From Euzebya pacifica (GTDB taxonomy: Bacteria; Actinomycetota; Nitriliruptoria; Euzebyales; Euzebyaceae): a stretch of 64,000 bases of DNA. The stretch covers positions 372,001 to 436,000 of the forward strand of contig NZ_CP031166.1 in the NCBI RefSeq assembly GCF_003344865.1, given 5' to 3'. Position numbers and translations under genes: made by a program. Below, piece by piece: positions 1-64,000 of the stretch (positions are counted from its first letter, which is position 1; every line of letters starts with the position of its first letter). The notes beneath the pieces are model-generated. The model saw only the letters and a program-made list of their open reading frames with translations. It did not search any database and was not told where the DNA came from.

Positions 1-358
1 TCCACCACTTGGCATACGTGGAGAACTTGTAGCCCCGCGTCCAATCGAAGCGATCCACCGCCTTGGTCAGACCGAAGATGCCCTCGTGGATGCAGTCGAT
101 GAGGTCAAGGTCCCCTCGGTACTGGCCCCGTTCGGCATGCTCCACGACGAGCAGCATGTTGGACTCGATCATCTTGGCCCGCGCCGACCGTCCGGCCTCG
201 ACAAGGCCGGCGAGCGAGGCTGCGTCGTCGCCTGCGGCGAGCCTGCGTGCTGCTTCGGCACCGACGGCGACCCGCTTGGCCAGATCGACCTGCTGCTCGT
301 GCGTGAGCAAGTCGGCGCGTCCCAGACGGTCGAAGAACAGGTCGTCGTAGATGGACAT
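1..358 (-). CDS. RNA polymerase sigma-70 family factor, N-terminal part (runs off the window)
   Basis: Reading leftward from ATG at 358 gives an open frame that leaves the window. Residues 1-40 (MSIYDDLFFDRLGRADLLT onward) resemble sigma region 1.2. The rest matches regions 2.1-2.3, with LDLIDCIHEGIFGLTKAVDRF followed by the region 2.3-type segment YKFSTYAKWW. The product would direct RNA polymerase to a promoter class. Whether it is a group 1, 2 or 3 factor cannot be judged without regions 3-4. It is divergent from the helicase gene at 476, leaving about 117 bp for both promoters. A GGGAG lies about 10 nt before the ATG. Confidence 0.9.
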   Translation of the reverse strand, partial: MSIYDDLFFDRLGRADLLTHEQQVDLAKRVAVGAEAARRLAAGDDAASLAGLVEAGRSARAKMIESNMLLVVEHAERGQYRGDLDLIDCIHEGIFGLTKAVDRFDWTRGYKFSTYAKWW

Positions 359-475
359 TGGCGGGAGGCTCCCGGTCGGTGGCGGATGGCCATGTCATTC
401 CACGGCCACCGGGGACGCGTCGATGCCCCATCGGTACCCGGGTCCCACGCGTCGCCGTCGACACCAGGCGCGACC

Positions 476-2089
476 ATGGCGGGCGTGAGCACGACCCTCC
501 GCCTCCGCCGGTGGCAAAAGCATGCCCTTGACGACATCGAGGCGTCCGACCGCCGCGATTACCTCGCCTGCGTGCTGCCGGGCGGCGGAAAGACGACCTG
601 GGCGCTCACCGTCGTGCTTCGCCACCTCCGCGCCAACCCGCACCGTCCCGTGGTCGTGACCGTGCCGACGTCGTCGTTGAAGGTCCAGTGGGCCCGTGCC
701 GCGGCCCGCTTCGGCCTGCAGCTGGATCCCCGTTGGGACGGACGGGCACGGATCAAGCCCGACATGCACGGCATCGTGCTCACCTACGCCCAGGTCGCTT
801 CCGCCACCGAACCGCTCGCACGGATCGCCCACGACGCCGTCGCGGTCATGGACGAACACCACCACGTCGGCTCCGACCGGACATGGGGTGACGCGTTGGA
901 GCACGCCATGGCGACCGCCGGCCTTCGGATCGCGCTGACCGGGACGCCCTGGCGGTCCGACGACAACGCCATCCCGTTCGCCACCTACGACGCCGAGGGC
1001 GAGCTCCAACCGGACTTCGTCTACTCCTACGCCGACGCCCTGGCCGACGGCGGCGTCGTCCGACCGGTGATGTTTCCCCGCATCGGCGGGACCATGGACT
1101 GGCGGGCATCCACCGGCGGTGAGATCACCGCCACGTTCACCGAGGCGCTCACCAAGGACCTCATGGCCCAGCGGCTCCGCACGGCCCTGCACGCCGACGG
1201 CGGGTGGGTCCGCTCCGCGCTCACCCAGGCATGGTCGACGCTGCAGAAGGTCCGTGCCGACGACCCCGACGCCGCAGCCATCCTGTTCTGCATCGATCAG
1301 CAGCACGCCCGCGACATCGCGCGGGTGTGGCGACGGATCACCGGCGACCAGCCGATCGTGGCGGTCTCCGACGACCCGGCCAGCCAGGACAAGCTCGAGG
1401 CGTTCGCCAACGGGACCGGCACCTGCGCCGTCACCGTCAAGCAGGCATCCGAGGGCTACGACGCCCCACGCGCCCGCGTCGGCGTGTGGCTCACCAACGT
1501 CACCCAACCGTTGTTCTTCGCCCAGGCCGTCGGCCGCATCCAACGCTGGCGGCCCGAGCTGGGCCCCCGCCAGCCCGCCTGGATGTTCCTCCCCGACGAC
1601 ATCCGCCTGGTCGCCCTCGCCCACGGACTCGTTGAGCAGCGCACCCACACCCTCCGCAAACGCGAGGAGGCCGACGAACCCGCCGAACGCGCCGAACGCG
1701 ACCCCGAGCAGGTGTCGCTGTTCGCCGCCCTCGGCTCCCAGGCCGAGGAACCCCAGGACCCCGACGCAGCCGTGGAAGCTGCCTGGTCGGCCGCACCGTC
1801 CACCCCTCCCCGCCACGCGGACGACCCCGCCTTGGAGATCGCCGTGCCCCCGCCTCCCCGCCGGTTCGCCGAGGACCCGGACGGAGTGGCTGCGTTCGAC
1901 ATCCTCGATGATCTCCGCACCCGCAACTCCGAAGCTGTCAGGGCAATCGCCCGCATGACCGGCCAACCCCACAAGGCCGTCAACCAGAGGCTCAACCAGA
2001 CCGCCGGCATCACCCGGATCGGCAACGCATCGGTGCGTCAACTCCAAGCCCGCCTGAAAGCCGCCGACCAGTGGCTGCGATCCGCATGA
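476..2089 (+). CDS. Superfamily II DNA/RNA helicase (DEAD/DEAH-like)
   Basis: A 537-residue ATPase. Walker A is LPGGGKTT (residues 34-41), motif II is DEHH (126-129), motif III is LTGTPW (154-159) and motif VI is QAVGRIQR (350-357), so both RecA lobes are intact. It resembles restriction or plasmid-type SF2 helicases. The C-terminus (about 450-537) is charged and ends in a helical segment that may bind DNA or a partner. The open frame extends upstream to 86, but that part overlaps the sigma gene antisense and shows no helicase sequence, so ATG 476 is preferred. It is followed by two ATGA-coupled small genes. The substrate is unknown; a repair, conjugation or defence role is possible. Confidence 0.85.
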   Translation: MAGVSTTLRLRRWQKHALDDIEASDRRDYLACVLPGGGKTTWALTVVLRHLRANPHRPVVVTVPTSSLKVQWARAAARFGLQLDPRWDGRARIKPDMHGIVLTYAQVASATEPLARIAHDAVAVMDEHHHVGSDRTWGDALEHAMATAGLRIALTGTPWRSDDNAIPFATYDAEGELQPDFVYSYADALADGGVVRPVMFPRIGGTMDWRASTGGEITATFTEALTKDLMAQRLRTALHADGGWVRSALTQAWSTLQKVRADDPDAAAILFCIDQQHARDIARVWRRITGDQPIVAVSDDPASQDKLEAFANGTGTCAVTVKQASEGYDAPRARVGVWLTNVTQPLFFAQAVGRIQRWRPELGPRQPAWMFLPDDIRLVALAHGLVEQRTHTLRKREEADEPAERAERDPEQVSLFAALGSQAEEPQDPDAAVEAAWSAAPSTPPRHADDPALEIAVPPPPRRFAEDPDGVAAFDILDDLRTRNSEAVRAIARMTGQPHKAVNQRLNQTAGITRIGNASVRQLQARLKAADQWLRSA

Positions 2090-2322
2090 CGACGGTCGAC
2101 GCCGCTCTCGTCAACGCCTACCAAGCCTCCGGTCGGCTCCACCCGATCGCCTGCCCCCGTGACCTCGCAGTCCTCACCGCCCACGACACCGACGACGGCG
2201 TGATCCTGAGTTGTGACATCTGCGGGGCTGAGGTCCGACTGTCAGAGAAGGCATCGGACCTGGTGCAGCGGGCCATGACCCTGCCCGCCGACCGGTTCGT
2301 CATCAGCGAGGATCCCCAATGA
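2086..2322 (+). CDS. Small hypothetical protein with CxxC motif
   Basis: 78 residues starting at the ATG that overlaps the helicase stop (ATGA), so it is probably translationally coupled. It carries CPRD and SCDICGAEV, a C...CxxC arrangement that could hold one zinc ion. The tail is rich in acidic and hydrophobic residues. No family was recognised. Its placement suggests a helicase accessory protein, which is inference from operon structure only. Confidence 0.65.
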   Translation: MTTVDAALVNAYQASGRLHPIACPRDLAVLTAHDTDDGVILSCDICGAEVRLSEKASDLVQRAMTLPADRFVISEDPQ

Positions 2323-2774
2323 CCATCCACTCAGACCCCGAGGCAGTCTCGCAGTTCCTCACCACGATCATGCGGTCAGGCGCATGGACCCTCGCTCCGG
2401 ACACAGGTGAACCGTTCTATGTCCACCCAAACGCCGAGGATCCCGACTCCTTCCACGTCGCGGTCTGCGTCGGCGAGAACGACCTCCTCGGCGTCTACGA
2501 CCCGGCGATGACCCCCAAGGGGGAAACCCTCGTCGGCTACCACTGGCCGGCAGTTGCCGTGCCCCGCCTGATCGCCCAGATCGCCAGCAACGGGGCCGCT
2601 GCCGTCGGCATCGACGGGTCGGTCGTCACCATCGCCGATGCCCGGTCGATCACCGAAGGCTTCCGAACCGGCGGGGTCGTGATGGACGAGGAGTACGGCT
2701 ACGACTCGATCGTTGCCGTGGTGCCGACCGCAACCGGCCCTGAACTCCACCCTGCGGTCACCGCCGCAGGGTGA
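2319..2774 (+). CDS. Hypothetical protein, third gene of helicase operon
   Basis: 151 residues, again with an ATGA overlap with the preceding stop. It is acidic, with mixed alpha/beta-looking sequence, no signal peptide and no membrane segment. No motif was recognised. It converges on the next minus-strand gene with a 17-bp overlap of coding ends. It is probably cotranscribed with the helicase and the CxxC protein. Confidence 0.65.
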   Translation: MTIHSDPEAVSQFLTTIMRSGAWTLAPDTGEPFYVHPNAEDPDSFHVAVCVGENDLLGVYDPAMTPKGETLVGYHWPAVAVPRLIAQIASNGAAAVGIDGSVVTIADARSITEGFRTGGVVMDEEYGYDSIVAVVPTATGPELHPAVTAAG

Positions 2775-3198
2775 CCGTCCCCGCGGTCCTCGATTCCCGC
2801 GACCACGACCGCGTGGCCGTGTTGAACCAGACGTCGATGTCGGTGCGGGACTCCTCGGTGACCACCACATCGGCATAGCCGGCCAGCGCCGGGTCGTCGT
2901 GGTCCAGCAGGGTGTAGACGCAGTCGGTGTCGACGAAGACCACCGCGTGCTGTTGCCGTACGGTCAACGACAGGATGGCGGGAAGGTTCTCCCCGCCCCA
3001 CGCGGCCATCCCGATGACTTCAGGGATCGCCGGGTCCTTGGAGATGTGCAGCAGCAATCCGCCCGCCACCCACGGGTCCTCTGCGACCGGCAGGACCGGT
3101 CCGCCATCGGGATGGGTGACGTGCACGACATCACCAGCGGGGGTGTAGGGCACCCAGAATCCGTTGGCAGTGAGTCGGTTGATCAGGTCGGCGACCAC
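2758..3198 (-). CDS. Hypothetical protein
   Basis: 146 residues from GTG 3198, with a weak purine-rich GCGAGG about 12 nt upstream. It is soluble and probably beta-rich, with an N-terminal segment LINRLTANGFWVPYTPAG. Its general size and composition recall the convergent neighbour at 2319, but no reliable alignment is visible. No function can be assigned. Confidence 0.6.
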   Translation of the reverse strand: MVADLINRLTANGFWVPYTPAGDVVHVTHPDGGPVLPVAEDPWVAGGLLLHISKDPAIPEVIGMAAWGGENLPAILSLTVRQQHAVVFVDTDCVYTLLDHDDPALAGYADVVVTEESRTDIDVWFNTATRSWSRESRTAGTVTLRR

Positions 3199-3325
3199 GG
3201 GTCGGCCTCGCTAGGGGTTCGGGAACGTCGGTTGCGCCGCGTGGCCTGCGCCTCGGGGGAAGGGCAGCGCGCATCGTAACCGGTCCGGGGGCCCACCACC
3301 GGAACGCCGGACTCGCGACCGGGGG

Positions 3326-3667
3326 TCAGGCAGGGGCCAGGACCGGTTCCCTACGGATCAGGTCGATGACGCGTTCCGCGACCTCATCGACGTCGTCGTG
3401 GTCCCTGCCGACACCGGTGGGGAACATCTCCAACTGACCGGAGGAATGCAACCGGTGAAGGATGGAGAAGTCCTCGCTGGACAGGAACAGCACCTTGCCG
3501 TTGTCGGTCCGCAACACGAGATCGAATGCGTTGGGCATCTCAGTCCGGACGCCCTTGATGCGGCCGGCGATGCGGACGGCGACCCCACTGCCGCGAAGGT
3601 TGGCCTCCAACTCGCGTTCGAGGCTTATTCCCGGATAGAGCCATCCGTCAGGCACGGGGTCGTTCAT
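3326..3667 (-). CDS. Hypothetical protein
   Basis: 113 residues from ATG 3667 (MNDPVPDGWLYPGISLERE). The frame stays open to 3772, but that would overlap the divergent lipoprotein gene, so the shorter start is used. The central part (VRIAGRIKGV ... FDLVLRTDNGKVLFLSSEDF) looks like a small beta-barrel or PilZ/SH3-like fold, but this is only an impression. No clear ribosome-binding site is visible. Confidence 0.55.
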   Translation of the reverse strand: MNDPVPDGWLYPGISLERELEANLRGSGVAVRIAGRIKGVRTEMPNAFDLVLRTDNGKVLFLSSEDFSILHRLHSSGQLEMFPTGVGRDHDDVDEVAERVIDLIRREPVLAPA

Positions 3668-3763
3668 GACTGTGGATGATGGCACAGGTGCGCGACGGTA
3701 CGGCGAACCGCCCTGTACGCAAGGCGCCGCCGGTGTGTCGGAGCAGGTCCGTACGGTTGTCCC

Positions 3764-4567
3764 ATGCGCCACATCGCGGTCACCGTCGTCATCATCGCCA
3801 TGGTGTTGCCCGGATGCTCCTCACCCGAGGCGTTCGACCGCACGGTTGTCCTCAGCGGTCCGGCGACGCCCGGCCCCGACGGGTTCGCTGCGGCCGCCCA
3901 TGTCGACGCAGCGGTCGCGTCCGACGGGTCCGTGACCGGCGTGGTGACCATCAGCGGAGCCCAACTGCTGGCTTTCAGCACCGGGTCCGGCCCCGACGGG
4001 ACGACGGTCACCGTGGAGATCGACACCAGCGGCCTGGCGGCCCGGTCGTCGTTGACCCGGCCGGCCGCCGCTGCGGCATTCGACCGGCCACGGCCGACCG
4101 CGACGACCACCCCGGACGAGCTGGTCGCCACGGCGGAGACCCACGGCCTGGGCCTGCTGGGCTGCGCGGTCGCGTGGGCCACGACGGGCGACCCGGCCGT
4201 TGGCGGCTGCGACCTCGTGGCTGCCAGCGACGGCGCATGGACCGCATGGGCGGGGCCGGTCCGCCTGGTCGCTGAACAAACGGTGGCGTCCTCGGATCGG
4301 CCCGCGGCGTTGTTCACCATCGATGACACCGGCGCGATGGCCTTGGACGAGCTCGTTGGAGCCTTCACGCATGCAGACGTCCCCGATGTCGTGCTTCTCG
4401 GCGACCCAGCTGGGATCGCCCAGGCCGTCGCCGGCGACGGAGCCGACGCCGTGCCCCCCGCCGGGGTGGTGGTTACGGTCCTGCCGGACGGGGCGGTGCA
4501 GGTCGACGCCGCTGATGAGTCGGCTTGCAACCGTGACGGGCAGGTGCTCGCAGGCTCCTGCCCCTAG
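3764..4567 (+). CDS. Putative lipoprotein
   Basis: 267 residues. The N-terminus MRHIAVTVVIIAMVLPGC is a lipoprotein signal with lipobox LPGC, Cys18 being the lipidated residue. The mature part is Ala/Asp/Thr-rich with VTGVVTISGAQLL-type beta strands; no family was recognised. It is presumably anchored on the outer face of the cytoplasmic membrane. The sequence GTCCGTACGGTTG sits just before the ATG and may supply a -10 element (TACGGT) with almost no leader. It converges with the coiled-coil gene. Confidence 0.7.
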   Translation: MRHIAVTVVIIAMVLPGCSSPEAFDRTVVLSGPATPGPDGFAAAAHVDAAVASDGSVTGVVTISGAQLLAFSTGSGPDGTTVTVEIDTSGLAARSSLTRPAAAAAFDRPRPTATTTPDELVATAETHGLGLLGCAVAWATTGDPAVGGCDLVAASDGAWTAWAGPVRLVAEQTVASSDRPAALFTIDDTGAMALDELVGAFTHADVPDVVLLGDPAGIAQAVAGDGADAVPPAGVVVTVLPDGAVQVDAADESACNRDGQVLAGSCP

Positions 4568-4583
4568 GCCTGCTCCCCGACGA

Positions 4584-7500
4584 TCATTCGTCGAACAGCA
4601 GTTCCTCGTCCTCGGGGTCGAACTCCGAGGACGGTGGGGTTGTCGGAACATCAGACGGGGTGGCCGTGGGGTTCGGCTGCAACTGCGGTGAACCGTTGGC
4701 TGTTGCAGCCATGGCGGCCGTCTCGAGAAGTTCCTCGTCCAGTTCCACACCGTCGAGGAACCCGTAGTCGCCATCGGCCTCCCCGGTCATCGGAGCCGCG
4801 TCGCCGTTGGACGGCGCAAGCCCGTTGGACGGCACGTGGCCGTTGGACGGCACGTGGCCGTTGCTGGGAGGCGCCGGCCGCAGGGCGGCTGAGGATGCCC
4901 GGTTGGGTTCCGGTGCGGCCACACCGACCGCGTTGGCGGCCACCGTGAGATGCGCACGGACCTCCTCGGTGGCTGCGGCCAGAACCTCCCCCACCAGTTC
5001 CCCGCGTCCCTGTCCCGCATGGCCGACAGCAACGTCGGCGGCAGCCGACACCGTGGCCCCGACCGCGCCCACTGCGTCGATGAGCGCAGCGAGTTCACGG
5101 CCGTCAACGGCGGCGCCGATCCGATCGGCCTCGGCACGCAGGTTGGCAACGACTGCCCGCGCTTCATCGTGCCGGGCTACAGCGTCGCGAAGATCCTCGT
5201 TGGCCCGCTCGGCCTGGGCGACCCTGTCATTGAGGGTTTGCTGGGCCTGAGCGACCGCGTCACGGGCCGCAGCGATGTCCTGCTCCAACCCGCCCCGTGC
5301 GACCTCGGCCTGCTCGCGTTCGTCGGCCAGTCGCGCGAGTTCGGCCTCCGCAGCCGCGACATCCCCTTGGAGTTCGGCCACGGTCCCGCGCAGGGTTGCG
5401 GCTTCGGCCCGCAACGGATCGATCAGATCGGCGATCGCCGACAGTTCACCCTTGGCGTTGGCGATGTCGACGTCGTGCTGCTGGACCGCCGCGGCCAGGT
5501 TCCTTGCCTCTGACGACAACGCTTCCCGATCAGCAACCAGCGCGTCGTAGGCGGCCTGCTGTTCCCCCTTGGCGTCGTTGACCGACGCCAACTCCTGCCG
5601 CCGGTTCCGCAGCACCGCCTTGACCTCCTCCAGCTGCTCCCGGACTGGCCCCGGGTCGCTGGCCTCGACGGCGGTCCGCAGCGAACCGATGAGTTCCTCG
5701 GCCCGTTCGATCTCATCGGTGACCAGCCGCAGGTCGTCGGTGACGGCGACCAGTTCCCGCCGCAGACGCGCGCTTTCCTCCTCGGCTGCGGCGCGTGCAC
5801 CGTGCAACCGTTCTGCTTCGGCGTTGGCGTTGTCCCGGTCGCTGATGGCCCGGTCGAGTTCCTGCTGAGTGGCGACAAGGCCGTCTTGCGCCTCGGCCAG
5901 CACCTCGTCGGCTGCCGTCTTGCGCTGCCGTGCCTCATCCCGGGTCTGCACGGCACCCTCCATCTGGGAGGTGGCGACACGAAGTTCGGCTCGGGCGTGC
6001 GACAGCGATTCCTCTGCCCGCAGCGCACGCGACTCGGCGCCTTGCGCTTCGGACTCCAACGCCGTGGCTTCCTCCGCCATCCTGTCAGCCCGTTGCCGGA
6101 CACCGCGGATGTCCGCAACGAGCGCCTCGCGCTGCTCGACCCGTGACGCGAGGTTGCGTTCAGCAGATTCCAGGGCCGTCTGGGCAGCCTCCAACCGAGT
6201 CCGCAGCTCCGCCTCACGGATCCGTTCCCGGTCCAGCTCGGCCCGCGCTTCCACCGTGAGGGCGTCAGCAGCGTCGACGTCGATGGCTTCCAGTTCGACG
6301 TGGAGCGTTCCGATCTGGGACTCGAGGTCGTCGCAGTTGGACCGCGTCGCCGTGACCCGCGCTTGAGCGACCTGTACGTCCTTGTCGGCCTGAGCGATCC
6401 GGGTCCTGGCCGCCTCGATCTTGCGGCGCAGGTCGGAGGCCTCCGAGGACAGCCGGCCAAGTTCAGCGGACGCCTCGTTGCCGGCGGCAACAAGGGCGGC
6501 GTGGTCCGCCAAGGTGGTGTCGAGCACCTCGGTGACGGCTTCAAGGTCCGCCTGAGCCGTTTGGAGCGCCGTTTGCGCCGACGCGATCTGTTGGGTGACC
6601 GCAGCGAACTCGCGTTGCGCGGACTCTTCAGCGACCTTCGCTTCTGACAGGGCGGTGCGCTGCTCCTCCACCTCACCACCAACCGACGTTGACGTCTGCC
6701 GGATCCTGGCCAGTTCCGTCTGCTTGGCCTCGGTACGACCCCGGATCGCTTCCGCCCGGTTGTTGGTCTCCCGCACCTGCATGCTGGTGTTGGCCAGTTC
6801 CGCACGGATCCGGCGCAGCGTCGCAACGGCGGACCCGAGGTCCTCCTCGACGGATGCGAGCTGCCGCTCGGCGGCCTCCACCTCATCGGTCGCAGTCGCC
6901 AGTTCAGCGGTTGCCGATTCGAGACGATCGGTGGCGTCGGCGTGCTCGTTGGTGGCCTCGGCGATCTCGCTGGTCACCTCAGACACGCGGTCGCGGATGC
7001 TGGCGGCCGTGGCCCCCTCCGACTCTGCCGCCTGAGCCAGTTCGGCCGCCCGTGCGTTGATCGCGGCTGTCTGCCGGACAAGGTCGGCATGCTTGGCCTG
7101 GCAGGCTGACAGGCGATCGTTGGCCTCGGCGGTTTCGCTGCGAAGTCGTGCGACCTCCGCTTCGGCTGCGGCCTTGTCGTCCGCAGCGGCCCTCCGTCGT
7201 GCCGTTGCGACGCGAACTTCCTCCTCGGCAGCCGCGATGCTGTGGTTGAGGAGCTCCAGAGCGTCGGCGACCTCCCGACGGGTAGTGAGCGCTGCCGCTG
7301 CTTCCCGCTGCGCCACTTCGGCTGCTTCCTTGGACTTCTCCCGTTCGTCCTCGATGGCGGACAACCGCTGCTCGGCGCGCACCACCGAGTTCTTCGTGGC
7401 CTCCAGGCGTCGGTGGGCGTCGGCAAGGGCGGTATCGGCGTTGCGTGCAGCCGCGCGGGCGTCGTCCCGCTCGGCCTTGGCTTCCACGATCCGTTCGTTC

Positions 7501-8372
7501 AACCCGTCGATGCGGGTCTGCTCTGCGGACAACCGTCCGAGCAGGTCATCTGGGTCCGCGTCAGCGACCTGCTGGCGGGCCGCTTCGGTGTCGGCAACGA
7601 TCCGGTTGAGTTCGGCGGCGAGTTCCTCGCGGCGAACAATGGCCGCCTCGACCTCGTCCTGCGCCTGTCCGCGTTCGATGCGGACCCTCTCCGCTTCTGC
7701 GGTGTACCCGGCCGCACGGTCGTTCGCTGCAGCGATCTCCTGCTCCGTGGCCCCGATGCCCTTGCGGATCTCGGCCAACTCCCGGTCGACGTCGGTCTTG
7801 GCTGCGATGGCCTTGTCCCGGTCGGCACGAGCCTCCGCCACCTTCGCGTCGGCGGCGTCCCGTTCGTCGGTCAGCGCCGCAGCCTGCTCCTCGGCTGCGG
7901 TGACGGCTGCGCGGGCAGCGTCCCGGTCGGCCAGCGCAGCAGCGCGCTCCTGATGGGCGACATCGACCCGTCCCACTGCGGTGTCGCGGATCGCCCTTGC
8001 ACGATCGCGGGCGGCTTCCGCCGCTTCGCGCTTGCGGCGGGCATCGGCGTTGCTTTCAGCCGCTCGGCCGATTTCGGCCCGCGCCTCCTCGGCGTCGGCC
8101 AAGGCCTGGTCCCTCTCTGCGAGCAGCCGGCGTTCCTCGCTGCCGAGCTGGGCGGCCGAGTCGGCGTTGGCCGCTGCTTCCTCGCGGATCCGGCGCGATT
8201 CCGCTCGGGCCTGCTCAGCCACGGCAGCGAAGGCGGCACCGTCGGCGAGTAGCTGGCCCTCGCGCTCCCTGCGGGCCAACATGTTGCGATACACCACGAT
8301 GGCGTAGGGGACGGTGAGGATCGCCAGGATGATGGCGGCCGCGAGGACGATGAGGACGATGGGGTCGGGCAT
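4584..8372 (-). CDS. Very long membrane-anchored coiled-coil protein
   Basis: 1262 residues from ATG 8372, with GGAG about 10 nt upstream. One membrane segment occupies roughly residues 4-28 (IVLIVLAAAIILAILTVPYA). It is followed by more than 1000 residues of Ala/Glu/Arg heptad sequence resembling SMC arms or the polar coiled-coil proteins of actinobacteria (Scy/FilP type), but without SMC ATPase heads. From about 1120 it becomes Pro/Ser/Asn-rich and ends in a very acidic tail (FDPEDEELLFDE). Such proteins usually act as scaffolds for polar growth or machine positioning. Lying next to prepilin genes, it could position the pilus machinery; that is inference. The open frame continues upstream to 8555 but runs into the end of the next gene. 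Confidence 0.8.
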   Translation of the reverse strand: MPDPIVLIVLAAAIILAILTVPYAIVVYRNMLARREREGQLLADGAAFAAVAEQARAESRRIREEAAANADSAAQLGSEERRLLAERDQALADAEEARAEIGRAAESNADARRKREAAEAARDRARAIRDTAVGRVDVAHQERAAALADRDAARAAVTAAEEQAAALTDERDAADAKVAEARADRDKAIAAKTDVDRELAEIRKGIGATEQEIAAANDRAAGYTAEAERVRIERGQAQDEVEAAIVRREELAAELNRIVADTEAARQQVADADPDDLLGRLSAEQTRIDGLNERIVEAKAERDDARAAARNADTALADAHRRLEATKNSVVRAEQRLSAIEDEREKSKEAAEVAQREAAAALTTRREVADALELLNHSIAAAEEEVRVATARRRAAADDKAAAEAEVARLRSETAEANDRLSACQAKHADLVRQTAAINARAAELAQAAESEGATAASIRDRVSEVTSEIAEATNEHADATDRLESATAELATATDEVEAAERQLASVEEDLGSAVATLRRIRAELANTSMQVRETNNRAEAIRGRTEAKQTELARIRQTSTSVGGEVEEQRTALSEAKVAEESAQREFAAVTQQIASAQTALQTAQADLEAVTEVLDTTLADHAALVAAGNEASAELGRLSSEASDLRRKIEAARTRIAQADKDVQVAQARVTATRSNCDDLESQIGTLHVELEAIDVDAADALTVEARAELDRERIREAELRTRLEAAQTALESAERNLASRVEQREALVADIRGVRQRADRMAEEATALESEAQGAESRALRAEESLSHARAELRVATSQMEGAVQTRDEARQRKTAADEVLAEAQDGLVATQQELDRAISDRDNANAEAERLHGARAAAEEESARLRRELVAVTDDLRLVTDEIERAEELIGSLRTAVEASDPGPVREQLEEVKAVLRNRRQELASVNDAKGEQQAAYDALVADREALSSEARNLAAAVQQHDVDIANAKGELSAIADLIDPLRAEAATLRGTVAELQGDVAAAEAELARLADEREQAEVARGGLEQDIAAARDAVAQAQQTLNDRVAQAERANEDLRDAVARHDEARAVVANLRAEADRIGAAVDGRELAALIDAVGAVGATVSAAADVAVGHAGQGRGELVGEVLAAATEEVRAHLTVAANAVGVAAPEPNRASSAALRPAPPSNGHVPSNGHVPSNGLAPSNGDAAPMTGEADGDYGFLDGVELDEELLETAAMAATANGSPQLQPNPTATPSDVPTTPPSSEFDPEDEELLFDE
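4804..4863 (-). repeat. 18-bp tandem repeat in coiled-coil gene
   Basis: Three near-identical 18-bp units starting CCGTTGGACGG, plus part of a fourth. On the coding strand they give repeats of the type SNGHVP/SNGLAP in the linker after the coiled coil. Copy number may vary between strains. Confidence 0.8.
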
Positions 8373-8481
8373 GACGACGCTCCGGTCGGGGTCGGGACAA
8401 CCGGTGACGGTCGTCCGGCCACCCGTTAGGGGCAGCCGAACGTCATCGTTGTCTGGGGTGCCGACGCGGTGCCGGTGATGC

Positions 8482-11412
8482 TCAGCAGGGCGGGAAGGCG
8501 CATCCGGTCGTGGTGGTGACCTGCTCGGAGTAGCCAGACGAGCTGTTGTTGCCACGGTCGATGGCGTAGGCGACCACCGTGTAGGTGTCGCCGGGTTGCA
8601 GCCCGGTGACCGTGGTCGAGTTGGTCCCTGTCACCGACCGTTCGGCGATTGTCTGTCCGGAGTCGTTGCGGATGATGACGAGTCGGTAGTGGTCCACGTC
8701 CGTGGATGGGGACTGCCCTGACACCCTGACGGTGAACCGGTCGGCGCTGATGCCGCTGAACGCAAGGTTCGTCGGTGGTGACGGCGGAGTGGTGTCGCCC
8801 GGGCTGGCGATGGCAGGGCCGATGTTGGCCGACCTGCGGTCGAACCCGTCGACGGTTTCGATGCGGTAGGAGTAGGTCTGGCCGTACACGGCGGTGGTGT
8901 CTGTGTAGGCAGTTCCGGTCACCCGCGCGAGAGAGGCGTTGTCGCGGTAGAGGATGTAGGCCCGCTGGTAGACCTCCGAGGCTGGTTGGCTGTGCTCCCA
9001 CTCGACCCTGATCCCGTCGTCGCCGGTGGAGTCGTCAGGGTCATCGACCAGGCCGATGGCGGTCAGGTTGTTGGGGGGCAGCAGGTCTCGGGCGTACACG
9101 TTGGCGCTGCCGGTCACTGCGGCGGTGTTGCCGGCCTTGTCGACTGCGGTGACAGTGATCGTGTAGGTCGGCACGTTGTCGAGTTGAAGCCTGACGAAGG
9201 CCGTTGTCGGGCCAACGGTCCGGGCAACGCCGTTGTAGCCGGAGGCCTGCGCCTCGATGACGTATTCAACGACGTCGTTGGACGACGAAAGGGTCCAGTT
9301 CAGGTTGGCCTCTCCCGGTCGTTCCGTCACTTGAAGGTTCGTTGGCGGCTCGGGGTCGATGGTGTCGATCTGTGACGCTGCGGACAGCCCGACCCAGCGG
9401 GAGAAGTTGCCGGCGGCGTCGTAGGCGCGGACCCGGTAGAAGTACTCGGTGCCCCAGCTGCCGGTGTCGTCAACGAAGCAGACGGGATAGTCTTCCTGCA
9501 CCGGGAACCCGGAGGTGTCGGGCGGACTGGCGACCTGCGAGGGGTCACACGCGTACGGTGGCTGTGAGCCTGGGATGTCGAACGTGGCGTCAACGGTGGC
9601 GTCGTCGAACTCCGAGAGGAGCCGCTGGACGGTGTAGCCGTCCAGATCGTTGGGGGCGAAGTCGCTGGGGTCCCAACCGATCGCGATGGCATCTTGGACG
9701 CCGCCGGCAAGGATCGACTCGGGCGGTTCGGGGCCGGTCTGGTCGGGTGCGGTCACCGGTCCGGCTTCAACCCAGGGGGAGGCCAACCCGTCAGCATCAA
9801 CCGCACGGATGCGGTAGCGGACCGGTTCGTTCTCCATCGGGTCGGTGTCGGTCCACTCCGTGGCGGCACCGGTGAGGGTGGCAACGGGATGCCATCCGGA
9901 TCGTGACGGGTTCGGCGCAACCGACATCCGCCAGATCTCGTAGCGTCGGACGTCGGAGGACACCGACTGCCTCCAGCGAAGCAGTGGATAGCCACCGGTG
10001 CCGATCTGGGCGCCGAAGGAGGTGGGTGGCGCCGGTGGTTCGTTGTCGGTCAGGACCGCCTCGATGGGCCCGGCAACACCGGAGGTTTCAACGCCACGAA
10101 CGGTCTGCACGGTGTACCGGTACGGCCTGCCCTGGACAAGAGGGCCGGGATCGACCCACGTCGTCGTGCTCGAGGGGACGGTAGCCACCTGGTTGCCATC
10201 CCGGACGATCCGGTAGGTGTCACCTGACTGGATGTCGCCAGGCTCATCCCAGGTGAGCCGAACCCGGTCGCTGCCCTCCTGCGCCCATGACAAGCCGGTC
10301 GGCCGTCCCGGCCCACCGGTGGCATCGGCGGTGGCCGACACCGCTGACGACGTGACCGACGACCGCTCGCCCCCTGCGGGGTCAACGGGATCTGGCCCAA
10401 CTGCGGTCAGCCAGTAACTGTAGGTCTCCCCCGGCTCGACACCGGTGTCGGTGTGGGACCCGCCCGGCTGCGCAACCCGTGCCACCTCGATGACGTTGGC
10501 AGCAACGCAGGTCGAGGGTGTGCAGGTTCCGTCGCCGCGCCACAGCACCGAATGGGTGACCCCGGCGCTGGCCGATGGGGTCCAACGCGCCTCGATGGAG
10601 GCCGGTGAGGCCAGCAGTTGCAGGCCTGATGGGGGCAGCAGCGCCGGAGGGGTCCCGGTGTAGGCCACCGATGGTTCGGATCGGTCGGACTCGCGGGCAG
10701 CCGTGAACGCCGAGACGGCGAACTCCACACCGGGACCCGACACGTCGACTGGTAGCCCCCCGTGGGTGTACTGATTGGTGCCCGAGACCCCTGACACGTT
10801 CCACACGTCGGTCGATCCGGCGTCCCGGTACCAGACCCTGTAGGACAACTGGCCGGAGTTGCCTGGGTCCCCCCAGGTGAGTTCGACCTGGTCATCTGTC
10901 ACCAGGCCTGACGGCTGTCCGGGAGGCACGAGTCCAGTTGCAGGCGCAGGAGGCGGGGAGGTCACGCCGGCAGGAATGACCGGAGCTCTGTTCGGGTGGT
11001 CACAATCCGCGTCGAAGATCGGGCCCTGGGCGCCGTCGTCGAGCACGATCAGCGTCCTGCAGACGAACCGTTCGTTGTCGACGTAGACCAACCGGTTCCA
11101 CATCGTTGACGGGTCAGCCCCGCTGTCACCGTTGAGGGCGTACAGATCAACGGTGCCGGGCAGATCAGCCGGAGCCTCCGCGATCGCCACATCGAGGTGG
11201 TCAGACGGGGAACCGGTGGCGGCCAACCTGATGGCGGTGTCTTCCACCGACCGCAGCGTGACGTCAATGGATCTCTCCTCGGTGCGGTCAACGAACACCC
11301 GGAACCCGGTTACAGCGATGGAGGCGATGATCGCACCGACAAGAATCGCCGCTGCGAGTTCAACGAGGGTGAACCCGCGACGCGCACGCGCGGGAGAAGC
11401 AAGCAGGACCAT
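8482..11412 (-). CDS. Large type IV prepilin-like protein with fibronectin-III repeats
   Basis: About 976 residues from ATG 11412. A type III signal ARARRG|FTLVELAAAILV gives mature Phe1 and Glu5, followed by the usual hydrophobic helix. Residues about 35-160 form a pilin-head module (SIDVTLRSVEDTA ...) shared with the pilins at 20824 and 27493. From about 170 onward roughly seven to eight fibronectin-III-like domains follow, each with PP/PT-N-L openings and Y-R-V strands. The last residues contain two Cys. The frame is open to 11505; 11412 is chosen because it gives a normal 13-residue leader, but no good ribosome-binding site is visible. It is likely a pilus-tip adhesin processed by the peptidase at 17189. 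Confidence 0.82.
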   Translation of the reverse strand: MVLLASPARARRGFTLVELAAAILVGAIIASIAVTGFRVFVDRTEERSIDVTLRSVEDTAIRLAATGSPSDHLDVAIAEAPADLPGTVDLYALNGDSGADPSTMWNRLVYVDNERFVCRTLIVLDDGAQGPIFDADCDHPNRAPVIPAGVTSPPPAPATGLVPPGQPSGLVTDDQVELTWGDPGNSGQLSYRVWYRDAGSTDVWNVSGVSGTNQYTHGGLPVDVSGPGVEFAVSAFTAARESDRSEPSVAYTGTPPALLPPSGLQLLASPASIEARWTPSASAGVTHSVLWRGDGTCTPSTCVAANVIEVARVAQPGGSHTDTGVEPGETYSYWLTAVGPDPVDPAGGERSSVTSSAVSATADATGGPGRPTGLSWAQEGSDRVRLTWDEPGDIQSGDTYRIVRDGNQVATVPSSTTTWVDPGPLVQGRPYRYTVQTVRGVETSGVAGPIEAVLTDNEPPAPPTSFGAQIGTGGYPLLRWRQSVSSDVRRYEIWRMSVAPNPSRSGWHPVATLTGAATEWTDTDPMENEPVRYRIRAVDADGLASPWVEAGPVTAPDQTGPEPPESILAGGVQDAIAIGWDPSDFAPNDLDGYTVQRLLSEFDDATVDATFDIPGSQPPYACDPSQVASPPDTSGFPVQEDYPVCFVDDTGSWGTEYFYRVRAYDAAGNFSRWVGLSAASQIDTIDPEPPTNLQVTERPGEANLNWTLSSSNDVVEYVIEAQASGYNGVARTVGPTTAFVRLQLDNVPTYTITVTAVDKAGNTAAVTGSANVYARDLLPPNNLTAIGLVDDPDDSTGDDGIRVEWEHSQPASEVYQRAYILYRDNASLARVTGTAYTDTTAVYGQTYSYRIETVDGFDRRSANIGPAIASPGDTTPPSPPTNLAFSGISADRFTVRVSGQSPSTDVDHYRLVIIRNDSGQTIAERSVTGTNSTTVTGLQPGDTYTVVAYAIDRGNNSSSGYSEQVTTTTGCAFPPC

Positions 11413-11475
11413 GGGCGTTACTGTCGGAGGCGACCCCGAAAACGTCACACCGCGAGTCCGTGCGCGGACCTCGTC

Positions 11476-11489
11476 TCGGCCGACCATGA
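11476..11489 (+). promoter_or_regulatory. CGACC-type promoter motif before 11496
   Basis: TCGGCCGACCATGA ends 6 nt before the ATG at 11496. It matches the window-wide consensus CCGGNCGACCRTNA in its core. Confidence 0.55.
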
Positions 11490-11495
11490 CCGCTG

Positions 11496-12428
11496 ATGAG
11501 TTCATCCGTGACCACCCCCGACCGGGATGACCCTGCCCACCCGGTGAACATCCCCCTCGTTGCCGGAGGCGCGCTCCTGCTGGCCGCGGCGGCGATCGTT
11601 GCCGTCATGATGCTCGCCGGCGGCGATGACGCGACAGGCGATCAGGCCGAGCCCGCTGGACCTGATACCCCGGCAGTCCTTCCTGCCGACCCACTGGCCG
11701 AGGACCTGTCGGCCTGGGCAGACGTCGACATCGACCTGTCAGAGGTCGTCATCGAGGCGTCGGGGGTGCCGGTCCTGCGGATCGGTGACGCAGCCGACGA
11801 CCTAACCCCCGCGGCCTTTGACGACCGCATCGATGACGACGGCACACTGGATGTCGACATCGGAGTCACCACCAGCGCCGTCGAGGATGGCCGGTTCGTC
11901 TCCTACTGGTCGCCGCCGTCGGCCATCGACCTGAACGACTCCGTTGACACCACCGACATCGCGACCCGCTATGCCCGAGCGGTCGCCGCAGCCGCAGGCG
12001 CCGACGTCGACCCCGTCACCGGCCCGCCGCGCCCGCGACTCACCAACCCCGACGGCGAATCCGTCCAGGTCGGATGGGACCTCGAAGTTGCCTACCGTTT
12101 CCTGCTGGATGACGGCCCCGATGCGTGGATCGAGTCGCTCGCCGGGTCGGTCACCATCGCGGGTGACGGCACAGTTGTCGCGTGGGATCTCCCCGTGCTG
12201 CCGGTCACGGCCGACACCATCCAGTTCGATCCCATCGGCGGCGACGAAGTCGCAGCGGCGATCAACGACGGGCAGGTGTTGGACGGTTCGTCGGTTCCGC
12301 CCTCAGGCACCTTCCGGCCGCGCCACGCGTCGCTGGCCACCGACAACGGCACCGACTGGCGCTGGCGGGTCGCCACCACCGACCAGCCCGGAGCCGAACT
12401 CGTCATCGTGGCCGCAAGGGAGTCCTGA
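11496..12428 (+). CDS. Membrane-anchored hypothetical protein paired with a prepilin
   Basis: 310 residues. There is a short cytoplasmic N-terminus, one membrane helix (about residues 22-43, LVAGGALLLAAAAIVAVMML), then an acidic extracytoplasmic region of about 260 residues with repeated Asp-rich segments. No family was recognised. The stop overlaps the start of the next prepilin (TGATG), so the two are coupled and may form a complex. Its start region overlaps that of the divergent prepilin gene. Confidence 0.75.
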   Translation: MSSSVTTPDRDDPAHPVNIPLVAGGALLLAAAAIVAVMMLAGGDDATGDQAEPAGPDTPAVLPADPLAEDLSAWADVDIDLSEVVIEASGVPVLRIGDAADDLTPAAFDDRIDDDGTLDVDIGVTTSAVEDGRFVSYWSPPSAIDLNDSVDTTDIATRYARAVAAAAGADVDPVTGPPRPRLTNPDGESVQVGWDLEVAYRFLLDDGPDAWIESLAGSVTIAGDGTVVAWDLPVLPVTADTIQFDPIGGDEVAAAINDGQVLDGSSVPPSGTFRPRHASLATDNGTDWRWRVATTDQPGAELVIVAARES

Positions 12429-13702
12429 TGCAGACGCTCCCCCGTCGCGCCACCCGCGGCTTCACCCTCGTCGAGATCGCCGGGGTGCTGGCCATCATCG
12501 GTGTGCTCACCACAATCGCCGTCCTCGGAGGACGCCTGTTCACCGAGCGCTCCCGCGAGGGCGCGATGATGTCGGAGCTCGACAACATCTGGGAGGAGTC
12601 CCGCAGCCTCGCCAACGCCCAGGAGGTCGGGGTCCGGGCAGCCCTGCAAGCCGTCGTCTCCGCCGCGAACAGGCGGTCGGGGTACACCGTGGAACCAGTT
12701 GCGCTCGACCCGTCAGGTGACTACCTACCGATCACCGACCGCTCCGGCACCCATGTTCGAATCACCCTGCCGTCCGTCGACGGCCTGCCATGCGCCGTCA
12801 TGGCAGTGGCACCCGACCCGACCGTGGAGCAGTCGGCCGTCGGGCCGTGCGACGGGCCGGTCAACGAAGCCATCAGGCGACTCCGCCCCGGAGGATGGTG
12901 GCCATTCGACGACACCATCGGCGCCACGACCCTCGCGGCCGAGTTCGGTGGCCCCGCCAACCCCGCCGGCACCCTGGCGCAAGGCCCCGCAGCCGCCGGC
13001 GACTACGACGCCGACCTGCCCCCCGGCCCCACTCCAGACGGATTCACCGGCATCAACGTGCCCTCGGCCATCCGCACCGGCGAAGGTGCCCTGGACCTGT
13101 CGGCCGCTGCCGTGTCCACCATCGACGACGCCGGCTACACAAACCCAACCGACGGGCTGACGGTGGCCGCGTTCGTCCGCTACCCCTCGGGTGACCCGGG
13201 TACCGGTACGGCAATGCAGATCGGTGATGGCACCGACACCCTCGTCACGCTCGGGTTCACCACCGATGTGCCTGTGTGCACCTTGGGCGACCCCTCGGGA
13301 CCCGACTTCACTCAAGCGGTCCCACGCGACGCGTCCAGCCCCACCGGCAGGACCTGGGACAACCTGCTGGACGAACCCGCCGACTGGCACCTGTTCGCCT
13401 GCCGGTACAACCCCGATGACGTCACCGTTTCGGTCGTGATCGACGGAGTCGAAGTCGCCCGGTCCCCGCGGCCCGACCGTTCGGCAACGCTGGAGGAGTT
13501 CGCGCCCGCCTGGTGGTCCGGTGGCCAGATCGTCCCACCGTTGCCCGTGACGGTCTACCCGGCAGGTGGGCCCTTGGGCTCGGCCGCCGGTTTCTACGAC
13601 GAACCCGTCGTTTATGGTGCCGCGTTGGCCGATGGGTCCTTGGCGTCGCTGTACGCGCTCACCCGCATCCCCGACTGCCCCATCGACACCGGTTGCCCCT
13701 GA
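12428..13702 (+). CDS. Prepilin-like protein with LamG/concanavalin-like domain
   Basis: 424 residues. The leader MQTLPRRATRG|FTLVEIAGVL is a canonical type III signal with Glu5. A pilin head extends to about residue 150. From about 155 (GGWWPFDDT) to the end lies a LamG/pentraxin-like beta-sandwich, recognisable from WPFDD near its start and DWHLFACRYNP ... VVIDGVEVA near residues 315-345. These domains usually bind carbohydrate or surface ligands, so this is a candidate adhesive minor pilin. Upstream in-frame sequence overlaps the previous gene and is not used. Confidence 0.85.
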   Translation: MQTLPRRATRGFTLVEIAGVLAIIGVLTTIAVLGGRLFTERSREGAMMSELDNIWEESRSLANAQEVGVRAALQAVVSAANRRSGYTVEPVALDPSGDYLPITDRSGTHVRITLPSVDGLPCAVMAVAPDPTVEQSAVGPCDGPVNEAIRRLRPGGWWPFDDTIGATTLAAEFGGPANPAGTLAQGPAAAGDYDADLPPGPTPDGFTGINVPSAIRTGEGALDLSAAAVSTIDDAGYTNPTDGLTVAAFVRYPSGDPGTGTAMQIGDGTDTLVTLGFTTDVPVCTLGDPSGPDFTQAVPRDASSPTGRTWDNLLDEPADWHLFACRYNPDDVTVSVVIDGVEVARSPRPDRSATLEEFAPAWWSGGQIVPPLPVTVYPAGGPLGSAAGFYDEPVVYGAALADGSLASLYALTRIPDCPIDTGCP

Positions 13703-13710
13703 GCATGCGG

Positions 13711-13734
13711 AAGGCCGCCCCGACGGGCGGCCTT
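13711..13734. terminator. Bidirectional hairpin terminator
   Basis: AAGGCCGCCC-CGAC-GGGCGGCCTT, a perfect 10-bp stem with a 4-nt loop, lies between the convergent LamG prepilin and WhiB-like genes. Flanking A/T content is limited. Confidence 0.85.
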
Positions 13735-13755
13735 GAACGACAGATCCAGCTGGGG

Positions 13756-14103
13756 TCAGGCCAACGCGTCAACCGGACGGCCCGGCCGGTTCAGCTTGTC
13801 CATCGCCTCGATCGGCACCTCGCCGTCACGGACGAGCTGGCTGACGGCAGCCTCGGCCGTGCGGAGGCGCCGGCGCGCCGCGGGAGACATGCCCCCGAAG
13901 TAGCCGAACTCGCTGCCCTCGTCGTACGCAGTGATCAGGCAGTCGACGCGGACGGGGCACAACCGACAGGTCAGCGTCGCGGCTGCCGACAGGCGCGGCC
14001 CGCCGAACCCCACCAGTTCACGGGCCACGGCCGGTGAGGTGACGCACTCAGCATCGTTGATCCAGTTGTTGCTGGTTGTCGCTATGACGGAGAGATCGGA
14101 CAT
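13756..14103 (-). CDS. WhiB-family iron-sulfur regulator
   Basis: 115 residues from ATG 14103. Four Cys are spaced C20-x25-C46xxC49-x5-C55, the WhiB pattern for a [4Fe-4S] cluster. Then comes EFGYFGGMSPAARRRLR, a variant of the G(V/I)WGG turn with its basic helix. WhiB proteins bind sigma region 4 and tune transcription. Here Gly-Val-Trp is replaced by Gly-Tyr-Phe, and the first Cys spacing is long. A longer start at 14142 is possible. Lying among prepilin genes, it is a candidate regulator of them. Confidence 0.85.
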   Translation of the reverse strand: MSDLSVIATTSNNWINDAECVTSPAVARELVGFGGPRLSAAATLTCRLCPVRVDCLITAYDEGSEFGYFGGMSPAARRRLRTAEAAVSQLVRDGEVPIEAMDKLNRPGRPVDALA

Positions 14104-14228
14104 GGTGTGCTCACGGGCTCGGGGGCGTTCCGTCATCCACATTCCGTGCGCCGCTCTCCTACCGGGCGGTCAGCCGGTCCTCCCGTTGCCCCGCAACGTC
14201 CCCGGGTCCACTGCGGTGGACACTCGCA

Positions 14229-14525
14229 TCAACGAACCCCGACGCTCGGATGTCCAGCCGCCCACTTCTTCGCGGTGGGCGTCCTCACCCGCCATTGCAG
14301 GTCCAACGGCGACACCGTCCACAGGTTGCCGTCCTCGTCCCTGACCATCTGCTTCTGCAGGTCGCTGTACAACTCCTTCAGCAGGTCCAGGGTCCGGTCC
14401 TGCTGCGGGGTGTTGAGCCACCGCAGACGGATCTGCTTCACGCGCTTGACCAGTCGGGTGTACTCCAACGGCAACCGCTCGGCGTCGAGGTCAACGTTGG
14501 TGCCGAGGAAAGTCATGTCTGCCAT
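14229..14525 (-). CDS. Small basic hypothetical protein
   Basis: 98 residues. The start at 14525 is fixed by a strong AGGAAGG about 9 nt upstream. It has a helical basic middle (YTRLVKRVKQIRLRWLN) and a C-terminal LWTVSPLDLQWRVRTP. No family was recognised. A promoter motif at 14567-14580 gives it its own start site, with a leader of about 35-40 nt. Confidence 0.65.
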   Translation of the reverse strand: MADMTFLGTNVDLDAERLPLEYTRLVKRVKQIRLRWLNTPQQDRTLDLLKELYSDLQKQMVRDEDGNLWTVSPLDLQWRVRTPTAKKWAAGHPSVGVR

Positions 14526-14566
14526 CGGGGTGGCCTTCCTAGGTCCGAAGGGAACGGGGGTGTTCG

Positions 14567-14580
14567 TTATGGTCGTCCGG
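14567..14580 (-). promoter_or_regulatory. CGACC-type promoter motif for 14525 gene
   Basis: Minus-strand CCGGACGACCATAA lies 41 nt upstream of ATG 14525. It has the same form as the motifs at 55795 and 58248. In this case a normal ribosome-binding site follows in the leader. Confidence 0.55.
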
Positions 14581-14600
14581 ATCGACACTGCTGTCGCCGG

Positions 14601-14930
14601 TCAGCAGTCGACGGGCTCAACCGTTCCGGCTGCTGGGGCCTGGTCTCCGTCGAGCAACCATCCGGCGGGGAACGCCACCTCCACGGCGTAGCAGGTTCCC
14701 GACGGCCCCTGCGCCGTGAGGGTCGCCACCGCCACATCGTCTCCGGACGGGGCCGTGGCGTGGACGTCGATACCGGCCGGCAGATCCCTGCCCGCCACTC
14801 CCGGATCAGTAACGATGCTCTCGGCGGCTTGCACCAGTTCGCTGCGAACGAGCGCGTCGCGGTCGGTGGCCTCGCCGCAGCCAGCGGAAGCCAAGCCCAA
14901 CAGGACCAGGGCGGCGCACAGGCGACTCAT
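14601..14930 (-). CDS. Small putative lipoprotein
   Basis: 109 residues from ATG 14930, which overlaps the stop of the upstream gene (ATGA). The signal MSRLCAALVLLGLASAGC ends in a lipobox with Cys18. The mature part has one Cys pair (CYAVE ... VDC) that may form a disulfide. It lies downstream of a prepilin in one operon, so a pilus-assembly or periplasmic accessory role is possible. Confidence 0.7.
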   Translation of the reverse strand: MSRLCAALVLLGLASAGCGEATDRDALVRSELVQAAESIVTDPGVAGRDLPAGIDVHATAPSGDDVAVATLTAQGPSGTCYAVEVAFPAGWLLDGDQAPAAGTVEPVDC

Positions 14931-15199
14931 CGGATACGGGCCCATGGTGTGTCGAGGTGTCGCAACACCCCGCGTTCGGCAAGGAGCTCGAGGCAGCGTT
15001 CCCTGTTGGGGTCGAGGTCGGCGTCAACAAGACGTTGGGCCGCCTGTTCCATCAAGACGTCGAACATCTTCGCGGTGACTTCTTCCGGGTCGGCGTCGGG
15101 ATGGTGGGCCGACACCGCTGCCCTGAGCATGCCAAGGCGCTGCCGCAGGTCAGCTTCAACGAGCTCTGCTGCGTCTGCAGGGACCACGTCCGCTGTCAT
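14927..15199 (-). CDS. Small acidic helical hypothetical protein
   Basis: 90 residues from ATG 15199 (MTADVVPADAAELVEADL), 15 nt after the prepilin stop. It is helical and acidic without a signal peptide. No family was recognised. It sits between a prepilin and a coupled lipoprotein. Confidence 0.6.
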   Translation of the reverse strand: MTADVVPADAAELVEADLRQRLGMLRAAVSAHHPDADPEEVTAKMFDVLMEQAAQRLVDADLDPNRERCLELLAERGVLRHLDTPWARIR

Positions 15200-15213
15200 T
15201 CCCAGGTAGCCGC

Positions 15214-15690
15214 TCACAGCGGCAGCCTCGACTCGGGCACAGTTCGTTCCGATCCACTGGGAAGCGCTGAGGAACCGGAGCAGGAGACGTTGTCGCCGAC
15301 GGTCCGTTCGGTCACCGACGCGCCGTCCAACGGGGAGGTGATGGTCCGGAGAACGCACTCGGAGCCGTTGCCGGCGGCCAGGCCAATGGCCCCGTCGGTG
15401 GACATGGCCAGTGAGACGACGCCGGACCGGTCTGACGGTCCAGCGGAAACCTGGGGCCCGTCAGGAAGGTCAAGGTCGGCGGGCCAGTCGGTATACGTCC
15501 CGTAGCGGTCTGCGAAGTCGAACTGGGCTGCGGCGACGGAGGAAACCGATTGGTCGGCCAACGTCAGTTCGTTGGATTCGCGGGCCCGGTTGACCGCCAC
15601 GATCGCGACTGCGGCGAGGATGCCGACGACAACAACGATCGCGGCGAGCTCAACCAGTGTGAACCCGCGCGTTCTATCCGATCGACCCAT
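15214..15690 (-). CDS. Type IV prepilin-like protein
   Basis: 158 residues. The leader MGRSDRTRG|FTLVELAAIVVV is a short canonical type III signal with Glu5. A small globular head follows with two Cys (ECVLRTI ... NVSCSG) that could make the C-terminal disulfide loop. Its size is typical of a minor pilin. It starts 5 nt after the conserved promoter motif and heads a four-gene set with two small proteins and a lipoprotein. Confidence 0.88.
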   Translation of the reverse strand: MGRSDRTRGFTLVELAAIVVVVGILAAVAIVAVNRARESNELTLADQSVSSVAAAQFDFADRYGTYTDWPADLDLPDGPQVSAGPSDRSGVVSLAMSTDGAIGLAAGNGSECVLRTITSPLDGASVTERTVGDNVSCSGSSALPSGSERTVPESRLPL

Positions 15691-15695
15691 GCCGT

Positions 15696-15709
15696 TGATG
15701 GTCGACCGG
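15696..15709 (-). promoter_or_regulatory. CGACC-type promoter motif before prepilin 15690
   Basis: Minus-strand CCGGTCGACCATCA, an exact consensus copy, ends 5 nt before ATG 15690. This implies a leaderless or near-leaderless mRNA if it is a -10 region. Confidence 0.6.
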
Positions 15710-15747
15710 GACCCTTGTCGGGGCAGTCGACGCGGCGGCCGCCCGGG

Positions 15748-15969
15748 TCAGGCGGCGGCCAACGCCAGACTGCGCGCGAGCTCCATCCAGGCCGCTGCGG
15801 TCGTGTCGTCGTGCGGGTGGAAGCCGACCAGGCCGCCTTCCCGGTCAAGCACCATCCATGGCATCCGGCCGTCGGTGTCGATGACGATGAGGTTGTCGTC
15901 GAAGTCGACGACACGCAGGACGTCGTCATCAATCCGTGCGTCAGCAACAGGGGTGGTCTGGGTGTACAT
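15748..15969 (-). CDS. Small hypothetical protein
   Basis: 73 residues from ATG 15969, with AGGAG 10 nt upstream. The sequence LRVVDFDDNLIVIDTDGRMP suggests a small beta-meander. No family was recognised. The 255 bp upstream, to the M23 gene, hold no gene that I can support. Confidence 0.6.
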   Translation of the reverse strand: MYTQTTPVADARIDDDVLRVVDFDDNLIVIDTDGRMPWMVLDREGGLVGFHPHDDTTAAAWMELARSLALAAA

Positions 15970-16224
15970 CGTGTCGGTGCTCCTGATCGGCCGCTTCACC
16001 GGTCACCATTGGCGGAGGGCTGCCCGGGTGCGGGTTGCGCATGCGGCCGGTCAGTCCACCCGGTTCGACGGAACCAGGGAGCCCGAGGGTGTGACAGCCG
16101 TTCGGAACCGGAGATTTGGTCGCGTTGGCCTTCGCCCACCGCCTCGCGTCGGGACAGCACCCCCGGCGGCACCCACACAACTCGAATCCGGCCCCGACGG
16201 TGGGACGGACGGTCTTGAGCCGCC

Positions 16225-17181
16225 CTATCCCTGCTGGATCGCGGTGGAGAAGTTGCCTTGGCAGGCGGCAACCATGAACTCGTACAGGGGGGCTGCCGGG
16301 CTGGAGGGCCCACCAGGGTGGCGTTGCGCGTGCAAGTGGGGGGGCGTGTATCTGGCGTTGCCGGTGTTCCCCGTCGCCCCGAGCACCTGCCCGGCGACCA
16401 CCCTCTGCCCTGGCACCACACCGGGCGCGACGGCCGACAGGTGGGTGAGGTACCAGTAGATTCCGTCGTCATCGACCATGCGGACGGTGATGCCGCCCAG
16501 GCCGGTATCGGTGTAGGTGATCCGGTTGGTGACGCCGTCGCGCGGGGCCAACAGGGGCGTGCCGATGCTGGCGAACATGTCCAGACCCTTGTGGGTCCGT
16601 CCTCCCGACCGCGGGAACCCCCAGTCGTTGATGAACCGGACGGGGCCACCGACGGGGCAGACGTACCCGCCGCCTTGCGACAGGCCCGTGCCGATCCCGA
16701 CCGTGTCGCCGGTCGCGGGGTTGGCGAACGCGAGAGGGTCGGCGTCCAGCGGCGCGGTCAGCAGCGTCTCGGGGACCGGGGGTGCATCGGTGGTCCCGCC
16801 GGCGATGTCGAACCACGTGGCGGCTTGATCCAGTGCGTCGGGCACGGCCGCTGCGGCCGCGCTCTGCAACTCCACGGTGGCCACGTACAGGTCGATGTCG
16901 AGCTGGGCGGCCCGCTGCTCGTAGTGGTCGGCGACCAACGGTTCGGTGACGTCGGCGGTGCCGGGCAGCAGGCTGTCGAGCGCTGCGATGCGGCTCATGG
17001 CGTGACGGTGGTCCAACGTCAACGCCTGCGACCGCTCGAGCAGTTCGGCAACGGTCAGGTCGCTGCCTGACGGCCCGAGGCCGGATGCCCCACCGTCGGT
17101 GTGGTCGTCGTCCGCGGTCGCCGGCAACCCGGCGAACACGACGACCAGGGCGATGGCTGCGATGGCGAGGGTTCGGGTCAT
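16225..17181 (-). CDS. Secreted M23-family (LytM) peptidase
   Basis: 318 residues. A signal peptide (MTRTLAIAAIALVVVFAG ... ATADD) is followed by a helical region (40-130) and an M23 domain (about 175-310). Metal ligands are visible as THKGLD (His197, Asp201) and HLH (282-284), with YWYLTHLS near 247 supplying the catalytic His region. These enzymes cleave peptidoglycan cross-bridges. The start is 7 nt after the stop of the prepilin peptidase, so the two are cotranscribed. The enzyme may open the wall for the pilus, which is inference. All key residues seem present. Confidence 0.87.
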   Translation of the reverse strand: MTRTLAIAAIALVVVFAGLPATADDDHTDGGASGLGPSGSDLTVAELLERSQALTLDHRHAMSRIAALDSLLPGTADVTEPLVADHYEQRAAQLDIDLYVATVELQSAAAAAVPDALDQAATWFDIAGGTTDAPPVPETLLTAPLDADPLAFANPATGDTVGIGTGLSQGGGYVCPVGGPVRFINDWGFPRSGGRTHKGLDMFASIGTPLLAPRDGVTNRITYTDTGLGGITVRMVDDDGIYWYLTHLSAVAPGVVPGQRVVAGQVLGATGNTGNARYTPPHLHAQRHPGGPSSPAAPLYEFMVAACQGNFSTAIQQG

Positions 17182-17188
17182 CTGGGGC

Positions 17189-18274
17189 TCACAGGTTCGC
17201 GATGGTCAAGGCCTGTGCGACGACGGGCATGGCGAGGACCGGCCCGACCGTCCAGGCCGGAACGGCGGGAAGTGCGACGCCGAGCATTGACTGCCCGGTG
17301 GCGCGGGTCGTCCACCAGGCGGTGCCGATGAACGTCACCCCCCAGACGGCCATCACCAGCGCGGTGGCCAGGCCAACGCCGAGCAGGCCGGTGCCGGTGG
17401 TCGCAAGCGCCAAGGGGACCCCGGCGAGCAACGGCATGACGAGGGTGTCGCCGAGTCCGTGACCTTCCACCCCCCGGCGGTTGCGGATCACGGCTCCGCC
17501 CGCCTCGTGGACGCCGATGATGAGCGCGACGGCACCGATGGCCGCAGGGTTGACCGCTGCGGCGTTGGAGGCGACGAGGGCGCCCACAGCGACGACTGTG
17601 ACGGCCGCCCAGATCTTGGCGATCCCGGTGTCGACCCACGCGGTCGCCCAGTCGATGACCGCCAGCAGGAGGCCGCCGGCGACGAACGGGATGAGTGCGG
17701 CGGCGGCGGCCACCCCGGCCTGTGTCGCGATGACACCGGTCAGGCCGGCGGCGACGACGGCACCGGCGGTGATGGCACCGGCGGGCGGGTTCCAGGCTGC
17801 GCGGACCAGCGGCCGTTCGAACCGTTCCTGCGGGTCATCGGCGGTGTTGGCCACGACCGTTTCGATCCGTCCGGTGAGTTGCCGGCCGGTGTGGGCGGCG
17901 AGCAGGCAGTCCAGCGCGAGGGAGTCGCGCGGGTCACCGGACACAGCCACGGCACGCAACTCGGCAACGTCGGCGGCGTGGGTGTCGGCGTCGGCCGCCT
18001 CTGCGACGCCGGCAGGGAACTCACTCGGGACCCCGGCTCCTCCGTTGACGGCACGGTGCAGGTCGCGGTGCTCGGGGAGGCTGAACACGTCGCCGTCGAC
18101 GCTGATTGCGTCGTTTCCGGCTAGGTCAGCGCAGGCGATGTAGGCGGCGAGGTAGCGGGCTTCAGCGGTGGTGTTGGTGTCCACCGGCACGTGGGGCAGG
18201 CGTCGTCCGGCGTACCGCACGGCGGTAGCGCCGCTCATGGCGGCAAGGAGAACGGCAAGAAGGGCAGCGGTCAC
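17189..18274 (-). CDS. pilD: Divergent prepilin peptidase (A24/PilD-like) with a large insertion
   Basis: 361 residues from GTG 18274. The N-terminal helix ends in AVRYAGRRLP, matching the PilD N-x-V-x-Y-R-x-P turn. The two aspartates of A24 enzymes fit LLAVIDWATAWVD (about 210) and GHGLGDTLV (about 275), with several membrane helices from about 165 onward. The enzyme would cleave leaders after the RG of the prepilins and may methylate Phe1. Between the first helix and the rest lie about 130 soluble residues instead of the usual short CxxC loop. A promoter motif precedes the start. Assignment rests on motif order, so other A24-like enzymes remain possible. Confidence 0.72.
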   Translation of the reverse strand: MTAALLAVLLAAMSGATAVRYAGRRLPHVPVDTNTTAEARYLAAYIACADLAGNDAISVDGDVFSLPEHRDLHRAVNGGAGVPSEFPAGVAEAADADTHAADVAELRAVAVSGDPRDSLALDCLLAAHTGRQLTGRIETVVANTADDPQERFERPLVRAAWNPPAGAITAGAVVAAGLTGVIATQAGVAAAAALIPFVAGGLLLAVIDWATAWVDTGIAKIWAAVTVVAVGALVASNAAAVNPAAIGAVALIIGVHEAGGAVIRNRRGVEGHGLGDTLVMPLLAGVPLALATTGTGLLGVGLATALVMAVWGVTFIGTAWWTTRATGQSMLGVALPAVPAWTVGPVLAMPVVAQALTIANL

Positions 18275-18279
18275 TTGTC

Positions 18280-18293
18280 AGATGGTCGGCCGC
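18280..18293 (-). promoter_or_regulatory. CGACC-type promoter motif before pilD-like gene
   Basis: Minus-strand GCGGCCGACCATCT ends 5 nt before GTG 18274. It differs from the consensus at two edge positions. Confidence 0.55.
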
Positions 18294-18309
18294 GGCCTGC
18301 CCGGGTGCC

Positions 18310-20553
18310 TCAGGCTGCGGCCTTCTTGGCGGCCCTGGCGGCTTCGCGCTGCGCCTTGGCGACCTTCCAGTGGGCGTTGCACAGCCCGCCCTTGGCCCAC
18401 TTGCCGGTGCAGCCGTCCTTGGTGCAGTCGGCACGCTCCGACTCGATTCCCGTTGGGGTACCCGTGCGGTACCAGCGGGAGTGGTGCCGCTTGCACCATC
18501 CCATCGCCGAGTGTTCCTCGCCGCACTTGACGCCGTCCTCGATCACCGAGCAGCCCTTGTCGTCGGTCTTGACGACGGTGCGCTTCTTCCGCTTGGCCTT
18601 GGTCGCGGGACGACGGCTGCGGCGACGCTTGGGGGGCTCAGGGATGTCCACCGGCTGGATGGCTTCGACGGCTGCGGCAACGGCGGCCGCGTCGGTGCCT
18701 GCGGCACGTGCGGTCTGGGCACTGGCCTGCTTGGCCTGCAGCGCCGCAGCGAACGCGGCCTCCATGATCGCGACGGGTTCGAACACCAGCCGGGCGCGGC
18801 CGTGCCGGTAGGCGGTCTCCTCACCGGCCGCCCACTCCTCGAGCCTCTCGATGATGTCGACGAGCGTGTCGGCGGCGTCCTCGCACGCGGACGCGGCGAT
18901 CCGGGCGATGTTGGCGGTGTTGGCGGCGTCAGCGGCGTCCTTGCGGGCGACGTCGGCGGCGTCCCCGGTGGCGGTCGCGGCGGCGGCGCGGGCACGTTCG
19001 GCGCGTGCCTGCTGCTCGGCGTGGATGCCGCGGACCTCGTCGGCCATGTCGCGAACGCGCTGGTATGCGCCGGTGGCCGCCTTGGTCGCGGGGGCGTACA
19101 GCGCGTCGGTCGGTGGGATCTTGCCGGTCATCACCATCTTGACGGTCATCGCGATCCACTTGACCTCCTCGGAGGAGATCTTCATGCGGTCGGCGACCTT
19201 GTCGATGCGCTGCTGCGGGGTGCCGGACTCCGGCGGTCCGCCGTGGCCCAGGAGCCACCGGGCGACGTAGGCCTGGCGCTCCGACAGTCGCGCCGACTTG
19301 GCGTCAGCCAGGATGGGGGTGCCGTCGGTGAGGTGGCTGGGGTCCGCCAGGGCCCCTTCGATCTCGCGGCGCAGAACGGGGTGTCGCATGATGCTCAGGG
19401 CTCGATTCCTCTGTCCTCCGGCCCAGGTGCGGGACCGGTCGTAGGTCTGTCCGATCGTTGAGAGGTCCTGCGGCTCGTAGCCGCCGAGTCCGTGGTTGCG
19501 CTGGAGGATGTCGCGCAGTTCGGGGTCCAGGACCTTGGTCATGATCTCGTCGACCTTGGCGAGGGTGTCGAGGTACTCGACGACCTCCACCGGACCGGCT
19601 GCGGTGTCGGCGGTCAGGTCGAGGTACTCGTCGCCGTCGTCGCCGCCGGCGGTGGCGTTGAGGCTGACGGTGCTGGTCGGCATCAGGACCTGTGCCACGG
19701 CCTGCTTGTTGACAAGGATCGGCTTGGGTCGCCGGGCGAGGCGGTCGACGACGAGTCCGTGGAGGGTTTCGTCGTGGGGGTGCAGACCCGTTTCGTTCTC
19801 CACCCGCTCAGCGGTCTTGAGGATCGCCCGCTTGGCCTTGAACGCGGCACGGGTCAGGTGGGGGTGCTCGTTGCTCCACACCTCGTCGCGGACCTGGTCA
19901 AGCATCCGGAAGTGCGCGTGGGATGACAGGGGGGCCTGGTTGGGGTCGTAGCTGTCGAGGGCGATCATCATCCCGAGCCGGGCGGCCTGCAGCAGGTCGT
20001 CCCATTCGGTCGTGGCACCGTGCCGCCAGACACGCGCCCGCTTGTTGGCCAACGGGCCGGCCCCCAACGCGAAGATCGAGGTGACCGCCTCGTTCAGTTC
20101 GATGTCGGCGAAGCGGGTGCGCTGCTGCTCGGGGGTGGCGTCCACGGCGGCGCGGACGGCGAGCCACCAGCGGGCGGAGGCCCGCAGCAACGCGTGGTCG
20201 GTCACGCTGGTCAGGCACGACACGACGGCGTGTCGGCGCAGCCGCTGCCGGTCAGACGCGCTGATGGTGTCACCGATGATGAGCGCGGCGTACTCGTCGA
20301 TGGCGGCCCCGGCGCGTAGGCCCACGGTGGTGACGTCGAAGCGGTCACCCCGGAGGTGCCCGTTGATTCCGTCGAGGTCACCGAGGTCGGCGTCGGCGGG
20401 GTCGCTGATCCGGTCGTTGCCGATGACGGTGTCGGCGATGCGGCGGATCTCCGGCGAGGTGTCGGCCTTGGCCGATGCCCGCTCGATCGCGGCGACAGCG
20501 AGCGCGTCGCCAACAACTTGCTGCGTCCAGTCTTGGATGTCGTCGTTCTTCAT
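18310..20553 (-). CDS. Large sigma-70-like factor with Cys/His-rich C-terminal tail
   Basis: 747 residues. A sigma region 2-like segment spans about 165-225 (WDDLLQAARLGMMIALDSYD), region 3 about 230-290, and region 4 about 335-395 (LRDILQRNHGLGGYEPQDL then DRSRTWAGGQRNRALSIM). Residues 1-160 are an unusual helical N-terminus. After region 4 come about 350 extra residues: an Ala-rich coiled coil (to about 640), a basic linker (KRRRSRRPATKAKRKKR), then CSVIEDGVKCGEEHSAMGWC and a second Cys/His set ending GLCNAHW. The whole is far longer than normal sigma factors. It could be a sigma factor fused to nucleic-acid-binding zinc knuckles, or a sigma-derived DNA-binding protein. GAAGG precedes the ATG. 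Confidence 0.8.
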   Translation of the reverse strand: MKNDDIQDWTQQVVGDALAVAAIERASAKADTSPEIRRIADTVIGNDRISDPADADLGDLDGINGHLRGDRFDVTTVGLRAGAAIDEYAALIIGDTISASDRQRLRRHAVVSCLTSVTDHALLRASARWWLAVRAAVDATPEQQRTRFADIELNEAVTSIFALGAGPLANKRARVWRHGATTEWDDLLQAARLGMMIALDSYDPNQAPLSSHAHFRMLDQVRDEVWSNEHPHLTRAAFKAKRAILKTAERVENETGLHPHDETLHGLVVDRLARRPKPILVNKQAVAQVLMPTSTVSLNATAGGDDGDEYLDLTADTAAGPVEVVEYLDTLAKVDEIMTKVLDPELRDILQRNHGLGGYEPQDLSTIGQTYDRSRTWAGGQRNRALSIMRHPVLRREIEGALADPSHLTDGTPILADAKSARLSERQAYVARWLLGHGGPPESGTPQQRIDKVADRMKISSEEVKWIAMTVKMVMTGKIPPTDALYAPATKAATGAYQRVRDMADEVRGIHAEQQARAERARAAAATATGDAADVARKDAADAANTANIARIAASACEDAADTLVDIIERLEEWAAGEETAYRHGRARLVFEPVAIMEAAFAAALQAKQASAQTARAAGTDAAAVAAAVEAIQPVDIPEPPKRRRSRRPATKAKRKKRTVVKTDDKGCSVIEDGVKCGEEHSAMGWCKRHHSRWYRTGTPTGIESERADCTKDGCTGKWAKGGLCNAHWKVAKAQREAARAAKKAAA

Positions 20554-20823
20554 GCGCCTTCAGCCCTGTCGGTCCGGTTCCCGTGCGGTGTCCCGCAGGC
20601 GGTCGTGTGTCCGACTGGGTCATTCCGAGGGATTGGCCGAAAGGGCTGCCTTGAGGCGCTTACGTGACCAGTTGACGCCGTCACCCGACCGGTCCCAACG
20701 AAATGCAAAAACCGCCTATGACCTGCGCTTTTGGTGCCCACTCCGTGTCCCGTGAAGAAAACTGGAGAAGGTGTAACCTGACCCGACATTTCAGCTGGGG
20801 CTGCTCGCTTCCCCGTGTGGCCG
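20554..20823 (-). other. Intergenic region upstream of sigma-like gene
   Basis: 270 bp that are visibly richer in A/T than the surroundings, especially 20690-20780. It probably holds the promoter of the sigma-like gene and the end of the prepilin transcript from 21303. No gene or clear hairpin terminator was found. Confidence 0.5.
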
Positions 20824-21303
20824 TCAGTCTCCGAAGGGGCCGCCGGCGATGACGTCGGTAGCCTCACAGGCACCGAAATCGACATCCCCTGGCCGCCGCC
20901 CAGTCGGGTCCACCTCAAGGGCCGCGCAGGACCCGAACCGCAGCAGCACCACCCTGCCGTCCCCCAACGACGGGGCGTCCCGCACAACGACCAGACGGAA
21001 CCGCTGCTCCTCCTCCACCGCCAGCGCCAGTTCCTGCTCCGGGATCGTGATCGTGTCCGCGACCACGGTCAGCAGGTGCTCTGCGGGGTTGCCGGACTGC
21101 GACTGCCGGGCTCGCGCCCGCGCTTCCAAGTCGATGGCACGCAACGTCGTGTCCACGTAGTTGTCACGCGCAGCGTCCGCCGGTTCGCGCAACAGCCCGT
21201 ATGACACCGACGTCAGAATCCCCACCACGACCAGGACCACCGCAAGTTGAACGATCTCCACACCTCTGGTGCGGCGCCGGCGTGCAAGTCGGGTCAGGTT
21301 CAT
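20824..21303 (-). CDS. Prepilin-like protein with Gln at position 5
   Basis: 159 residues from ATG 21303. The leader MNLTRLARRRRTRG is followed by VEIVQLAVVLVVVGIL, so the mature protein would begin Val-Glu-Ile-Val-Gln. The usual Glu5 is replaced by Gln and Phe1 by Val. The head (DNYVDTTLRAIDLEARARA ... TITIPEQELA) aligns by eye with the heads of the giant pilins at 8482 and 27493. Pilins without Glu5 are known at filament tips (GspK type). A promoter motif sits 5 nt before the start. Confidence 0.75.
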   Translation of the reverse strand: MNLTRLARRRRTRGVEIVQLAVVLVVVGILTSVSYGLLREPADAARDNYVDTTLRAIDLEARARARQSQSGNPAEHLLTVVADTITIPEQELALAVEEEQRFRLVVVRDAPSLGDGRVVLLRFGSCAALEVDPTGRRPGDVDFGACEATDVIAGGPFGD

Positions 21304-21705
21304 GGGGGTGATGGTCGACCGGTCATGCACGGCGGACCGTGCCAAGGGATAGGGGTTGGACGGGTGCCGGATCGGACTGACGAGGCTTGGACACACACGC
21401 CGGGGTCGGACGACCGCGCCGACCCGGCACCGCCACCGTTCACGGTGGTCCGCCCGATACGCTGCGTCACCCCGGGCCCGGGGCCGCCGCGTCGATCCGG
21501 TCCGCAGCCCGACCCGCCGACGCACCCTGCCCAGCGGACGAGCCGAACCAGGGATACCCGCACCCGCCCGATGGCCACCCGCCCCCGCCGCATGGCCGCA
21601 CATCTTCGTCGCAGCAGTCATACCCGGTCCGTCCACCCCAGGGGGCCAACACCGTTGCGGCCACCAGCCAGACGGCGGGAAGCACCGACTACAAGCAGGG
21701 GAGGA
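21304..21705. other. 402-bp intergenic region
   Basis: No convincing gene. It holds the promoter motif for the prepilin at its left edge, a small hairpin CCACCG-TTCA-CGGTGG at about 21433-21448, and the self-complementary CCCCGGGCCCGGGG near 21470. Either could end the transcript of the CAP/CWB2 gene. Confidence 0.45.
21309..21322 (-). promoter_or_regulatory. CGACC-type promoter motif before prepilin 21303
   Basis: Minus-strand CCGGTCGACCATCA, an exact consensus copy, ends 5 nt before ATG 21303. Confidence 0.6.
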
Positions 21706-23256
<1,551 letters not shown>

Positions 23257-23262
23257 GCCCCT

Positions 23263-23276
23263 TCACAGTCGACCAC
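23263..23276 (-). promoter_or_regulatory. CGACC-like promoter motif before 23256 gene
   Basis: Minus-strand GTGGTCGACTGTGA ends 6 nt before ATG 23256. It is a weaker match, with CT in place of CC in the core. Confidence 0.45.
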
Positions 23277-23358
23277 CACCGGCAACACGCCACCCCCGTC
23301 CTGCACCCCGCCGCACCCGGGGCCGATCCCGCCCGTGACCACCAGGCCCACCAGACCG

Positions 23359-24858
23359 TCACCGGTCCGGGTAGTCGCGGACCACCTCGCCAAGGATCGT
23401 GTTGTGCCAACCCGGCGGCACCCCATCGGCGATCTCCTGCGCCAACCCCACCAGCAAGTCCGGGGTCGCACCGCCGGTGGTGACGTCGATGACCAGTGAC
23501 CGGTCCACATCGTCCCAGACCAGCTGGATCGTCCACGTCCCCCCGTACGGCTGCGGGTACACCATCGCCCAGCCATCCGCCACCGGGACCACCGACCCAC
23601 CATCCGGGGCGACCGGCTTCGCCCCGTCAGCCGGCCCGTACGGAGCGAGCAGCGCCGTGACCGACCCATCCGGCCCCGACCAATCACATGAGTCCATCGC
23701 CCCCGGCACCGCCGACAGATCCGACAGGTTCGGGCCGGCCAGCAGCCGCGGAGACCCCACCAGCCGGTCAAGCACCGGGCCGGGCAGGTCCAAGCACAAC
23801 CCCGCCGGCACCGTCAACAGGCCATCCATCGACGAAGTGCCGGTCAGATCGGCCACCACAAGCGCACCCAACCCGGTTGCCCCCTCCCCCACAACCAACC
23901 CCTCGTCACCATCAACCCGGGCCACACCCTCACCGGCCGCCCCACCAGCGGCAGCGCCGGTCTCGGGCCACCCAGCCCCCAGATCGGTTGGCACCTCCTC
24001 GTGCACCCACCGGGCCACGTGCAGGTCCACCCCGACGACCACCGGCCCTTCCTCACCAGCGACCATCCGCACCGTCGACGCTGGCAACCCCCGCAACGAC
24101 GACCCAACATCGGCCCGCAACGACCCCGGCACCACCGGATGCAACGTCACCTCCGACCAGCCCACACCCTCCACCGGATCAGCGATCGTGAACGTCCACG
24201 CCCGATGCGGAACACGCGCCCCTTCCAACAACGCCGTCAGCGTGTCGGTCACCGCCAGCCAGGACACCTCCCCGGGGTCCAACGGCCCCCCATCAGGCAG
24301 CACCGGCCCCCCAGGCACCACCACCGGTCCGGCCGCCGGATCACCCAACAACCGGCCATCAGCAACAGCCCAGTCCAATCGCCACCACCCACCGAACCGG
24401 CCATCGGACTCAAGTACCGCGCCGCCCGATGCCAACCCCCCATCAGTACGGAACCCCGTCGGCGGCACCGGGAGGCTGCGCGGCCACTGACCATCCAACG
24501 CCTGGGCGACAAGCACCGCGGGCGCCCCAGTCGCCTCGGCCCACCGGCCCCACTGGCCCACGTTCACCACCGGCCACGACCGCGCCGCCCAGCCGTCCAC
24601 CTCATCGACCGGCACCACCCGGTCCGGCGGAAGCACCCGCACCGGATCGTCCAACCCGACCACGGCAACGGCCGGGTCGACGGGGACCGCACGAACCGCT
24701 GGCGGCAGATCATCGGCCGCCAACGGACCATCCCAGTGCGGCCACTCCCGACCAGCCACCCCTGAGGACGGACCAACCAACGCCCACACCAGCACCGCCA
24801 CCACAACGACGGCCATCACAACAACGACACGGACACGGGAACCAATCAGCGCAGTCAC
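23359..24858 (-). CDS. Single-pass membrane protein of unknown function
   Basis: 499 residues from GTG 24858 (VTALIGSRVRVVVVMAVVVV). A short N-terminus and one membrane helix (about 8-30) precede a large Gly/Pro/Val/Trp-rich outer region. The frame is open to 25023; GTG 24858 is chosen because a promoter motif ends 5 nt upstream and the extra sequence overlaps the remnant of another gene. No family was recognised. It lies between two genes for wall-bound proteins. Confidence 0.6.
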   Translation of the reverse strand: MTALIGSRVRVVVVMAVVVVAVLVWALVGPSSGVAGREWPHWDGPLAADDLPPAVRAVPVDPAVAVVGLDDPVRVLPPDRVVPVDEVDGWAARSWPVVNVGQWGRWAEATGAPAVLVAQALDGQWPRSLPVPPTGFRTDGGLASGGAVLESDGRFGGWWRLDWAVADGRLLGDPAAGPVVVPGGPVLPDGGPLDPGEVSWLAVTDTLTALLEGARVPHRAWTFTIADPVEGVGWSEVTLHPVVPGSLRADVGSSLRGLPASTVRMVAGEEGPVVVGVDLHVARWVHEEVPTDLGAGWPETGAAAGGAAGEGVARVDGDEGLVVGEGATGLGALVVADLTGTSSMDGLLTVPAGLCLDLPGPVLDRLVGSPRLLAGPNLSDLSAVPGAMDSCDWSGPDGSVTALLAPYGPADGAKPVAPDGGSVVPVADGWAMVYPQPYGGTWTIQLVWDDVDRSLVIDVTTGGATPDLLVGLAQEIADGVPPGWHNTILGEVVRDYPDR

Positions 24859-24863
24859 CCCCA

Positions 24864-24877
24864 CTACGGTCGACCAC
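24864..24877 (-). promoter_or_regulatory. CGACC-type promoter motif before 24858 gene
   Basis: Minus-strand GTGGTCGACCGTAG ends 5 nt before GTG 24858 and decides the start choice for that gene. Confidence 0.45.
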
Positions 24878-24931
24878 ACGCCCCCGGACGCCCACCAACA
24901 AGCCGCAGTGTCGTCGTGCGACCCCTTCTCC

Positions 24932-25655
24932 TCACCGACCGGGGACGCCGGCCGCGAGGGCCAACAGGACATCCTCCACCACGTCCGGGTCGTCCACGGC
25001 GTGCCGCCAGATGGCGCGCGCATCGGTCATCCCGTCGACGAGCACCAGGACACGGACGGCATCCCCCCGCGAATGCATCGTGGCGAGCAGATCCCGCGGG
25101 TCGTGGCAGGACAACAACTGGGCGACGTCCTACACATGGCGTTCCGGGTACTCCTGGACGCCGATCTCGGTATTGCGCCCGCCACTTGGCGATGACCGCA
25201 CCACCGGGGAAGGGCAACGGGACCCGTGCACGGACCCCGTCGTAGCCCACCGGAACACGTCGCGCGTCCCCCAGCAACGCGCGCCGTCGGGCACCGCCAC
25301 CGTCGATCCGACCCAAGGGTCGTGAGGTCGGCACCCGAGACGTCGGGGGCGAGCAAGTCCACCCTGAGCACCGCGCCTCCGGTACCGGCCGGCCGGTCGG
25401 TGAACCGGTTGAGCCGACCGTCGGTCACGCTGGGGTCGGGCCCCAGACCGAACCGATCCACAACCGTCTCGGCCATCCGCCACGGACCCCACGCCCGACG
25501 CGGATGTCAACCAGCACGTCCGCGTCAGTCGTCTGACGCTTCGGTACCACACCCGCAGCATGGACCAGCGCCCGCACCATCAGCCCGCCGACAAGGACCC
25601 ATGGGGGCAGCTCGTCCGTCGGGACCAAGGCCAGGTCGAGAACGAACTTCCACGC
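24932..25655 (-). pseudogene. Frameshifted nucleotidyltransferase (AbiEii-like) remnant
   Basis: Family-like sequence continues from 25655 down to 24932 only if the frame is changed several times. The pieces in order are WKFVLDLALV, PPWVLVGGLMVRALVHAAG and TTDADVLVDIR (first frame); MAETVVDRFGLGPDP, VLRVDLLAPDVSGADLTTLG (second); STVAVPDGAR (third); RRVPVGYDGVRARVPL and GAVIAKWRAQYRDR (first); and EYPERHV, an in-frame TAG, DVAQLLSCHDPRDLLATMHS (third). GG-L-V with T-x-D-A-D is the nucleotidyltransferase active-site signature. The sequence order fits actinobacterial AbiEii-type proteins, the toxin side of some type IV toxin-antitoxin systems. No intact antitoxin partner is visible nearby. Confidence 0.8.
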
Positions 25656-25660
25656 ACGGT

Positions 25661-25693
25661 GATCGTGATCCCTCCACCGCAGGGATCACGATC
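25661..25693. repeat. Perfect 13-bp inverted repeat
   Basis: GATCGTGATCCCT, a 7-nt loop CCACCGC, then AGGGATCACGATC, immediately upstream of the pseudogene remnant. It may be an operator of the lost gene or the scar edge of an insertion. The 230 bp from 25694 to 25923 contain nothing else that I can support. Confidence 0.7.
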
Positions 25694-25923
25694 GCGGCTA
25701 CCGGGCCGAGCAGGGCGACCCTGCCGGATACGAATCGTCGTCGCACCCGAGCCGACATGCCAGACCCGACCGGCCCCACCGCTCAGGATCCCAGGGGCGC
25801 CTCCTCCCCCGGCATCCCAGCCCGCAAGTCAACTCCCGGATTACAGACCGTCCCGATGACCAGCAGCGCCGACAACCCCAAGCCCGGCCCACACCAGACG
25901 ACACCAACAGCAAACCGGACTGG

Positions 25924-27390
25924 TCAGCACTCCTGGGTGAACATCGAGTCCATCACCTCAGCAATCACCGTGTAATCGCCCACGATCGTGACCGGCAGGC
26001 AGTAGGCCGCAGTGCCGGCAGTGGAGGCAGGAACGTGCTCGCCACGGATCATTACCAGCGCGGCGTCACGGGAGGCCTGGCGGGCAGCCGCCGCCAGACC
26101 CCACGCCCACCCGTCGGCCATGTCACCATCAATGACAAACAGCTCCGCCACCCCACCGGTCTCGAGCCCCCACAGGGACTCCGCGACCGCCAACGCAGTC
26201 TCGTCACGGGTCGCACCAGCAACCCGGTCATGGGCACCCAGCTGGTCGGCCGCCTGCTGAGACACCGCAGCAGTCCCACCCAACACCGTCGGCAGACCGC
26301 CCGACGAGACGACGAAGTCGACGACCGCGTCCGGGACCCGGTCGGTCGGGGTCAACACGACCGGTTGGCCGGTCGCCGCCGCACGAGAGGCGACCGCGAT
26401 CGAGTCGGCCCAGTCATCGGCACGCGCCACCAGTACACGGTCGGGTGGCCCGTACAGCTCCACGGCATGACGGGCGATCGCCAGGGCGGTCTCCACCCGA
26501 CCGGACCCGGCCAGCCGGACCGGGACCAGACCAAGGTCGGCCACCGCCTGCTCGACTGCTGGCGACAGGGCCGCCTCACCACCGAGCAGGTAGACGGTCG
26601 CACCGGCCGGGAACCAGTCGGTCAGGAACTCAGCGGTCACCGCATCCAGCTGGTCGGTGCCGGTGAACAACACCGGCCCATCACCGGCCAGTGGCGACCC
26701 TGCCAACGAGTCAGCGAACACGTCGTCACGCGACAGCACCGCATGGGCAGCGGAGTGCAGCGACGGCCACGTCATCTTCGCCAACCCAACAGCAGCAGCC
26801 GCCGGATCAGCCTCGAGCACTCGGAAAGGCGGACGCCGCTGGGGCTCCGGTTCCGGCTCCGGATCGGGGCCGGGGGTGGCTCCGGCCTCGGTCTCACGGA
26901 CCACGTAGGCGACGTAGACCCGGTCCTGGAAGTCCGGGTGGACGGGGCTTGGGGTGACGACGACCGCGCCGACGCCATGGCTGTCCAAGCCATCCTCGGC
27001 GTAGGGCACGCCGGTGCTGGCCGTGGCGTCATAGACGGCGTCCCGGAACCCCTGCTGACCATCGGCCCGGTTGAAGTCGCGGTGGAAAAGGCCGCCGTAG
27101 GCGTTGGCGGCATCGGGCACCTCGGTGACGTCGACCGGGTCGGGGGCGCCGTTGGCGGCCCGTTCCGCCCAGACCTCCGCGACCGCGCGGAGATCCTCGT
27201 GCCCGCCGGTCAACGGGCCGCGTGACAGTCCCTCTCGCGCCGCCGACATGCCGTTCTCGGCGTCGGTGTAGGCGGCTGCGTAGTCGTAGGGGCCCTCGAC
27301 GATCTCTTGGGCGTGTGCGGGCGCGGCGAGGCTGGCGACGGCGATGAGCAGGGCCATCAGGGTGGCCGTGAGGGTGGTGGTGCGGGTCAT
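25924..27390 (-). CDS. Secreted protein with cell-wall-binding type 2 repeats
   Basis: 488 residues from ATG 27390. The signal peptide is MTRTTTLTATLMALLIAVAS ... APAHAQ. An N-terminal domain (about 30-185) follows, with WAERAANGAPDP and YGGLFHRDFN; it is possibly a divergent CAP domain but lacks clear catalytic residues. A PEPEPEP linker leads to three CWB2-like repeats (FADSLAGSPL, VYLLGGEAALS, VLVARADDWADS, TVLGGTAAVS). It is likely exported and held on wall polymers. It belongs to the same functional group as the CAP protein at 21706. Confidence 0.82.
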   Translation of the reverse strand: MTRTTTLTATLMALLIAVASLAAPAHAQEIVEGPYDYAAAYTDAENGMSAAREGLSRGPLTGGHEDLRAVAEVWAERAANGAPDPVDVTEVPDAANAYGGLFHRDFNRADGQQGFRDAVYDATASTGVPYAEDGLDSHGVGAVVVTPSPVHPDFQDRVYVAYVVRETEAGATPGPDPEPEPEPQRRPPFRVLEADPAAAAVGLAKMTWPSLHSAAHAVLSRDDVFADSLAGSPLAGDGPVLFTGTDQLDAVTAEFLTDWFPAGATVYLLGGEAALSPAVEQAVADLGLVPVRLAGSGRVETALAIARHAVELYGPPDRVLVARADDWADSIAVASRAAATGQPVVLTPTDRVPDAVVDFVVSSGGLPTVLGGTAAVSQQAADQLGAHDRVAGATRDETALAVAESLWGLETGGVAELFVIDGDMADGWAWGLAAAARQASRDAALVMIRGEHVPASTAGTAAYCLPVTIVGDYTVIAEVMDSMFTQEC

Positions 27391-27457
27391 GTGGGTGGTC
27401 CCGGTGTCGGGGTCGATTGCGTGATGTGACCATCCTCGCACGGACGGTCATCCGGCC

Positions 27458-27471
27458 GACGCGATCGCGTC
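27458..27471. promoter_or_regulatory. Palindrome upstream of CWB2 gene
   Basis: GACGCGATCGCGTC, a perfect 14-nt palindrome, lies 68 bp before ATG 27390 and 22 bp after the end of the giant pilin gene. It could be a regulator site for the CWB2 gene. Confidence 0.4.
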
Positions 27472-27492
27472 AGCGTCCGCCCAACATCACCG

Positions 27493-30400
27493 TCATGGCC
27501 GGTCGGGATAGTCCCGGCCGAACTCATCACTAGCGAAGTTGTTCGCTTGGCACGCGGCGCTGGTGCACTGCTCCGGATAGCCAGAACTGCTGTACTCAGG
27601 CCACGACCAGTTCGGCTCGGCAAGGGGCCACGGGTCCGGGATCGGGTTGTCGACCAGGGTGGGGAGTCGGATCGCGTCCGGATTGGAGGGAGTACCGTCG
27701 CCAGAGACAGTGGCGTACTGCGCCGAGCTGTTGTTTGCCACACACAGCGCCGTGCCGTCGTTGCCACGCCCGACTCCACCCCCCCAGCTGGGCCCGTTGG
27801 TCCGGGTCGTCCCCGAAGGACAGCTGATCTGCCCATACCCGTTCGGGTCGGACAGGTCGTAGCTGCCCACGAGAGCAGGGCCACCGGCAGCAGATCCGAA
27901 ACCCGCGCCCCAGTTGTAGAAGCCGCGGTGGGACTGACCGACCCAGGTGCCGCCGTCACCGAAGCCGGTGTAGGGGTTGCCACCGAGATCGGTGTAGCAG
28001 AAGGTCGTGCCATCGTTGCTGGGGGTCCATTCGCCGCCAGGGGTGACGATGCTGCCGCAGGTGACTCCGGAGTCGGAACGGACGCCGACGTTCTGGGTGA
28101 CCGAGTACGTCGGCGTCTCCCTGGTGTTCTGATACCTCAGTGCCCACGCCGACCGTCCGGTGCAGTTGATGGCGTTCGCCGCGTCCGGGCACGACTGGAT
28201 CGTGGTGTTGCTGAGTCGTCCGGTGGTGGTGCTGAGGCTGTCGGCGGCGTCGGTCCAGGGCATGCATTCGTCGCCGGACCGGTCAGGGTGACAGGACACG
28301 ACCTGCAGGTGGTAGATCTCGCCGTAGGGGGCACCGACGTCGGGCAGGTTGTTGCCGGTGGAGGCCATGAGTTCGCTGTTGAACCGGACGTCGCCGTCCC
28401 GGTCGACGTAGCGGTAGCGGAAGTAGGTGGCACCGGTGCCGTTGCCGTTGAAGCGGCTGTCGCGGATCTCTGCGATCCAGACGGAGGGGTCGGGGCCGCG
28501 CGGGTTGTTCTGGGCGATGCCGACGATGGGGTTGGTTGGTGGGGTGAGGTCGAGGATGGTGTCGGTGATGTCGGCCCATGGGCCTCGGTTGCCGTACTTG
28601 TCGGTGGATGCGGCGCAGAAGGCGTGGTTGGTGTTCTGTTCGTAGGGTCCGAGGTCGTCGTGGAGGCCGTGACGGTCGCTGTTGACTTCCGTGGTGCCGG
28701 TTGGGCAGGCGGCGGTGTTGTCGGCGGATCGGACCTGCACGGTCGATTGGGTCTGGCCGCCGGCGATCTGTTGGCCGGGCCAGGTGCGGATGTCGGCGCG
28801 GAAGGCTTCGGGGGTGTCGGTGGTGATGGTGGGGAGGCCGCCTTCGTGGGAGCACAGGGTGTCGTGGAAGCGGGTGCCGCCGGTGGGGGCGTCGCGTTCC
28901 AGGAGCGTCGGGTGGCCTTCGGGGTCGACGGGGATGACGGCCTGGTAGCCCCACGTGTCGTCTGGTGGGGCGGGGAGGGTGTGGGTGTTGCCGGTGACTT
29001 GGTTGCCGGTGGGTGTGAGGTTGGCGGGGGTGTCGCAGCGGTTGGTGGCTGTCTGGATCTGGTAGGTGGCGTCGGTGGCGAGGCCGTTGTTGAGACCGCC
29101 GTCGTCGAGGTCGGTGGTGTCGGGCCAGGTCAGGTTGATGGGGCCGTCCAACGGGGTGGTGTTGGTGGTCCGGACGATGGTGGGTCGGGCCCATGGTTCG
29201 GCTCGGCCGGTCTGGGCCCAGGCGGATGTGTTGCGGGCCGTGTCGATGGAACGGACCCGGTAGACGAAGGACTGTGCCGGGTCGAGGGTGCCCGGCAGCA
29301 GGTGGCCGTTTCGGCTCCCGGCGGGTTGGCCGTGCCAGTAGTTGTTGGTGGTGGTGGTGCAGCCGGTGGCGGCGTTGGTGCCGGGCACGGGCACCCACAG
29401 CGCGGGGTCGTTGAACGCCGAATCCGGTTGGTTGTGTCCAACGGCGATGTACTCAACGCGGTAGCAGAGGAAGTCGCCGTCAGGGTCAGTGGATGCGACG
29501 TCACGCCACACGACGTGAGTGGAGTGCTCCAGGGACTTGACCGCTGCGACGCGGTTGGCCGGCAGACCTCCGGGGGGTGTGGAGTCGGGGCACGGACCGA
29601 AGCCGGGGGTGTCGCAGTCGGGTTCGGGGCATGCCGGCATCCCGGGGTCACCGCAACCGGCGGTCGTGCCTGGGGGTTGACCGGAGCCGTCGCAGGACAC
29701 GTCGGGGACGTCGATGCGCAAGACGTTGCCGGCGTGGTCGGTGGCCTCGAGTCGGTAGTCCCACACCTCATTGCATCCGGTGGCGGTCGATCCGTCGTCG
29801 GAGTAGGGGCCACCGGGGCGACCGCGCGAGTCGAGGGCGGTGTCGGAGTACACCGTCTCGACCTGCCCGACGCTGTGGCCGGGGCACGGGTTGTTCTCGC
29901 AGGAGTCGAATGTGCGTGTGACCCGGATGGAGTTCAGGGCCGCGAAGTCGTCCGCTGCCCCGTCGAAGGACCAGAGGATGTCGGATTGGCCGTCGACATC
30001 GGTGTCGGAGATGGGTTGGACGTGGAAGTCGTGGACGGTGGGGTCGGTGTGGTCGTCGGGGGTGGAGCAGCCGGGCTGGCCGAGTGAGGTGCCGTTTGCG
30101 GTCCATGCCGAGTAGTTGTCGATCGCTTGGCGCGGGTGGTCGGCGGCGTTGTCGAAGGCGCGGACCCGGTAGCAGTAGGTGGTTCCCCAGTACAGACCGC
30201 CGGATCCGGGGGTGTGCCATGAGGTCTGGGTGATGCTGGTCGTGCCCGGTGGAAGCACGACGAACTGGTCGTTACCTGGGGCGCCACCGACGGTGTAGAG
30301 CTGTGGGCCGGCGGGGTCGGTGGCACCGTTGGAGTACCGGGAGACCTCGTAGCCGCCGATGCCTGAGTAGTCATCGATGGAGTCGGGCCAATCGATGAGG

Positions 30401-33360
30401 ATGCGGCGTTCGCCCTCATCGGCACCGGGGGTCGGCGGCGTGGCGGTCTGCAAGGCACCGTCGGACGGGGTCAGGGCCGTGGTCCCCTGGGTGGTGCTGT
30501 TCCACGACCCAGAGCCCGCCACGAGCGGGTAGGTGTCGTAGCCGGCGGGTGGGGCGGCACCGGGACTGATGGGGTCGTAGAGGTCCAGCGCGATGCCGTC
30601 GGCAGAGCTGCCGGTGGTGGCGTTGCCTTCCCGGTCAACGGCGGTCACCCGGTAGTCGTAGAGCCGCAACCAGGGCATGTCGCCGTCGTCGTCGGCATCG
30701 ACTGCATCGGAGTCGCCCGGTGGGAACGGGTTGGTGTCCCACAGGTTGAATGGGCCGGGTGGCTGGCGACGGTCGATGTCGTAGCGGTCCATGCCGGACT
30801 GGCGCGGGTGTTCCTGCGTGTCGGGCCAGTCGAGGTCGAGCTGGCGGTGGGCCTCCTCAACGACCAGGTCGGGGTCGGGTTGGGGGTCGAAGTCGTCTTG
30901 CGTTTCGATGCAGCCCTCAGGGGTCGCGCCGTCCCCGACGGCGTCGAACAGCGCGAACCAGGAGCGGTTCCCGACGGTGTCGTAGGCCTGGACGCGGTAG
31001 CAGTAGATCCAGCCCCACTCGACGGTGTCGTCGGTGAACCGTTCGTCGTCGGGGTCGACCGGAGGGGTGAGGGTTCCCCATTCGGCCGGGTCGTTGAAGC
31101 AGGGGTCGACCGGTGACCCGACGGGGGTGTCGCACCGTTCGAGGATGAACGTGGCTCCGGTGAGGTCGAACGCGGGACCGACGTCCCAGGTGAGGTCGAC
31201 GTCGTGGGCGGGCAGCAGCGGGTTGTCGCTGGACGGGTTGCGGGGGACGTCGACGGCCTGCCGGTCGACGGGAAGCGGCGGTGCGGTGGTGTCGATGGTC
31301 ACCTGGTTGGAGGTGATGCGCCCGGAGGTGTTGCCTGCGGCATCAACGGCGTAGACGTCGAAGACGTAGTCGCCGTCGAGGACGTCAACGAGGACGATGC
31401 TGGTGGTGTTGGGGTTGAAGTCGCCGAGGGGTAGACCGGGGTCGGGTGTGAGGCGGATCCCGTTGGCCTCGACCCGGACGGCGTTGCGGTCGGGGTCGAC
31501 TGGCAGGGTCCAGCGGACCTCGATCTCGTTGTTGATCGGGTAGCGGGGGGTGAGGGGGTACTGGACCTCGGTGCAGGCCGGCGCGTCGGTGCAGCCGCCC
31601 GGTGGGGTGAACGGGTAGCCGGCCGGTGGGGTGTAGCGGCCTGAGTCGTCGGCAACGACGGTGGTGGGCTGGTCCGGGCCGGGGGAGACGGTTTCGTCTG
31701 CGGCGGTGACGCCCTCGTGGTCGTGGACGGTGGCAATGACGTTGCCGACGTCGATGGGGTCGACGGTGTCGCCGAGGCGGGCGGATGCGGGTCCGGCCCA
31801 GTCAGACGGGGTGAGCCCGTCGACGATTGCACGGACCCGATAGGAGTAGGTGATGCCGAACTCGGGGCGCGGCAGGGTTGCGGCGGCGTCCTCGGTGTCG
31901 TTGATGTCGAGGTCCTCGGCTCCGGTGGCGTCACCGGGAGTGGTGCCGAGCGGCTGCCAGTTGGTGGTGCCGGCCTCGGCACGGTGGATCTCGTATCGGT
32001 CGATCTCCGGGGTGTCGGAGGCCTCCCAGACCACATGGATGTCGTCGCCCTGGCCGTCGGGTGCGGCGATGGGGTTGCGGGGCGGCAGGACGATCCCGCC
32101 TGCTTGCGGGGTGCCGGTGGCCTGTCCTTCGGGGCCAATCTGTTCCGATGCGGTGCCGGGGCCGCGGACACCTCGGACGAACACGGTGTAGGGGGTGCCG
32201 TTGGTGAGGCCGTCGAAGACGTAGCTGGTGGTTTGCACCCGGATGGGGCCGCGAGGCGCACCGGAGCCGGCCCCGTCGATGCGGATGTCGTAGGCGCCGA
32301 TGTTCTGCTCTGCGGGCAGCGGGTCCCAGTCGACGGCAAGGGTGGCGTTGGACGGGACGAGGGTCGGGTTGGGGGCGGTGATGTCGGCGGCGCCGGGTGT
32401 TGCCTGGTCGCAGCCGGGAGCGGACCGGCCAGCGTTGTTGATCGCCACGACACAGAAGTCGTGGATGCTGTCGGGCAGTCCGTTGATGGTCGAACTCAGC
32501 GTGTCTGCGGGGACGGTCTCGTGGACCCGTGCGGGCGCGTCGCTGTTGGGGTCGTCGTAGGAGATCTCGAAGGCCGATGCCTCACCGGTCCCTGCGGTCG
32601 GTGGGGTCGGTGGGGTCGGTGGGGTCGGCGGGACGTAGGTGGAGTCGCGGCAGCCGTCGCCATTGGTGTCGGTGAGGAAGGTCGGCGGTGGTGGCGGGTC
32701 GCACACTCCGGGGCTGCCGGGGCTGCCAGGGGTACCAGGGCTGCCAGCAACGGCCGCGGCGGGGGTCCACGTCACGTTGACGGAGCCTGGTCCCGCTGCG
32801 GGGGTGGCAGTGACCGCCGGGGTGCCGGGCGGGTCGGGGTTGAACAGCGGCGAGGGGGCGAACTCGCCGGGCTCGCAACCGATGAACCCGTCGGTGTCGG
32901 TGGCGATGATCGCCTGGATTTCGGGGTCGGTGGAGCCCAGGAACTCTTCGAGGCTGTAGATGGTGCCCTGCCCACCGTTGCTGCCGTCGAGCACGAGGAC
33001 GCGGCACTGCTCGTACCGGTGGGCGTACACCACACCGTTGCCAATGTCTGCGATGACAGGGGAGGCTGTGCCCTCGTCGATCTCCTCCTGCGGGATCACG
33101 ACCGTTCCGGCTGCTTGGAACAGCTGGCTTGCCGGGTCTGACCCGTCGCCCTCGACCGCGTCGACGCTGTCGGCCTGGGCGACCTGTTCGACCTGCCGCA
33201 GCGTCGCGTCAATCGAGTGGGCCTCGCCGCGTCGGGACACCAGCTGGAAGGTGGTGACGGCGATCGCGGCGATGATGCCGATGATCGCCACGCCGGCGGC
33301 GAGTTCGATGAGCGTGAATCCGCGGGGCGAGCGGGGGTTCGGGGTACGGCTGGAAAGCAC
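27493..33360 (-). CDS. Giant type IV prepilin-like protein with many fibronectin-III domains
   Basis: 1955 residues. GTG 33360 is fixed by GGAGG 5 nt upstream and a 13-residue leader VLSSRTPNPRSPRG|FTLIELAAGV with Glu5. The pilin head (about 15-180: SIDATLRQVEQVAQA, VVIPQEEID) is shared with the pilins at 8482 and 20824. A collagen-like stretch (GSPGTPGSPGSPG) and PPT repeats lead into about ten or more fibronectin-III-like units (PGSVNVTWTP, NEIEVRWTLP, HDVDLTWDVG, RILIDWPDSI and others). The last 400 residues are Cys/Gly/Trp-rich with a different composition, perhaps an adhesive tip domain. It is far larger than normal pilins and is likely assembled at the filament tip. Confidence 0.85.
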   Translation of the reverse strand: MLSSRTPNPRSPRGFTLIELAAGVAIIGIIAAIAVTTFQLVSRRGEAHSIDATLRQVEQVAQADSVDAVEGDGSDPASQLFQAAGTVVIPQEEIDEGTASPVIADIGNGVVYAHRYEQCRVLVLDGSNGGQGTIYSLEEFLGSTDPEIQAIIATDTDGFIGCEPGEFAPSPLFNPDPPGTPAVTATPAAGPGSVNVTWTPAAAVAGSPGTPGSPGSPGVCDPPPPPTFLTDTNGDGCRDSTYVPPTPPTPPTPPTAGTGEASAFEISYDDPNSDAPARVHETVPADTLSSTINGLPDSIHDFCVVAINNAGRSAPGCDQATPGAADITAPNPTLVPSNATLAVDWDPLPAEQNIGAYDIRIDGAGSGAPRGPIRVQTTSYVFDGLTNGTPYTVFVRGVRGPGTASEQIGPEGQATGTPQAGGIVLPPRNPIAAPDGQGDDIHVVWEASDTPEIDRYEIHRAEAGTTNWQPLGTTPGDATGAEDLDINDTEDAAATLPRPEFGITYSYRVRAIVDGLTPSDWAGPASARLGDTVDPIDVGNVIATVHDHEGVTAADETVSPGPDQPTTVVADDSGRYTPPAGYPFTPPGGCTDAPACTEVQYPLTPRYPINNEIEVRWTLPVDPDRNAVRVEANGIRLTPDPGLPLGDFNPNTTSIVLVDVLDGDYVFDVYAVDAAGNTSGRITSNQVTIDTTAPPLPVDRQAVDVPRNPSSDNPLLPAHDVDLTWDVGPAFDLTGATFILERCDTPVGSPVDPCFNDPAEWGTLTPPVDPDDERFTDDTVEWGWIYCYRVQAYDTVGNRSWFALFDAVGDGATPEGCIETQDDFDPQPDPDLVVEEAHRQLDLDWPDTQEHPRQSGMDRYDIDRRQPPGPFNLWDTNPFPPGDSDAVDADDDGDMPWLRLYDYRVTAVDREGNATTGSSADGIALDLYDPISPGAAPPAGYDTYPLVAGSGSWNSTTQGTTALTPSDGALQTATPPTPGADEGERRILIDWPDSIDDYSGIGGYEVSRYSNGATDPAGPQLYTVGGAPGNDQFVVLPPGTTSITQTSWHTPGSGGLYWGTTYCYRVRAFDNAADHPRQAIDNYSAWTANGTSLGQPGCSTPDDHTDPTVHDFHVQPISDTDVDGQSDILWSFDGAADDFAALNSIRVTRTFDSCENNPCPGHSVGQVETVYSDTALDSRGRPGGPYSDDGSTATGCNEVWDYRLEATDHAGNVLRIDVPDVSCDGSGQPPGTTAGCGDPGMPACPEPDCDTPGFGPCPDSTPPGGLPANRVAAVKSLEHSTHVVWRDVASTDPDGDFLCYRVEYIAVGHNQPDSAFNDPALWVPVPGTNAATGCTTTTNNYWHGQPAGSRNGHLLPGTLDPAQSFVYRVRSIDTARNTSAWAQTGRAEPWARPTIVRTTNTTPLDGPINLTWPDTTDLDDGGLNNGLATDATYQIQTATNRCDTPANLTPTGNQVTGNTHTLPAPPDDTWGYQAVIPVDPEGHPTLLERDAPTGGTRFHDTLCSHEGGLPTITTDTPEAFRADIRTWPGQQIAGGQTQSTVQVRSADNTAACPTGTTEVNSDRHGLHDDLGPYEQNTNHAFCAASTDKYGNRGPWADITDTILDLTPPTNPIVGIAQNNPRGPDPSVWIAEIRDSRFNGNGTGATYFRYRYVDRDGDVRFNSELMASTGNNLPDVGAPYGEIYHLQVVSCHPDRSGDECMPWTDAADSLSTTTGRLSNTTIQSCPDAANAINCTGRSAWALRYQNTRETPTYSVTQNVGVRSDSGVTCGSIVTPGGEWTPSNDGTTFCYTDLGGNPYTGFGDGGTWVGQSHRGFYNWGAGFGSAAGGPALVGSYDLSDPNGYGQISCPSGTTRTNGPSWGGGVGRGNDGTALCVANNSSAQYATVSGDGTPSNPDAIRLPTLVDNPIPDPWPLAEPNWSWPEYSSSGYPEQCTSAACQANNFASDEFGRDYPDRP
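32596..32631 (-). repeat. 9-bp tandem repeat encoding Pro-Pro-Thr
   Basis: Four copies of GGTCGGTGG (last copy GGTCGGCGG) in the giant prepilin gene, coding for a PPT linker after the pilin head. Confidence 0.75.
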
Positions 33361-33391
33361 GGGTCCTCCGGGGACAGGGCGTGGGTGTGAG

Positions 33392-33405
33392 TGATGGTCG
33401 TCACA
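33392..33405 (-). promoter_or_regulatory. CGACC-type promoter motif before giant prepilin
   Basis: Minus-strand TGTGACGACCATCA lies about 31 nt before GTG 33360, leaving a short leader with GGAGG. The left edge departs from the consensus. Confidence 0.5.
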
Positions 33406-33616
33406 CACCTCATTCCTGTCCGCACAGTCGGAGGCAGGGCCCCAGACCCTTCGCCCGGGCAATGCTCTGGGGAGAGAGCTGCCGTCGCCGAGGGCGGGCG
33501 CCATCGCTGAGGAGTTGTGGCGGTCGACTGCTTGTTGCCAGGCACCGGGCTTCTTCATCCCTGGGCGGTCTCGACCCGGGTGCCGTGTCGCTGGGACCGG
33601 TGCTACCCGTGCCTGC

Positions 33617-34513
33617 TCAGACCCCGACTGTGTCGGGCAGCGGGTCGGGCAGCCCGTAGGAGGTGTGCAGGGTCAGTTCCTCGGCCTTCACCCCTGCGGG
33701 TTCGGGTGCGGCGGTGTTCTTCGCCCTGCCTGCGGTGGCGGTCTCGACGCCGGTGAGGTCGGTGCCCGACTCGATGGACTCGAACCGTTCGACCTTCGCC
33801 GTGGTCTCGGTGACAACGACCCGTTGGGGTCGGGTGACGCCGAGGAGCTCGTAGGCCCGGCCGATCCTGTCGGCGTGGGGTCCGGCCGCGATCGTGCCGC
33901 CGGTCGGGATGGCCGATCCGAACGCGATGGGGAACGGCACCGGCAGCACGGTGGCGGTGTCGCCGACCACGAGCCCGGAGGCGTGGCGTGCGAGCTCGTC
34001 GACCCGGTCGGTGATGCCGTCCCACCCGTCGGCTTCGAACATGTGGGTGTCGGCCCAGTGGGCGATGACCCGGAGGCGGGACACGGCGTCGGCGTAGGCG
34101 CCTTGCCCGCTGTCGGGCTGTGTGTCCTCGAGGATGTCGCGTGTCGCTTCGAGTCGTGCCGCCTCTGCGGTGATGACGTCGATGAGTTCCTCGGGGTCGA
34201 CGTCAGTGTCGGGGAGGGTGACGGCGGGCCCGTTGTCGGTCGGCCAGGGCACGTCGACCGGTTCGGGCATGCCGTCCTCACCGAGGACAACCTTGGTCGT
34301 CTTGGCCTTCTTGCCTCTGCGCATCCCGATCTTGGGAAGTCGCGAGGCCTTGGGGTTGTCCGTGACGTTGGCGGGGTCCGGGGCGTCGAAGTCGTCATCG
34401 AGGTCGTCGTCGTTTCGGGAGGCCCACCAGTCGACGATGCGGTCGCGGAAGGCGTAGCCGATCAGGCCTGCGCCGCCGAGCAGGAGGACGATGAGCAGGA
34501 TGGTGAGGAGCAC
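33617..34513 (-). CDS. Single-pass membrane protein of unknown function
   Basis: 298 residues from GTG 34513, with AAGGACGG about 9 nt upstream in the 12-bp gap after the previous gene. The N-terminal helix (LLTILLIVLLLGGAGLIGYA) is followed by an acidic then basic stretch (DDDLDDDFD, MRRGKKAK) and a helical and beta-containing domain that may be cytoplasmic. No family was recognised. It is cotranscribed with the pilin at 34526. The 256 bp downstream hold only the giant prepilin's promoter region. Confidence 0.65.
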   Translation of the reverse strand: MLLTILLIVLLLGGAGLIGYAFRDRIVDWWASRNDDDLDDDFDAPDPANVTDNPKASRLPKIGMRRGKKAKTTKVVLGEDGMPEPVDVPWPTDNGPAVTLPDTDVDPEELIDVITAEAARLEATRDILEDTQPDSGQGAYADAVSRLRVIAHWADTHMFEADGWDGITDRVDELARHASGLVVGDTATVLPVPFPIAFGSAIPTGGTIAAGPHADRIGRAYELLGVTRPQRVVVTETTAKVERFESIESGTDLTGVETATAGRAKNTAAPEPAGVKAEELTLHTSYGLPDPLPDTVGV

Positions 34514-34525
34514 GGGTGGCCGTCC

Positions 34526-35113
34526 TTAGAGGGTGTCGAGGTCGGTTGGGTTGTCGGGGCTGCCGAGGACGTCGGTGTGGCCGGTGCCGGCCGGCAGGTT
34601 GCGGGCGTCGCAGATGACCCCGGCGTCGACGTCGATGGTGTGAGTGGCCCAGGTGGTGGCTACGGACTCGGGGGCGCGCCGGTCGCCGTCGTCGTCCTCC
34701 ACGGGTGTGTAGCGGGCGAGAAGGCAGGTCTGGCCGGCGGCGGACACGGCGACGAGGACGGTTCCGGTCGGGCCGGTGGTCGCGTCGTAGTCCGACAGGC
34801 GGGGGTCGTCGGGGCCTTGGGAGGGCCCGTCGATCCCGGATGCGACGTCGATGCCGTTGTCGTTGAGGGCGTTGACGATCGGGCCTGCGGTTGATCCTGC
34901 GGTGGGCCAGGTGTCGGGTGGCAGGTCAAGCAGGCCTGCTTCGACAGCCAGGAGGTTGACCCGTCCGGCGCCGAGTTCGCCGGAGCGTTGGGAGGACTGG
35001 GCGACGGGGATGGCGACGCCAACGGCGATTGCCAGGAGAAGGGCGACGGTGGCGACCTCGATGGTCGTCACGCCTCTTGCGGTCCGGCGTTGGTGGATGG
35101 ATGTGGCGGTCAC
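34526..35113 (-). CDS. Type IV prepilin-like protein (VTTIE type)
   Basis: 195 residues from GTG 35113. The leader VTATSIHQRRTARG is followed by VTTIEVATVALLLAIAVGV, so Glu5 is kept but position 1 is Val. The head has two Cys (TCLLARYTP ... GVICDARN). It is a minor pilin or pseudopilin candidate. The promoter motif ends 5 nt before the start, and a strong terminator separates it from the pilin upstream. Confidence 0.8.
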   Translation of the reverse strand: MTATSIHQRRTARGVTTIEVATVALLLAIAVGVAIPVAQSSQRSGELGAGRVNLLAVEAGLLDLPPDTWPTAGSTAGPIVNALNDNGIDVASGIDGPSQGPDDPRLSDYDATTGPTGTVLVAVSAAGQTCLLARYTPVEDDDGDRRAPESVATTWATHTIDVDAGVICDARNLPAGTGHTDVLGSPDNPTDLDTL

Positions 35114-35118
35114 GTGGG

Positions 35119-35132
35119 TGATGGTCGGCCGG
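35119..35132 (-). promoter_or_regulatory. CGACC-type promoter motif before pilin 35113
   Basis: Minus-strand CCGGCCGACCATCA ends 5 nt before GTG 35113. Confidence 0.6.
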
Positions 35133-35163
35133 TTGTGCCCGGGCGCACGCTCGCGGGAAGGCG

Positions 35164-35192
35164 GGAACCCCGCCCACAACGGGCGGGGTTCC
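35164..35192 (-). terminator. Strong hairpin after the probable major pilin gene
   Basis: GGAACCCCGCCC-ACAAC-GGGCGGGGTTCC, a perfect 12-bp stem, 42 bp beyond the stop at 35234. It would end the pilin transcript and shield the promoter at 35119. Confidence 0.88.
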
Positions 35193-35233
35193 GGATGGGG
35201 GGTTGGGCCCGGCAGGGTTGCCGGTCGTGTCGG

Positions 35234-35959
35234 CTAGTCGCCGATCAGACCTGCGTAGGTGGCCTCCGAGGAGTCATCGAAGAGGAAGTCCTCGTTGTCG
35301 ACGCCGTTGTCGCTCCAGTCAACAGCGGCGAAGCCGCCGAGGGCGTCGGCGGCTTCGATGAAGACGCCCTCCTCCTCGGTGTTGACCGCCAAGTTGACGC
35401 CCTTGTTGCAGAGGGGCTGGGTGACGTCGGCGACCATGCCGTTGGTGACGTCGTCGGACGCGTCGGCGGTGCCCCAGTCGACGGTCTCGCCGTTGTAGGT
35501 GGACAGGTGGCGGATGTAGACGGGTGCCTCACCGGAGGCCTCCTGCGGCGGCAGGAACAGGCAGCCGGCGCGGACGTTGTCGCCGAAGGTCTGCATGAGG
35601 GCGATGACCTCGTAGTCCTCGCGGTCGAGGAGGATGGACTCGCCGGCGTCGTCGGCGTCGTCGCCGTAGACGGTCAGGGCGACGGACTCCTGGTCGACGG
35701 CGGGCAGCTCGAGGTAGGCAGCGACGAGGTCGCGAACGTCGTTGGCGGCGCGGCCGCGCTGCTGGGACAGCGCGACCAGGCTGTTGGAGAAGTTGCTGGC
35801 GGTGGAGTCCATGGCGGCGCCGCGGGAGCGCTGCTGGAAGATCTGGAAGACGGGGATGGCGATGGCCGCGAGGATCGCGATCACCAGGATGACGCCGGCG
35901 AGCTCGACCAGGGTGAAGCCCCGGTTCTCGCGGTCGCGGCGGGCGAGGGTGGTCAGCAT
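35234..35959 (-). CDS. Probable major type IV pilin
   Basis: 241 residues. The leader MLTTLARRDRENRG|FTLVELAGVILVIAILAAIA is canonical, with Phe1 and Glu5. The head is strongly acidic, with Cys in AGCLFLPP and PLCNKGVN, and ends LIGD. Four features favour the main fibre subunit: a strong AGGAG 9-10 nt upstream, a monocistronic layout with its own promoter and terminator, biased GC-ending codons, and a moderate size. The 133-nt structured leader suggests extra control of its output. Confidence 0.82.
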   Translation of the reverse strand: MLTTLARRDRENRGFTLVELAGVILVIAILAAIAIPVFQIFQQRSRGAAMDSTASNFSNSLVALSQQRGRAANDVRDLVAAYLELPAVDQESVALTVYGDDADDAGESILLDREDYEVIALMQTFGDNVRAGCLFLPPQEASGEAPVYIRHLSTYNGETVDWGTADASDDVTNGMVADVTQPLCNKGVNLAVNTEEEGVFIEAADALGGFAAVDWSDNGVDNEDFLFDDSSEATYAGLIGD

Positions 35960-36092
35960 GGGTTCTGTTCTCCTGTGATTTGTTTCGGGTACCGGTGGGG
36001 CTTGCCCTGGTACCCGGAAGGCACCGTGACGGGCGGTCTGTCTCTGTCCTGTTGGTGCCGCCCGTCGCGACTGCTTCGCGCGGAACCGGTTT
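35960..36092 (-). promoter_or_regulatory. Structured 5' leader of the pilin gene
   Basis: Between promoter motif and pilin start lie CGGGTACC/GGTACCCG (35986-36016) and GACGGGCGG/CCGCCCGTC (36028-36066). A second pairing, GGCACC (36020-36025) with GGTGCC (36054-36059), excludes part of the latter stem. This could be an attenuator, an mRNA stabiliser or a riboregulator. No known riboswitch class was recognised. Confidence 0.5.
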
Positions 36093-36106
36093 GGATGGTC
36101 GGCGGG
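36093..36106 (-). promoter_or_regulatory. CGACC-type promoter motif for the major pilin
   Basis: Minus-strand CCCGCCGACCATCC lies about 133 nt before ATG 35959. It is the only copy followed by a long leader. Confidence 0.5.
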
Positions 36107-36226
36107 AGCCCGATCAGTGACACTTGGGCCCGGGTGAGATGCCGGTGGGCGTGGGGTGCCGTGGTGCTGGGTTCAACGAGCCGCGCCGGTCGGCACGTGA
36201 TGCGACGCGCGTTGCGGGTTCCGTGC

Positions 36227-36586
36227 CTATGCGGTGTGCGGGACGGCGGAATCCAGCAGGGTCCGGGCGAGACTGGTGAACCATCCCTTGGTGCCAGCGG
36301 GGTGAGTGGCCGGACCTGGTAGTCCCGCGATCATTGCTGCGGTTCGCCCCGGGTCTGTTGCGACACGTCCCCGGCGCAGCATCGCGCGGGTGGTCAGCAG
36401 GTCGCCGGTGAGGACGGGGAGGATGAGGGCGGCCAACAGGTCGGCCGCGTCCTGGCAGCCCGCCGAGTACTCCTGTGCCAGTGATGCGTCGGCCCCAAGT
36501 GCGGCAACCACGACGCGGACGGCCTCCTCGCTGGGCCTGTCGCCGGCGAGTATTGCGGTGATGTCGGCGGTGATCGGGTCGCTCAT
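36227..36586 (-). CDS. Hypothetical protein
   Basis: 119 residues from ATG 36586 (MSDPITADITAILAGDRPS). In-frame alternatives at 36598 and 36616 exist, the latter right after the hairpin at 36621. It is helical, Ala-rich and soluble. No family was recognised. It follows the pilus operon after a terminator-like hairpin. Confidence 0.5.
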   Translation of the reverse strand: MSDPITADITAILAGDRPSEEAVRVVVAALGADASLAQEYSAGCQDAADLLAALILPVLTGDLLTTRAMLRRGRVATDPGRTAAMIAGLPGPATHPAGTKGWFTSLARTLLDSAVPHTA

Positions 36587-36620
36587 CGCCCGTTCCATTC
36601 CGTCGGGTGCGGACATGCGG

Positions 36621-36646
36621 AGGGCCCGCCATTTATGGCGGGCCCT
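36621..36646 (-). terminator. Hairpin ending the pilus operon
   Basis: AGGGCCCGCCAT-TT-ATGGCGGGCCCT, a 12-bp perfect palindromic stem, 80 bp beyond the stop of the PilM-like gene. There is no U-tract on the minus strand, which is common in high-GC genomes. Confidence 0.8.
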
Positions 36647-36725
36647 ATAAGGATCCTCGTGGATCGAGAGCTGATCCTTGTGCCGCGTTTGTGGCGCCGG
36701 CGTCGGAGGGCTGGGGCCGGCTATG

Positions 36726-37721
36726 TCAGCCGCGAAGTGTGGCGTTGTTGCCGGACGCACCGAGTCGTGCTGCGCCAAGCGCGGTGAGCAGACGCGGGCC
36801 GACGGTGGCGCGTTCGTCATCGGTCAGTGCGACGGGGCCGGCGATGTGGTCGGCGACCCCCTCGACCAACTGGATGGAGACGTTGTCGGGCATGGCGGCG
36901 TTCAGTCCGTCGATGACGCCCGGGTAGGTGGCGGCGTCACCGGCGACGTAGATGCGTTGGCCCGGTACCGGCGAGATCCCGATGATGCGGCGGGCGAGGT
37001 CCTCGGAGGCTTTGGCCATCGATGAGGCGGCAGACGTGTCGATGCGTCCGTCGCGCAACCAGGTGCGCACGGCGTCGGCCCGTCCGAGGCCGTCGATGGT
37101 CCTGACGATCAACGGGTCGTTGTCCGCCAAGATGGTGCCGGTGACGCTGTCGCCTTCGACGACAAGGAGCCCGCAGGTGCCTGGTGTCGGCGGTAGTCCT
37201 GCCGCGGCGGCGATGCCGGCGGGGATGATCGCGGTGGTGGGGATGTTGCCGGAGGCGAGCACCTCCCGGATCATGCCGATGACGGGCTTGGGGCCGATGG
37301 TCATGCCCTTGCCAGGTTGGAGTTTGGTGTCGTAGGCGGCGATCTGGCGTTCGTTGAGGCCGTAGTGGGCGGCTTTGGTGGCGCGGTCGTCCCGTGTGGG
37401 GTTGCCGGTCGGTTCGGGCTTGACGGTGCGTGACACCGCTGGGCCGGAGACCGCCACATGGACGGTGGAGCCCGGTGTGGGGTTGGTGAACATCATCGCT
37501 GCGGCGATGCCGCGTCCGAGCATGTCGGCGTCGGCGGGATGGCCGCCGGAGAACGCCCCGACGGGGGTGGGGGCGGCGCCGAAGCGGGTCAGCAGGGGCC
37601 CGTGGGGTCCGTGGGAGACCTCGGCGACGGTGATGGTCACGGGGCCGATGGCGATGCCGACATGGGTGGTGTCGGTGGTGGGGACGGTGTGGTCGTTGTC
37701 GATGACGGATGTGTCGGTCAT
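36726..37721 (-). CDS. PilM-like (actin-fold) paralogue
   Basis: 331 residues. The N-terminus THVGIAIGPVTITVAEVSHG matches the phosphate-1 strand layout of PilM/ASKHA proteins (I-G-x-x-I-x-V-x-E). HVAVSGPAVSRTVK and CGLLVVEGDSVTGTI fit later strands. Key acidic and glycine residues for ATP binding look degraded (AIGP instead of DxGx). It lies 3 nt after the pilO stop at the end of the pilus operon. Alternatively it may be an EpsL/GspL-like structural protein. PilM itself is at 39676, so this is an extra copy or a partner subunit. Confidence 0.6.
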   Translation of the reverse strand: MTDTSVIDNDHTVPTTDTTHVGIAIGPVTITVAEVSHGPHGPLLTRFGAAPTPVGAFSGGHPADADMLGRGIAAAMMFTNPTPGSTVHVAVSGPAVSRTVKPEPTGNPTRDDRATKAAHYGLNERQIAAYDTKLQPGKGMTIGPKPVIGMIREVLASGNIPTTAIIPAGIAAAAGLPPTPGTCGLLVVEGDSVTGTILADNDPLIVRTIDGLGRADAVRTWLRDGRIDTSAASSMAKASEDLARRIIGISPVPGQRIYVAGDAATYPGVIDGLNAAMPDNVSIQLVEGVADHIAGPVALTDDERATVGPRLLTALGAARLGASGNNATLRG

Positions 37722-37724
37722 GGC

Positions 37725-38702
37725 CTACTCCTCTCCTTCTGCTGTGTCCGCAGGGGCCGCTTCGTCGCCGGCCGGCGCACCGGTGGAACCGGGGGCACCG
37801 GTGACCTCCGGTGGGGGGCCGTCGATGGCGTTGGCGGGGGTGGTGCCATCTGCGCCGAGCGGGGCGGGCCCGTCGGTTTCGACCTCGTCGTCGGGGTCGG
37901 ACCCAAAGACCTCGTCCTCGCGGGCGTCATCGGTGTCGGTTCCGGTGCCGAGCTCGACCTGGCGGACGACGTCCTCGCCGTAGATGACGGCGGCGGCGGC
38001 GGGGTCGGCGTCGACTTCGAGGATCTGGATGGTGTCGAGGTCGCCGAACCACAGGTTGACGGTGAACCCGGCCCGGATGAGACCGGTTTCGTCATCGATC
38101 GAGAACTCGAGCCGGTCGACGGTGACGAGCCTCTCGTAGGAGTGGGTTGCGGAGATCCAGTCGACCAGGCCGGTGAGGGACCCGGTGACGGTCATGTTGA
38201 TGGGGAGACGCTGGGCGTTGGCGACATCGTCGTCCTCAACGAGCGCGCCGCGTTGTTGGGAGGTGACTTCGAGGCCGTACTCGGCGAGGCTTGCGGGCAG
38301 GCCGATCTCGAACGGTTCGATACCGATGCCGGCCTGGTGGAACGGCAGGATGCCGTCGAGTTCGACACCGTGGGCGCGGAGCCGCGCGAGGAGGACGTCG
38401 CGGTTGGCGTCGGAGGCTTCGGCGAGCCGTTGTTCAAGTTCGCTGAGGGTCTGCTGGCGCTCGGCGACTTGGCCTTCGAGTGCGGGGATCTCGTCACGCG
38501 GGTCGGCTGCCATGAAGTGCTGGATGCCGTATGCGGCGATGAGTCCGAAGACGATCACCATGATGGCGAGGGGGTTGGGCTTGGGGCCGGCCGGTGAGAC
38601 ATCCATGCCGATGGGGACCTTGGGTGGCTTGGCGGCGGAGTCGGGGATCTCGTTGCCGCCGAGTCCGGTGCGGTTCTCGGTCCGGGTGATCGTTGAACTC
38701 AT
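37725..38702 (-). CDS. pilO: Type IV pilus alignment protein PilO
   Basis: 325 residues. A cytoplasmic N-terminus is followed by one membrane helix (about 45-66, LAIMVIVFGLIAAYGIQHFM), a coiled coil (EGQVAERQQTLSELEQRLAEA) and a ferredoxin-like PilO core (LPINMTVTGSLTGLVDWISA ... YERLVTVDRLEFSID). It ends in an acidic disordered tail of about 80 residues, longer than usual. It forms the inner-membrane PilN-PilO complex that links PilM to the filament base. The start is 2 nt past the pilN stop. Confidence 0.88.
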   Translation of the reverse strand: MSSTITRTENRTGLGGNEIPDSAAKPPKVPIGMDVSPAGPKPNPLAIMVIVFGLIAAYGIQHFMAADPRDEIPALEGQVAERQQTLSELEQRLAEASDANRDVLLARLRAHGVELDGILPFHQAGIGIEPFEIGLPASLAEYGLEVTSQQRGALVEDDDVANAQRLPINMTVTGSLTGLVDWISATHSYERLVTVDRLEFSIDDETGLIRAGFTVNLWFGDLDTIQILEVDADPAAAAVIYGEDVVRQVELGTGTDTDDAREDEVFGSDPDDEVETDGPAPLGADGTTPANAIDGPPPEVTGAPGSTGAPAGDEAAPADTAEGEE

Positions 38703-38704
38703 GG

Positions 38705-39673
38705 CTACTGGCCCTCGGTGGTGTCGGCCGGTTCCGCAGCCTGTTCGGCGGCCGGTTCTTCGGCTGGATCTGCGGCGGGATCGGGGACGGTCGGATCGAT
38801 GGCAGCCTCGTTGCCGAACTCACCGTCGGCCGGGAGGCCGAAGTCGCCGAGTTCCTCCAGCACCTCCGCACAGTCGGGCACCTCGTTGTCGAGGAAGGTC
38901 TCGACGCGACGGCAGCCGGTCAGCATCGACAACTTGGAGGTGTTGACACGCATGCGCGTGTTGAAGGTGAGGACGTTCGCGGCGTTCTGGTCGTCCTGGT
39001 AGGTCTGGGTGACCGTCTCGATGTAGCCCGCACGCCGCGCAATGCCGTGCCGATTGGTCAACTCGGTGCTCCACAGCCCAAGGACTTCGAGGTTGGGGGC
39101 CGTCCCCGCAACGACGAGGCCGTCGTCGCGCTCGGAGCCGTCGAAGGTCAGCCGTTCGACGGTGACACCGACCTCCTCCGCGATCGTGGTGACGTCGGCG
39201 AACACGACCTCGTAGGGCAGCTGTTCGGCGAAGGCATCGAGGATGATCTGGCGGCGTTCGTCACGGTGGGAGGCAAGGGTGGCCTCGGGCAGGATCGAGG
39301 AGGACCGCTGCCGGATGGCCTGGACGGTGTCGTCGATGTCGTTCTCGAGCGTGGCGAGCTGGGTGGTGAGGTCATCACGGGTCGAGATGGCGCTCTGCGC
39401 GATGTAGGCCGACGCGGCGATGACGAGTAGCACGATGCCGATGATGATGATGTTCATCTGTCGCGTCGCCGCTGTGCTGCGGCCCTTGCCTTCGAGCATG
39501 TCGAAGGCGTTGGCCGGCATCATGTAGCCGCGCGATGCGCCCTCCTGTAGGGCTGCGGACCCTTCGGGGATGACCGCTTCGGTTTCGGTGTCGGCGGGGT
39601 CGACGACGGGGATTTCGTCGTCGGTCAGGTCGTCGACCGTGTCCGGCCGGTGCTTCTTGAGGGAGAGTCGCAT
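38705..39673 (-). CDS. pilN: Type IV pilus alignment protein PilN
   Basis: 322 residues. The N-terminal about 70 residues are cytoplasmic and would hold the PilM-binding segment; the usual short motif is hard to place. The helix MNIIIIGIVLLVIAASAYIA (about 73-92), a coiled coil and a ferredoxin-like domain follow. The C-terminal tail is Ala/Glu/Pro-rich. The gene lies between pilM and pilO with 2-nt gaps, as in standard pilMNO operons. Confidence 0.87.
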   Translation of the reverse strand: MRLSLKKHRPDTVDDLTDDEIPVVDPADTETEAVIPEGSAALQEGASRGYMMPANAFDMLEGKGRSTAATRQMNIIIIGIVLLVIAASAYIAQSAISTRDDLTTQLATLENDIDDTVQAIRQRSSSILPEATLASHRDERRQIILDAFAEQLPYEVVFADVTTIAEEVGVTVERLTFDGSERDDGLVVAGTAPNLEVLGLWSTELTNRHGIARRAGYIETVTQTYQDDQNAANVLTFNTRMRVNTSKLSMLTGCRRVETFLDNEVPDCAEVLEELGDFGLPADGEFGNEAAIDPTVPDPAADPAEEPAAEQAAEPADTTEGQ

Positions 39674-39675
39674 GG

Positions 39676-40884
39676 TCAGCGCACCTGTGGGTGTTGGGCC
39701 GCCCCGATCGCGACGGCGAAGTCGCGCTGGGTGGAGGATGGGACCCGGTAGGACTTGGAGCCTCCGGAGGGGTCCCGCTGCACGTAGGGGCGGGAGAACT
39801 TGTTGACGGCGATGTCGGCCATGGGAAGGCCGCCGTGGACCGGGACGCGGAGGCGTTCCTGCATCCGATCGACGGTGCCGGGGACGAGGCCGCCGCGTCC
39901 GGTGATGACGACGCCATCGGGGGCGGGGGCGCCTTCGTCGCGGATGCGCGACTCGATGATGGAGGCGATGTCGTCGATGAGTTCGTCGACGCGGGCGGTC
40001 AGGGCCTTGGTCTGGTCCCGTTCGGCCTGCGCGGCGGCGTCCTCGGGGTCGATGTCACGGACGTTGGCTTTGCCCCAGACGTCCTCGTCGTCGTCGTCCT
40101 CCATGAACCCGACGGCCCGTTCATGGGCGTCGTACTTGCCGAACGCGTCGTCGTCGACGTCCTCGGCATGCAGTGTCGCCTTCAGCTGGGCGGCGTCCTC
40201 CTGCGACATCTTGAATTGCTGGGCGAGGACTTCGGTGATCATCTTGCCGCCGGCGGGGATGCACTCGACCCACAGCAGGTCGGGGCCCTTGCGGCAGGCG
40301 ATGATCGTTTGGCTGTGCCCGATGTCGGCGATCACAGCGACGTCGTGGACGAGGGGTCGCGCCAGGGACCGCACCAACGATGCGGCGGACGGCTCGATGA
40401 TCCCGATCCGTCGCTTGGTGACGGCGGCGACTGCCTCGATGTCGGAAAGCAGCTTGCGGGAGATCCCGGCGACTGCGACGACGTGGCCGTTGGCGGTCCG
40501 TTCCAACGGGACCACCGAGATGTTGGCATCGACGGTCCGCAGGGTGGGCGAGAGCTCGGCCATGGTCTTGGAGTTGCGGAGGTGTTCCACCCACTCCCCC
40601 GGCTTGAACGCCGCCGGGATCATCCGCAGGGTCACGGCGACGTCCTCACCGCCCACGGCGATTGCCAGGGGTGCCCCCTTGGGTGCCTTGATGTCGTCGA
40701 GGGCGGCAGCGAGGGCGGTGGCGACCTTCTTCTTCGCCTGGATGCGGCCGGCGATGACGTCGCCGTCCTCCAAGGGTCGGCGTCCGATCCGGGTCACCTT
40801 CGTGACGCCCTTGCGGTCGGTCTTGTCGGTCATTGCGACCTTGATGCCGGTGGCACCGAAGTCGACACCGATTGGCTTGGCCAT
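39676..40884 (-). CDS. pilM: Type IV pilus assembly ATPase-like protein PilM
   Basis: 402 residues. The actin/FtsA-like signature is clear: MAKPIGVDFGATGIKVAM (phosphate 1), VIADIGHSQTIIA (phosphate 2) and VVITGRGGLVPG (adenosine). There is an acidic insert with EDDDDEDVWG near 270. PilM binds the PilN tail on the cytoplasmic side and connects the motor to the envelope parts. All nucleotide-site segments look intact. Confidence 0.92.
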   Translation of the reverse strand: MAKPIGVDFGATGIKVAMTDKTDRKGVTKVTRIGRRPLEDGDVIAGRIQAKKKVATALAAALDDIKAPKGAPLAIAVGGEDVAVTLRMIPAAFKPGEWVEHLRNSKTMAELSPTLRTVDANISVVPLERTANGHVVAVAGISRKLLSDIEAVAAVTKRRIGIIEPSAASLVRSLARPLVHDVAVIADIGHSQTIIACRKGPDLLWVECIPAGGKMITEVLAQQFKMSQEDAAQLKATLHAEDVDDDAFGKYDAHERAVGFMEDDDDEDVWGKANVRDIDPEDAAAQAERDQTKALTARVDELIDDIASIIESRIRDEGAPAPDGVVITGRGGLVPGTVDRMQERLRVPVHGGLPMADIAVNKFSRPYVQRDPSGGSKSYRVPSSTQRDFAVAIGAAQHPQVR

Positions 40885-40885
40885 C

Positions 40886-41299
40886 TCAGACCGCTCCGTT
40901 CCTGGTGAGTGTGTGGATTTCGTGCAGCAGCCCTGACATGGCCCGGTTCACCCCGGGGGAACTCGTCGGGGCGTACCGCTCGAGGTACTGGCGTGCCCGC
41001 CTGGTGGTCTTGTCGTCCACGGCAGTGGGGACCAGTTGGGAGTCGGCGGCCACCGAGTGGCGGTGTCCGCGCAACGACACGACCGGTGCGGTGGCACCGG
41101 GGTCTCCCTGCTCGCGGTGGTCACCGACCGGGGCCGTGTGGCCCGCGTTGCCACCGGCGGTGTGGTGCGGCGGCACCGGGGTCTGGCCGGCGGGTTCGGC
41201 GAACCCGTCGGCGTCCATGGCGATGCCTCCCGAACCGGCGGCGCTGTCGAGTGCCGCGTCGTCGATCTCGAGGTCGTCTTCGTCTCCCCAACCGGACAT
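40886..41299 (-). CDS. Disordered hypothetical protein between pilM and pilT
   Basis: 137 residues. An acidic N-terminus (MSGWGDEDDLEIDDAALDS), a His/Pro/Gly-rich middle, and a helical C-terminus (TRRARQYLERYAPTSSP ... MSGLLHEIHTLTRN) that may be the only folded part. It is tightly packed in the operon (1 nt before pilM, 8 nt after pilT). It may be a motor adaptor; no family was recognised. Confidence 0.6.
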   Translation of the reverse strand: MSGWGDEDDLEIDDAALDSAAGSGGIAMDADGFAEPAGQTPVPPHHTAGGNAGHTAPVGDHREQGDPGATAPVVSLRGHRHSVAADSQLVPTAVDDKTTRRARQYLERYAPTSSPGVNRAMSGLLHEIHTLTRNGAV

Positions 41300-41307
41300 G
41301 TGTGCTC

Positions 41308-42864
41308 CTATCGGGCGTCGAGGAGCCCGGCGAGGGCGTCCTTGTCGCGGGCTTTGAACTCGGCTTCGGCGCGTTCGACCGTCTGGGAGCGGACCAGCTT
41401 GGCGAGGTCCTGTTCCAAGGTCTGCATGCCTTCGCGGTTGGCGATCTGCATGGCCCCGCGGATCTGGGCGATGCCCTCCACGGTCCGCATGTGGTTGGAG
41501 ATCGCGGTGGACTTCAGCATCACTTCGTAGGCGCCAACGCGGCCGGTGCCGGAGGCGGTCGGCAGCAGCGTCTGGGACACGACGCCTTCCAGGACGCCGG
41601 ACAGCAGGGCGCGGACGCCGTCCTTCTCCGTGGCGCTGAAGAAGTCCGCAACACGACCGATGGTCGAGCCGGCGTCGTAGGTGTGGAGCGTCCCGAACAC
41701 GAGGTGGCCGGTCTCGGCGGCCTCCAGGGCGGCGCGGACGGTCTGGTCGTCGCGCATCTCACCGATGAGGATGACGTCGGGGTCCTGACGCAGGCTCGTG
41801 ACGACGCCGTCGTGGAAGTTGGTGAAGTCGCGGCCCTTCTCGCGTTGGTAGACCATCGATGAGGGGCCGGGGCGGAGCCGGTACTCGATGGGCTCCTCCA
41901 ACGTGAGGACGCTGCGCTTCTGGGTCATCAGCAGCGTCTGCAGCATGGAGGCGAGGGTGGTGGACTTGCCCGACCCCGTGGGGCCGGTGACCAGCACCAG
42001 GCCGCGTTCGAGGTTGATGAGGTTGCGGACCGACTGCGGCAGGTTGATGTCGTCCATCTTCGGGATGGTCGAGGAGAGCTTGCGGGCCACGAGCGTGGGG
42101 CCGTTGTCGGCCCGACTGATGACGCAGCGGAACCGCTGCTTGCCGAAGGACACGGCCGGGTTGAGGGTGCCGCCGCTGCGCAGGACACCGTCGATGTCGT
42201 GGTTGGGCAGCAGGATCCCGAGGGCACGCGACAGCCATGCCTCGGTGACGGGTTCGAACTCCAACGCCTCGAGTGCGCCGCGGATGCGCAATCGTGGTGG
42301 GATGCCGACTGCGAGGTGCAGGTCTGAGCCGTCCTCGGTGACGATCCGGTCGAACAGTTCCCAGATCTCGTCGGGCAGGGGCCGTTCGACGGCGACCTCG
42401 TCGGCGCGTTGCAGCGCCGAGAACAGCCGGTTGAACCCGCGGACGCTGGTGATGTGGACCGACAGTGCGCCCGGGTGCACGCCGAGGCCGTTGGCGCACA
42501 ACTCGATGATGCGTGGCTGGGGGTCGACGACGGCAACGGCGGGGGTGTTGTCACCGATGTCGATCTGGATGGCGAAGGCGCTCTTGATCAGCTGGCGGTC
42601 CAGCCCGGCCTGCGGGGTGGCGTTGAGAGGCACGACGGGCAGCCCGGCCAGTTCGGCCTTGAGCCGGATGAGGTCGCTGTCGCTGAGGACCGATGCGGCA
42701 TCGAGGCCTCGTTCGAGCCTCGGGAGGGTGATCTTGTGTCGGTCCAGCCCGAACATCGTCGGGTACCGTTCCTCGGTCACCAGGTTGCGCTTCTTTAGCT
42801 CGTCCAGCATCGCTTCGACGCTGAGCGAAGAGCTGCGGGTGCCGGGGATCATGGTGTCGGTCAT
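41308..42864 (-). CDS. pilT: PilT-family pilus ATPase with extended N-terminus
   Basis: 518 residues. Walker A is GPTGSGKST (294-302), the Asp-box-like segment is LTLEEPIEYRL (320-330), Walker B is DPDVILIGEMRD (361-372) and the His box is GTLHTYDAGS. The normal PilT core of about 350 residues begins near 165 (DEIWELFDRIVTEDGSDLHL). The first 160 residues resemble the MshE/GspE N-terminal domain found in extension motors. The retraction motif AIRNLIRE is replaced by AISNHMRT (454-461). It may power retraction in an altered way or act as a second motor. A promoter motif ends 7 nt before the start. Confidence 0.88.
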   Translation of the reverse strand: MTDTMIPGTRSSSLSVEAMLDELKKRNLVTEERYPTMFGLDRHKITLPRLERGLDAASVLSDSDLIRLKAELAGLPVVPLNATPQAGLDRQLIKSAFAIQIDIGDNTPAVAVVDPQPRIIELCANGLGVHPGALSVHITSVRGFNRLFSALQRADEVAVERPLPDEIWELFDRIVTEDGSDLHLAVGIPPRLRIRGALEALEFEPVTEAWLSRALGILLPNHDIDGVLRSGGTLNPAVSFGKQRFRCVISRADNGPTLVARKLSSTIPKMDDINLPQSVRNLINLERGLVLVTGPTGSGKSTTLASMLQTLLMTQKRSVLTLEEPIEYRLRPGPSSMVYQREKGRDFTNFHDGVVTSLRQDPDVILIGEMRDDQTVRAALEAAETGHLVFGTLHTYDAGSTIGRVADFFSATEKDGVRALLSGVLEGVVSQTLLPTASGTGRVGAYEVMLKSTAISNHMRTVEGIAQIRGAMQIANREGMQTLEQDLAKLVRSQTVERAEAEFKARDKDALAGLLDAR

Positions 42865-42871
42865 CGCTCGG

Positions 42872-42885
42872 TGATGGTCGACCGG
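42872..42885 (-). promoter_or_regulatory. CGACC-type promoter motif before pilT
   Basis: Minus-strand CCGGTCGACCATCA, an exact consensus copy, ends 7 nt before ATG 42864. It marks the start of the pilT-pilMNO transcription unit. Confidence 0.6.
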
Positions 42886-42942
42886 GCGGCACCCGGGCGC
42901 AGCGTCGGGGGTGCCGCCGAGTGCGCCGGCTGCGGGTCCGGG

Positions 42943-43365
42943 TCAGCCCGCCGGCACGAGGAGGGAGTGGGTGACGATGAGTTCGTCCTCGGGCAGCGGC
43001 TTGGAGGTGCCGATGACCTCCGCTCCGAGGTGGGTCTTGACGAGGCGGCCGATGCGCTGGTTGACGAACTTGTCGGTGTTCTGGGCGACGGCCGCGGCGT
43101 AGAGGCGGCGGAGGGTCGGCGTGTCGCGGATTGAAAGGAACACCGTGCGGGTGATGTCGATGTCGAAGCCGTCGGCTGCGAGTTCGTCAAGGCGGTCGCG
43201 GACGGCCCTGGCGAGGTCGGGGTAGGCGGGGTCGTCCCAGCCCAGGTGTCGTCGCAAGGCGAAGGTGACGTACTCGGTGAACGTGAGGCCGTCGGCCTCG
43301 GCGGCAGCGGTGACTTCCTTGTCGAGGTCGGTGGGGATGCGGAGCGAGCGCGTAGTGGTTGACAT
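42943..43365 (-). CDS. Ribbon-helix-helix type regulator
   Basis: 140 residues from ATG 43365. The N-terminal STTTRSLRIPTDLDKEVTA (beta strand plus helix) and AEADGLTFTEYVTFALRRHL fit a CopG/Arc-like DNA-binding fold. The remaining 95 residues are helical, with no known toxin or enzyme motif. It is inserted between pilC and pilT. Its short promoter region is filled with inverted repeats, so autorepression is likely. It could also set transcription of pilT and downstream genes. Confidence 0.75.
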   Translation of the reverse strand: MSTTTRSLRIPTDLDKEVTAAAEADGLTFTEYVTFALRRHLGWDDPAYPDLARAVRDRLDELAADGFDIDITRTVFLSIRDTPTLRRLYAAAVAQNTDKFVNQRIGRLVKTHLGAEVIGTSKPLPEDELIVTHSLLVPAG

Positions 43366-43371
43366 GACGTC

Positions 43372-43400
43372 AGCATACATCCATATGCGCGCTGCGCCAA
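43372..43400 (-). promoter_or_regulatory. Promoter of the RHH gene
   Basis: On the minus strand TTGGCG (43400-43395), 17 nt, TATGCT (43377-43372), then 6 nt to the ATG at 43365. This is a near-canonical housekeeping promoter giving a leaderless mRNA. It differs from the CGACC-type motif used by neighbouring genes. Confidence 0.65.
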
Positions 43401-43423
43401 TCCGCGCATATCGTGTATTGGCG
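43383..43423. promoter_or_regulatory. Nested inverted repeats, probable RHH operator
   Basis: ATATGCGCG/CGCGCATAT (43383-43391 with 43403-43411) overlaps CGCCAAT/ATTGGCG (arms near 43396 and 43417), and GCATA-CATCCA-TATGC lies at the left. All overlap the promoter just described, in an A/T-rich island. Confidence 0.65.
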
Positions 43424-43433
43424 TATTACGCTG

Positions 43434-44699
43434 CTAGAAGGACTCTGAGGCTTCGACGGACAGGTAGAGGATCGGGAGCCACAGCGCACCGATGATGAAC
43501 CCCATCACGGCCATCACGAACAGCAGGGTGAGCGTCTCGATCTTCTTTCCCAGGCTGCTGACCTGTGCGTTCACCTGCTCGGCGATCGATGCGGCCGCCG
43601 CATCGAGCGTTTCGGCGAGTTCACCGGTCTGTTCACCGACCGACGCCAGCGCCAGGACCGTGGACGGCATCAACGGGATCGACGTCATCGACGTGGCCAG
43701 CGGCTCACCGTCACGGATGCGGGCCACAACCGTCGGGGTTGTCTTGATCAGCCATCGTGAACCCGACGCGCGGGCGGAGATGTCCAGCGCCTTGTCGAGC
43801 GGCACGGTGGACCGCTGCAGCGACGCCATGGTGGCGCACCACCGGTACTGCATCTGCTGAACGAGGAGGTTGCCGAAGATGGGCAGCCGGAACTTGACCT
43901 TGTCCAGCTTCTCGCCGATGTCGACGTTGTTGCGGGTCTGGTCCAACCAGGCCTTCACACCACCGAAGGCAAGAACGAGTCCGCCGATGAACGGCAGCAT
44001 GTTGTTCTTGACGGTGATGAGGAGTTGGGTCGGTGCCGGCAGGTTGGAACCGAACCCCGCATAGAGCTGCTCGAACTGGGGCAGCAGGAACTGGATCATC
44101 CCGAGCGCGATCATCATCGACGCGCCACCGGCGTAGCGCGGGTAGGCCGTCGCTGACTTGACCTCAGACTCGATCTTGGCCTGCTGGGAGAGCTGCTCGT
44201 AGAGCCGCTGCAGGGTTTCGGGAAGGGTGCCGGCGGTCTCGGCGGAGGAGACGTAGGCGAGGAAGGACTCCCCGAAGGTCCGGTTGTAGTGGCCGAACGC
44301 CCCCGACATCGACTCGCCCTGCCGCATCCGCTCGACAACCTCAACGAGGACGCCTTGGATCTTCTTGGACGGGGCGGCATCCACCGCGGCGGCGACAGCC
44401 TGCTGCGGGGTCATCCCGGCGGAGATCAGCACCTGGATCTGCTTGACACTGGTCGCAAGGTCCAGGGTCTTGACCTTGGGCCCGCCCTCACCACGGGCGT
44501 TGCCGATCGCTTCGAGGAACGCACTGACCGGGTTCTGCGCAGCCGGTGCGATGGAGCCGACGTCGTAGTTGTCCTCCTGAAGGATGGTGCGGACCTGTGC
44601 CTCGGAGGGCGCGCGCATCTTTCCGGTCTCGCGCTGGCCTGCCGGGTTGACGGCGGTCCACTTGAAGTCCCGAGACTTGATGTTGGTGTTGTCGGCCAT
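43434..44699 (-). CDS. pilC: Type IV pilus platform protein PilC
   Basis: 421 residues. There are two GspF-type domains (about 85-205 and 285-410). The first has VKQIQVLISAGMTPQQAVAAA and FLAYVSSAETAGTLPETL. The second has YRWCATMASLQRSTVPLDKAL and ASVGEQTGELAETLDAAA. Three membrane helices follow or separate them, the last near the end (LLFVMAVMGFIIGALWLPIL). It sits in the cytoplasmic membrane and passes motor movement to pilins. It is 29 nt downstream of pilB. Confidence 0.93.
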   Translation of the reverse strand: MADNTNIKSRDFKWTAVNPAGQRETGKMRAPSEAQVRTILQEDNYDVGSIAPAAQNPVSAFLEAIGNARGEGGPKVKTLDLATSVKQIQVLISAGMTPQQAVAAAVDAAPSKKIQGVLVEVVERMRQGESMSGAFGHYNRTFGESFLAYVSSAETAGTLPETLQRLYEQLSQQAKIESEVKSATAYPRYAGGASMMIALGMIQFLLPQFEQLYAGFGSNLPAPTQLLITVKNNMLPFIGGLVLAFGGVKAWLDQTRNNVDIGEKLDKVKFRLPIFGNLLVQQMQYRWCATMASLQRSTVPLDKALDISARASGSRWLIKTTPTVVARIRDGEPLATSMTSIPLMPSTVLALASVGEQTGELAETLDAAAASIAEQVNAQVSSLGKKIETLTLLFVMAVMGFIIGALWLPILYLSVEASESF

Positions 44700-44728
44700 G
44701 AGGTGTGGTCGCTTCCGGTGTCAGGGGG

Positions 44729-46546
44729 TCAGGAGGCCTTGGTGTCTTCGACGGGCACGAGTGCGGTCACGTCCTCCCCGCCGGGCCGCCAGATGCCGCC
44801 GTCGACGGAGGTCAGCAACGGCAGGACCTCCGAGGGGCTGGTGATGCCCTCGGTGATGAGGCGCTTGGCGTCGACGGAGAAGGGGATGTAGTTGTCCTCG
44901 TTGGAGGCCTCGCGGATCGCCAGTTCCGATCCGCCGCCGAACCGGACGGCGTCCTGGATGGCGGAGTTGACGACCAGGAGTTCCATCAGGGCTGACCGGC
45001 CCTTGTATCCGGTGCGGGCGCACAGGTCGCAGCCACCCGGCGCGGGGGCCTCTGTGACGTCCTTGATGCCGGCGGCCTCGAGCAGTTCGATGGTGCGGGC
45101 GTCGAGGTGCTCGGTGCGGGCGCAGTCACGGTGGATGCGGCGCACGAGCCGCTGCCCGATGGCGATGCGGACCTGGTCGCCGGCCAGGAACGGTTCGACG
45201 CCGAGGTCCAGGAGTCGGGCGAACACACCAAGGGCGCTGGTGGTGTGGAGGGTGGAGAGGACCAAGTGGCCGGTCATCGCGGCCTGCACACCGGTCTGGG
45301 CGGTGTCGGGGTCGCGCATCTCACCGATGAGGATGACGTCGGGGTCCGACCGGAGCGCGGACTTGATGGCGTTGTGCCACTTCACGCCGCGGCGGGACTT
45401 GGGGTCGACCTGAACCTGGGTGATCCCCGCGAGCTTGTACTCGATGGGGTCCTCGATGGTGATGATCTCCTCACCGGACCCGGTTCGCTCCTGCAACAGG
45501 GCGTACATGGTGGTCGACTTGCCGGATCCCGTTGGACCGGTGGTTATGACCATCCCGGAGGCCTTGCCCATCTCGCGCTTGAGCGTCTCCGCGGTCGGGG
45601 CGGCCAGACCCATCTCGTCGATGCGCATGATCGAGTTGACGCTGTCGAGCAGGCGCCAGGTGATCTTGGGGCCGGTGCGGGCAGGCAGCATCTCGGAACG
45701 GACGTCGAGCCGTCGCCCGTCGGCGGTGACGTGTTCGAACTTGGTCGACTGCGGCTCGTTCTGGGTGCCGATGTCCATGTTGGCGTGGGACATGGCCGAC
45801 TGGATCAGCTTGCGGCCGTTGCCGGCGTTCTGCGACACCATCTGGCGGACGACACCATCGATGCGCATCCGGATGATCAGCCGGCCGGACTCGTCCAGTG
45901 ACAGGTGCAGGTCGGAGGCGCCCTGCCCTGCGGCCTTCTCGATGGTGTCGCGGACGAACGCGACGTTGCCGGTGTCCTCCACGGCGACGCGTTGGACGTT
46001 GCCGCGGTCGATGACGGGGTCGGCCGCTGCCTCGGCCTGGGGTTCATCGGTCTGGTCGCCGGTGAGGACGAACTCGTTGCGGACACGTTCGATGCGGGCG
46101 AGGACCTCGGGCAGGTAGCCGAGGGCGAGTTCGGGCTTGTCGGTTTCGGCGTAGCCGCGCTTGATGACGGTGTTGAGGCCCCGGCTGACGGTTACGGCGA
46201 CGAGGTACTGGCGTCCCTCGAAGGCGACTGGGATGCATTCGCGGCCGGCGAACAGTTCCAGGCCGCCCTGTTGGATGGGGGCGACGTCGGTCTCGACCCG
46301 CGGGTTGGACAGGTCGATGAACGGGACCTTGGTGACCCTGGCGACCAGCTCGGTGGCGGTCTTGAGGGTGAAGGTGCCGTTGAGGTCCTCGACGTCGAGG
46401 AGTTCCAGCAGCGGTGACCGGTGGGTCTTGCGGCTGGATCGGTCGATGGCGAGGGCGACGTACTTGGCTGGCAGTTCGGGGAAGTCTTCGCGCAGCACCA
46501 TGTGCGCCAGGCCGGCGTAGACGTCGTCCCATTCGGTGGTGCTCAT
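44729..46546 (-). CDS. pilB: Type IV pilus extension ATPase PilB
   Basis: 605 residues from ATG 46546, with GAGGAA about 9 nt upstream. The MshE/GspE N-terminal domain spans 10-170. The ATPase core has GPTGSGKST (337-345), EDPIEYKL (365-372), DPDVILIGEMRDPDTA (401-416) and STLHTTSA. The zinc site keeps CDLCARTGYKGR, but the first pair reads HRDC, with His in place of one Cys. The enzyme drives pilin polymerisation. In-frame sequence upstream to 46762 lacks family similarity and is not used. Confidence 0.93.
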   Translation of the reverse strand: MSTTEWDDVYAGLAHMVLREDFPELPAKYVALAIDRSSRKTHRSPLLELLDVEDLNGTFTLKTATELVARVTKVPFIDLSNPRVETDVAPIQQGGLELFAGRECIPVAFEGRQYLVAVTVSRGLNTVIKRGYAETDKPELALGYLPEVLARIERVRNEFVLTGDQTDEPQAEAAADPVIDRGNVQRVAVEDTGNVAFVRDTIEKAAGQGASDLHLSLDESGRLIIRMRIDGVVRQMVSQNAGNGRKLIQSAMSHANMDIGTQNEPQSTKFEHVTADGRRLDVRSEMLPARTGPKITWRLLDSVNSIMRIDEMGLAAPTAETLKREMGKASGMVITTGPTGSGKSTTMYALLQERTGSGEEIITIEDPIEYKLAGITQVQVDPKSRRGVKWHNAIKSALRSDPDVILIGEMRDPDTAQTGVQAAMTGHLVLSTLHTTSALGVFARLLDLGVEPFLAGDQVRIAIGQRLVRRIHRDCARTEHLDARTIELLEAAGIKDVTEAPAPGGCDLCARTGYKGRSALMELLVVNSAIQDAVRFGGGSELAIREASNEDNYIPFSVDAKRLITEGITSPSEVLPLLTSVDGGIWRPGGEDVTALVPVEDTKAS

Positions 46547-46590
46547 CGTCGAGTTCCTCGTTCGCGTCGTGTCGTTGGGGAGTGCGCTGC

Positions 46591-46604
46591 TGATGGTCGG
46601 CCGG
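46591..46604 (-). promoter_or_regulatory. CGACC-type promoter motif for pilB-pilC
   Basis: Minus-strand CCGGCCGACCATCA lies 45 nt before ATG 46546. The leader carries a normal ribosome-binding site. Confidence 0.6.
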
Positions 46605-46712
46605 GCATGTCGTGGTGGAAACCGGCGGGGACTGCGGTTCGGTGGTGCCGATTCGGGTTTCGTGGGCCGGACGGGTCGGTGTTGCCCGCCTTGGCCGTCG
46701 GTGCGCCCGGGG

Positions 46713-47423
46713 TCATCCGGTGGGGAGCCGTCCGATGCCGAGGCAGGCGTCGGAGGCGCCACCGGGGGAATCGGCTGGTGTGGGTGTGGGGTTGGGGCAG
46801 GCGATCACCAGTGCGGTGTCCCATGACCCGCCGTCGCGGTCGCCTTGCCCTTGGACCGAGCCGACACCGCCTGCGCCGGCGGGGGCCGAGCTGCCGTTGA
46901 GCAGCAGGGCGGTGGCGCCGGAGCAGCCGGTGATGGAGATGGCGGTGTCGGGTGGGATGATGCCGAACCGTTGTGGTGTGGCACCGTCGCCGAGTTCGTA
47001 GCGGGTCAGCAGACAGCGTCCTGTGGCCGACCGGGCGGCGGCGCCGATCGCGCCGGAGTGGCCGGGGATCGCGGCGACGGAGACGTGGGTGGCTATCTGG
47101 GAACCGCCGACGGCGGTTCGGGGGCCGAGGTAGGCCAGGCGGGGGTTGGCGTCTTGCAGGGCGAGTTGGAGGGGTGAGGGGTCGCCGGGGGTGGTGGCGG
47201 TGTCGGCGGGGAGTTCGCCTCGGACCTGCCAGACGGACGTAGCGGTCGTCAGGGTGCCGTCGATGGCGCTGGCGGCTTGCAGGTCATCGCCCCGGTCAAC
47301 GCCGACGCGGGGCACGATGATGAAGGCTGCGGCGGCGACGCCGAGGAGCACAAGGGTGACGACCAGTTCTGGGAGGGTGAAGCCGCGGGTCGGCCGGACG
47401 GGTCGGGTCATGTCGGGCCTCAT
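46713..47423 (-). CDS. Type IV prepilin-like protein
   Basis: 236 residues from ATG 47423, which overlaps the previous stop (ATGA); ATG 47411 is the alternative. The leader MRPDMTRPVRPTRG|FTLPELVVTLVL has Pro at position 4 and Glu5. The globular head contains several Cys (GRCLLTRYEL, ITGCSGA, VIACPNP, DACLGIG), enough for two disulfides. It is a minor pilin candidate, cotranscribed with the PilX-like protein. Confidence 0.82.
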   Translation of the reverse strand: MRPDMTRPVRPTRGFTLPELVVTLVLLGVAAAAFIIVPRVGVDRGDDLQAASAIDGTLTTATSVWQVRGELPADTATTPGDPSPLQLALQDANPRLAYLGPRTAVGGSQIATHVSVAAIPGHSGAIGAAARSATGRCLLTRYELGDGATPQRFGIIPPDTAISITGCSGATALLLNGSSAPAGAGGVGSVQGQGDRDGGSWDTALVIACPNPTPTPADSPGGASDACLGIGRLPTG

Positions 47424-49468
47424 GGGGTGGTGGTGCACACGGCTGCGTCGCAGGCGCTGTGGGCGGAGTAGGGGGCGGTGGTGAGGGTCCGCCATCGCGG
47501 GTCGGCCGACGGGTACATCGGTGGTGGGGTGTCGACGGACGCTGGGGTGGGGATCAGCACCGTGCGGTCGAAGGCGTTTGAGTCCAGCCGCAGGTTGGGG
47601 GCGGCGATGCTGCCGACCCATCGCAGTTCAGCGGCGACGTTCTCGGCGCACAGGGCGTTGTTGTCGGCGGGGGTGCACACAACCGCTGGTGCGGTGCGGA
47701 TCGGTGAGGGCCAGGTCGCAACACCGTTGGCGTAGGGCAGGGTCGCCCTGAGGGAGGGAAAGTTGGAGATGGCCACGACCCGTCCGGATGCGTCGCCGAG
47801 CCCCAGGGCGGTTCCGTGGGCCTCGACCAGCAGGTCGGCGTAGGGCTGGCGGGCCCAGTAGCCCATCACGAGGTCTCCGGTGGCGACCAGTCCGAGGGGG
47901 ACGTCGGCGACCTGGGAGTTGCCGATCCACAGGTTTGCGGGGTGTGCAACCGTTCCGGCGATGATGGTGAGCGGGTCGACCCAGTCGACTGACGGGTTGG
48001 CGTTGCCGTCCAGGTCGAAGTCACAGCTTCCGGTCCGGTCGAGGTGGTCGTCGCACCAGCCCAGGTAGGTGTCGGTCGGGGAGACGACGACCCCGGTCGA
48101 TGGCGGCCACACGACGACCTCATCGGCTCCTGTGCCCGCAGGGTCCCAGAACGCCTCGGTGCCGGGATGCACGCCATCGTTGGCGGCGGACGCGGAGACC
48201 CTGGTGAGGTCGCACGCGGTTGCGCAGTCGTTGCCGTCCGGTTCGGTGCCGTCGGTGCGCCAACGGATCCGCACCGCGCTGGAGGTGAGGGTGGTCGGAT
48301 CGGTCGAGGACAGCCGTCCGGTGACGGCTCGGACGGGGGTGATGTTCACCGCAGTGGATGCCGGGACGGTAACGACCGTCCCTGAGGTGACGTCGTAGAG
48401 CCGTTGCCCCGGGTTGAGGCACAGGTGGGAGGTGGCCGGCACGCCGTCGCCCACGTCGATGCGTCCGTCGGGCCGCAGGAGGTCGCCGTCACCGTCGACG
48501 TCGTCGGGTTCGCCGTCACCGTCCCTGTCGACCGCGCGGAGGAACGCGCCCGGTTCGGCTCCGGTGCCTGGGCAGCCGATGGCGATGGATTGGGCGACGC
48601 CGGCCTGTGCGGTGGCGATGGTCCATGGTTGGGCGGCGAGGTGCCGGACGTCGGCGTGGACACCGTCGGGGTCCATGAGCAGGACACGTTCGGGACAGGG
48701 GGTGGTCCCCCCGCAGATGTTGTTGTCGTTGCCGAGGAATCCGCCGGAGCCGGAAACGGGATCGGCGGCGACAACGGCGTTGATGATCGTGTCGGGGACC
48801 CCGTCGCCTGAGTCGGTCGGCAACACGACCTGCCCGGAGGCGTAGACGACGAGTCCGTCGGCGGTGGTGTCGTCGGCGTTCTCGTACAGCGACGCAAGGT
48901 CGAGGTCGCCGGTGGCGAAGGCGGTGGTGTCGGCGAGGGAGGACCGCACGATGGTGCGTTGCCAGCCGGCTTCGATCAGTGGCCGGCTCGGATCGATGGC
49001 GGCCTTGCCGAGCGCAGTGATGGTCCAACGGGACCGGGCGTGGTCACGAACGAGCGTGAACGCCGCCTGCCCGGGTGCCAGCTGGACGGTGGGGTCGTCC
49101 CAGGCGAGGTAGGTCCAGTCGGCCCCGCACCTTTCGAGTGGCCAGGATTCCCCGGCGGTGCGAACCGAGGCGTCAGCGGCGCAGACCCGGTCGCGTTCAC
49201 CTTCCATGACCTGCTGCAAAGGCTGGTGCGGGTTGTCGGTGAGGTCAGCGGCGACTTGGGCGAGGAGTTCGTCAGCGAGCTCGCGTGAGGTGGTGAGCTC
49301 GCGGTCGAACCGTTCCGCATAGGTCCGGGACGCGGTTGCGCCGACCAGTGCGGATATGACGGCTGCGGCGACTCCGACGACCAGAACCATCTGAAGGTAG
49401 CTGGCACCGCGTGCGCGACGCCGGCCCCGCCTAAGCGGACCAAGGGACACACGGTGACCGGAAACCAC
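47420..49468 (-). CDS. PilX/GspK-like large pilin-associated protein
   Basis: 682 residues. GTG 49468 follows AGGAG by 5 nt. RRGRRRARG|ASYLQMVLVVGVAAAVISAL resembles a prepilin signal with Ala1 and Gln5, so Glu5 is missing as in GspK or PilX. Residues 40-110 are helical (SRELADELLAQVAADL). The large outer part has Cys pairs, a DGDGEPDDVDGDGD acidic stretch that could bind calcium, and LRLDSNAFDR near the end. It is likely a filament-tip or initiation subunit. It is divergent from the giant pilin at 49454, with the two coding starts overlapping by 15 bp. Confidence 0.75.
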   Translation of the reverse strand: MVSGHRVSLGPLRRGRRRARGASYLQMVLVVGVAAAVISALVGATASRTYAERFDRELTTSRELADELLAQVAADLTDNPHQPLQQVMEGERDRVCAADASVRTAGESWPLERCGADWTYLAWDDPTVQLAPGQAAFTLVRDHARSRWTITALGKAAIDPSRPLIEAGWQRTIVRSSLADTTAFATGDLDLASLYENADDTTADGLVVYASGQVVLPTDSGDGVPDTIINAVVAADPVSGSGGFLGNDNNICGGTTPCPERVLLMDPDGVHADVRHLAAQPWTIATAQAGVAQSIAIGCPGTGAEPGAFLRAVDRDGDGEPDDVDGDGDLLRPDGRIDVGDGVPATSHLCLNPGQRLYDVTSGTVVTVPASTAVNITPVRAVTGRLSSTDPTTLTSSAVRIRWRTDGTEPDGNDCATACDLTRVSASAANDGVHPGTEAFWDPAGTGADEVVVWPPSTGVVVSPTDTYLGWCDDHLDRTGSCDFDLDGNANPSVDWVDPLTIIAGTVAHPANLWIGNSQVADVPLGLVATGDLVMGYWARQPYADLLVEAHGTALGLGDASGRVVAISNFPSLRATLPYANGVATWPSPIRTAPAVVCTPADNNALCAENVAAELRWVGSIAAPNLRLDSNAFDRTVLIPTPASVDTPPPMYPSADPRWRTLTTAPYSAHSACDAAVCTTTP

Positions 49469-52400
49469 GAACACTCCTCGAAGACGGCGTCGACCCGCCG
49501 GACGGCGGCTGCGTCGCCCTTGACAGTCGGCGGCGGGCGCCGTGGTGCCGCACGCGGGTTCACGCTGGTCGAGTTGTCGATCGCGTCGTTGGTGATCGGC
49601 TTGGTGCTGGTCACGATCGTCACGGTCATGTCCAACATCGCCTCGGCTCGGGCTCGTTCCGCCTGGGTCGACGCTGCGCAGGACCAGCTCACCACCCTGA
49701 TGGACCGTTTCGCGGACCGCCCCTACACCGAGTTGGCGTCGTTCACGACCGACGCCGAGATCCCCGATCCCTGCCCCGGGGAGCCGCAGGTGTCGTGTGT
49801 CCCGGTGCGCAACACCACGGCCCGGGTCGAGTGGTCGGTGGTGGCGTCGGACCGCACCGTTCCCGGTGGTTGGGCGCCCGCGTTCGTGGACGTGACGGCA
49901 CGGGTTTCCTTGGCTGCCACCGGGGTTCCCGGCGACCTCGTCGTTCCTGACGTCACCCGCCGGGTCGTTGCCGGTGACCAGGTCGCTGGACAGACGCGCG
50001 CCACGGTCACCGTGGTCGCTGACGGGGTCGCTGCGGCGGAACCGGACGAACTCCCCAGCGTGTACCTGATCGACCCGTCCGGAGTCTCCGGTCCGGTTGC
50101 GGTGTCACCTGCCGCGGCGTTCGACAGTGACGGGATAGCCCACATCGCCTTGTCCGACGCGTCTGCGGTCTGCACCCGCGGTGCCCCCTGCCGGTTGGCG
50201 ATCGGCACCGACGCGGAGTGGTGGGCCACTGACGAGGTGACCCTGACCGCCCCAGCGGTTGCCGGCCAGGCCGGCAACCTCATCATCGGAGCGGGAGAGC
50301 GGCACGAGTACGCCCTGACGTTCGCCCACCGGGGAGTAATCGCCATCGACCTTCTCGCGCGGCCCGATGGGGGGAACGCCCGGCCGGGCGCGGAACCGAA
50401 CTCCATCTGCTTGTTCGCGGAGTTCTCCGACGGACTTGGGGTGCAGACGGTCCCGGAGTGCAACGTCGGATCCGGACGGGAGATTCGGTTCTCCACCTAT
50501 CCGGTGGACGACCCGTCATCCGCTGACCCCAACGACCGGATCGACCTGCCGATACCCGCTGATGCGGACCTCACGCTGCTGTCGGACCTGCGTGACGGTT
50601 CCTGCGCGCAGTTCGACGTGTCCAGTGGCTACGTACCCGTCACCTCCGACGTCGACGGCGACTGGGTCAACGCCGGTCGGTTCTGCACGTCCTACACGTG
50701 GGGGCGGCCCGGCTACTTCGCCGAAGCCGGTCAGCCGGAGATTGCGATCGCCGACCGGTGGCCGGAGATCGCCGACGTCACATTCGGGCCGCCCGGCACG
50801 TCACTGCGCCGCTACAGCCTCACGTGGGCGTCCACTGAGGCTCGTCCGGCCACCGGGTATGCGGGTGCAGAGGCGCTGTTCAACGACGTGGTTGCCGCCA
50901 ACGGCCCCCTGTTCCACCTCAAGCTCGACGAGGTCGAGGGCGAGATCACCCTGGTCGACCAGGTCGAGGGACCCGTCGACCCGGTGACGGGCGAACCCGA
51001 CGCTGACGGACGACACCCCGGCACCGTGTCCACGATCGGTGGTGTCGCACTCGGATTTCCGGGGTCGATGGCGGACGACTCCACAGCCGCATCGTTGTCC
51101 GATGAGGTTGCCCCGGCGTTGCTGATCGACCTGCGCAACGACGTGACCGGCACGGAACATGACCGGTTCGCGCTCCGCAGCGGCGGGTTTGTCAGCTGGT
51201 TCGGCCTGTCGGTCCTCATCCGTGACGAGAGCGACGAACACCGCGATGTCGACCCGCAGGAACTGATGGTCTACGGCAACCCCCAGAGCGACGGGTGGGC
51301 GTTGCGGACCGACCCGGTCGACCGACGCCTCGAGCTGGTCATCAACGGCGTCGTCACCCAGTCCGAACGCGACGCCTACGTGCCCGGCATCTGGCAGCAG
51401 GTCATGGTCACCTACTCCAACACCTCACAGGCCAACGTCCGCTTCTACGTCGACGGGCACCTGAAGGGCACCGACCAGGAGCCGGTCAGCCTGGTCAACG
51501 TCCGCGACGAACTTGGGATCGGCCGGCTCTGCGACTGCGTGATCGACGAGATCTTCTGGTTGGGCGGGACCGGATCTGGCAGCGGGGGGGCCACGGCCAA
51601 CTTCAACCAGTTCGCTGCCAACCTGCAGGCTGCTGCGGAGACCGCTGCGGAGGTCGGCGGGCCGATCTGGTCCAAGCCGCGGGTCACCCCGCCCTGCCAT
51701 GCGTCCAACACCTGCGGTGCAGAACGACGCCCGTACGTTGAGTACGCCGGCTGCCCAGACCGGGCCGACAGCCTGTGCCTGTCCGCCAACATCGCGCCGA
51801 TCCCGTTCCATGAGGAGTTTCCGTTCGACCACGCGTTCGCGCCGGGCAACACCACCGAATGGGCCATCTCGTTCCTCGACCCCGAGGGCGACAGCGGCGA
51901 GGTCCGCATCTCCGGGGGAGACCTGCAGGGCACCGCTTCGGGGTTGGAGTACTACGACGAGGTCAATGAGGAGTGGGAACCCGTCGCCCCAACCACCCTG
52001 GTGATCGCCGTTGACAACGCCATCCCGACAACGGTCCGGTTCCGCCACTCCCCCAACGGCTACACCGGCGCGATCCTCATGCCCGTCCGGGCCACCGACA
52101 CCGCCAACGGCCTGACCCGCGACTACGTCTTGGGGTTTCACGGCTCCCCAGTCGCCTACGGCATCGACCTCGCTGTCATCAACGATGACCACCGGTGGGG
52201 CCAGCAGTCCGGCAACGTCATCCGGGCCACCGTGGTCGGCCCATCGGGCCAACCGCTCGACGGCGCCGACGTCACCCTCGTCCTGCCCGCCGCGATGGGC
52301 GGAACACGCACCGGCACCACCGGGACACAGTCGGGGGTGCCATCCGGCGCCTACGACTTCACCATCGACACATCATCCACCGTCCACGGCACCTATCCGG

Positions 52401-54565
52401 TCCGCGCACTCGTGGACGACGGGGCCGGCGGGGCCCGGCAGTTCCCCGAACCAGCAGACGTCCCCAACTGCACAGCGGTGAACGTCTCCATTGAGGCCGG
52501 GACCCTCGACAACCCGCCTGACGGCTGCATCAGGGTGGACCAGACCCCCGCCGACATCGTGGTGACCGGCGGCAGCATCCGGCAGGACGGCACCGACGAG
52601 GACCTGGTCACCGTGACGGTGACGGACCGGGCCGGCCAGGCCTACGACGGTGTGCGGGTCCGCGGCCGGGTCGAACCGCGCGTCGGCTACGACGACAACT
52701 CGTTGTCGTTTGTGTCTGCCGGTGCGGGCGACTCGGGGGCTGGCACGTGCACCACGGGTGATGACGGGCCCGGCAGATGCGTGCTCGGGATCGCTGCTGC
52801 GCAAACGGCCAAGGCTGACCCCGGCTACACCATCACCGTCCGGTCCGGCAGTGCCGTGGCCTCCGCAACCGTGGAGGTCATCGGTGTCGTCCGGACCCTG
52901 GAGGTGGAGGACGTCGCCATCGCACAGGGCGAGTCGTCCGACCTTGTGGTGACCGCACGGACGGGCGACGGCGCCCCTGCTGCGGGCACGTCGATCTCGG
53001 CAGCGTCGACCCTGCCGGTTGCCCCGGCGACCGCGGTCACCGACGCGTCGGGCAACGCCACGTTCACCGTGACTGTCCCCGCCAACGCCGACACGGGCCC
53101 GGAGACGGTGACGTTCACCCATTCCGGCGGCACCCCGCCACCGGACCCGGTCAACCCGGCGCAGACACAGGCGACGGTCGGCGTGACCGCCGAGGTCGCC
53201 AACCTCATCTACGGATCGGCGTCGCCGTTCGCGGCTGCGCAGGGGTCACAGGCTGCCGTGGTCGGGCAGGCCACCGACGCCTCCGGTGACCCGGTTCCCA
53301 ACGCCACCGTGTCGGTGGACTTCCTCGGGGCGGGCGGGGCCGACGCGACCTTGGAGATCGGTGTCCCCCAGACGGTCCGGACCGGACCGTCCGGCGAGTT
53401 CCTCATCCCCATCGACGTCCCTGCTGCGGCCGTCACCGGCGACTACGAACTGCTGGTCAGTTCGGGATCGGTCACCCCTGTCGCGTTCACTGTCAGCATC
53501 ACCGATCCGGTCCCGACGGTCCGGGTCGCCTCGAGGTCGATCCAGACCGCAGAGCATGACGGAACCCTCATTCAGGGTGGCGTCGCCTCATCGGTGGTGT
53601 TCACCGCCACCGATGTGGACGGCACGCCCGTGTCGCCGGACTCCATCACTCTGACCGGCGCGACGACGCTTGACGGCGATCCGGTCGCCGTCACCGCCGG
53701 TGCGTTCTCCGAGGTCGCGGAGGGTGTGTTCACCGCCACCTTGACGAACTCGGCCGGGCCCGTCCGCGGTGTCGGTCACCTGCTGAACCTGACGGTCACG
53801 CACAACAGCACCACCGTCGACCAGGTCGCGGCGATCGGGGTCACCCAGTCACTTGGTGACATCTCCGTGGAGGACGTCAGCGTCCCCCAGAACTCCTCCT
53901 CCCCCGCCACGGTCCGGGCGACTGACCTGCTCGGTGACCCGTTCGCCGGTGCGCGGGTCTCGGCCTCCCTCATCGGTGCCCCTGCGGGCGTCCGCATCGG
54001 CGCGACCTGCCCAACGTCGGGACCGTGCAGCGGAGCATCGGTGGTCACCGGCCCCGACGGGACCGCCCAGATCGCCGTCGCCGCCGATGCCGTGCCCGCC
54101 AACGTCTACGGCGGCGCCGTCACGGTGACCGCCGAAACGATCGATGGGTCCGTTGGCACCGACACCAGGAACCTCACGGTCACCCCGGTGTTGCGTGGCC
54201 TGTCGGGGCCTGCCGGGTTGACCATCCAGGACGGTCAGGCCGGGTCGTTCGCCGTGTCGGCCATCGACCAGGCTGGCGACCCCATCGATGGTGTCGCCAT
54301 CGAGATCGGACGGGTGCTCGACACAGCCGGACGACTGATCGCCGTGCCCGAGTTCGCGCGGGTGTCCACCGGTGGGTGCGCTGCCGACGACGCACCTTGC
54401 GGGGACAGGATCGGGGTGGCCACGGTCCGCATGGAGGTCACCGAAGGGATCCTGTCCACCGGAGGCCCGACGGGCACTGGCGATTCCCCGGACGACTATG
54501 ACTACCAGATCGAAATCTCCGCAGGATCGGCAAGGACGGTCGTCGGCCTTGAAATCAGCAACTGA
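49454..54565 (+). CDS. Giant prepilin-like protein with LamG and Ig-like domains
   Basis: 1703 residues from GTG 49454; a TTG at 49520 would shorten the leader to 13 residues. RRGAARG|FTLVELSIASLVIGL is a canonical signal with Glu5. Residues 70-470 form a pilin head and beta-rich region with paired Cys. A LamG domain spans about 485-720 (FHLKLDEVEG; GIWQQVMVTYSN; FYVDGHLKG). From about 900 to the end lie some seven bacterial Ig-like repeats with the form VxDxxGxPxxGAxV (SGQPLDGADVTL, RAGQAYDGVRV, ASGDPVPNATVSV, LLGDPFAGARVSA, QAGDPIDGVAIEI). It resembles invasin-type adhesins fused to a pilin. It heads an operon with 54549 and 55013. Confidence 0.85.
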   Translation: MTGNHEHSSKTASTRRTAAASPLTVGGGRRGAARGFTLVELSIASLVIGLVLVTIVTVMSNIASARARSAWVDAAQDQLTTLMDRFADRPYTELASFTTDAEIPDPCPGEPQVSCVPVRNTTARVEWSVVASDRTVPGGWAPAFVDVTARVSLAATGVPGDLVVPDVTRRVVAGDQVAGQTRATVTVVADGVAAAEPDELPSVYLIDPSGVSGPVAVSPAAAFDSDGIAHIALSDASAVCTRGAPCRLAIGTDAEWWATDEVTLTAPAVAGQAGNLIIGAGERHEYALTFAHRGVIAIDLLARPDGGNARPGAEPNSICLFAEFSDGLGVQTVPECNVGSGREIRFSTYPVDDPSSADPNDRIDLPIPADADLTLLSDLRDGSCAQFDVSSGYVPVTSDVDGDWVNAGRFCTSYTWGRPGYFAEAGQPEIAIADRWPEIADVTFGPPGTSLRRYSLTWASTEARPATGYAGAEALFNDVVAANGPLFHLKLDEVEGEITLVDQVEGPVDPVTGEPDADGRHPGTVSTIGGVALGFPGSMADDSTAASLSDEVAPALLIDLRNDVTGTEHDRFALRSGGFVSWFGLSVLIRDESDEHRDVDPQELMVYGNPQSDGWALRTDPVDRRLELVINGVVTQSERDAYVPGIWQQVMVTYSNTSQANVRFYVDGHLKGTDQEPVSLVNVRDELGIGRLCDCVIDEIFWLGGTGSGSGGATANFNQFAANLQAAAETAAEVGGPIWSKPRVTPPCHASNTCGAERRPYVEYAGCPDRADSLCLSANIAPIPFHEEFPFDHAFAPGNTTEWAISFLDPEGDSGEVRISGGDLQGTASGLEYYDEVNEEWEPVAPTTLVIAVDNAIPTTVRFRHSPNGYTGAILMPVRATDTANGLTRDYVLGFHGSPVAYGIDLAVINDDHRWGQQSGNVIRATVVGPSGQPLDGADVTLVLPAAMGGTRTGTTGTQSGVPSGAYDFTIDTSSTVHGTYPVRALVDDGAGGARQFPEPADVPNCTAVNVSIEAGTLDNPPDGCIRVDQTPADIVVTGGSIRQDGTDEDLVTVTVTDRAGQAYDGVRVRGRVEPRVGYDDNSLSFVSAGAGDSGAGTCTTGDDGPGRCVLGIAAAQTAKADPGYTITVRSGSAVASATVEVIGVVRTLEVEDVAIAQGESSDLVVTARTGDGAPAAGTSISAASTLPVAPATAVTDASGNATFTVTVPANADTGPETVTFTHSGGTPPPDPVNPAQTQATVGVTAEVANLIYGSASPFAAAQGSQAAVVGQATDASGDPVPNATVSVDFLGAGGADATLEIGVPQTVRTGPSGEFLIPIDVPAAAVTGDYELLVSSGSVTPVAFTVSITDPVPTVRVASRSIQTAEHDGTLIQGGVASSVVFTATDVDGTPVSPDSITLTGATTLDGDPVAVTAGAFSEVAEGVFTATLTNSAGPVRGVGHLLNLTVTHNSTTVDQVAAIGVTQSLGDISVEDVSVPQNSSSPATVRATDLLGDPFAGARVSASLIGAPAGVRIGATCPTSGPCSGASVVTGPDGTAQIAVAADAVPANVYGGAVTVTAETIDGSVGTDTRNLTVTPVLRGLSGPAGLTIQDGQAGSFAVSAIDQAGDPIDGVAIEIGRVLDTAGRLIAVPEFARVSTGGCAADDAPCGDRIGVATVRMEVTEGILSTGGPTGTGDSPDDYDYQIEISAGSARTVVGLEISN

Positions 54566-55016
54566 ACCCGACATTGTCGACGCCACCGTGCTCGCCGACC
54601 CGTCCCCGCAGGCCTTGCCGGTGCGGTTTGACAGCAACGCCCGCACCGATGCTGACCTTGCCTGGTTGGGCTCGGCCGGTTTCACCACCGTCGGTGCGGT
54701 CAACGAGTCACTGCTGCACCTGTACGGCATCCTGCTGCGAGAGGGCCCGGATGGCTACCTGCGTCTGAACCGACCCGTGGCCGGGATACGTGCGATCGGC
54801 GCGACCCCACCGGAGGGCCAGGAACGCCTGCCGACGACCCGGACCCTCGAGGTGATGCCCGATGAGACCGGACGGTTCGTCCTCACCCACTTGACCGATT
54901 ACCTGAACCTCACCGAGCAGGACATCGTGCGGCATGCCCTGATGGTGATGCGCACGTTGCTCGAGCACGCCGAGAACGGTGGCACCATCACGCCGGTCGG
55001 AAGGGCGGCCCGATGA
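54549..55016 (+). CDS. Hypothetical protein with an RHH-like C-terminal helix pair
   Basis: 155 residues, probably from TTG 54549, inside the end of the giant pilin gene; GTG 54588 is an alternative. The C-terminus LTDYLNLTEQDIVRHALMVM resembles the two-helix part of CopG-like proteins. The rest is of unknown fold. Its stop overlaps the next prepilin start (ATGA). It is cytoplasmic by sequence, so it could be a small regulator or chaperone of the pilin operon. Confidence 0.6.
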   Translation: MKSATEPDIVDATVLADPSPQALPVRFDSNARTDADLAWLGSAGFTTVGAVNESLLHLYGILLREGPDGYLRLNRPVAGIRAIGATPPEGQERLPTTRTLEVMPDETGRFVLTHLTDYLNLTEQDIVRHALMVMRTLLEHAENGGTITPVGRAAR

Positions 55017-55777
55017 TCACCACCCTGCGCAGGCGTCGTCGTCCCCGGGGCATCACCCTTGTTGAGGCGGTGGTCGGGTCGGCGCTGGCCGCGGTGGCGA
55101 TGCTGGCGGTCCTTGCCGTCCTGGTCCAGCTCACGTCTGCGTCGGCCTCGACGCTGTCCCGTGCCGAACTTGCCCGTCAGGTCACCCAGTTGGACACCCA
55201 GTTGACACGAGACGTTGCGACGGCACTGCCGTGCCGCACTCACCGGATCGGTTCAGTAGTGCGGGCAGCACAGCCGAACCGGGTGTCATGGACCGCCGAT
55301 CCCGATGGTGACGGGGTCGCCGAACTCATCACGTACGCCTTCTCCGGCGGGCAGCTTCTCCGGTCCACCACCCCGGATTCCGGTGATTGTGTGTTCACGA
55401 CGGAACGCACGAGCTCACCGACGTCGGTGTCGGTTGTTCTGGACGGCCTGTCACCTGACGGCCCCCAGGACACCAGCGACCCGACCCACGACCTCCGCAG
55501 CTTCGCGTTGTTCCTGGTGGCCCCGGACGAAGCCACCGGTCCCGGAAACGTGGTCGACGGCGTCGACGAACTCCTCCTGGTCGGCAGCAGCCGCCCCGAC
55601 GCAGCCGGCGTGGTCGTCGCACCGTTGGATTGCACCTCCGACCCAACCGACTGCCTTGGCGTCACCGGCCTGCGTGTCAGCGTGACAGCCACGACCAGCG
55701 ACAACACCACCGTGTCGATCGACCGGACGATGACGTTCCCCGACGACCGCGCACGTCTCACCCCGTACGAGAACTGA
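55013..55777 (+). CDS. Type IV prepilin-like protein (PilW/PilV-like)
   Basis: 254 residues. The leader MITTLRRRRRPRG|ITLVEAVVGSALAAVAMLAV has Ile1 and Glu5. The head contains ALPCRTHRIG, DSGDCVFTTE and PLDCTSDPTDCLG, giving four Cys. Its length and position after a large pilin recall PilW-type minor pilins, which prime filament assembly. Confidence 0.82.
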   Translation: MITTLRRRRRPRGITLVEAVVGSALAAVAMLAVLAVLVQLTSASASTLSRAELARQVTQLDTQLTRDVATALPCRTHRIGSVVRAAQPNRVSWTADPDGDGVAELITYAFSGGQLLRSTTPDSGDCVFTTERTSSPTSVSVVLDGLSPDGPQDTSDPTHDLRSFALFLVAPDEATGPGNVVDGVDELLLVGSSRPDAAGVVVAPLDCTSDPTDCLGVTGLRVSVTATTSDNTTVSIDRTMTFPDDRARLTPYEN

Positions 55778-55794
55778 CCGGCACCGGGCGGGTA

Positions 55795-55808
55795 CCGGAC
55801 GACCATTT
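55795..55808 (+). promoter_or_regulatory. CGACC-type promoter motif before 55814
   Basis: CCGGACGACCATTT ends 5 nt before GTG 55814. Confidence 0.5.
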
Positions 55809-55813
55809 CTGGT

Positions 55814-58051
55814 GTGACCCGCCTCTCCTTCCAGTCCGTGCGCACCGTCGTCTCCCGCTACGGACTCCTTGTTCTCGCCGTCGTCGGCATCGTCGTCGCG
55901 GCCCTGTCGCTCAGGTCCGGCGGAGCAACCGATGAGGCGGGTGTCGTTGCCGAACCCATGCCGCCGGTCGAGACCGCCGCTCCCGTCGCAGATCCCGTCG
56001 ACCTGACCGGTGGTAGTGCTGGCGTTCAGGGTGGCGGCACGCCTGCGGAGCCTTTGGTGACGGCCACCTTGGGTTCGTGGAGCACCGATGGCGACATCCT
56101 GCTGGCGGCCGGCGGGACGGATGCGTCGGGCGACACGGCGGTCTACACCGCTGTCTGCGGCACGGCTCCATGTGCCGCCCAGGAGACGACGTGGGTGGTG
56201 GACGGCGTGGCCCGCACGACCAACCCGATGGAGTTGCGGGTCGGCACGGTGGGGGTGCACACCGTCCGGGTTCGGGTGACGGGGCGGCCTGCGCCTGCTC
56301 GCACGTTCAGGGCGGTCGCCGTTCCGAGGTCGGCTGACGTGCCGATCGATGGGTGGGCTACGGGAGAGGCCGTCCCGACCGACCGTCTCCGGGCCCTCGC
56401 CTACGCCGAGGAGGTCGGGTGGTTGCCACCGTGTGAGGTTCCGCCCGGTCAGCCTCGGCGGGTGTGCGCGGACCCGGCCGGTGAGATCGAGGTCGTTCCC
56501 CGCCAGCAGACAGCGGGTCCCCTGCCCGCAGCGGAGGTCTCGCCGGTCCCTGGCGGCGAGCCGATTCCCTCCGACCAGGTTTCGGAGGAACCGCAGGCGG
56601 GGTCGGGAGCCTCGGAGCAACCGGTTGTCGACGATGGGCAGCCAGCGGACCCGTTGGCCGGCGTGTTCGGCAACGAACCGGTGTCGGTGTCGACCCTGAC
56701 TGCTCCTGACGGGACCGAAGCGGCCGTCGGGGACTGTTCTGACCGTTGGACCCCGATCCTCGTCCGCGGCGAGTTCGTCCTCGGTGAGGGGTTGGAGCAG
56801 GGCTGCGTCGCACGGGGTGACCTGGCTGCAGGGGCATCGTCGGCCGCGGCGAGGCCCATCGCCGTTCCCCGTTGCCCAGGGCGGCCCGAGCCAACCCCGA
56901 TCCTCACGTCAGATGGCGATGATGCGGACGAACCGCTGGGGCCGCCTCCGTGTTCAGATGAGTCCGCAGCAACTGTCGCCGACCTGTACGCCGTCGCTGC
57001 CGAGGTTGCCCTCGTCGATGCGTTCGGCACTTCATGCGGCGACGTGGGCCTGCCCGCCGGATGCACCGACGCGGCGGTGGCGGTCGTTGCCGCCGGCGGC
57101 CCCCACGAGCCTGCCGTCGCGCCACCCGAGGTACCGGTGTCGCGAGGCGACGTTGCGGAGGTCCTTGCGTGGGCGTCGGGCAACCGGTGGTTGTTCGACC
57201 CGGTCGTCTCTGCCAAGCCGGTGCATGTGGAGATCGATGCACAGGCCGTGGTGGCCATCGAGATGTCCCCGCCGGCGCACTGGGCTGCCGTGTCGATCGA
57301 CTGGCCCGACATCGGCGGGATGGAGCGGGATTGTGGCCCTGCCGACCAGGACAGCTGTTCCTATCGTCCGATCAGGTCCGGCACGCACCGTGGAGACGTC
57401 ACGATCAGTGCGGGGCCGATCTCAACGACCGTCCCCGTCATCGTCACCGCCGATCCCCCACCGCCGGAACTCCGCATCGGTGTGATCCAGCAGGCACCTG
57501 CGGGCTCCGCTGATTGGGTCGTCGAGTCGGACCGGCCCGTCGGGTTCTGGTCGCTCACCGACGCCTCTGGTGCGATGTCGATGTCGGCGTCCGGGGCAGG
57601 CTGGTCGGTGGCGATCGTGGAGTCGACGAGCGTTGAAGCCCGTGTCAGGGTCACGGGTACGCCTGCTTCGGACCTGATCGTGTCGGGCTGCTCGACGGGG
57701 CGTTGCGGAACCGTTGCGTTGGACCGTGGCAGCGGACAGGTCGTGGCGATGTCCGATGACGGCCAACGCGCCCCGATCGGTGACGTGGTGCTGCGAGTCA
57801 CGACCGATGGGCCGGTGGACCTCGGCGAACGCCTCGATGGGTTCTCCCCTGCCGGTTCATCACCGTTGGTCCTCATCGGTGATCCCTACGGGACCCCCTT
57901 TGAGGTTGGCGAGGGCGACGTCATCGACGGTCCCGTCGTCTTGCGGGTACCCGGATGGTGGGCCTCTGGCCTCAACGGTGTCGAGCTCGTCCTTACCGGG
58001 CCTGCCGGGACTGTGACGGTGATGGCGACCCATCCTGAGGACCGCCGCTGA
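55814..58051 (+). CDS. Large single-pass membrane protein, outer domain of unknown fold
   Basis: 745 residues from GTG 55814. One membrane helix lies at about 16-34 (GLLVLAVVGIVVAALSL). Outside it are a beta-rich domain (50-190, with VCGTAPCAAQ), a Pro/Glu-rich spacer (230-290), a Cys-rich part with pairs (DCSDRW, GCVARG, PRCPGRP, PPCSDES, TSCGDV, AGCTDA), and C-terminal beta-sandwich-like segments. No family was recognised. It carries the same promoter motif as the pilus genes, so it may be a surface partner of the fibre. Confidence 0.65.
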   Translation: MTRLSFQSVRTVVSRYGLLVLAVVGIVVAALSLRSGGATDEAGVVAEPMPPVETAAPVADPVDLTGGSAGVQGGGTPAEPLVTATLGSWSTDGDILLAAGGTDASGDTAVYTAVCGTAPCAAQETTWVVDGVARTTNPMELRVGTVGVHTVRVRVTGRPAPARTFRAVAVPRSADVPIDGWATGEAVPTDRLRALAYAEEVGWLPPCEVPPGQPRRVCADPAGEIEVVPRQQTAGPLPAAEVSPVPGGEPIPSDQVSEEPQAGSGASEQPVVDDGQPADPLAGVFGNEPVSVSTLTAPDGTEAAVGDCSDRWTPILVRGEFVLGEGLEQGCVARGDLAAGASSAAARPIAVPRCPGRPEPTPILTSDGDDADEPLGPPPCSDESAATVADLYAVAAEVALVDAFGTSCGDVGLPAGCTDAAVAVVAAGGPHEPAVAPPEVPVSRGDVAEVLAWASGNRWLFDPVVSAKPVHVEIDAQAVVAIEMSPPAHWAAVSIDWPDIGGMERDCGPADQDSCSYRPIRSGTHRGDVTISAGPISTTVPVIVTADPPPPELRIGVIQQAPAGSADWVVESDRPVGFWSLTDASGAMSMSASGAGWSVAIVESTSVEARVRVTGTPASDLIVSGCSTGRCGTVALDRGSGQVVAMSDDGQRAPIGDVVLRVTTDGPVDLGERLDGFSPAGSSPLVLIGDPYGTPFEVGEGDVIDGPVVLRVPGWWASGLNGVELVLTGPAGTVTVMATHPEDRR

Positions 58052-58140
58052 CCCGGGCGTGCGTCGACGCGGAATGGCGTCCACACCGCCGCACATGCTG
58101 CCTAGACGGAGGGTGCGGCCAACTCTCAACCCTCCCGAAT

Positions 58141-58169
58141 CAATGGTGTGACGACTCGTCACACCATTG
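58141..58169. terminator. 29-bp near-perfect palindrome, probable terminator
   Basis: CAATGGTGTGACGA-C-TCGTCACACCATTG: 14-bp arms around one base, followed 11 nt later by TTTTT (58181-58185). As RNA it makes a 12-bp stem with a 5-nt loop. It may alternatively be a protein-binding site upstream of 58267. Confidence 0.7.
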
Positions 58170-58247
58170 CGACCTGCCGTTTTTGCCGGATCCGGGGAGT
58201 GCCTGGGCACATCGGCGCGCGCTGGAACGAGCCACGCCTCGCCCCTG

Positions 58248-58261
58248 CCGGACGACCGTAA
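58248..58261 (+). promoter_or_regulatory. CGACC-type promoter motif before 58267
   Basis: CCGGACGACCGTAA ends 5 nt before ATG 58267. Confidence 0.55.
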
Positions 58262-58266
58262 CGGGC

Positions 58267-59031
58267 ATGCCGACCCCCGCACGACCCAAAAGCGACATGG
58301 GCTTCGTCCTCGTCGCAACAGTGACGACGGCGGCCACTGGGGTTCTCTGGATACCGCTTGCCGTCCTGTCCTCTCCCGGTTGGGCAGCCGCAGGTCCCAT
58401 CGTCTTCTTCATGGTCGCGGGTCTGCTCTCGCTGATCCCGCGCTCGGTGACCATCGCGCACGGAACAGAACTCGTGGGCCTGCGCTGCGACCCGACCGGC
58501 CCGATCCATGCGGCCATGACCACCTTGTCCGACGCCCGGCTGCCGGCCCACGAGCTGGGCTTGCACCGCTCCAAGATCACCGACGGGGCGATCCGCCACG
58601 AGTTCACCGCCTCTCTCGGAGACCTCACCGGCACGATGTCAGTCACACCGTGGGGCGGCGACACGGCCATCGGCTTCACCGTGCGGCGAACGATCTCGCC
58701 GCTGCGCCAGACGAAGGAGATCGTGTCCGCTGCGGTCAAGGACGTCACGGGCCAGCACGACCACGAGGCCCGGACCAACGAAGGCCTCGCTGATGCCCTC
58801 ACCGCTTCAATGCGGGTCGCGTGCGACGTGGCCCTGGAAGCCGCGAAGGCCCGCGTCCCGGTGGTTGACCTGGGTCCCGGACGGGTCGTCGCCACCGGCA
58901 GCTGGGATCCCGGACGACTCGTTTCGCACCGACGGCCCGAAGACGCTGGGTCGCCCCACGCTCCGGCCGACGCGGCCGCGCCGGCCTTCGACCCCTACGA
59001 CGCTGCCGAGACCTCGCTCCTCACCGACTGA
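58267..59031 (+). CDS. Membrane protein with two N-terminal helices
   Basis: 254 residues from ATG 58267. Two membrane helices (about 10-32 and 38-57) are followed by a cytoplasmic or outer domain of about 190 residues (LPAHELGLHRSKIT, DTAIGFTVRRTISPLRQTK) and an acidic tail. No family was recognised. In-frame sequence upstream to 58183 overlaps the palindrome region and is not used. Confidence 0.65.
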   Translation: MPTPARPKSDMGFVLVATVTTAATGVLWIPLAVLSSPGWAAAGPIVFFMVAGLLSLIPRSVTIAHGTELVGLRCDPTGPIHAAMTTLSDARLPAHELGLHRSKITDGAIRHEFTASLGDLTGTMSVTPWGGDTAIGFTVRRTISPLRQTKEIVSAAVKDVTGQHDHEARTNEGLADALTASMRVACDVALEAAKARVPVVDLGPGRVVATGSWDPGRLVSHRRPEDAGSPHAPADAAAPAFDPYDAAETSLLTD

Positions 59032-59459
59032 CCGACTGCGGTGCTGCGCTGCCCCGTGTGGGCCACACGTCAACGGCCGCACCACCATCACCGAAAGGAA
59101 CGATCCCGACGGGCTGCCGGCGTTGGTCGCCGAGGCAGTCAAGGACGACCGCATGGGCCGCACTCGACGCCAGTTCCGCCGAACTCCAACCGCGGGGCGG
59201 TGGCAAGCAGGAGATCGCTTGACACCATCAACACGAAGTGCTAAGGTTGTTAGCAACAAAGCCTTCGACGGGCTTTGGGGCACCGAGATCAACCCGCCCC
59301 CCGGTGGCGAACGGTCGATGAGGTGACGAGCCCCCAGACGGGGGAAAGCAACCAGCACAGGTGGCAGTCGCCGAGAGACCCTGCACGCATCGCACCACCG
59401 ACGCGGACGGCCTCGGCGGAACCGGGGACGCCGAACACGTTCCGCGACGGAGACCCCCG
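59032..59459. other. 428-bp intergenic region with promoter and structured leader
   Basis: The left part (59032-59218) shows no gene that I can support. The right part is the leader of the 59460 gene: a 7-bp hairpin CAAAGCC/GGCTTTG (59257-59277) and CCCCC-AGAC-GGGGG (59331-59344). The transcript leader would be about 200 nt. No known riboswitch was recognised. Confidence 0.55.
59219..59247 (+). promoter_or_regulatory. Canonical sigma-70 promoter with overlapping operator
   Basis: TTGACA (59219-59224), 17-bp spacer, TAAGGT (59242-59247). TGCTAA-GGTTG-TTAGCA (59239-59255) is an inverted repeat centred on the -10 box, so a repressor probably controls it. Confidence 0.8.
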
Positions 59460-61646
59460 ATGCCAACCTTCACGTCCCTCGACGACCTCCTCCCCCACCT
59501 CATCGACACCCACCGGATGGACCCGGTGCGACTCGCATCCACCGGCACCATCGCCGACGCACGGGCCCTCGGCCGACTCCACACGGCTGCCCACCGCGAC
59601 GACAACCCCAGCCACACCCACGGCACCGCAGTCGCCAACGCCCCGCAGCAGCACCTCACCGACGCCGAGATCGAAGCCGACCGCACCGCCGTGTACGGGC
59701 CGGCCGCCCCCGGCAAGTGCCTGTCGTGCCGCGACCGGGTGGACGTCCGCCCCGACGGCCGCTGCGACGCCTGCATCGGACTGCCCGCCCGAGGCGGAGA
59801 CGGGTCAATGGCCGCCTGCCCGGCCTGCGACTGGTGGTACGTCCCCGGCACCGAAACGGTCTGCGGCGACTGCGACGTGGCCCTGCCCGACCTGCCGTAC
59901 CCGTGGAAACGGACCTACCGATCGGCCGAAGATCCCGACAATGAGACCTATGCGGCCCTGCGCAACGCCACGGCCGACCGGATCGCCCACCTCGAACGGG
60001 CATGGGCGTCTGAGTACGCCGACCTGGTGGAGGACATCACCGGGATGCGCCCCGTACGCATCCACGCGGAGGTCAAGCACGACGACGACCTGTTCATGCA
60101 TCGCATGTGGGATGCCGACGGGACCGAGGGCACCTACGACCAGGAGGTCAACGGGGTCGTGCTGGGCGAGATCAGCGAGTTCGACACCGTAGCCGGTGAC
60201 GAATGGTCCACCCTCGCCGACGAGGGCAACTACGAGCTCGACGTCCCACCGCGCGCCTACCGGTACGTGCTCGCCCCCACCGTCCAGGCGGTGGGCTCCG
60301 TCCCGTCGGACGACTTCGACCGTGAGGTGGAACGGCGACTCTCGAGCCCCTTCGGGCCGGTGGAAGGTGACGGATGGGCCCTGTACGTCGACACCGACCC
60401 GGTGCAGGTGAAGAGGCTCCCCACCGCCGAAGGCACCGATGACGTTCGGGCACTGCTGACCGCGACCGTCGTCGGGACCATCGAGGCGGCCGACGCCGCA
60501 CGTGCCCTCGGCAAGGCGCGCCGGGTCGTGGCCGACGCCATCCAGGCGCGGACCTTCCAGATCGGCGGCCTCCCACTGCTGTTCACCTTCGACGCCTCCG
60601 ACCATGACCGCATCCTCGGCCCGGACGAGACCATCGACTGGGGTGTCACCTTCCCCCCTGTCGCCGTCCTGTCCGTCGTCGCGGCCGATGAGGACACTGC
60701 GTGGGCTGCCCTCGAGGCGATGCCGACGACATCGATCACCGCAGCGGACGGGTCCACGGTCTGGCTTGACCTCGACACCGACGACGAAGACGTGACGGCC
60801 CTCACGGACGGCCGCTGCCGGATCACCACCTCCGTGGTCGCCACGGCCTCGGGCACCGTGACCGCCGCTGATCCGCGTGGGGCGTTCATGGCGGCTGGCG
60901 ACCTTGGAGTTGCCGGCGAGCACGACCTCGACCACCCCTTCCCCGGTGTGGAGATGTCGGTGTGGATCGACCTGGACAGGAAATCCGACGAGACAATCGT
61001 CGTCCCCCTCCCCACCTCGGCCGTCGGGGCGTCGGAGCCGACACGGAACGCTGCCCCGTGCGTCTACTGCGGCGCGGCCACCGCGGTATTCACCGAGTCG
61101 CCGCACCTGCCCGCTGATGACGGCTGGGAACCCGTTCGCCTGCACCTCGACAGCGCAGGGGTGGCCTGCGGTTCCTCGGTGGGATGGCTGCAGGACCGGG
61201 CCTACGCCACCACGGCCAATGAGTTGACCCCGACCCAGCGGAAGATCGCCATCGAGCACATCAAGGCCATCTGCGGCGTCTCGAAGAACGTCGCGGCGAA
61301 CCACGTCGACGAGTGGACGTTTGCCGGTCTGCCCGTCCCCGAGGCGGAGCTGCTCACGGTTGTACGCAGCGCCGTTGCCGGCCAGTCGACCCCGCCGGCT
61401 GTGGGCCTGGTCCTCCGGTCCCTCGGGGTGGATGTGGACGTTGACGGTGACGTGGTGTGCTTCGGCGTGACGGGTGATGACTGGTTCAACTGGTCTCCCG
61501 GGGCCAGTCCGGTCGTGACGCTCAGAGGTGGACGGATGGTTCCCACCCCCGACGTGGAGGGGTCCACAGGTCAGCGTCTGGGCACCGAGGTGCCGGAGGC
61601 CAACCCGTTGCGCACAGCCAAGGCGTTGCGGCGTCTGCTCGGCTGA
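59460..61646 (+). CDS. Large cytoplasmic protein with several CxxC zinc motifs
   Basis: 728 residues from ATG 59460, with GGAG 7 nt upstream. The N-terminus (FTSLDDLLPHLIDTHRMDP ... LHTAAHRDDNPSHTH) recalls small actinophage or plasmid proteins. Residues 110-175 hold CLSCRD, CDACIG, CPACDW and CGDCDV, two four-Cys zinc ribbons, and CVYCG appears near 535. The middle (200-500) is acidic with alpha/beta sequence and no known catalytic motif. The C-terminus has a predicted helix-turn-helix-like stretch (LTPTQRKIAIEHIKAICGVS). The function is unknown; nucleic-acid binding is plausible. It has its own regulated promoter. Confidence 0.7.
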   Translation: MPTFTSLDDLLPHLIDTHRMDPVRLASTGTIADARALGRLHTAAHRDDNPSHTHGTAVANAPQQHLTDAEIEADRTAVYGPAAPGKCLSCRDRVDVRPDGRCDACIGLPARGGDGSMAACPACDWWYVPGTETVCGDCDVALPDLPYPWKRTYRSAEDPDNETYAALRNATADRIAHLERAWASEYADLVEDITGMRPVRIHAEVKHDDDLFMHRMWDADGTEGTYDQEVNGVVLGEISEFDTVAGDEWSTLADEGNYELDVPPRAYRYVLAPTVQAVGSVPSDDFDREVERRLSSPFGPVEGDGWALYVDTDPVQVKRLPTAEGTDDVRALLTATVVGTIEAADAARALGKARRVVADAIQARTFQIGGLPLLFTFDASDHDRILGPDETIDWGVTFPPVAVLSVVAADEDTAWAALEAMPTTSITAADGSTVWLDLDTDDEDVTALTDGRCRITTSVVATASGTVTAADPRGAFMAAGDLGVAGEHDLDHPFPGVEMSVWIDLDRKSDETIVVPLPTSAVGASEPTRNAAPCVYCGAATAVFTESPHLPADDGWEPVRLHLDSAGVACGSSVGWLQDRAYATTANELTPTQRKIAIEHIKAICGVSKNVAANHVDEWTFAGLPVPEAELLTVVRSAVAGQSTPPAVGLVLRSLGVDVDVDGDVVCFGVTGDDWFNWSPGASPVVTLRGGRMVPTPDVEGSTGQRLGTEVPEANPLRTAKALRRLLG

Positions 61647-61659
61647 TCCCGACCGTTGA

Positions 61660-61696
61660 ATCGGCCCCGCACCGGTGAGGGCAGTGCGGGGCCGAT
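61660..61696. terminator. Bidirectional terminator
   Basis: ATCGGCCCCGCAC, 11-nt loop, GTGCGGGGCCGAT: a perfect 13-bp stem between convergent genes, followed on the plus strand by CTTGGGTCTTT. Confidence 0.88.
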
Positions 61697-61709
61697 CTTG
61701 GGTCTTTGG

Positions 61710-63023
61710 TCAGTACCGAGGGTCCTCGTAGTCCACGTCGGCGCTCTCGATTCCCCGGAGGGCGTCGCGACGGGCGGCGTGCACCACGTCACCGGGGTCA
61801 GACGCCGGCCGGACGATCGAGCCGCTCCATCTGGCCGACTCGCCCGAACCGTTCTCCCAGGAGGCCTCGATGTCCCAGACGGTCCGCTCGGGGCCGTCGT
61901 CCCCGGCGCACGTGACGGTGATCGTCAGGTCGCCTTCGCTGTCGTTGAAGGCGTGCGGGTGCGCCCAGTCGGTGGCCCACTCGGCGATCGGGAGTGTTCC
62001 GCCGTTGCGTGTCGGCCCGCCGATGCCGGGGACATAGCCCCACACCCTCCCGTCGTGGTCAGCGGTGGTCGGCCGTCCCCAACGGTCCCCGTCACGGTTG
62101 GCCGGTTCGTACGGTTCGCCGCTTGCCCGGTGGTTGCCGTCCCGGTCCCAGCCGAGCCGGTCGAACCCCTGCCGGTCATAGCCGTCGGTGTCGCGTCCAC
62201 TGCGGTCGAATCCATCCGGACCGAACCGGGTGCCGGTGTCACGATGCGTTCCAGAGGAGTGCCAGCCATGCCGGTCGTGGCCATCGGGATCCCGTCCGTA
62301 CCGGTCGATGCCCTGCGCATCGCGACCGTGGACGTCGTAGCCCTTGTCGTCCCGTGTGGTGCCGTTGCGGTGGTGGCCGTCGCGGGTGAACCCGGTGCGA
62401 GTGTGGAAGCCGTCGCGCCGGTAGCCCTCGGCGTCAATGCCGCGCCGGTCAAAACCGTCGGGCCCGTAGATGGTGCCGGTATCGCGGTGGACATCACGTC
62501 CACGGCGAGTAGGTGAGTCGTGCCGGTCGTTGGCGTCACCGCCGGGCCACCCACCGACGGTCTTCCATCCTGCCCGGTTGAAGCCGTCGGGGTCCCGGTA
62601 GCTGCCGGTGTCGGGGTGGACGGTCTCGGCGGTGTCGGGCCAGCGTCCCCAGGCCACCCCGCGGCTGTTGTGGGACCCGTGGATGGTGATCCAGCCGTCC
62701 GGTTCCGGAGTGATGTCGTTGACGATCCACTCGATGCGGATGCGGTCTCGGACGTGGTCCCGGCCGAACAGGTGAGACTTGGCGGCGATGACTTCGTCGG
62801 ACGCGGCTTGGGCCTGGCGGAAGTCCTCGATGTCGCTGGGGCGCATCGCCGGTTGTGATCCGGTGGCGAACGGATCGGGCATGACCGTGGCGTTCGCCGC
62901 GGGGCGGGTGGCAACGGCAACTGCGGCCGGTGCGTGCTCGGCACCGCAGCGGCCCTTGATGCCGATGCGCTTGGAGCATCGACTGCCGTCCTTGAGGGGT
63001 TGGTTGCACGGTCTCGTTGCCAT
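61710..63023 (-). CDS. Gly-Asp-aromatic repeat protein with N-terminal Cys/His motif
   Basis: 437 residues. The N-terminus CNQPLKDGSRCSKRIGIKGR continues into CGAEH, a Cys/His set like those at the tail of the sigma factor at 18310. Residues about 135-300 are built from five-residue units of the form G-aromatic-D-R-x (GYDRQGFDRLGWDRDG), arranged in blocks that each restart with a HRDTG..GPDGFDR-type sequence. Such pentads occur in some bacterial and phage proteins and may make a repetitive beta structure. The C-terminal 110 residues are non-repetitive (DLTITVTCAGDDGPERTVWD). The function is unknown. Confidence 0.7.
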   Translation of the reverse strand: MATRPCNQPLKDGSRCSKRIGIKGRCGAEHAPAAVAVATRPAANATVMPDPFATGSQPAMRPSDIEDFRQAQAASDEVIAAKSHLFGRDHVRDRIRIEWIVNDITPEPDGWITIHGSHNSRGVAWGRWPDTAETVHPDTGSYRDPDGFNRAGWKTVGGWPGGDANDRHDSPTRRGRDVHRDTGTIYGPDGFDRRGIDAEGYRRDGFHTRTGFTRDGHHRNGTTRDDKGYDVHGRDAQGIDRYGRDPDGHDRHGWHSSGTHRDTGTRFGPDGFDRSGRDTDGYDRQGFDRLGWDRDGNHRASGEPYEPANRDGDRWGRPTTADHDGRVWGYVPGIGGPTRNGGTLPIAEWATDWAHPHAFNDSEGDLTITVTCAGDDGPERTVWDIEASWENGSGESARWSGSIVRPASDPGDVVHAARRDALRGIESADVDYEDPRY

Positions 63024-63087
63024 GACGTGGTCATTCCCGCCTCGACCCGGGGCGAGGCTCGGCGCGGGTCGCTCCGGACGGAGCCGG

Positions 63088-63101
63088 GCCGTCGACCGTC
63101 A
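63088..63101 (+). promoter_or_regulatory. CGACC-type promoter motif before 63107
   Basis: GCCGTCGACCGTCA ends 5 nt before ATG 63107. Confidence 0.5.
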
Positions 63102-63106
63102 TCGGC

Positions 63107-63445
63107 ATGGAGATCACCGAGGTCGTTCAGGAGGTCCGGTCGACGCTGGCCGCCAACCCGATGGTGGGGTGGGTCCTGGTCTCGGCGGTTGGAGCGCTCC
63201 TGCTGGTGCACCACAAGCCTCGTACCCGAAAGCTCCTTCCCGTGTCAGCCGTGGTCCGGGTGTTTGGCTGCTACTTGGTGTGGGTCGGGTCCGTGGAGGT
63301 AGCCAGGTCCGCACTCCCCGAGGAGTGGGTGTCGACCGGGGCGCCGTGGGCGGCGCTGCTGTTCGGCGGGGTTGCCGTCTGGCTGATCCTGATGCCGCGA
63401 CGGGAGATCGTCTTCGTTGACCCCCCTCCGCAGGTGGACGGTTAG
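63107..63445 (+). CDS. Small membrane protein
   Basis: 112 residues. Three predicted membrane segments: about 20-35 (GWVLVSAVGALLLV), 48-64 and 80-95 (ALLFGGVAVWLILM). A basic loop HHKPRTRK lies between the first two. No family was recognised. It overlaps the convergent exonuclease gene by 4 bp. Confidence 0.65.
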   Translation: MEITEVVQEVRSTLAANPMVGWVLVSAVGALLLVHHKPRTRKLLPVSAVVRVFGCYLVWVGSVEVARSALPEEWVSTGAPWAALLFGGVAVWLILMPRREIVFVDPPPQVDG

Positions 63446-64000
63446 GCCCAAGGGGCGTCTGCGTCGGTGAGCGGCGGGGCCTGATCGAGCAGAGTCGGCT
63501 GTGGTTGTGCGAACACCAGCAGCAGGCGACTGACGAGCTTGCCCAACCCGGCGTCGCGGAGCGATTGTTCCACGGTGTAGGGGTCTGCGGTCGGGCGCGC
63601 CGCGTCGAGGTCGATCGGGATGTCGTCCCTGATGGTCATCAGCCGTTGGTTGCGACGGGTCAGGGAGTCGGAGGACTCCCAGTCGTCTATCAGGTCATCG
63701 GCGCGTTTGCGGCCGATGACCGACCGGCAGCGGATCGGGTCGGCCACCGCCTGCTCGATGGAGGGGAAGGCGGCGAGCAGAGTGACGGCGGTCTTCTTGC
63801 CGATGCCGGGGACGCCGTTGAGATTGTCGCTCTTGTCGCCCCTGAGCGCTGCGTAGTCGGTGTACTGGTCGGGTGCCACCCCGGTTGTCCGCTTGATCCC
63901 CTCGGCATCCAGCAGCTCGGCTGCGTGCAGGCCCGACTTCATCCGGAGCACCCGTGTGGTGGGTGTGACCAGACCGAAGGCGTCCTTGTCGGAGGTCGCA
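63442..64000 (-). CDS. 5'-3' exonuclease (PolI N-domain/FEN family), C-terminal part
   Basis: The frame enters from the right edge with TSDKDAFGLVTPTTRVLRMK and continues for about 186 residues. The active-site Asp segment (SDKDAF), YTDYAALRGDKSDNLNGVPG (metal ligands and helix-three-turn-helix) and IGKKTAVTLLAAF are clear. These enzymes remove RNA primers and flaps. The product stops shortly after the H3TH region (APPLTDADAPWA), so it is a stand-alone exonuclease rather than a full DNA polymerase I. Confidence 0.9.
   Translation of the reverse strand, partial: ATSDKDAFGLVTPTTRVLRMKSGLHAAELLDAEGIKRTTGVAPDQYTDYAALRGDKSDNLNGVPGIGKKTAVTLLAAFPSIEQAVADPIRCRSVIGRKRADDLIDDWESSDSLTRRNQRLMTIRDDIPIDLDAARPTADPYTVEQSLRDAGLGKLVSRLLLVFAQPQPTLLDQAPPLTDADAPWA

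Follow-up and report, generated by a model that had tools for sequence, protein, structure and literature searches.

A Divergent Sigma-70-Family Protein with a Mobile-Nuclease-Type Zinc-Finger Tail on the Second Replicon of Euzebya pacifica

The reverse strand of a Euzebya pacifica replicon encodes a 747-residue protein that, judged by its sequence and predicted fold, is a highly divergent member of the sigma-70 family, and that continues beyond its sigma domain into a long tail ending in two Cys/His fingers of the kind carried by mobile-element nucleases. We read this protein as a plasmid-specific alternative sigma factor that may use the fingers as a second, DNA-anchoring arm, a reading to which we assign a probability of about 0.45. 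Tailed sigma factors as such are already known, and the unusual point is a tail of this kind outside the ECF type; a non-ECF sigma with mobile-nuclease fingers was not found elsewhere in the databases, genomes or literature searched.

Results

The window, meaning the whole 64,000-nucleotide stretch of DNA that was analyzed, covers positions 372001–436000 of the second contig (C2) of a two-contig, 6.37 Mb assembly. C2 measures 571,580 bp (~572 kb) beside a chromosome of 5.80 Mb, which places the locus on a separate replicon that is most likely a megaplasmid. The frame under study consists of 747 codons with an ATG start and zero internal stops, and its codon-position GC (0.70/0.51/0.90) is as expected for a coding frame; the open reading frame is real, and its anatomy is largely that given in a preliminary description of this DNA, which had a sigma-type domain followed by a helical, basic and finger-bearing tail and which needs correction in the extent of the former and the name of the fingers. 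The features are as follows (window positions; (-) denotes the reverse strand).

18310..20553 (-), whole open reading frame, divergent sigma-70-family protein with zinc-finger tail, 747 aa
20059..20553 (-), N-terminal part, residues 1–165, helical in a low-confidence model (pLDDT about 32–78)
19732..20058 (-), sigma region 2, residues 166–274, FliA/SigB-like (NCBIfam matches, alignment, pLDDT mostly in the 80s at 181–230)
19966..20001 (-), core-binding helix 2.2 'DDLLQAARLGMM', residues 185–196 (alignment)
19891..19932 (-), region 2.3/2.4 'PLSSHAHFRMLDQV', residues 208–221, replacing TYATWWIRQA of principal sigmas (alignment)
19594..19731 (-), region 3.1–3.2 and linker, residues 275–320, conserved 'SLN...GGDDGDEY' (alignment; low pLDDT)
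19342..19593 (-), sigma region 4, residues 321–404, RpoD-like (NCBIfam RpoD models; pLDDT 86–96 at 331–390)
19384..19431 (-), recognition helix 4.2, residues 375–390 (alignment; predicted helix at 375–390)
19129..19320 (-), extra three-helix, helix-turn-helix-like segment, residues 412–475 (AlphaFold2)
18634..19113 (-), Ala-rich helical stalk, residues 481–640 (composition; AlphaFold2 helices)
18559..18633 (-), basic linker, residues 641–665 (net charge +11; low pLDDT)
18481..18552 (-), predicted zinc finger 1, C668, C677, C687, H690 (or H691) (phrog_5351, phrog_1271; ligands invariant)
18370..18426 (-), predicted zinc finger 2, C710, C715, C725, H728 (phrog_5351, phrog_1271; ligands invariant)

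Sigma regions 2, 3 and 4 had been placed in the first 400 residues. They are recognizable there, if weakly, and a multiple alignment covers regions 2.1–4.2 at residues ~165–404; that placement was slightly generous, since residues 1–165 are not recognizably sigma and gave only a chance-level match, and no family, in Pfam. Pfam matches to region 2 (E 0.0012), region 4 (E 0.052) and likewise region 3 all fall below the gathering cut-offs. Among NCBIfam models, RpoD_Cterm (E 5.9e-7) and cyanoRpoD (1.7e-7) match residues 246–398 and 283–390, respectively, and FliA, FliA_WhiG and SigBFG match region 2 only (residues 167–264). Alignments give 22–28% identity to principal-type sigmas with all regions 2.1–4.2 in order, and the nearest PDB sequences are RpoS chains (best E 4.8e-5). 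By its sequence the protein thus belongs to the sigma-70 family, regions 2, 3 and 4 following one another in that order; region 2 is nearest to FliA/SigB types and regions 3–4 are nearest to RpoD types. It is not an ECF sigma: the best models are those of RpoD, RpoS and FliA, the ECF model scores 16.5 bits against a cut-off of 42.9, and a region 3/3.2 segment is present, unlike in ECF (group 4) sigmas.

The marks of group 1/2 sigmas are absent as well. The principal-sigma stretch 'STYATWWIRQA' aligns with 'SSHAHFRMLDQ', with loss of the WW dyad, and the −35 helix 'TRERIRQ' of the relatives has become 'SRTWAGG'. In helix 2.2, the positions of which we take to correspond to D403, Q406, E407, N409 and M413 in E. 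coli sigma-70 numbering, the equivalents of D403, Q406 and M413 are kept, while E407 is replaced by A and N409 by R; FliA-like relatives in the alignment also lack this glutamate. The tree branch leading to the protein is extremely long, at 5.66 changes per column.

AlphaFold2 was run on residues 1–500 with an alignment of related sigmas (mean pLDDT 62.7, pTM 0.35) and on residues 395–747 with an alignment of related fingers (mean pLDDT 72.9). Sigma4 is well predicted and sigma2 partly so, the N-terminus and region 3 being poorly predicted. Each of the 50 Foldseek matches listed for the sigma model is either a sigma subunit or an initiation complex of RNA polymerase; the best has E 1.6e-7, and a second structural comparison gave a Z of about 11. 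This fold match is supporting and not independent, as the input alignment itself contained sigmas, and the rmsd of about 20 Å arises from domains whose relative positions the model does not fix. The tail model gave no significant Foldseek match in the PDB, only generic long helices, which is no proof of a new fold.

The tail opens with a segment predicted as helices at 412–434, 446–457 and 461–475 (block pLDDT about 52–84), for which Pfam contains no matching family. The Ala-rich coiled coil, basic linker and two Cys/His clusters of the preliminary description are borne out in composition, charge and spacing. Alanine makes up 31–38% across the stalk, with helices predicted at 482–527, 530–584 and 591–617; lysine and arginine together account for 52% of the linker; and the clusters read C668-x8-C677-x9-C687-x2-H690 and C710-x4-C715-x9-C725-x2-H728. 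Both are of the C3H type and are modeled in blocks mostly at pLDDT 83–97. The term 'zinc knuckle' is a misnomer for what are fingers of the C-x4(8)-C-x9-C-x2-H mobile-nuclease type.

These fingers match the N-terminal, non-catalytic part of the phage HNH endonuclease families phrog_5351 and phrog_1271, the tail alone scoring E 1.9e-8 against phrog_5351 and carrying the tandem-finger signature GWCxxH(Y/H)xRW; Pfam detects no HNH catalytic domain in the 747-residue protein. All eight zinc-ligand positions are invariant across 12 sequences (the sigma tail and 11 viral homologues), which argues that the clusters are not a product of chance. A scan of viral contigs returned 34 loci with the module, and there the fingers precede HNH, LAGLIDADG or EndoVII nucleases: HNH_3 is found in 16 of the 31 distinct viral finger ORFs, the remaining ones include HNH, EndoVII, zf-His_Me_endon or LAGLIDADG domains, and Zf_WRKY19 is matched by 10 of the 31. 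Annotated phage matches are likewise mostly HNH endonucleases. On the Streptomyces plasmids NZ_CP114037 and NZ_CP109206 the same finger type occurs on recombinase/integrase proteins ('site-specific integrase' among the annotations), and by eye it is also seen on a recombinase-like protein from another genome (G091:C542). This occurrence on recombinases and integrases points to a module used generally by mobile elements to recognize DNA.

In the E. pacifica genome three further carriers are present, all on C2 (9% of the genome); the chromosome (91%) has none at E<0.05. The pair of N-terminal fingers on a C5 cytosine DNA methyltransferase (C2:450171-452009) is most closely related to the sigma tail, at 46% identity; C2:545306 encodes another finger protein and C2:505861 a small array of fingers. 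The long C-x8-C loop of finger 1 recurs in two other C2 proteins. Within the window, a 437-aa protein (61710-63023 (-)) has a Cys/His finger (CNQPLKDGSRCSKRIGIKGRCGAEH) at its N-terminus; long 'RDxDGxDRxG' repeats rich in D, G, H and R come after it, and Pfam gives no match. With the module otherwise residing on nucleases, recombinases and a DNA methyltransferase, DNA, one of the ligands proposed earlier for the tail, appears the likeliest one.

Searches of 66 class genomes (E 1e-11), 396 phylum genomes (E 1e-12), plasmids (PLSDB), phages and viral contigs, and pattern scans of GTDB, turned up no full-length relative, negatives that are limited by sensitivity and sampling. The GTDB scan returned 55 sigma relatives, the named ones mainly Nitriliruptorales. 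In 28 that were examined the frame ends 0–60 aa past the sigma domain, except in relatives whose own match broke off early, within region 2, and none has such a tail. The finger occurs at E<=1e-7 in 16 of 246 phylum genomes, among which no other sigma–finger fusion was seen; of the two other large finger frames, both judged by eye, one has multiple fingers but no sigma domain and the other resembles a recombinase.

The gene belongs to a large cluster resembling those of type IV pili, with T2SSE ATPases, T2SSF, PilM and pilins, and the genes next to it are the following.

17189..18274 (-), next downstream gene, 361-aa membrane protein (35-nt gap; GLGD motif by eye)
16225..17181 (-), second downstream gene, M23 peptidase (7-nt gap; Pfam PF01551, E 2.5e-16)
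20824..21297 (-), upstream pilin-like gene (N-terminal segment; no Pfam match)

The 361-aa membrane protein has no Pfam match and no relative in the 66 class genomes; its sequence would possibly fit a highly divergent prepilin peptidase. Copies of the retraction/assembly ATPase in other genomes of the class are distantly related to the plasmid one (<=45% identity). Two giant pilin-like ORFs, at 27493-33360 (-) and 8482-11412 (-), encode 1955 and 976 aa; each has a pilin-type segment at the N-terminus and looks built of repeats over the long stretch that follows.

At least five genes of the sigma-70 family lie on C2, each with a long branch in the tree, and fast divergence thus seems common to the sigmas of this replicon. 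One is a 290-aa RpoD-like sigma at window positions 1-358 (-), continuing to C2:371486, with a FliA/SigF-like gene alongside (C2:369520-370470). Its recognition helix 'GEWAGRHKRN' resembles by eye the 'RTWAGGQRN' of the 747-aa protein; as a subfamily mark the 'WAG' shared with this gene (C2:371486-372358) was rejected, with a chance-level score against the 747-aa protein and both proteins unplaced in the tree. A further degenerate plasmid sigma is seen in a 467-aa ORF at C2:520316-521719, which has a very decayed region 2 (Pfam only E 0.05) and bears the region 3.2-like motif 'SLDRPVGDSDGSTYLRD'.

The protein had also been put forward as a reader of a CGACC motif, which the counts do not support. 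CGACC occurs 291 times against 294 expected and GGTCG 378 against 434, the intergenic frequency of CGACC (0.0112) is close to the genic one (0.0103), and its densest cluster was reached in 18 of 60 simulations. The palindrome GGTCGACC is seen 10 times with 6.2 expected, a count as high being given by 10 of 100 shuffles, and the spaced form CGACC-N7-CGACC occurs 8 times against 1.65 expected, mostly inside coding frames. As CGACC is not enriched overall or between genes, we set aside the identity of a CGACC-reading regulator. A search for a sigma-70 promoter consensus near the 747-aa gene returned none, and no DNA motif for this sigma was found.

Discussion

The main doubt is whether the 747-aa sequence still works as a sigma factor. 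It may be a rapidly evolving sigma-70-family protein of the plasmid that serves as an element-specific alternative sigma factor, in which sigma2 and sigma4 would dock on core RNA polymerase, sigma2 would open the promoter in the manner of FliA/SigB without the WW dyad, and the altered −35 helix would read a non-consensus element or touch DNA only weakly. The tail, with its helix-turn-helix-like segment, stalk, +11 linker and two C3H fingers, we infer to be a second DNA-binding arm, probably acquired from a mobile-element nuclease-type module, that would anchor the holoenzyme beside chosen megaplasmid promoters. Its targets would plausibly include the downstream putative peptidase and M23 genes and the surrounding type IV pilus cluster. 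In favor of this reading are the sigma homology and fold matches, the D, Q and M positions kept in helix 2.2, the other carriers of the finger module and their location on C2, the divergent sigmas of that replicon and the short gaps to the downstream genes. Against it stand the sub-threshold Pfam matches, the changed promoter contacts and long branch, the dependence of the fold match on its input alignment, the lack of any orthologue that would reveal purifying selection on fold or fingers, and the failure to find a DNA motif for the protein.

Changed promoter contacts and an extremely long branch would also fit loss of sigma function. The sigma fold would then no longer initiate transcription and would persist as an adaptor that binds DNA or RNA polymerase, the fingers giving DNA specificity, for instance as a co-regulator, an anti-RNA-polymerase factor or a plasmid architectural protein. 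We hold this to be somewhat unlikely: the lost WW dyad and −35 contacts, the sub-threshold Pfam scores, and the even more decayed sigma-like ORF at C2:520316-521719 all speak for it, yet FliA- and ECF-type sigmas function without the WW dyad, sigma4 is confidently modeled and regions 2.1–4.2 are all present in order. That the plasmid merely harbors a decaying sigma paralogue to which a mobile finger module was added by chance, with no specific role, has little chance of being right. Zero orthologues among the 66 class and 396 phylum genomes and the long branch are what such decay would leave. Against it, the 747-codon frame shows undamaged codon bias (GC3 0.90), has lost none of its eight zinc ligands and is followed closely by the downstream genes.

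It is also quite improbable, in our judgment, that the protein is a sigma whose tail regulates or senses, through redox or metal sensing by the Cys/His residues or partner binding by the Ala-rich part, as in CorE/ECF238 or ECF42, instead of serving as a DNA arm. C-terminal regulatory extensions are common in ECF sigmas, some being Cys-rich sensors of metals and others tails with zinc fingers (PMC8999054, PMC5826349); the fingers found here, however, are not of ZAS or CRD type, have their homologues on nucleases, recombinases and a methyltransferase, and are preceded by the strongly basic linker.

Returning to the alternative sigma with a finger arm, one could suppose that promoter choice lies mainly with the tethered arm, derived from mobile nucleases and recognizing a site outside the −35/−10 boxes, and that the megaplasmid in this way runs its own promoters; we regard this as unlikely. 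The other C2 finger proteins (the C5 methyltransferase and the finger arrays) might read related sites. Should the arm model be true, a bacterial sigma would have gained an extra modular DNA-reading domain through domain capture, and a mobile element with a private transcription program would have a natural example. Within a single plasmid, an unnamed, widespread mobile-nuclease finger would be tied both to transcription and to the methylation of DNA, making the binding specificity of the finger testable.

Comparison with Known Systems

Sigma factors with such tails had been described as not a standard class. This is too strong, since regulatory extensions are known from at least 26 groups of ECF sigmas, among them a zinc finger in ECF52 and a Cys-rich domain in CorE/ECF238 (PMC8999054, PMC5826349). 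What stands is that this tail on a non-ECF sigma is unusual. Like the protein described here, ECF52 (SCO4117) and CorE/ECF238 combine a sigma with a long C-terminal extension bearing Cys/His metal-binding motifs (PMC5826349, PMC8999054). Both are ECF sigmas without region 3, however, ECF52 having a ZAS-like finger with transmembrane and carbohydrate-binding parts and CorE a Cys-rich domain, whereas the present tail is built of Ala-rich helices and mobile-nuclease fingers.

Group 1/2 RpoD/SigA sigmas, such as the Nitriliruptorales paralogues (for example L083–L109), align end to end over regions 2.1–4.2 and most closely over 3.2–4.2; they differ in that here the WW dyad and −35 helix contacts are changed, the N-terminus is unrecognizable and a long tail is present. 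To the group 3 sigmas FliA, SigB and SigF the likeness lies in region 2, which fits best with the FliA, WhiG and SigBFG models and also matches FliA-like proteins of Pantoea and Erwinia, but regions 3.2–4 are RpoD-like here, with a longer 'HGLGGYEP' loop and, again, the tail. The phage and mobile HNH finger module (phrog_5351/phrog_1271; related to Pfam Zf_WRKY19 and DUF5763) shares the two tandem fingers and the 'GWCxxHxxRWxxxG' motif, and differs in that it is placed here on the C-terminus of a sigma and not on a nuclease, with a longer C-x8-C loop in finger 1.
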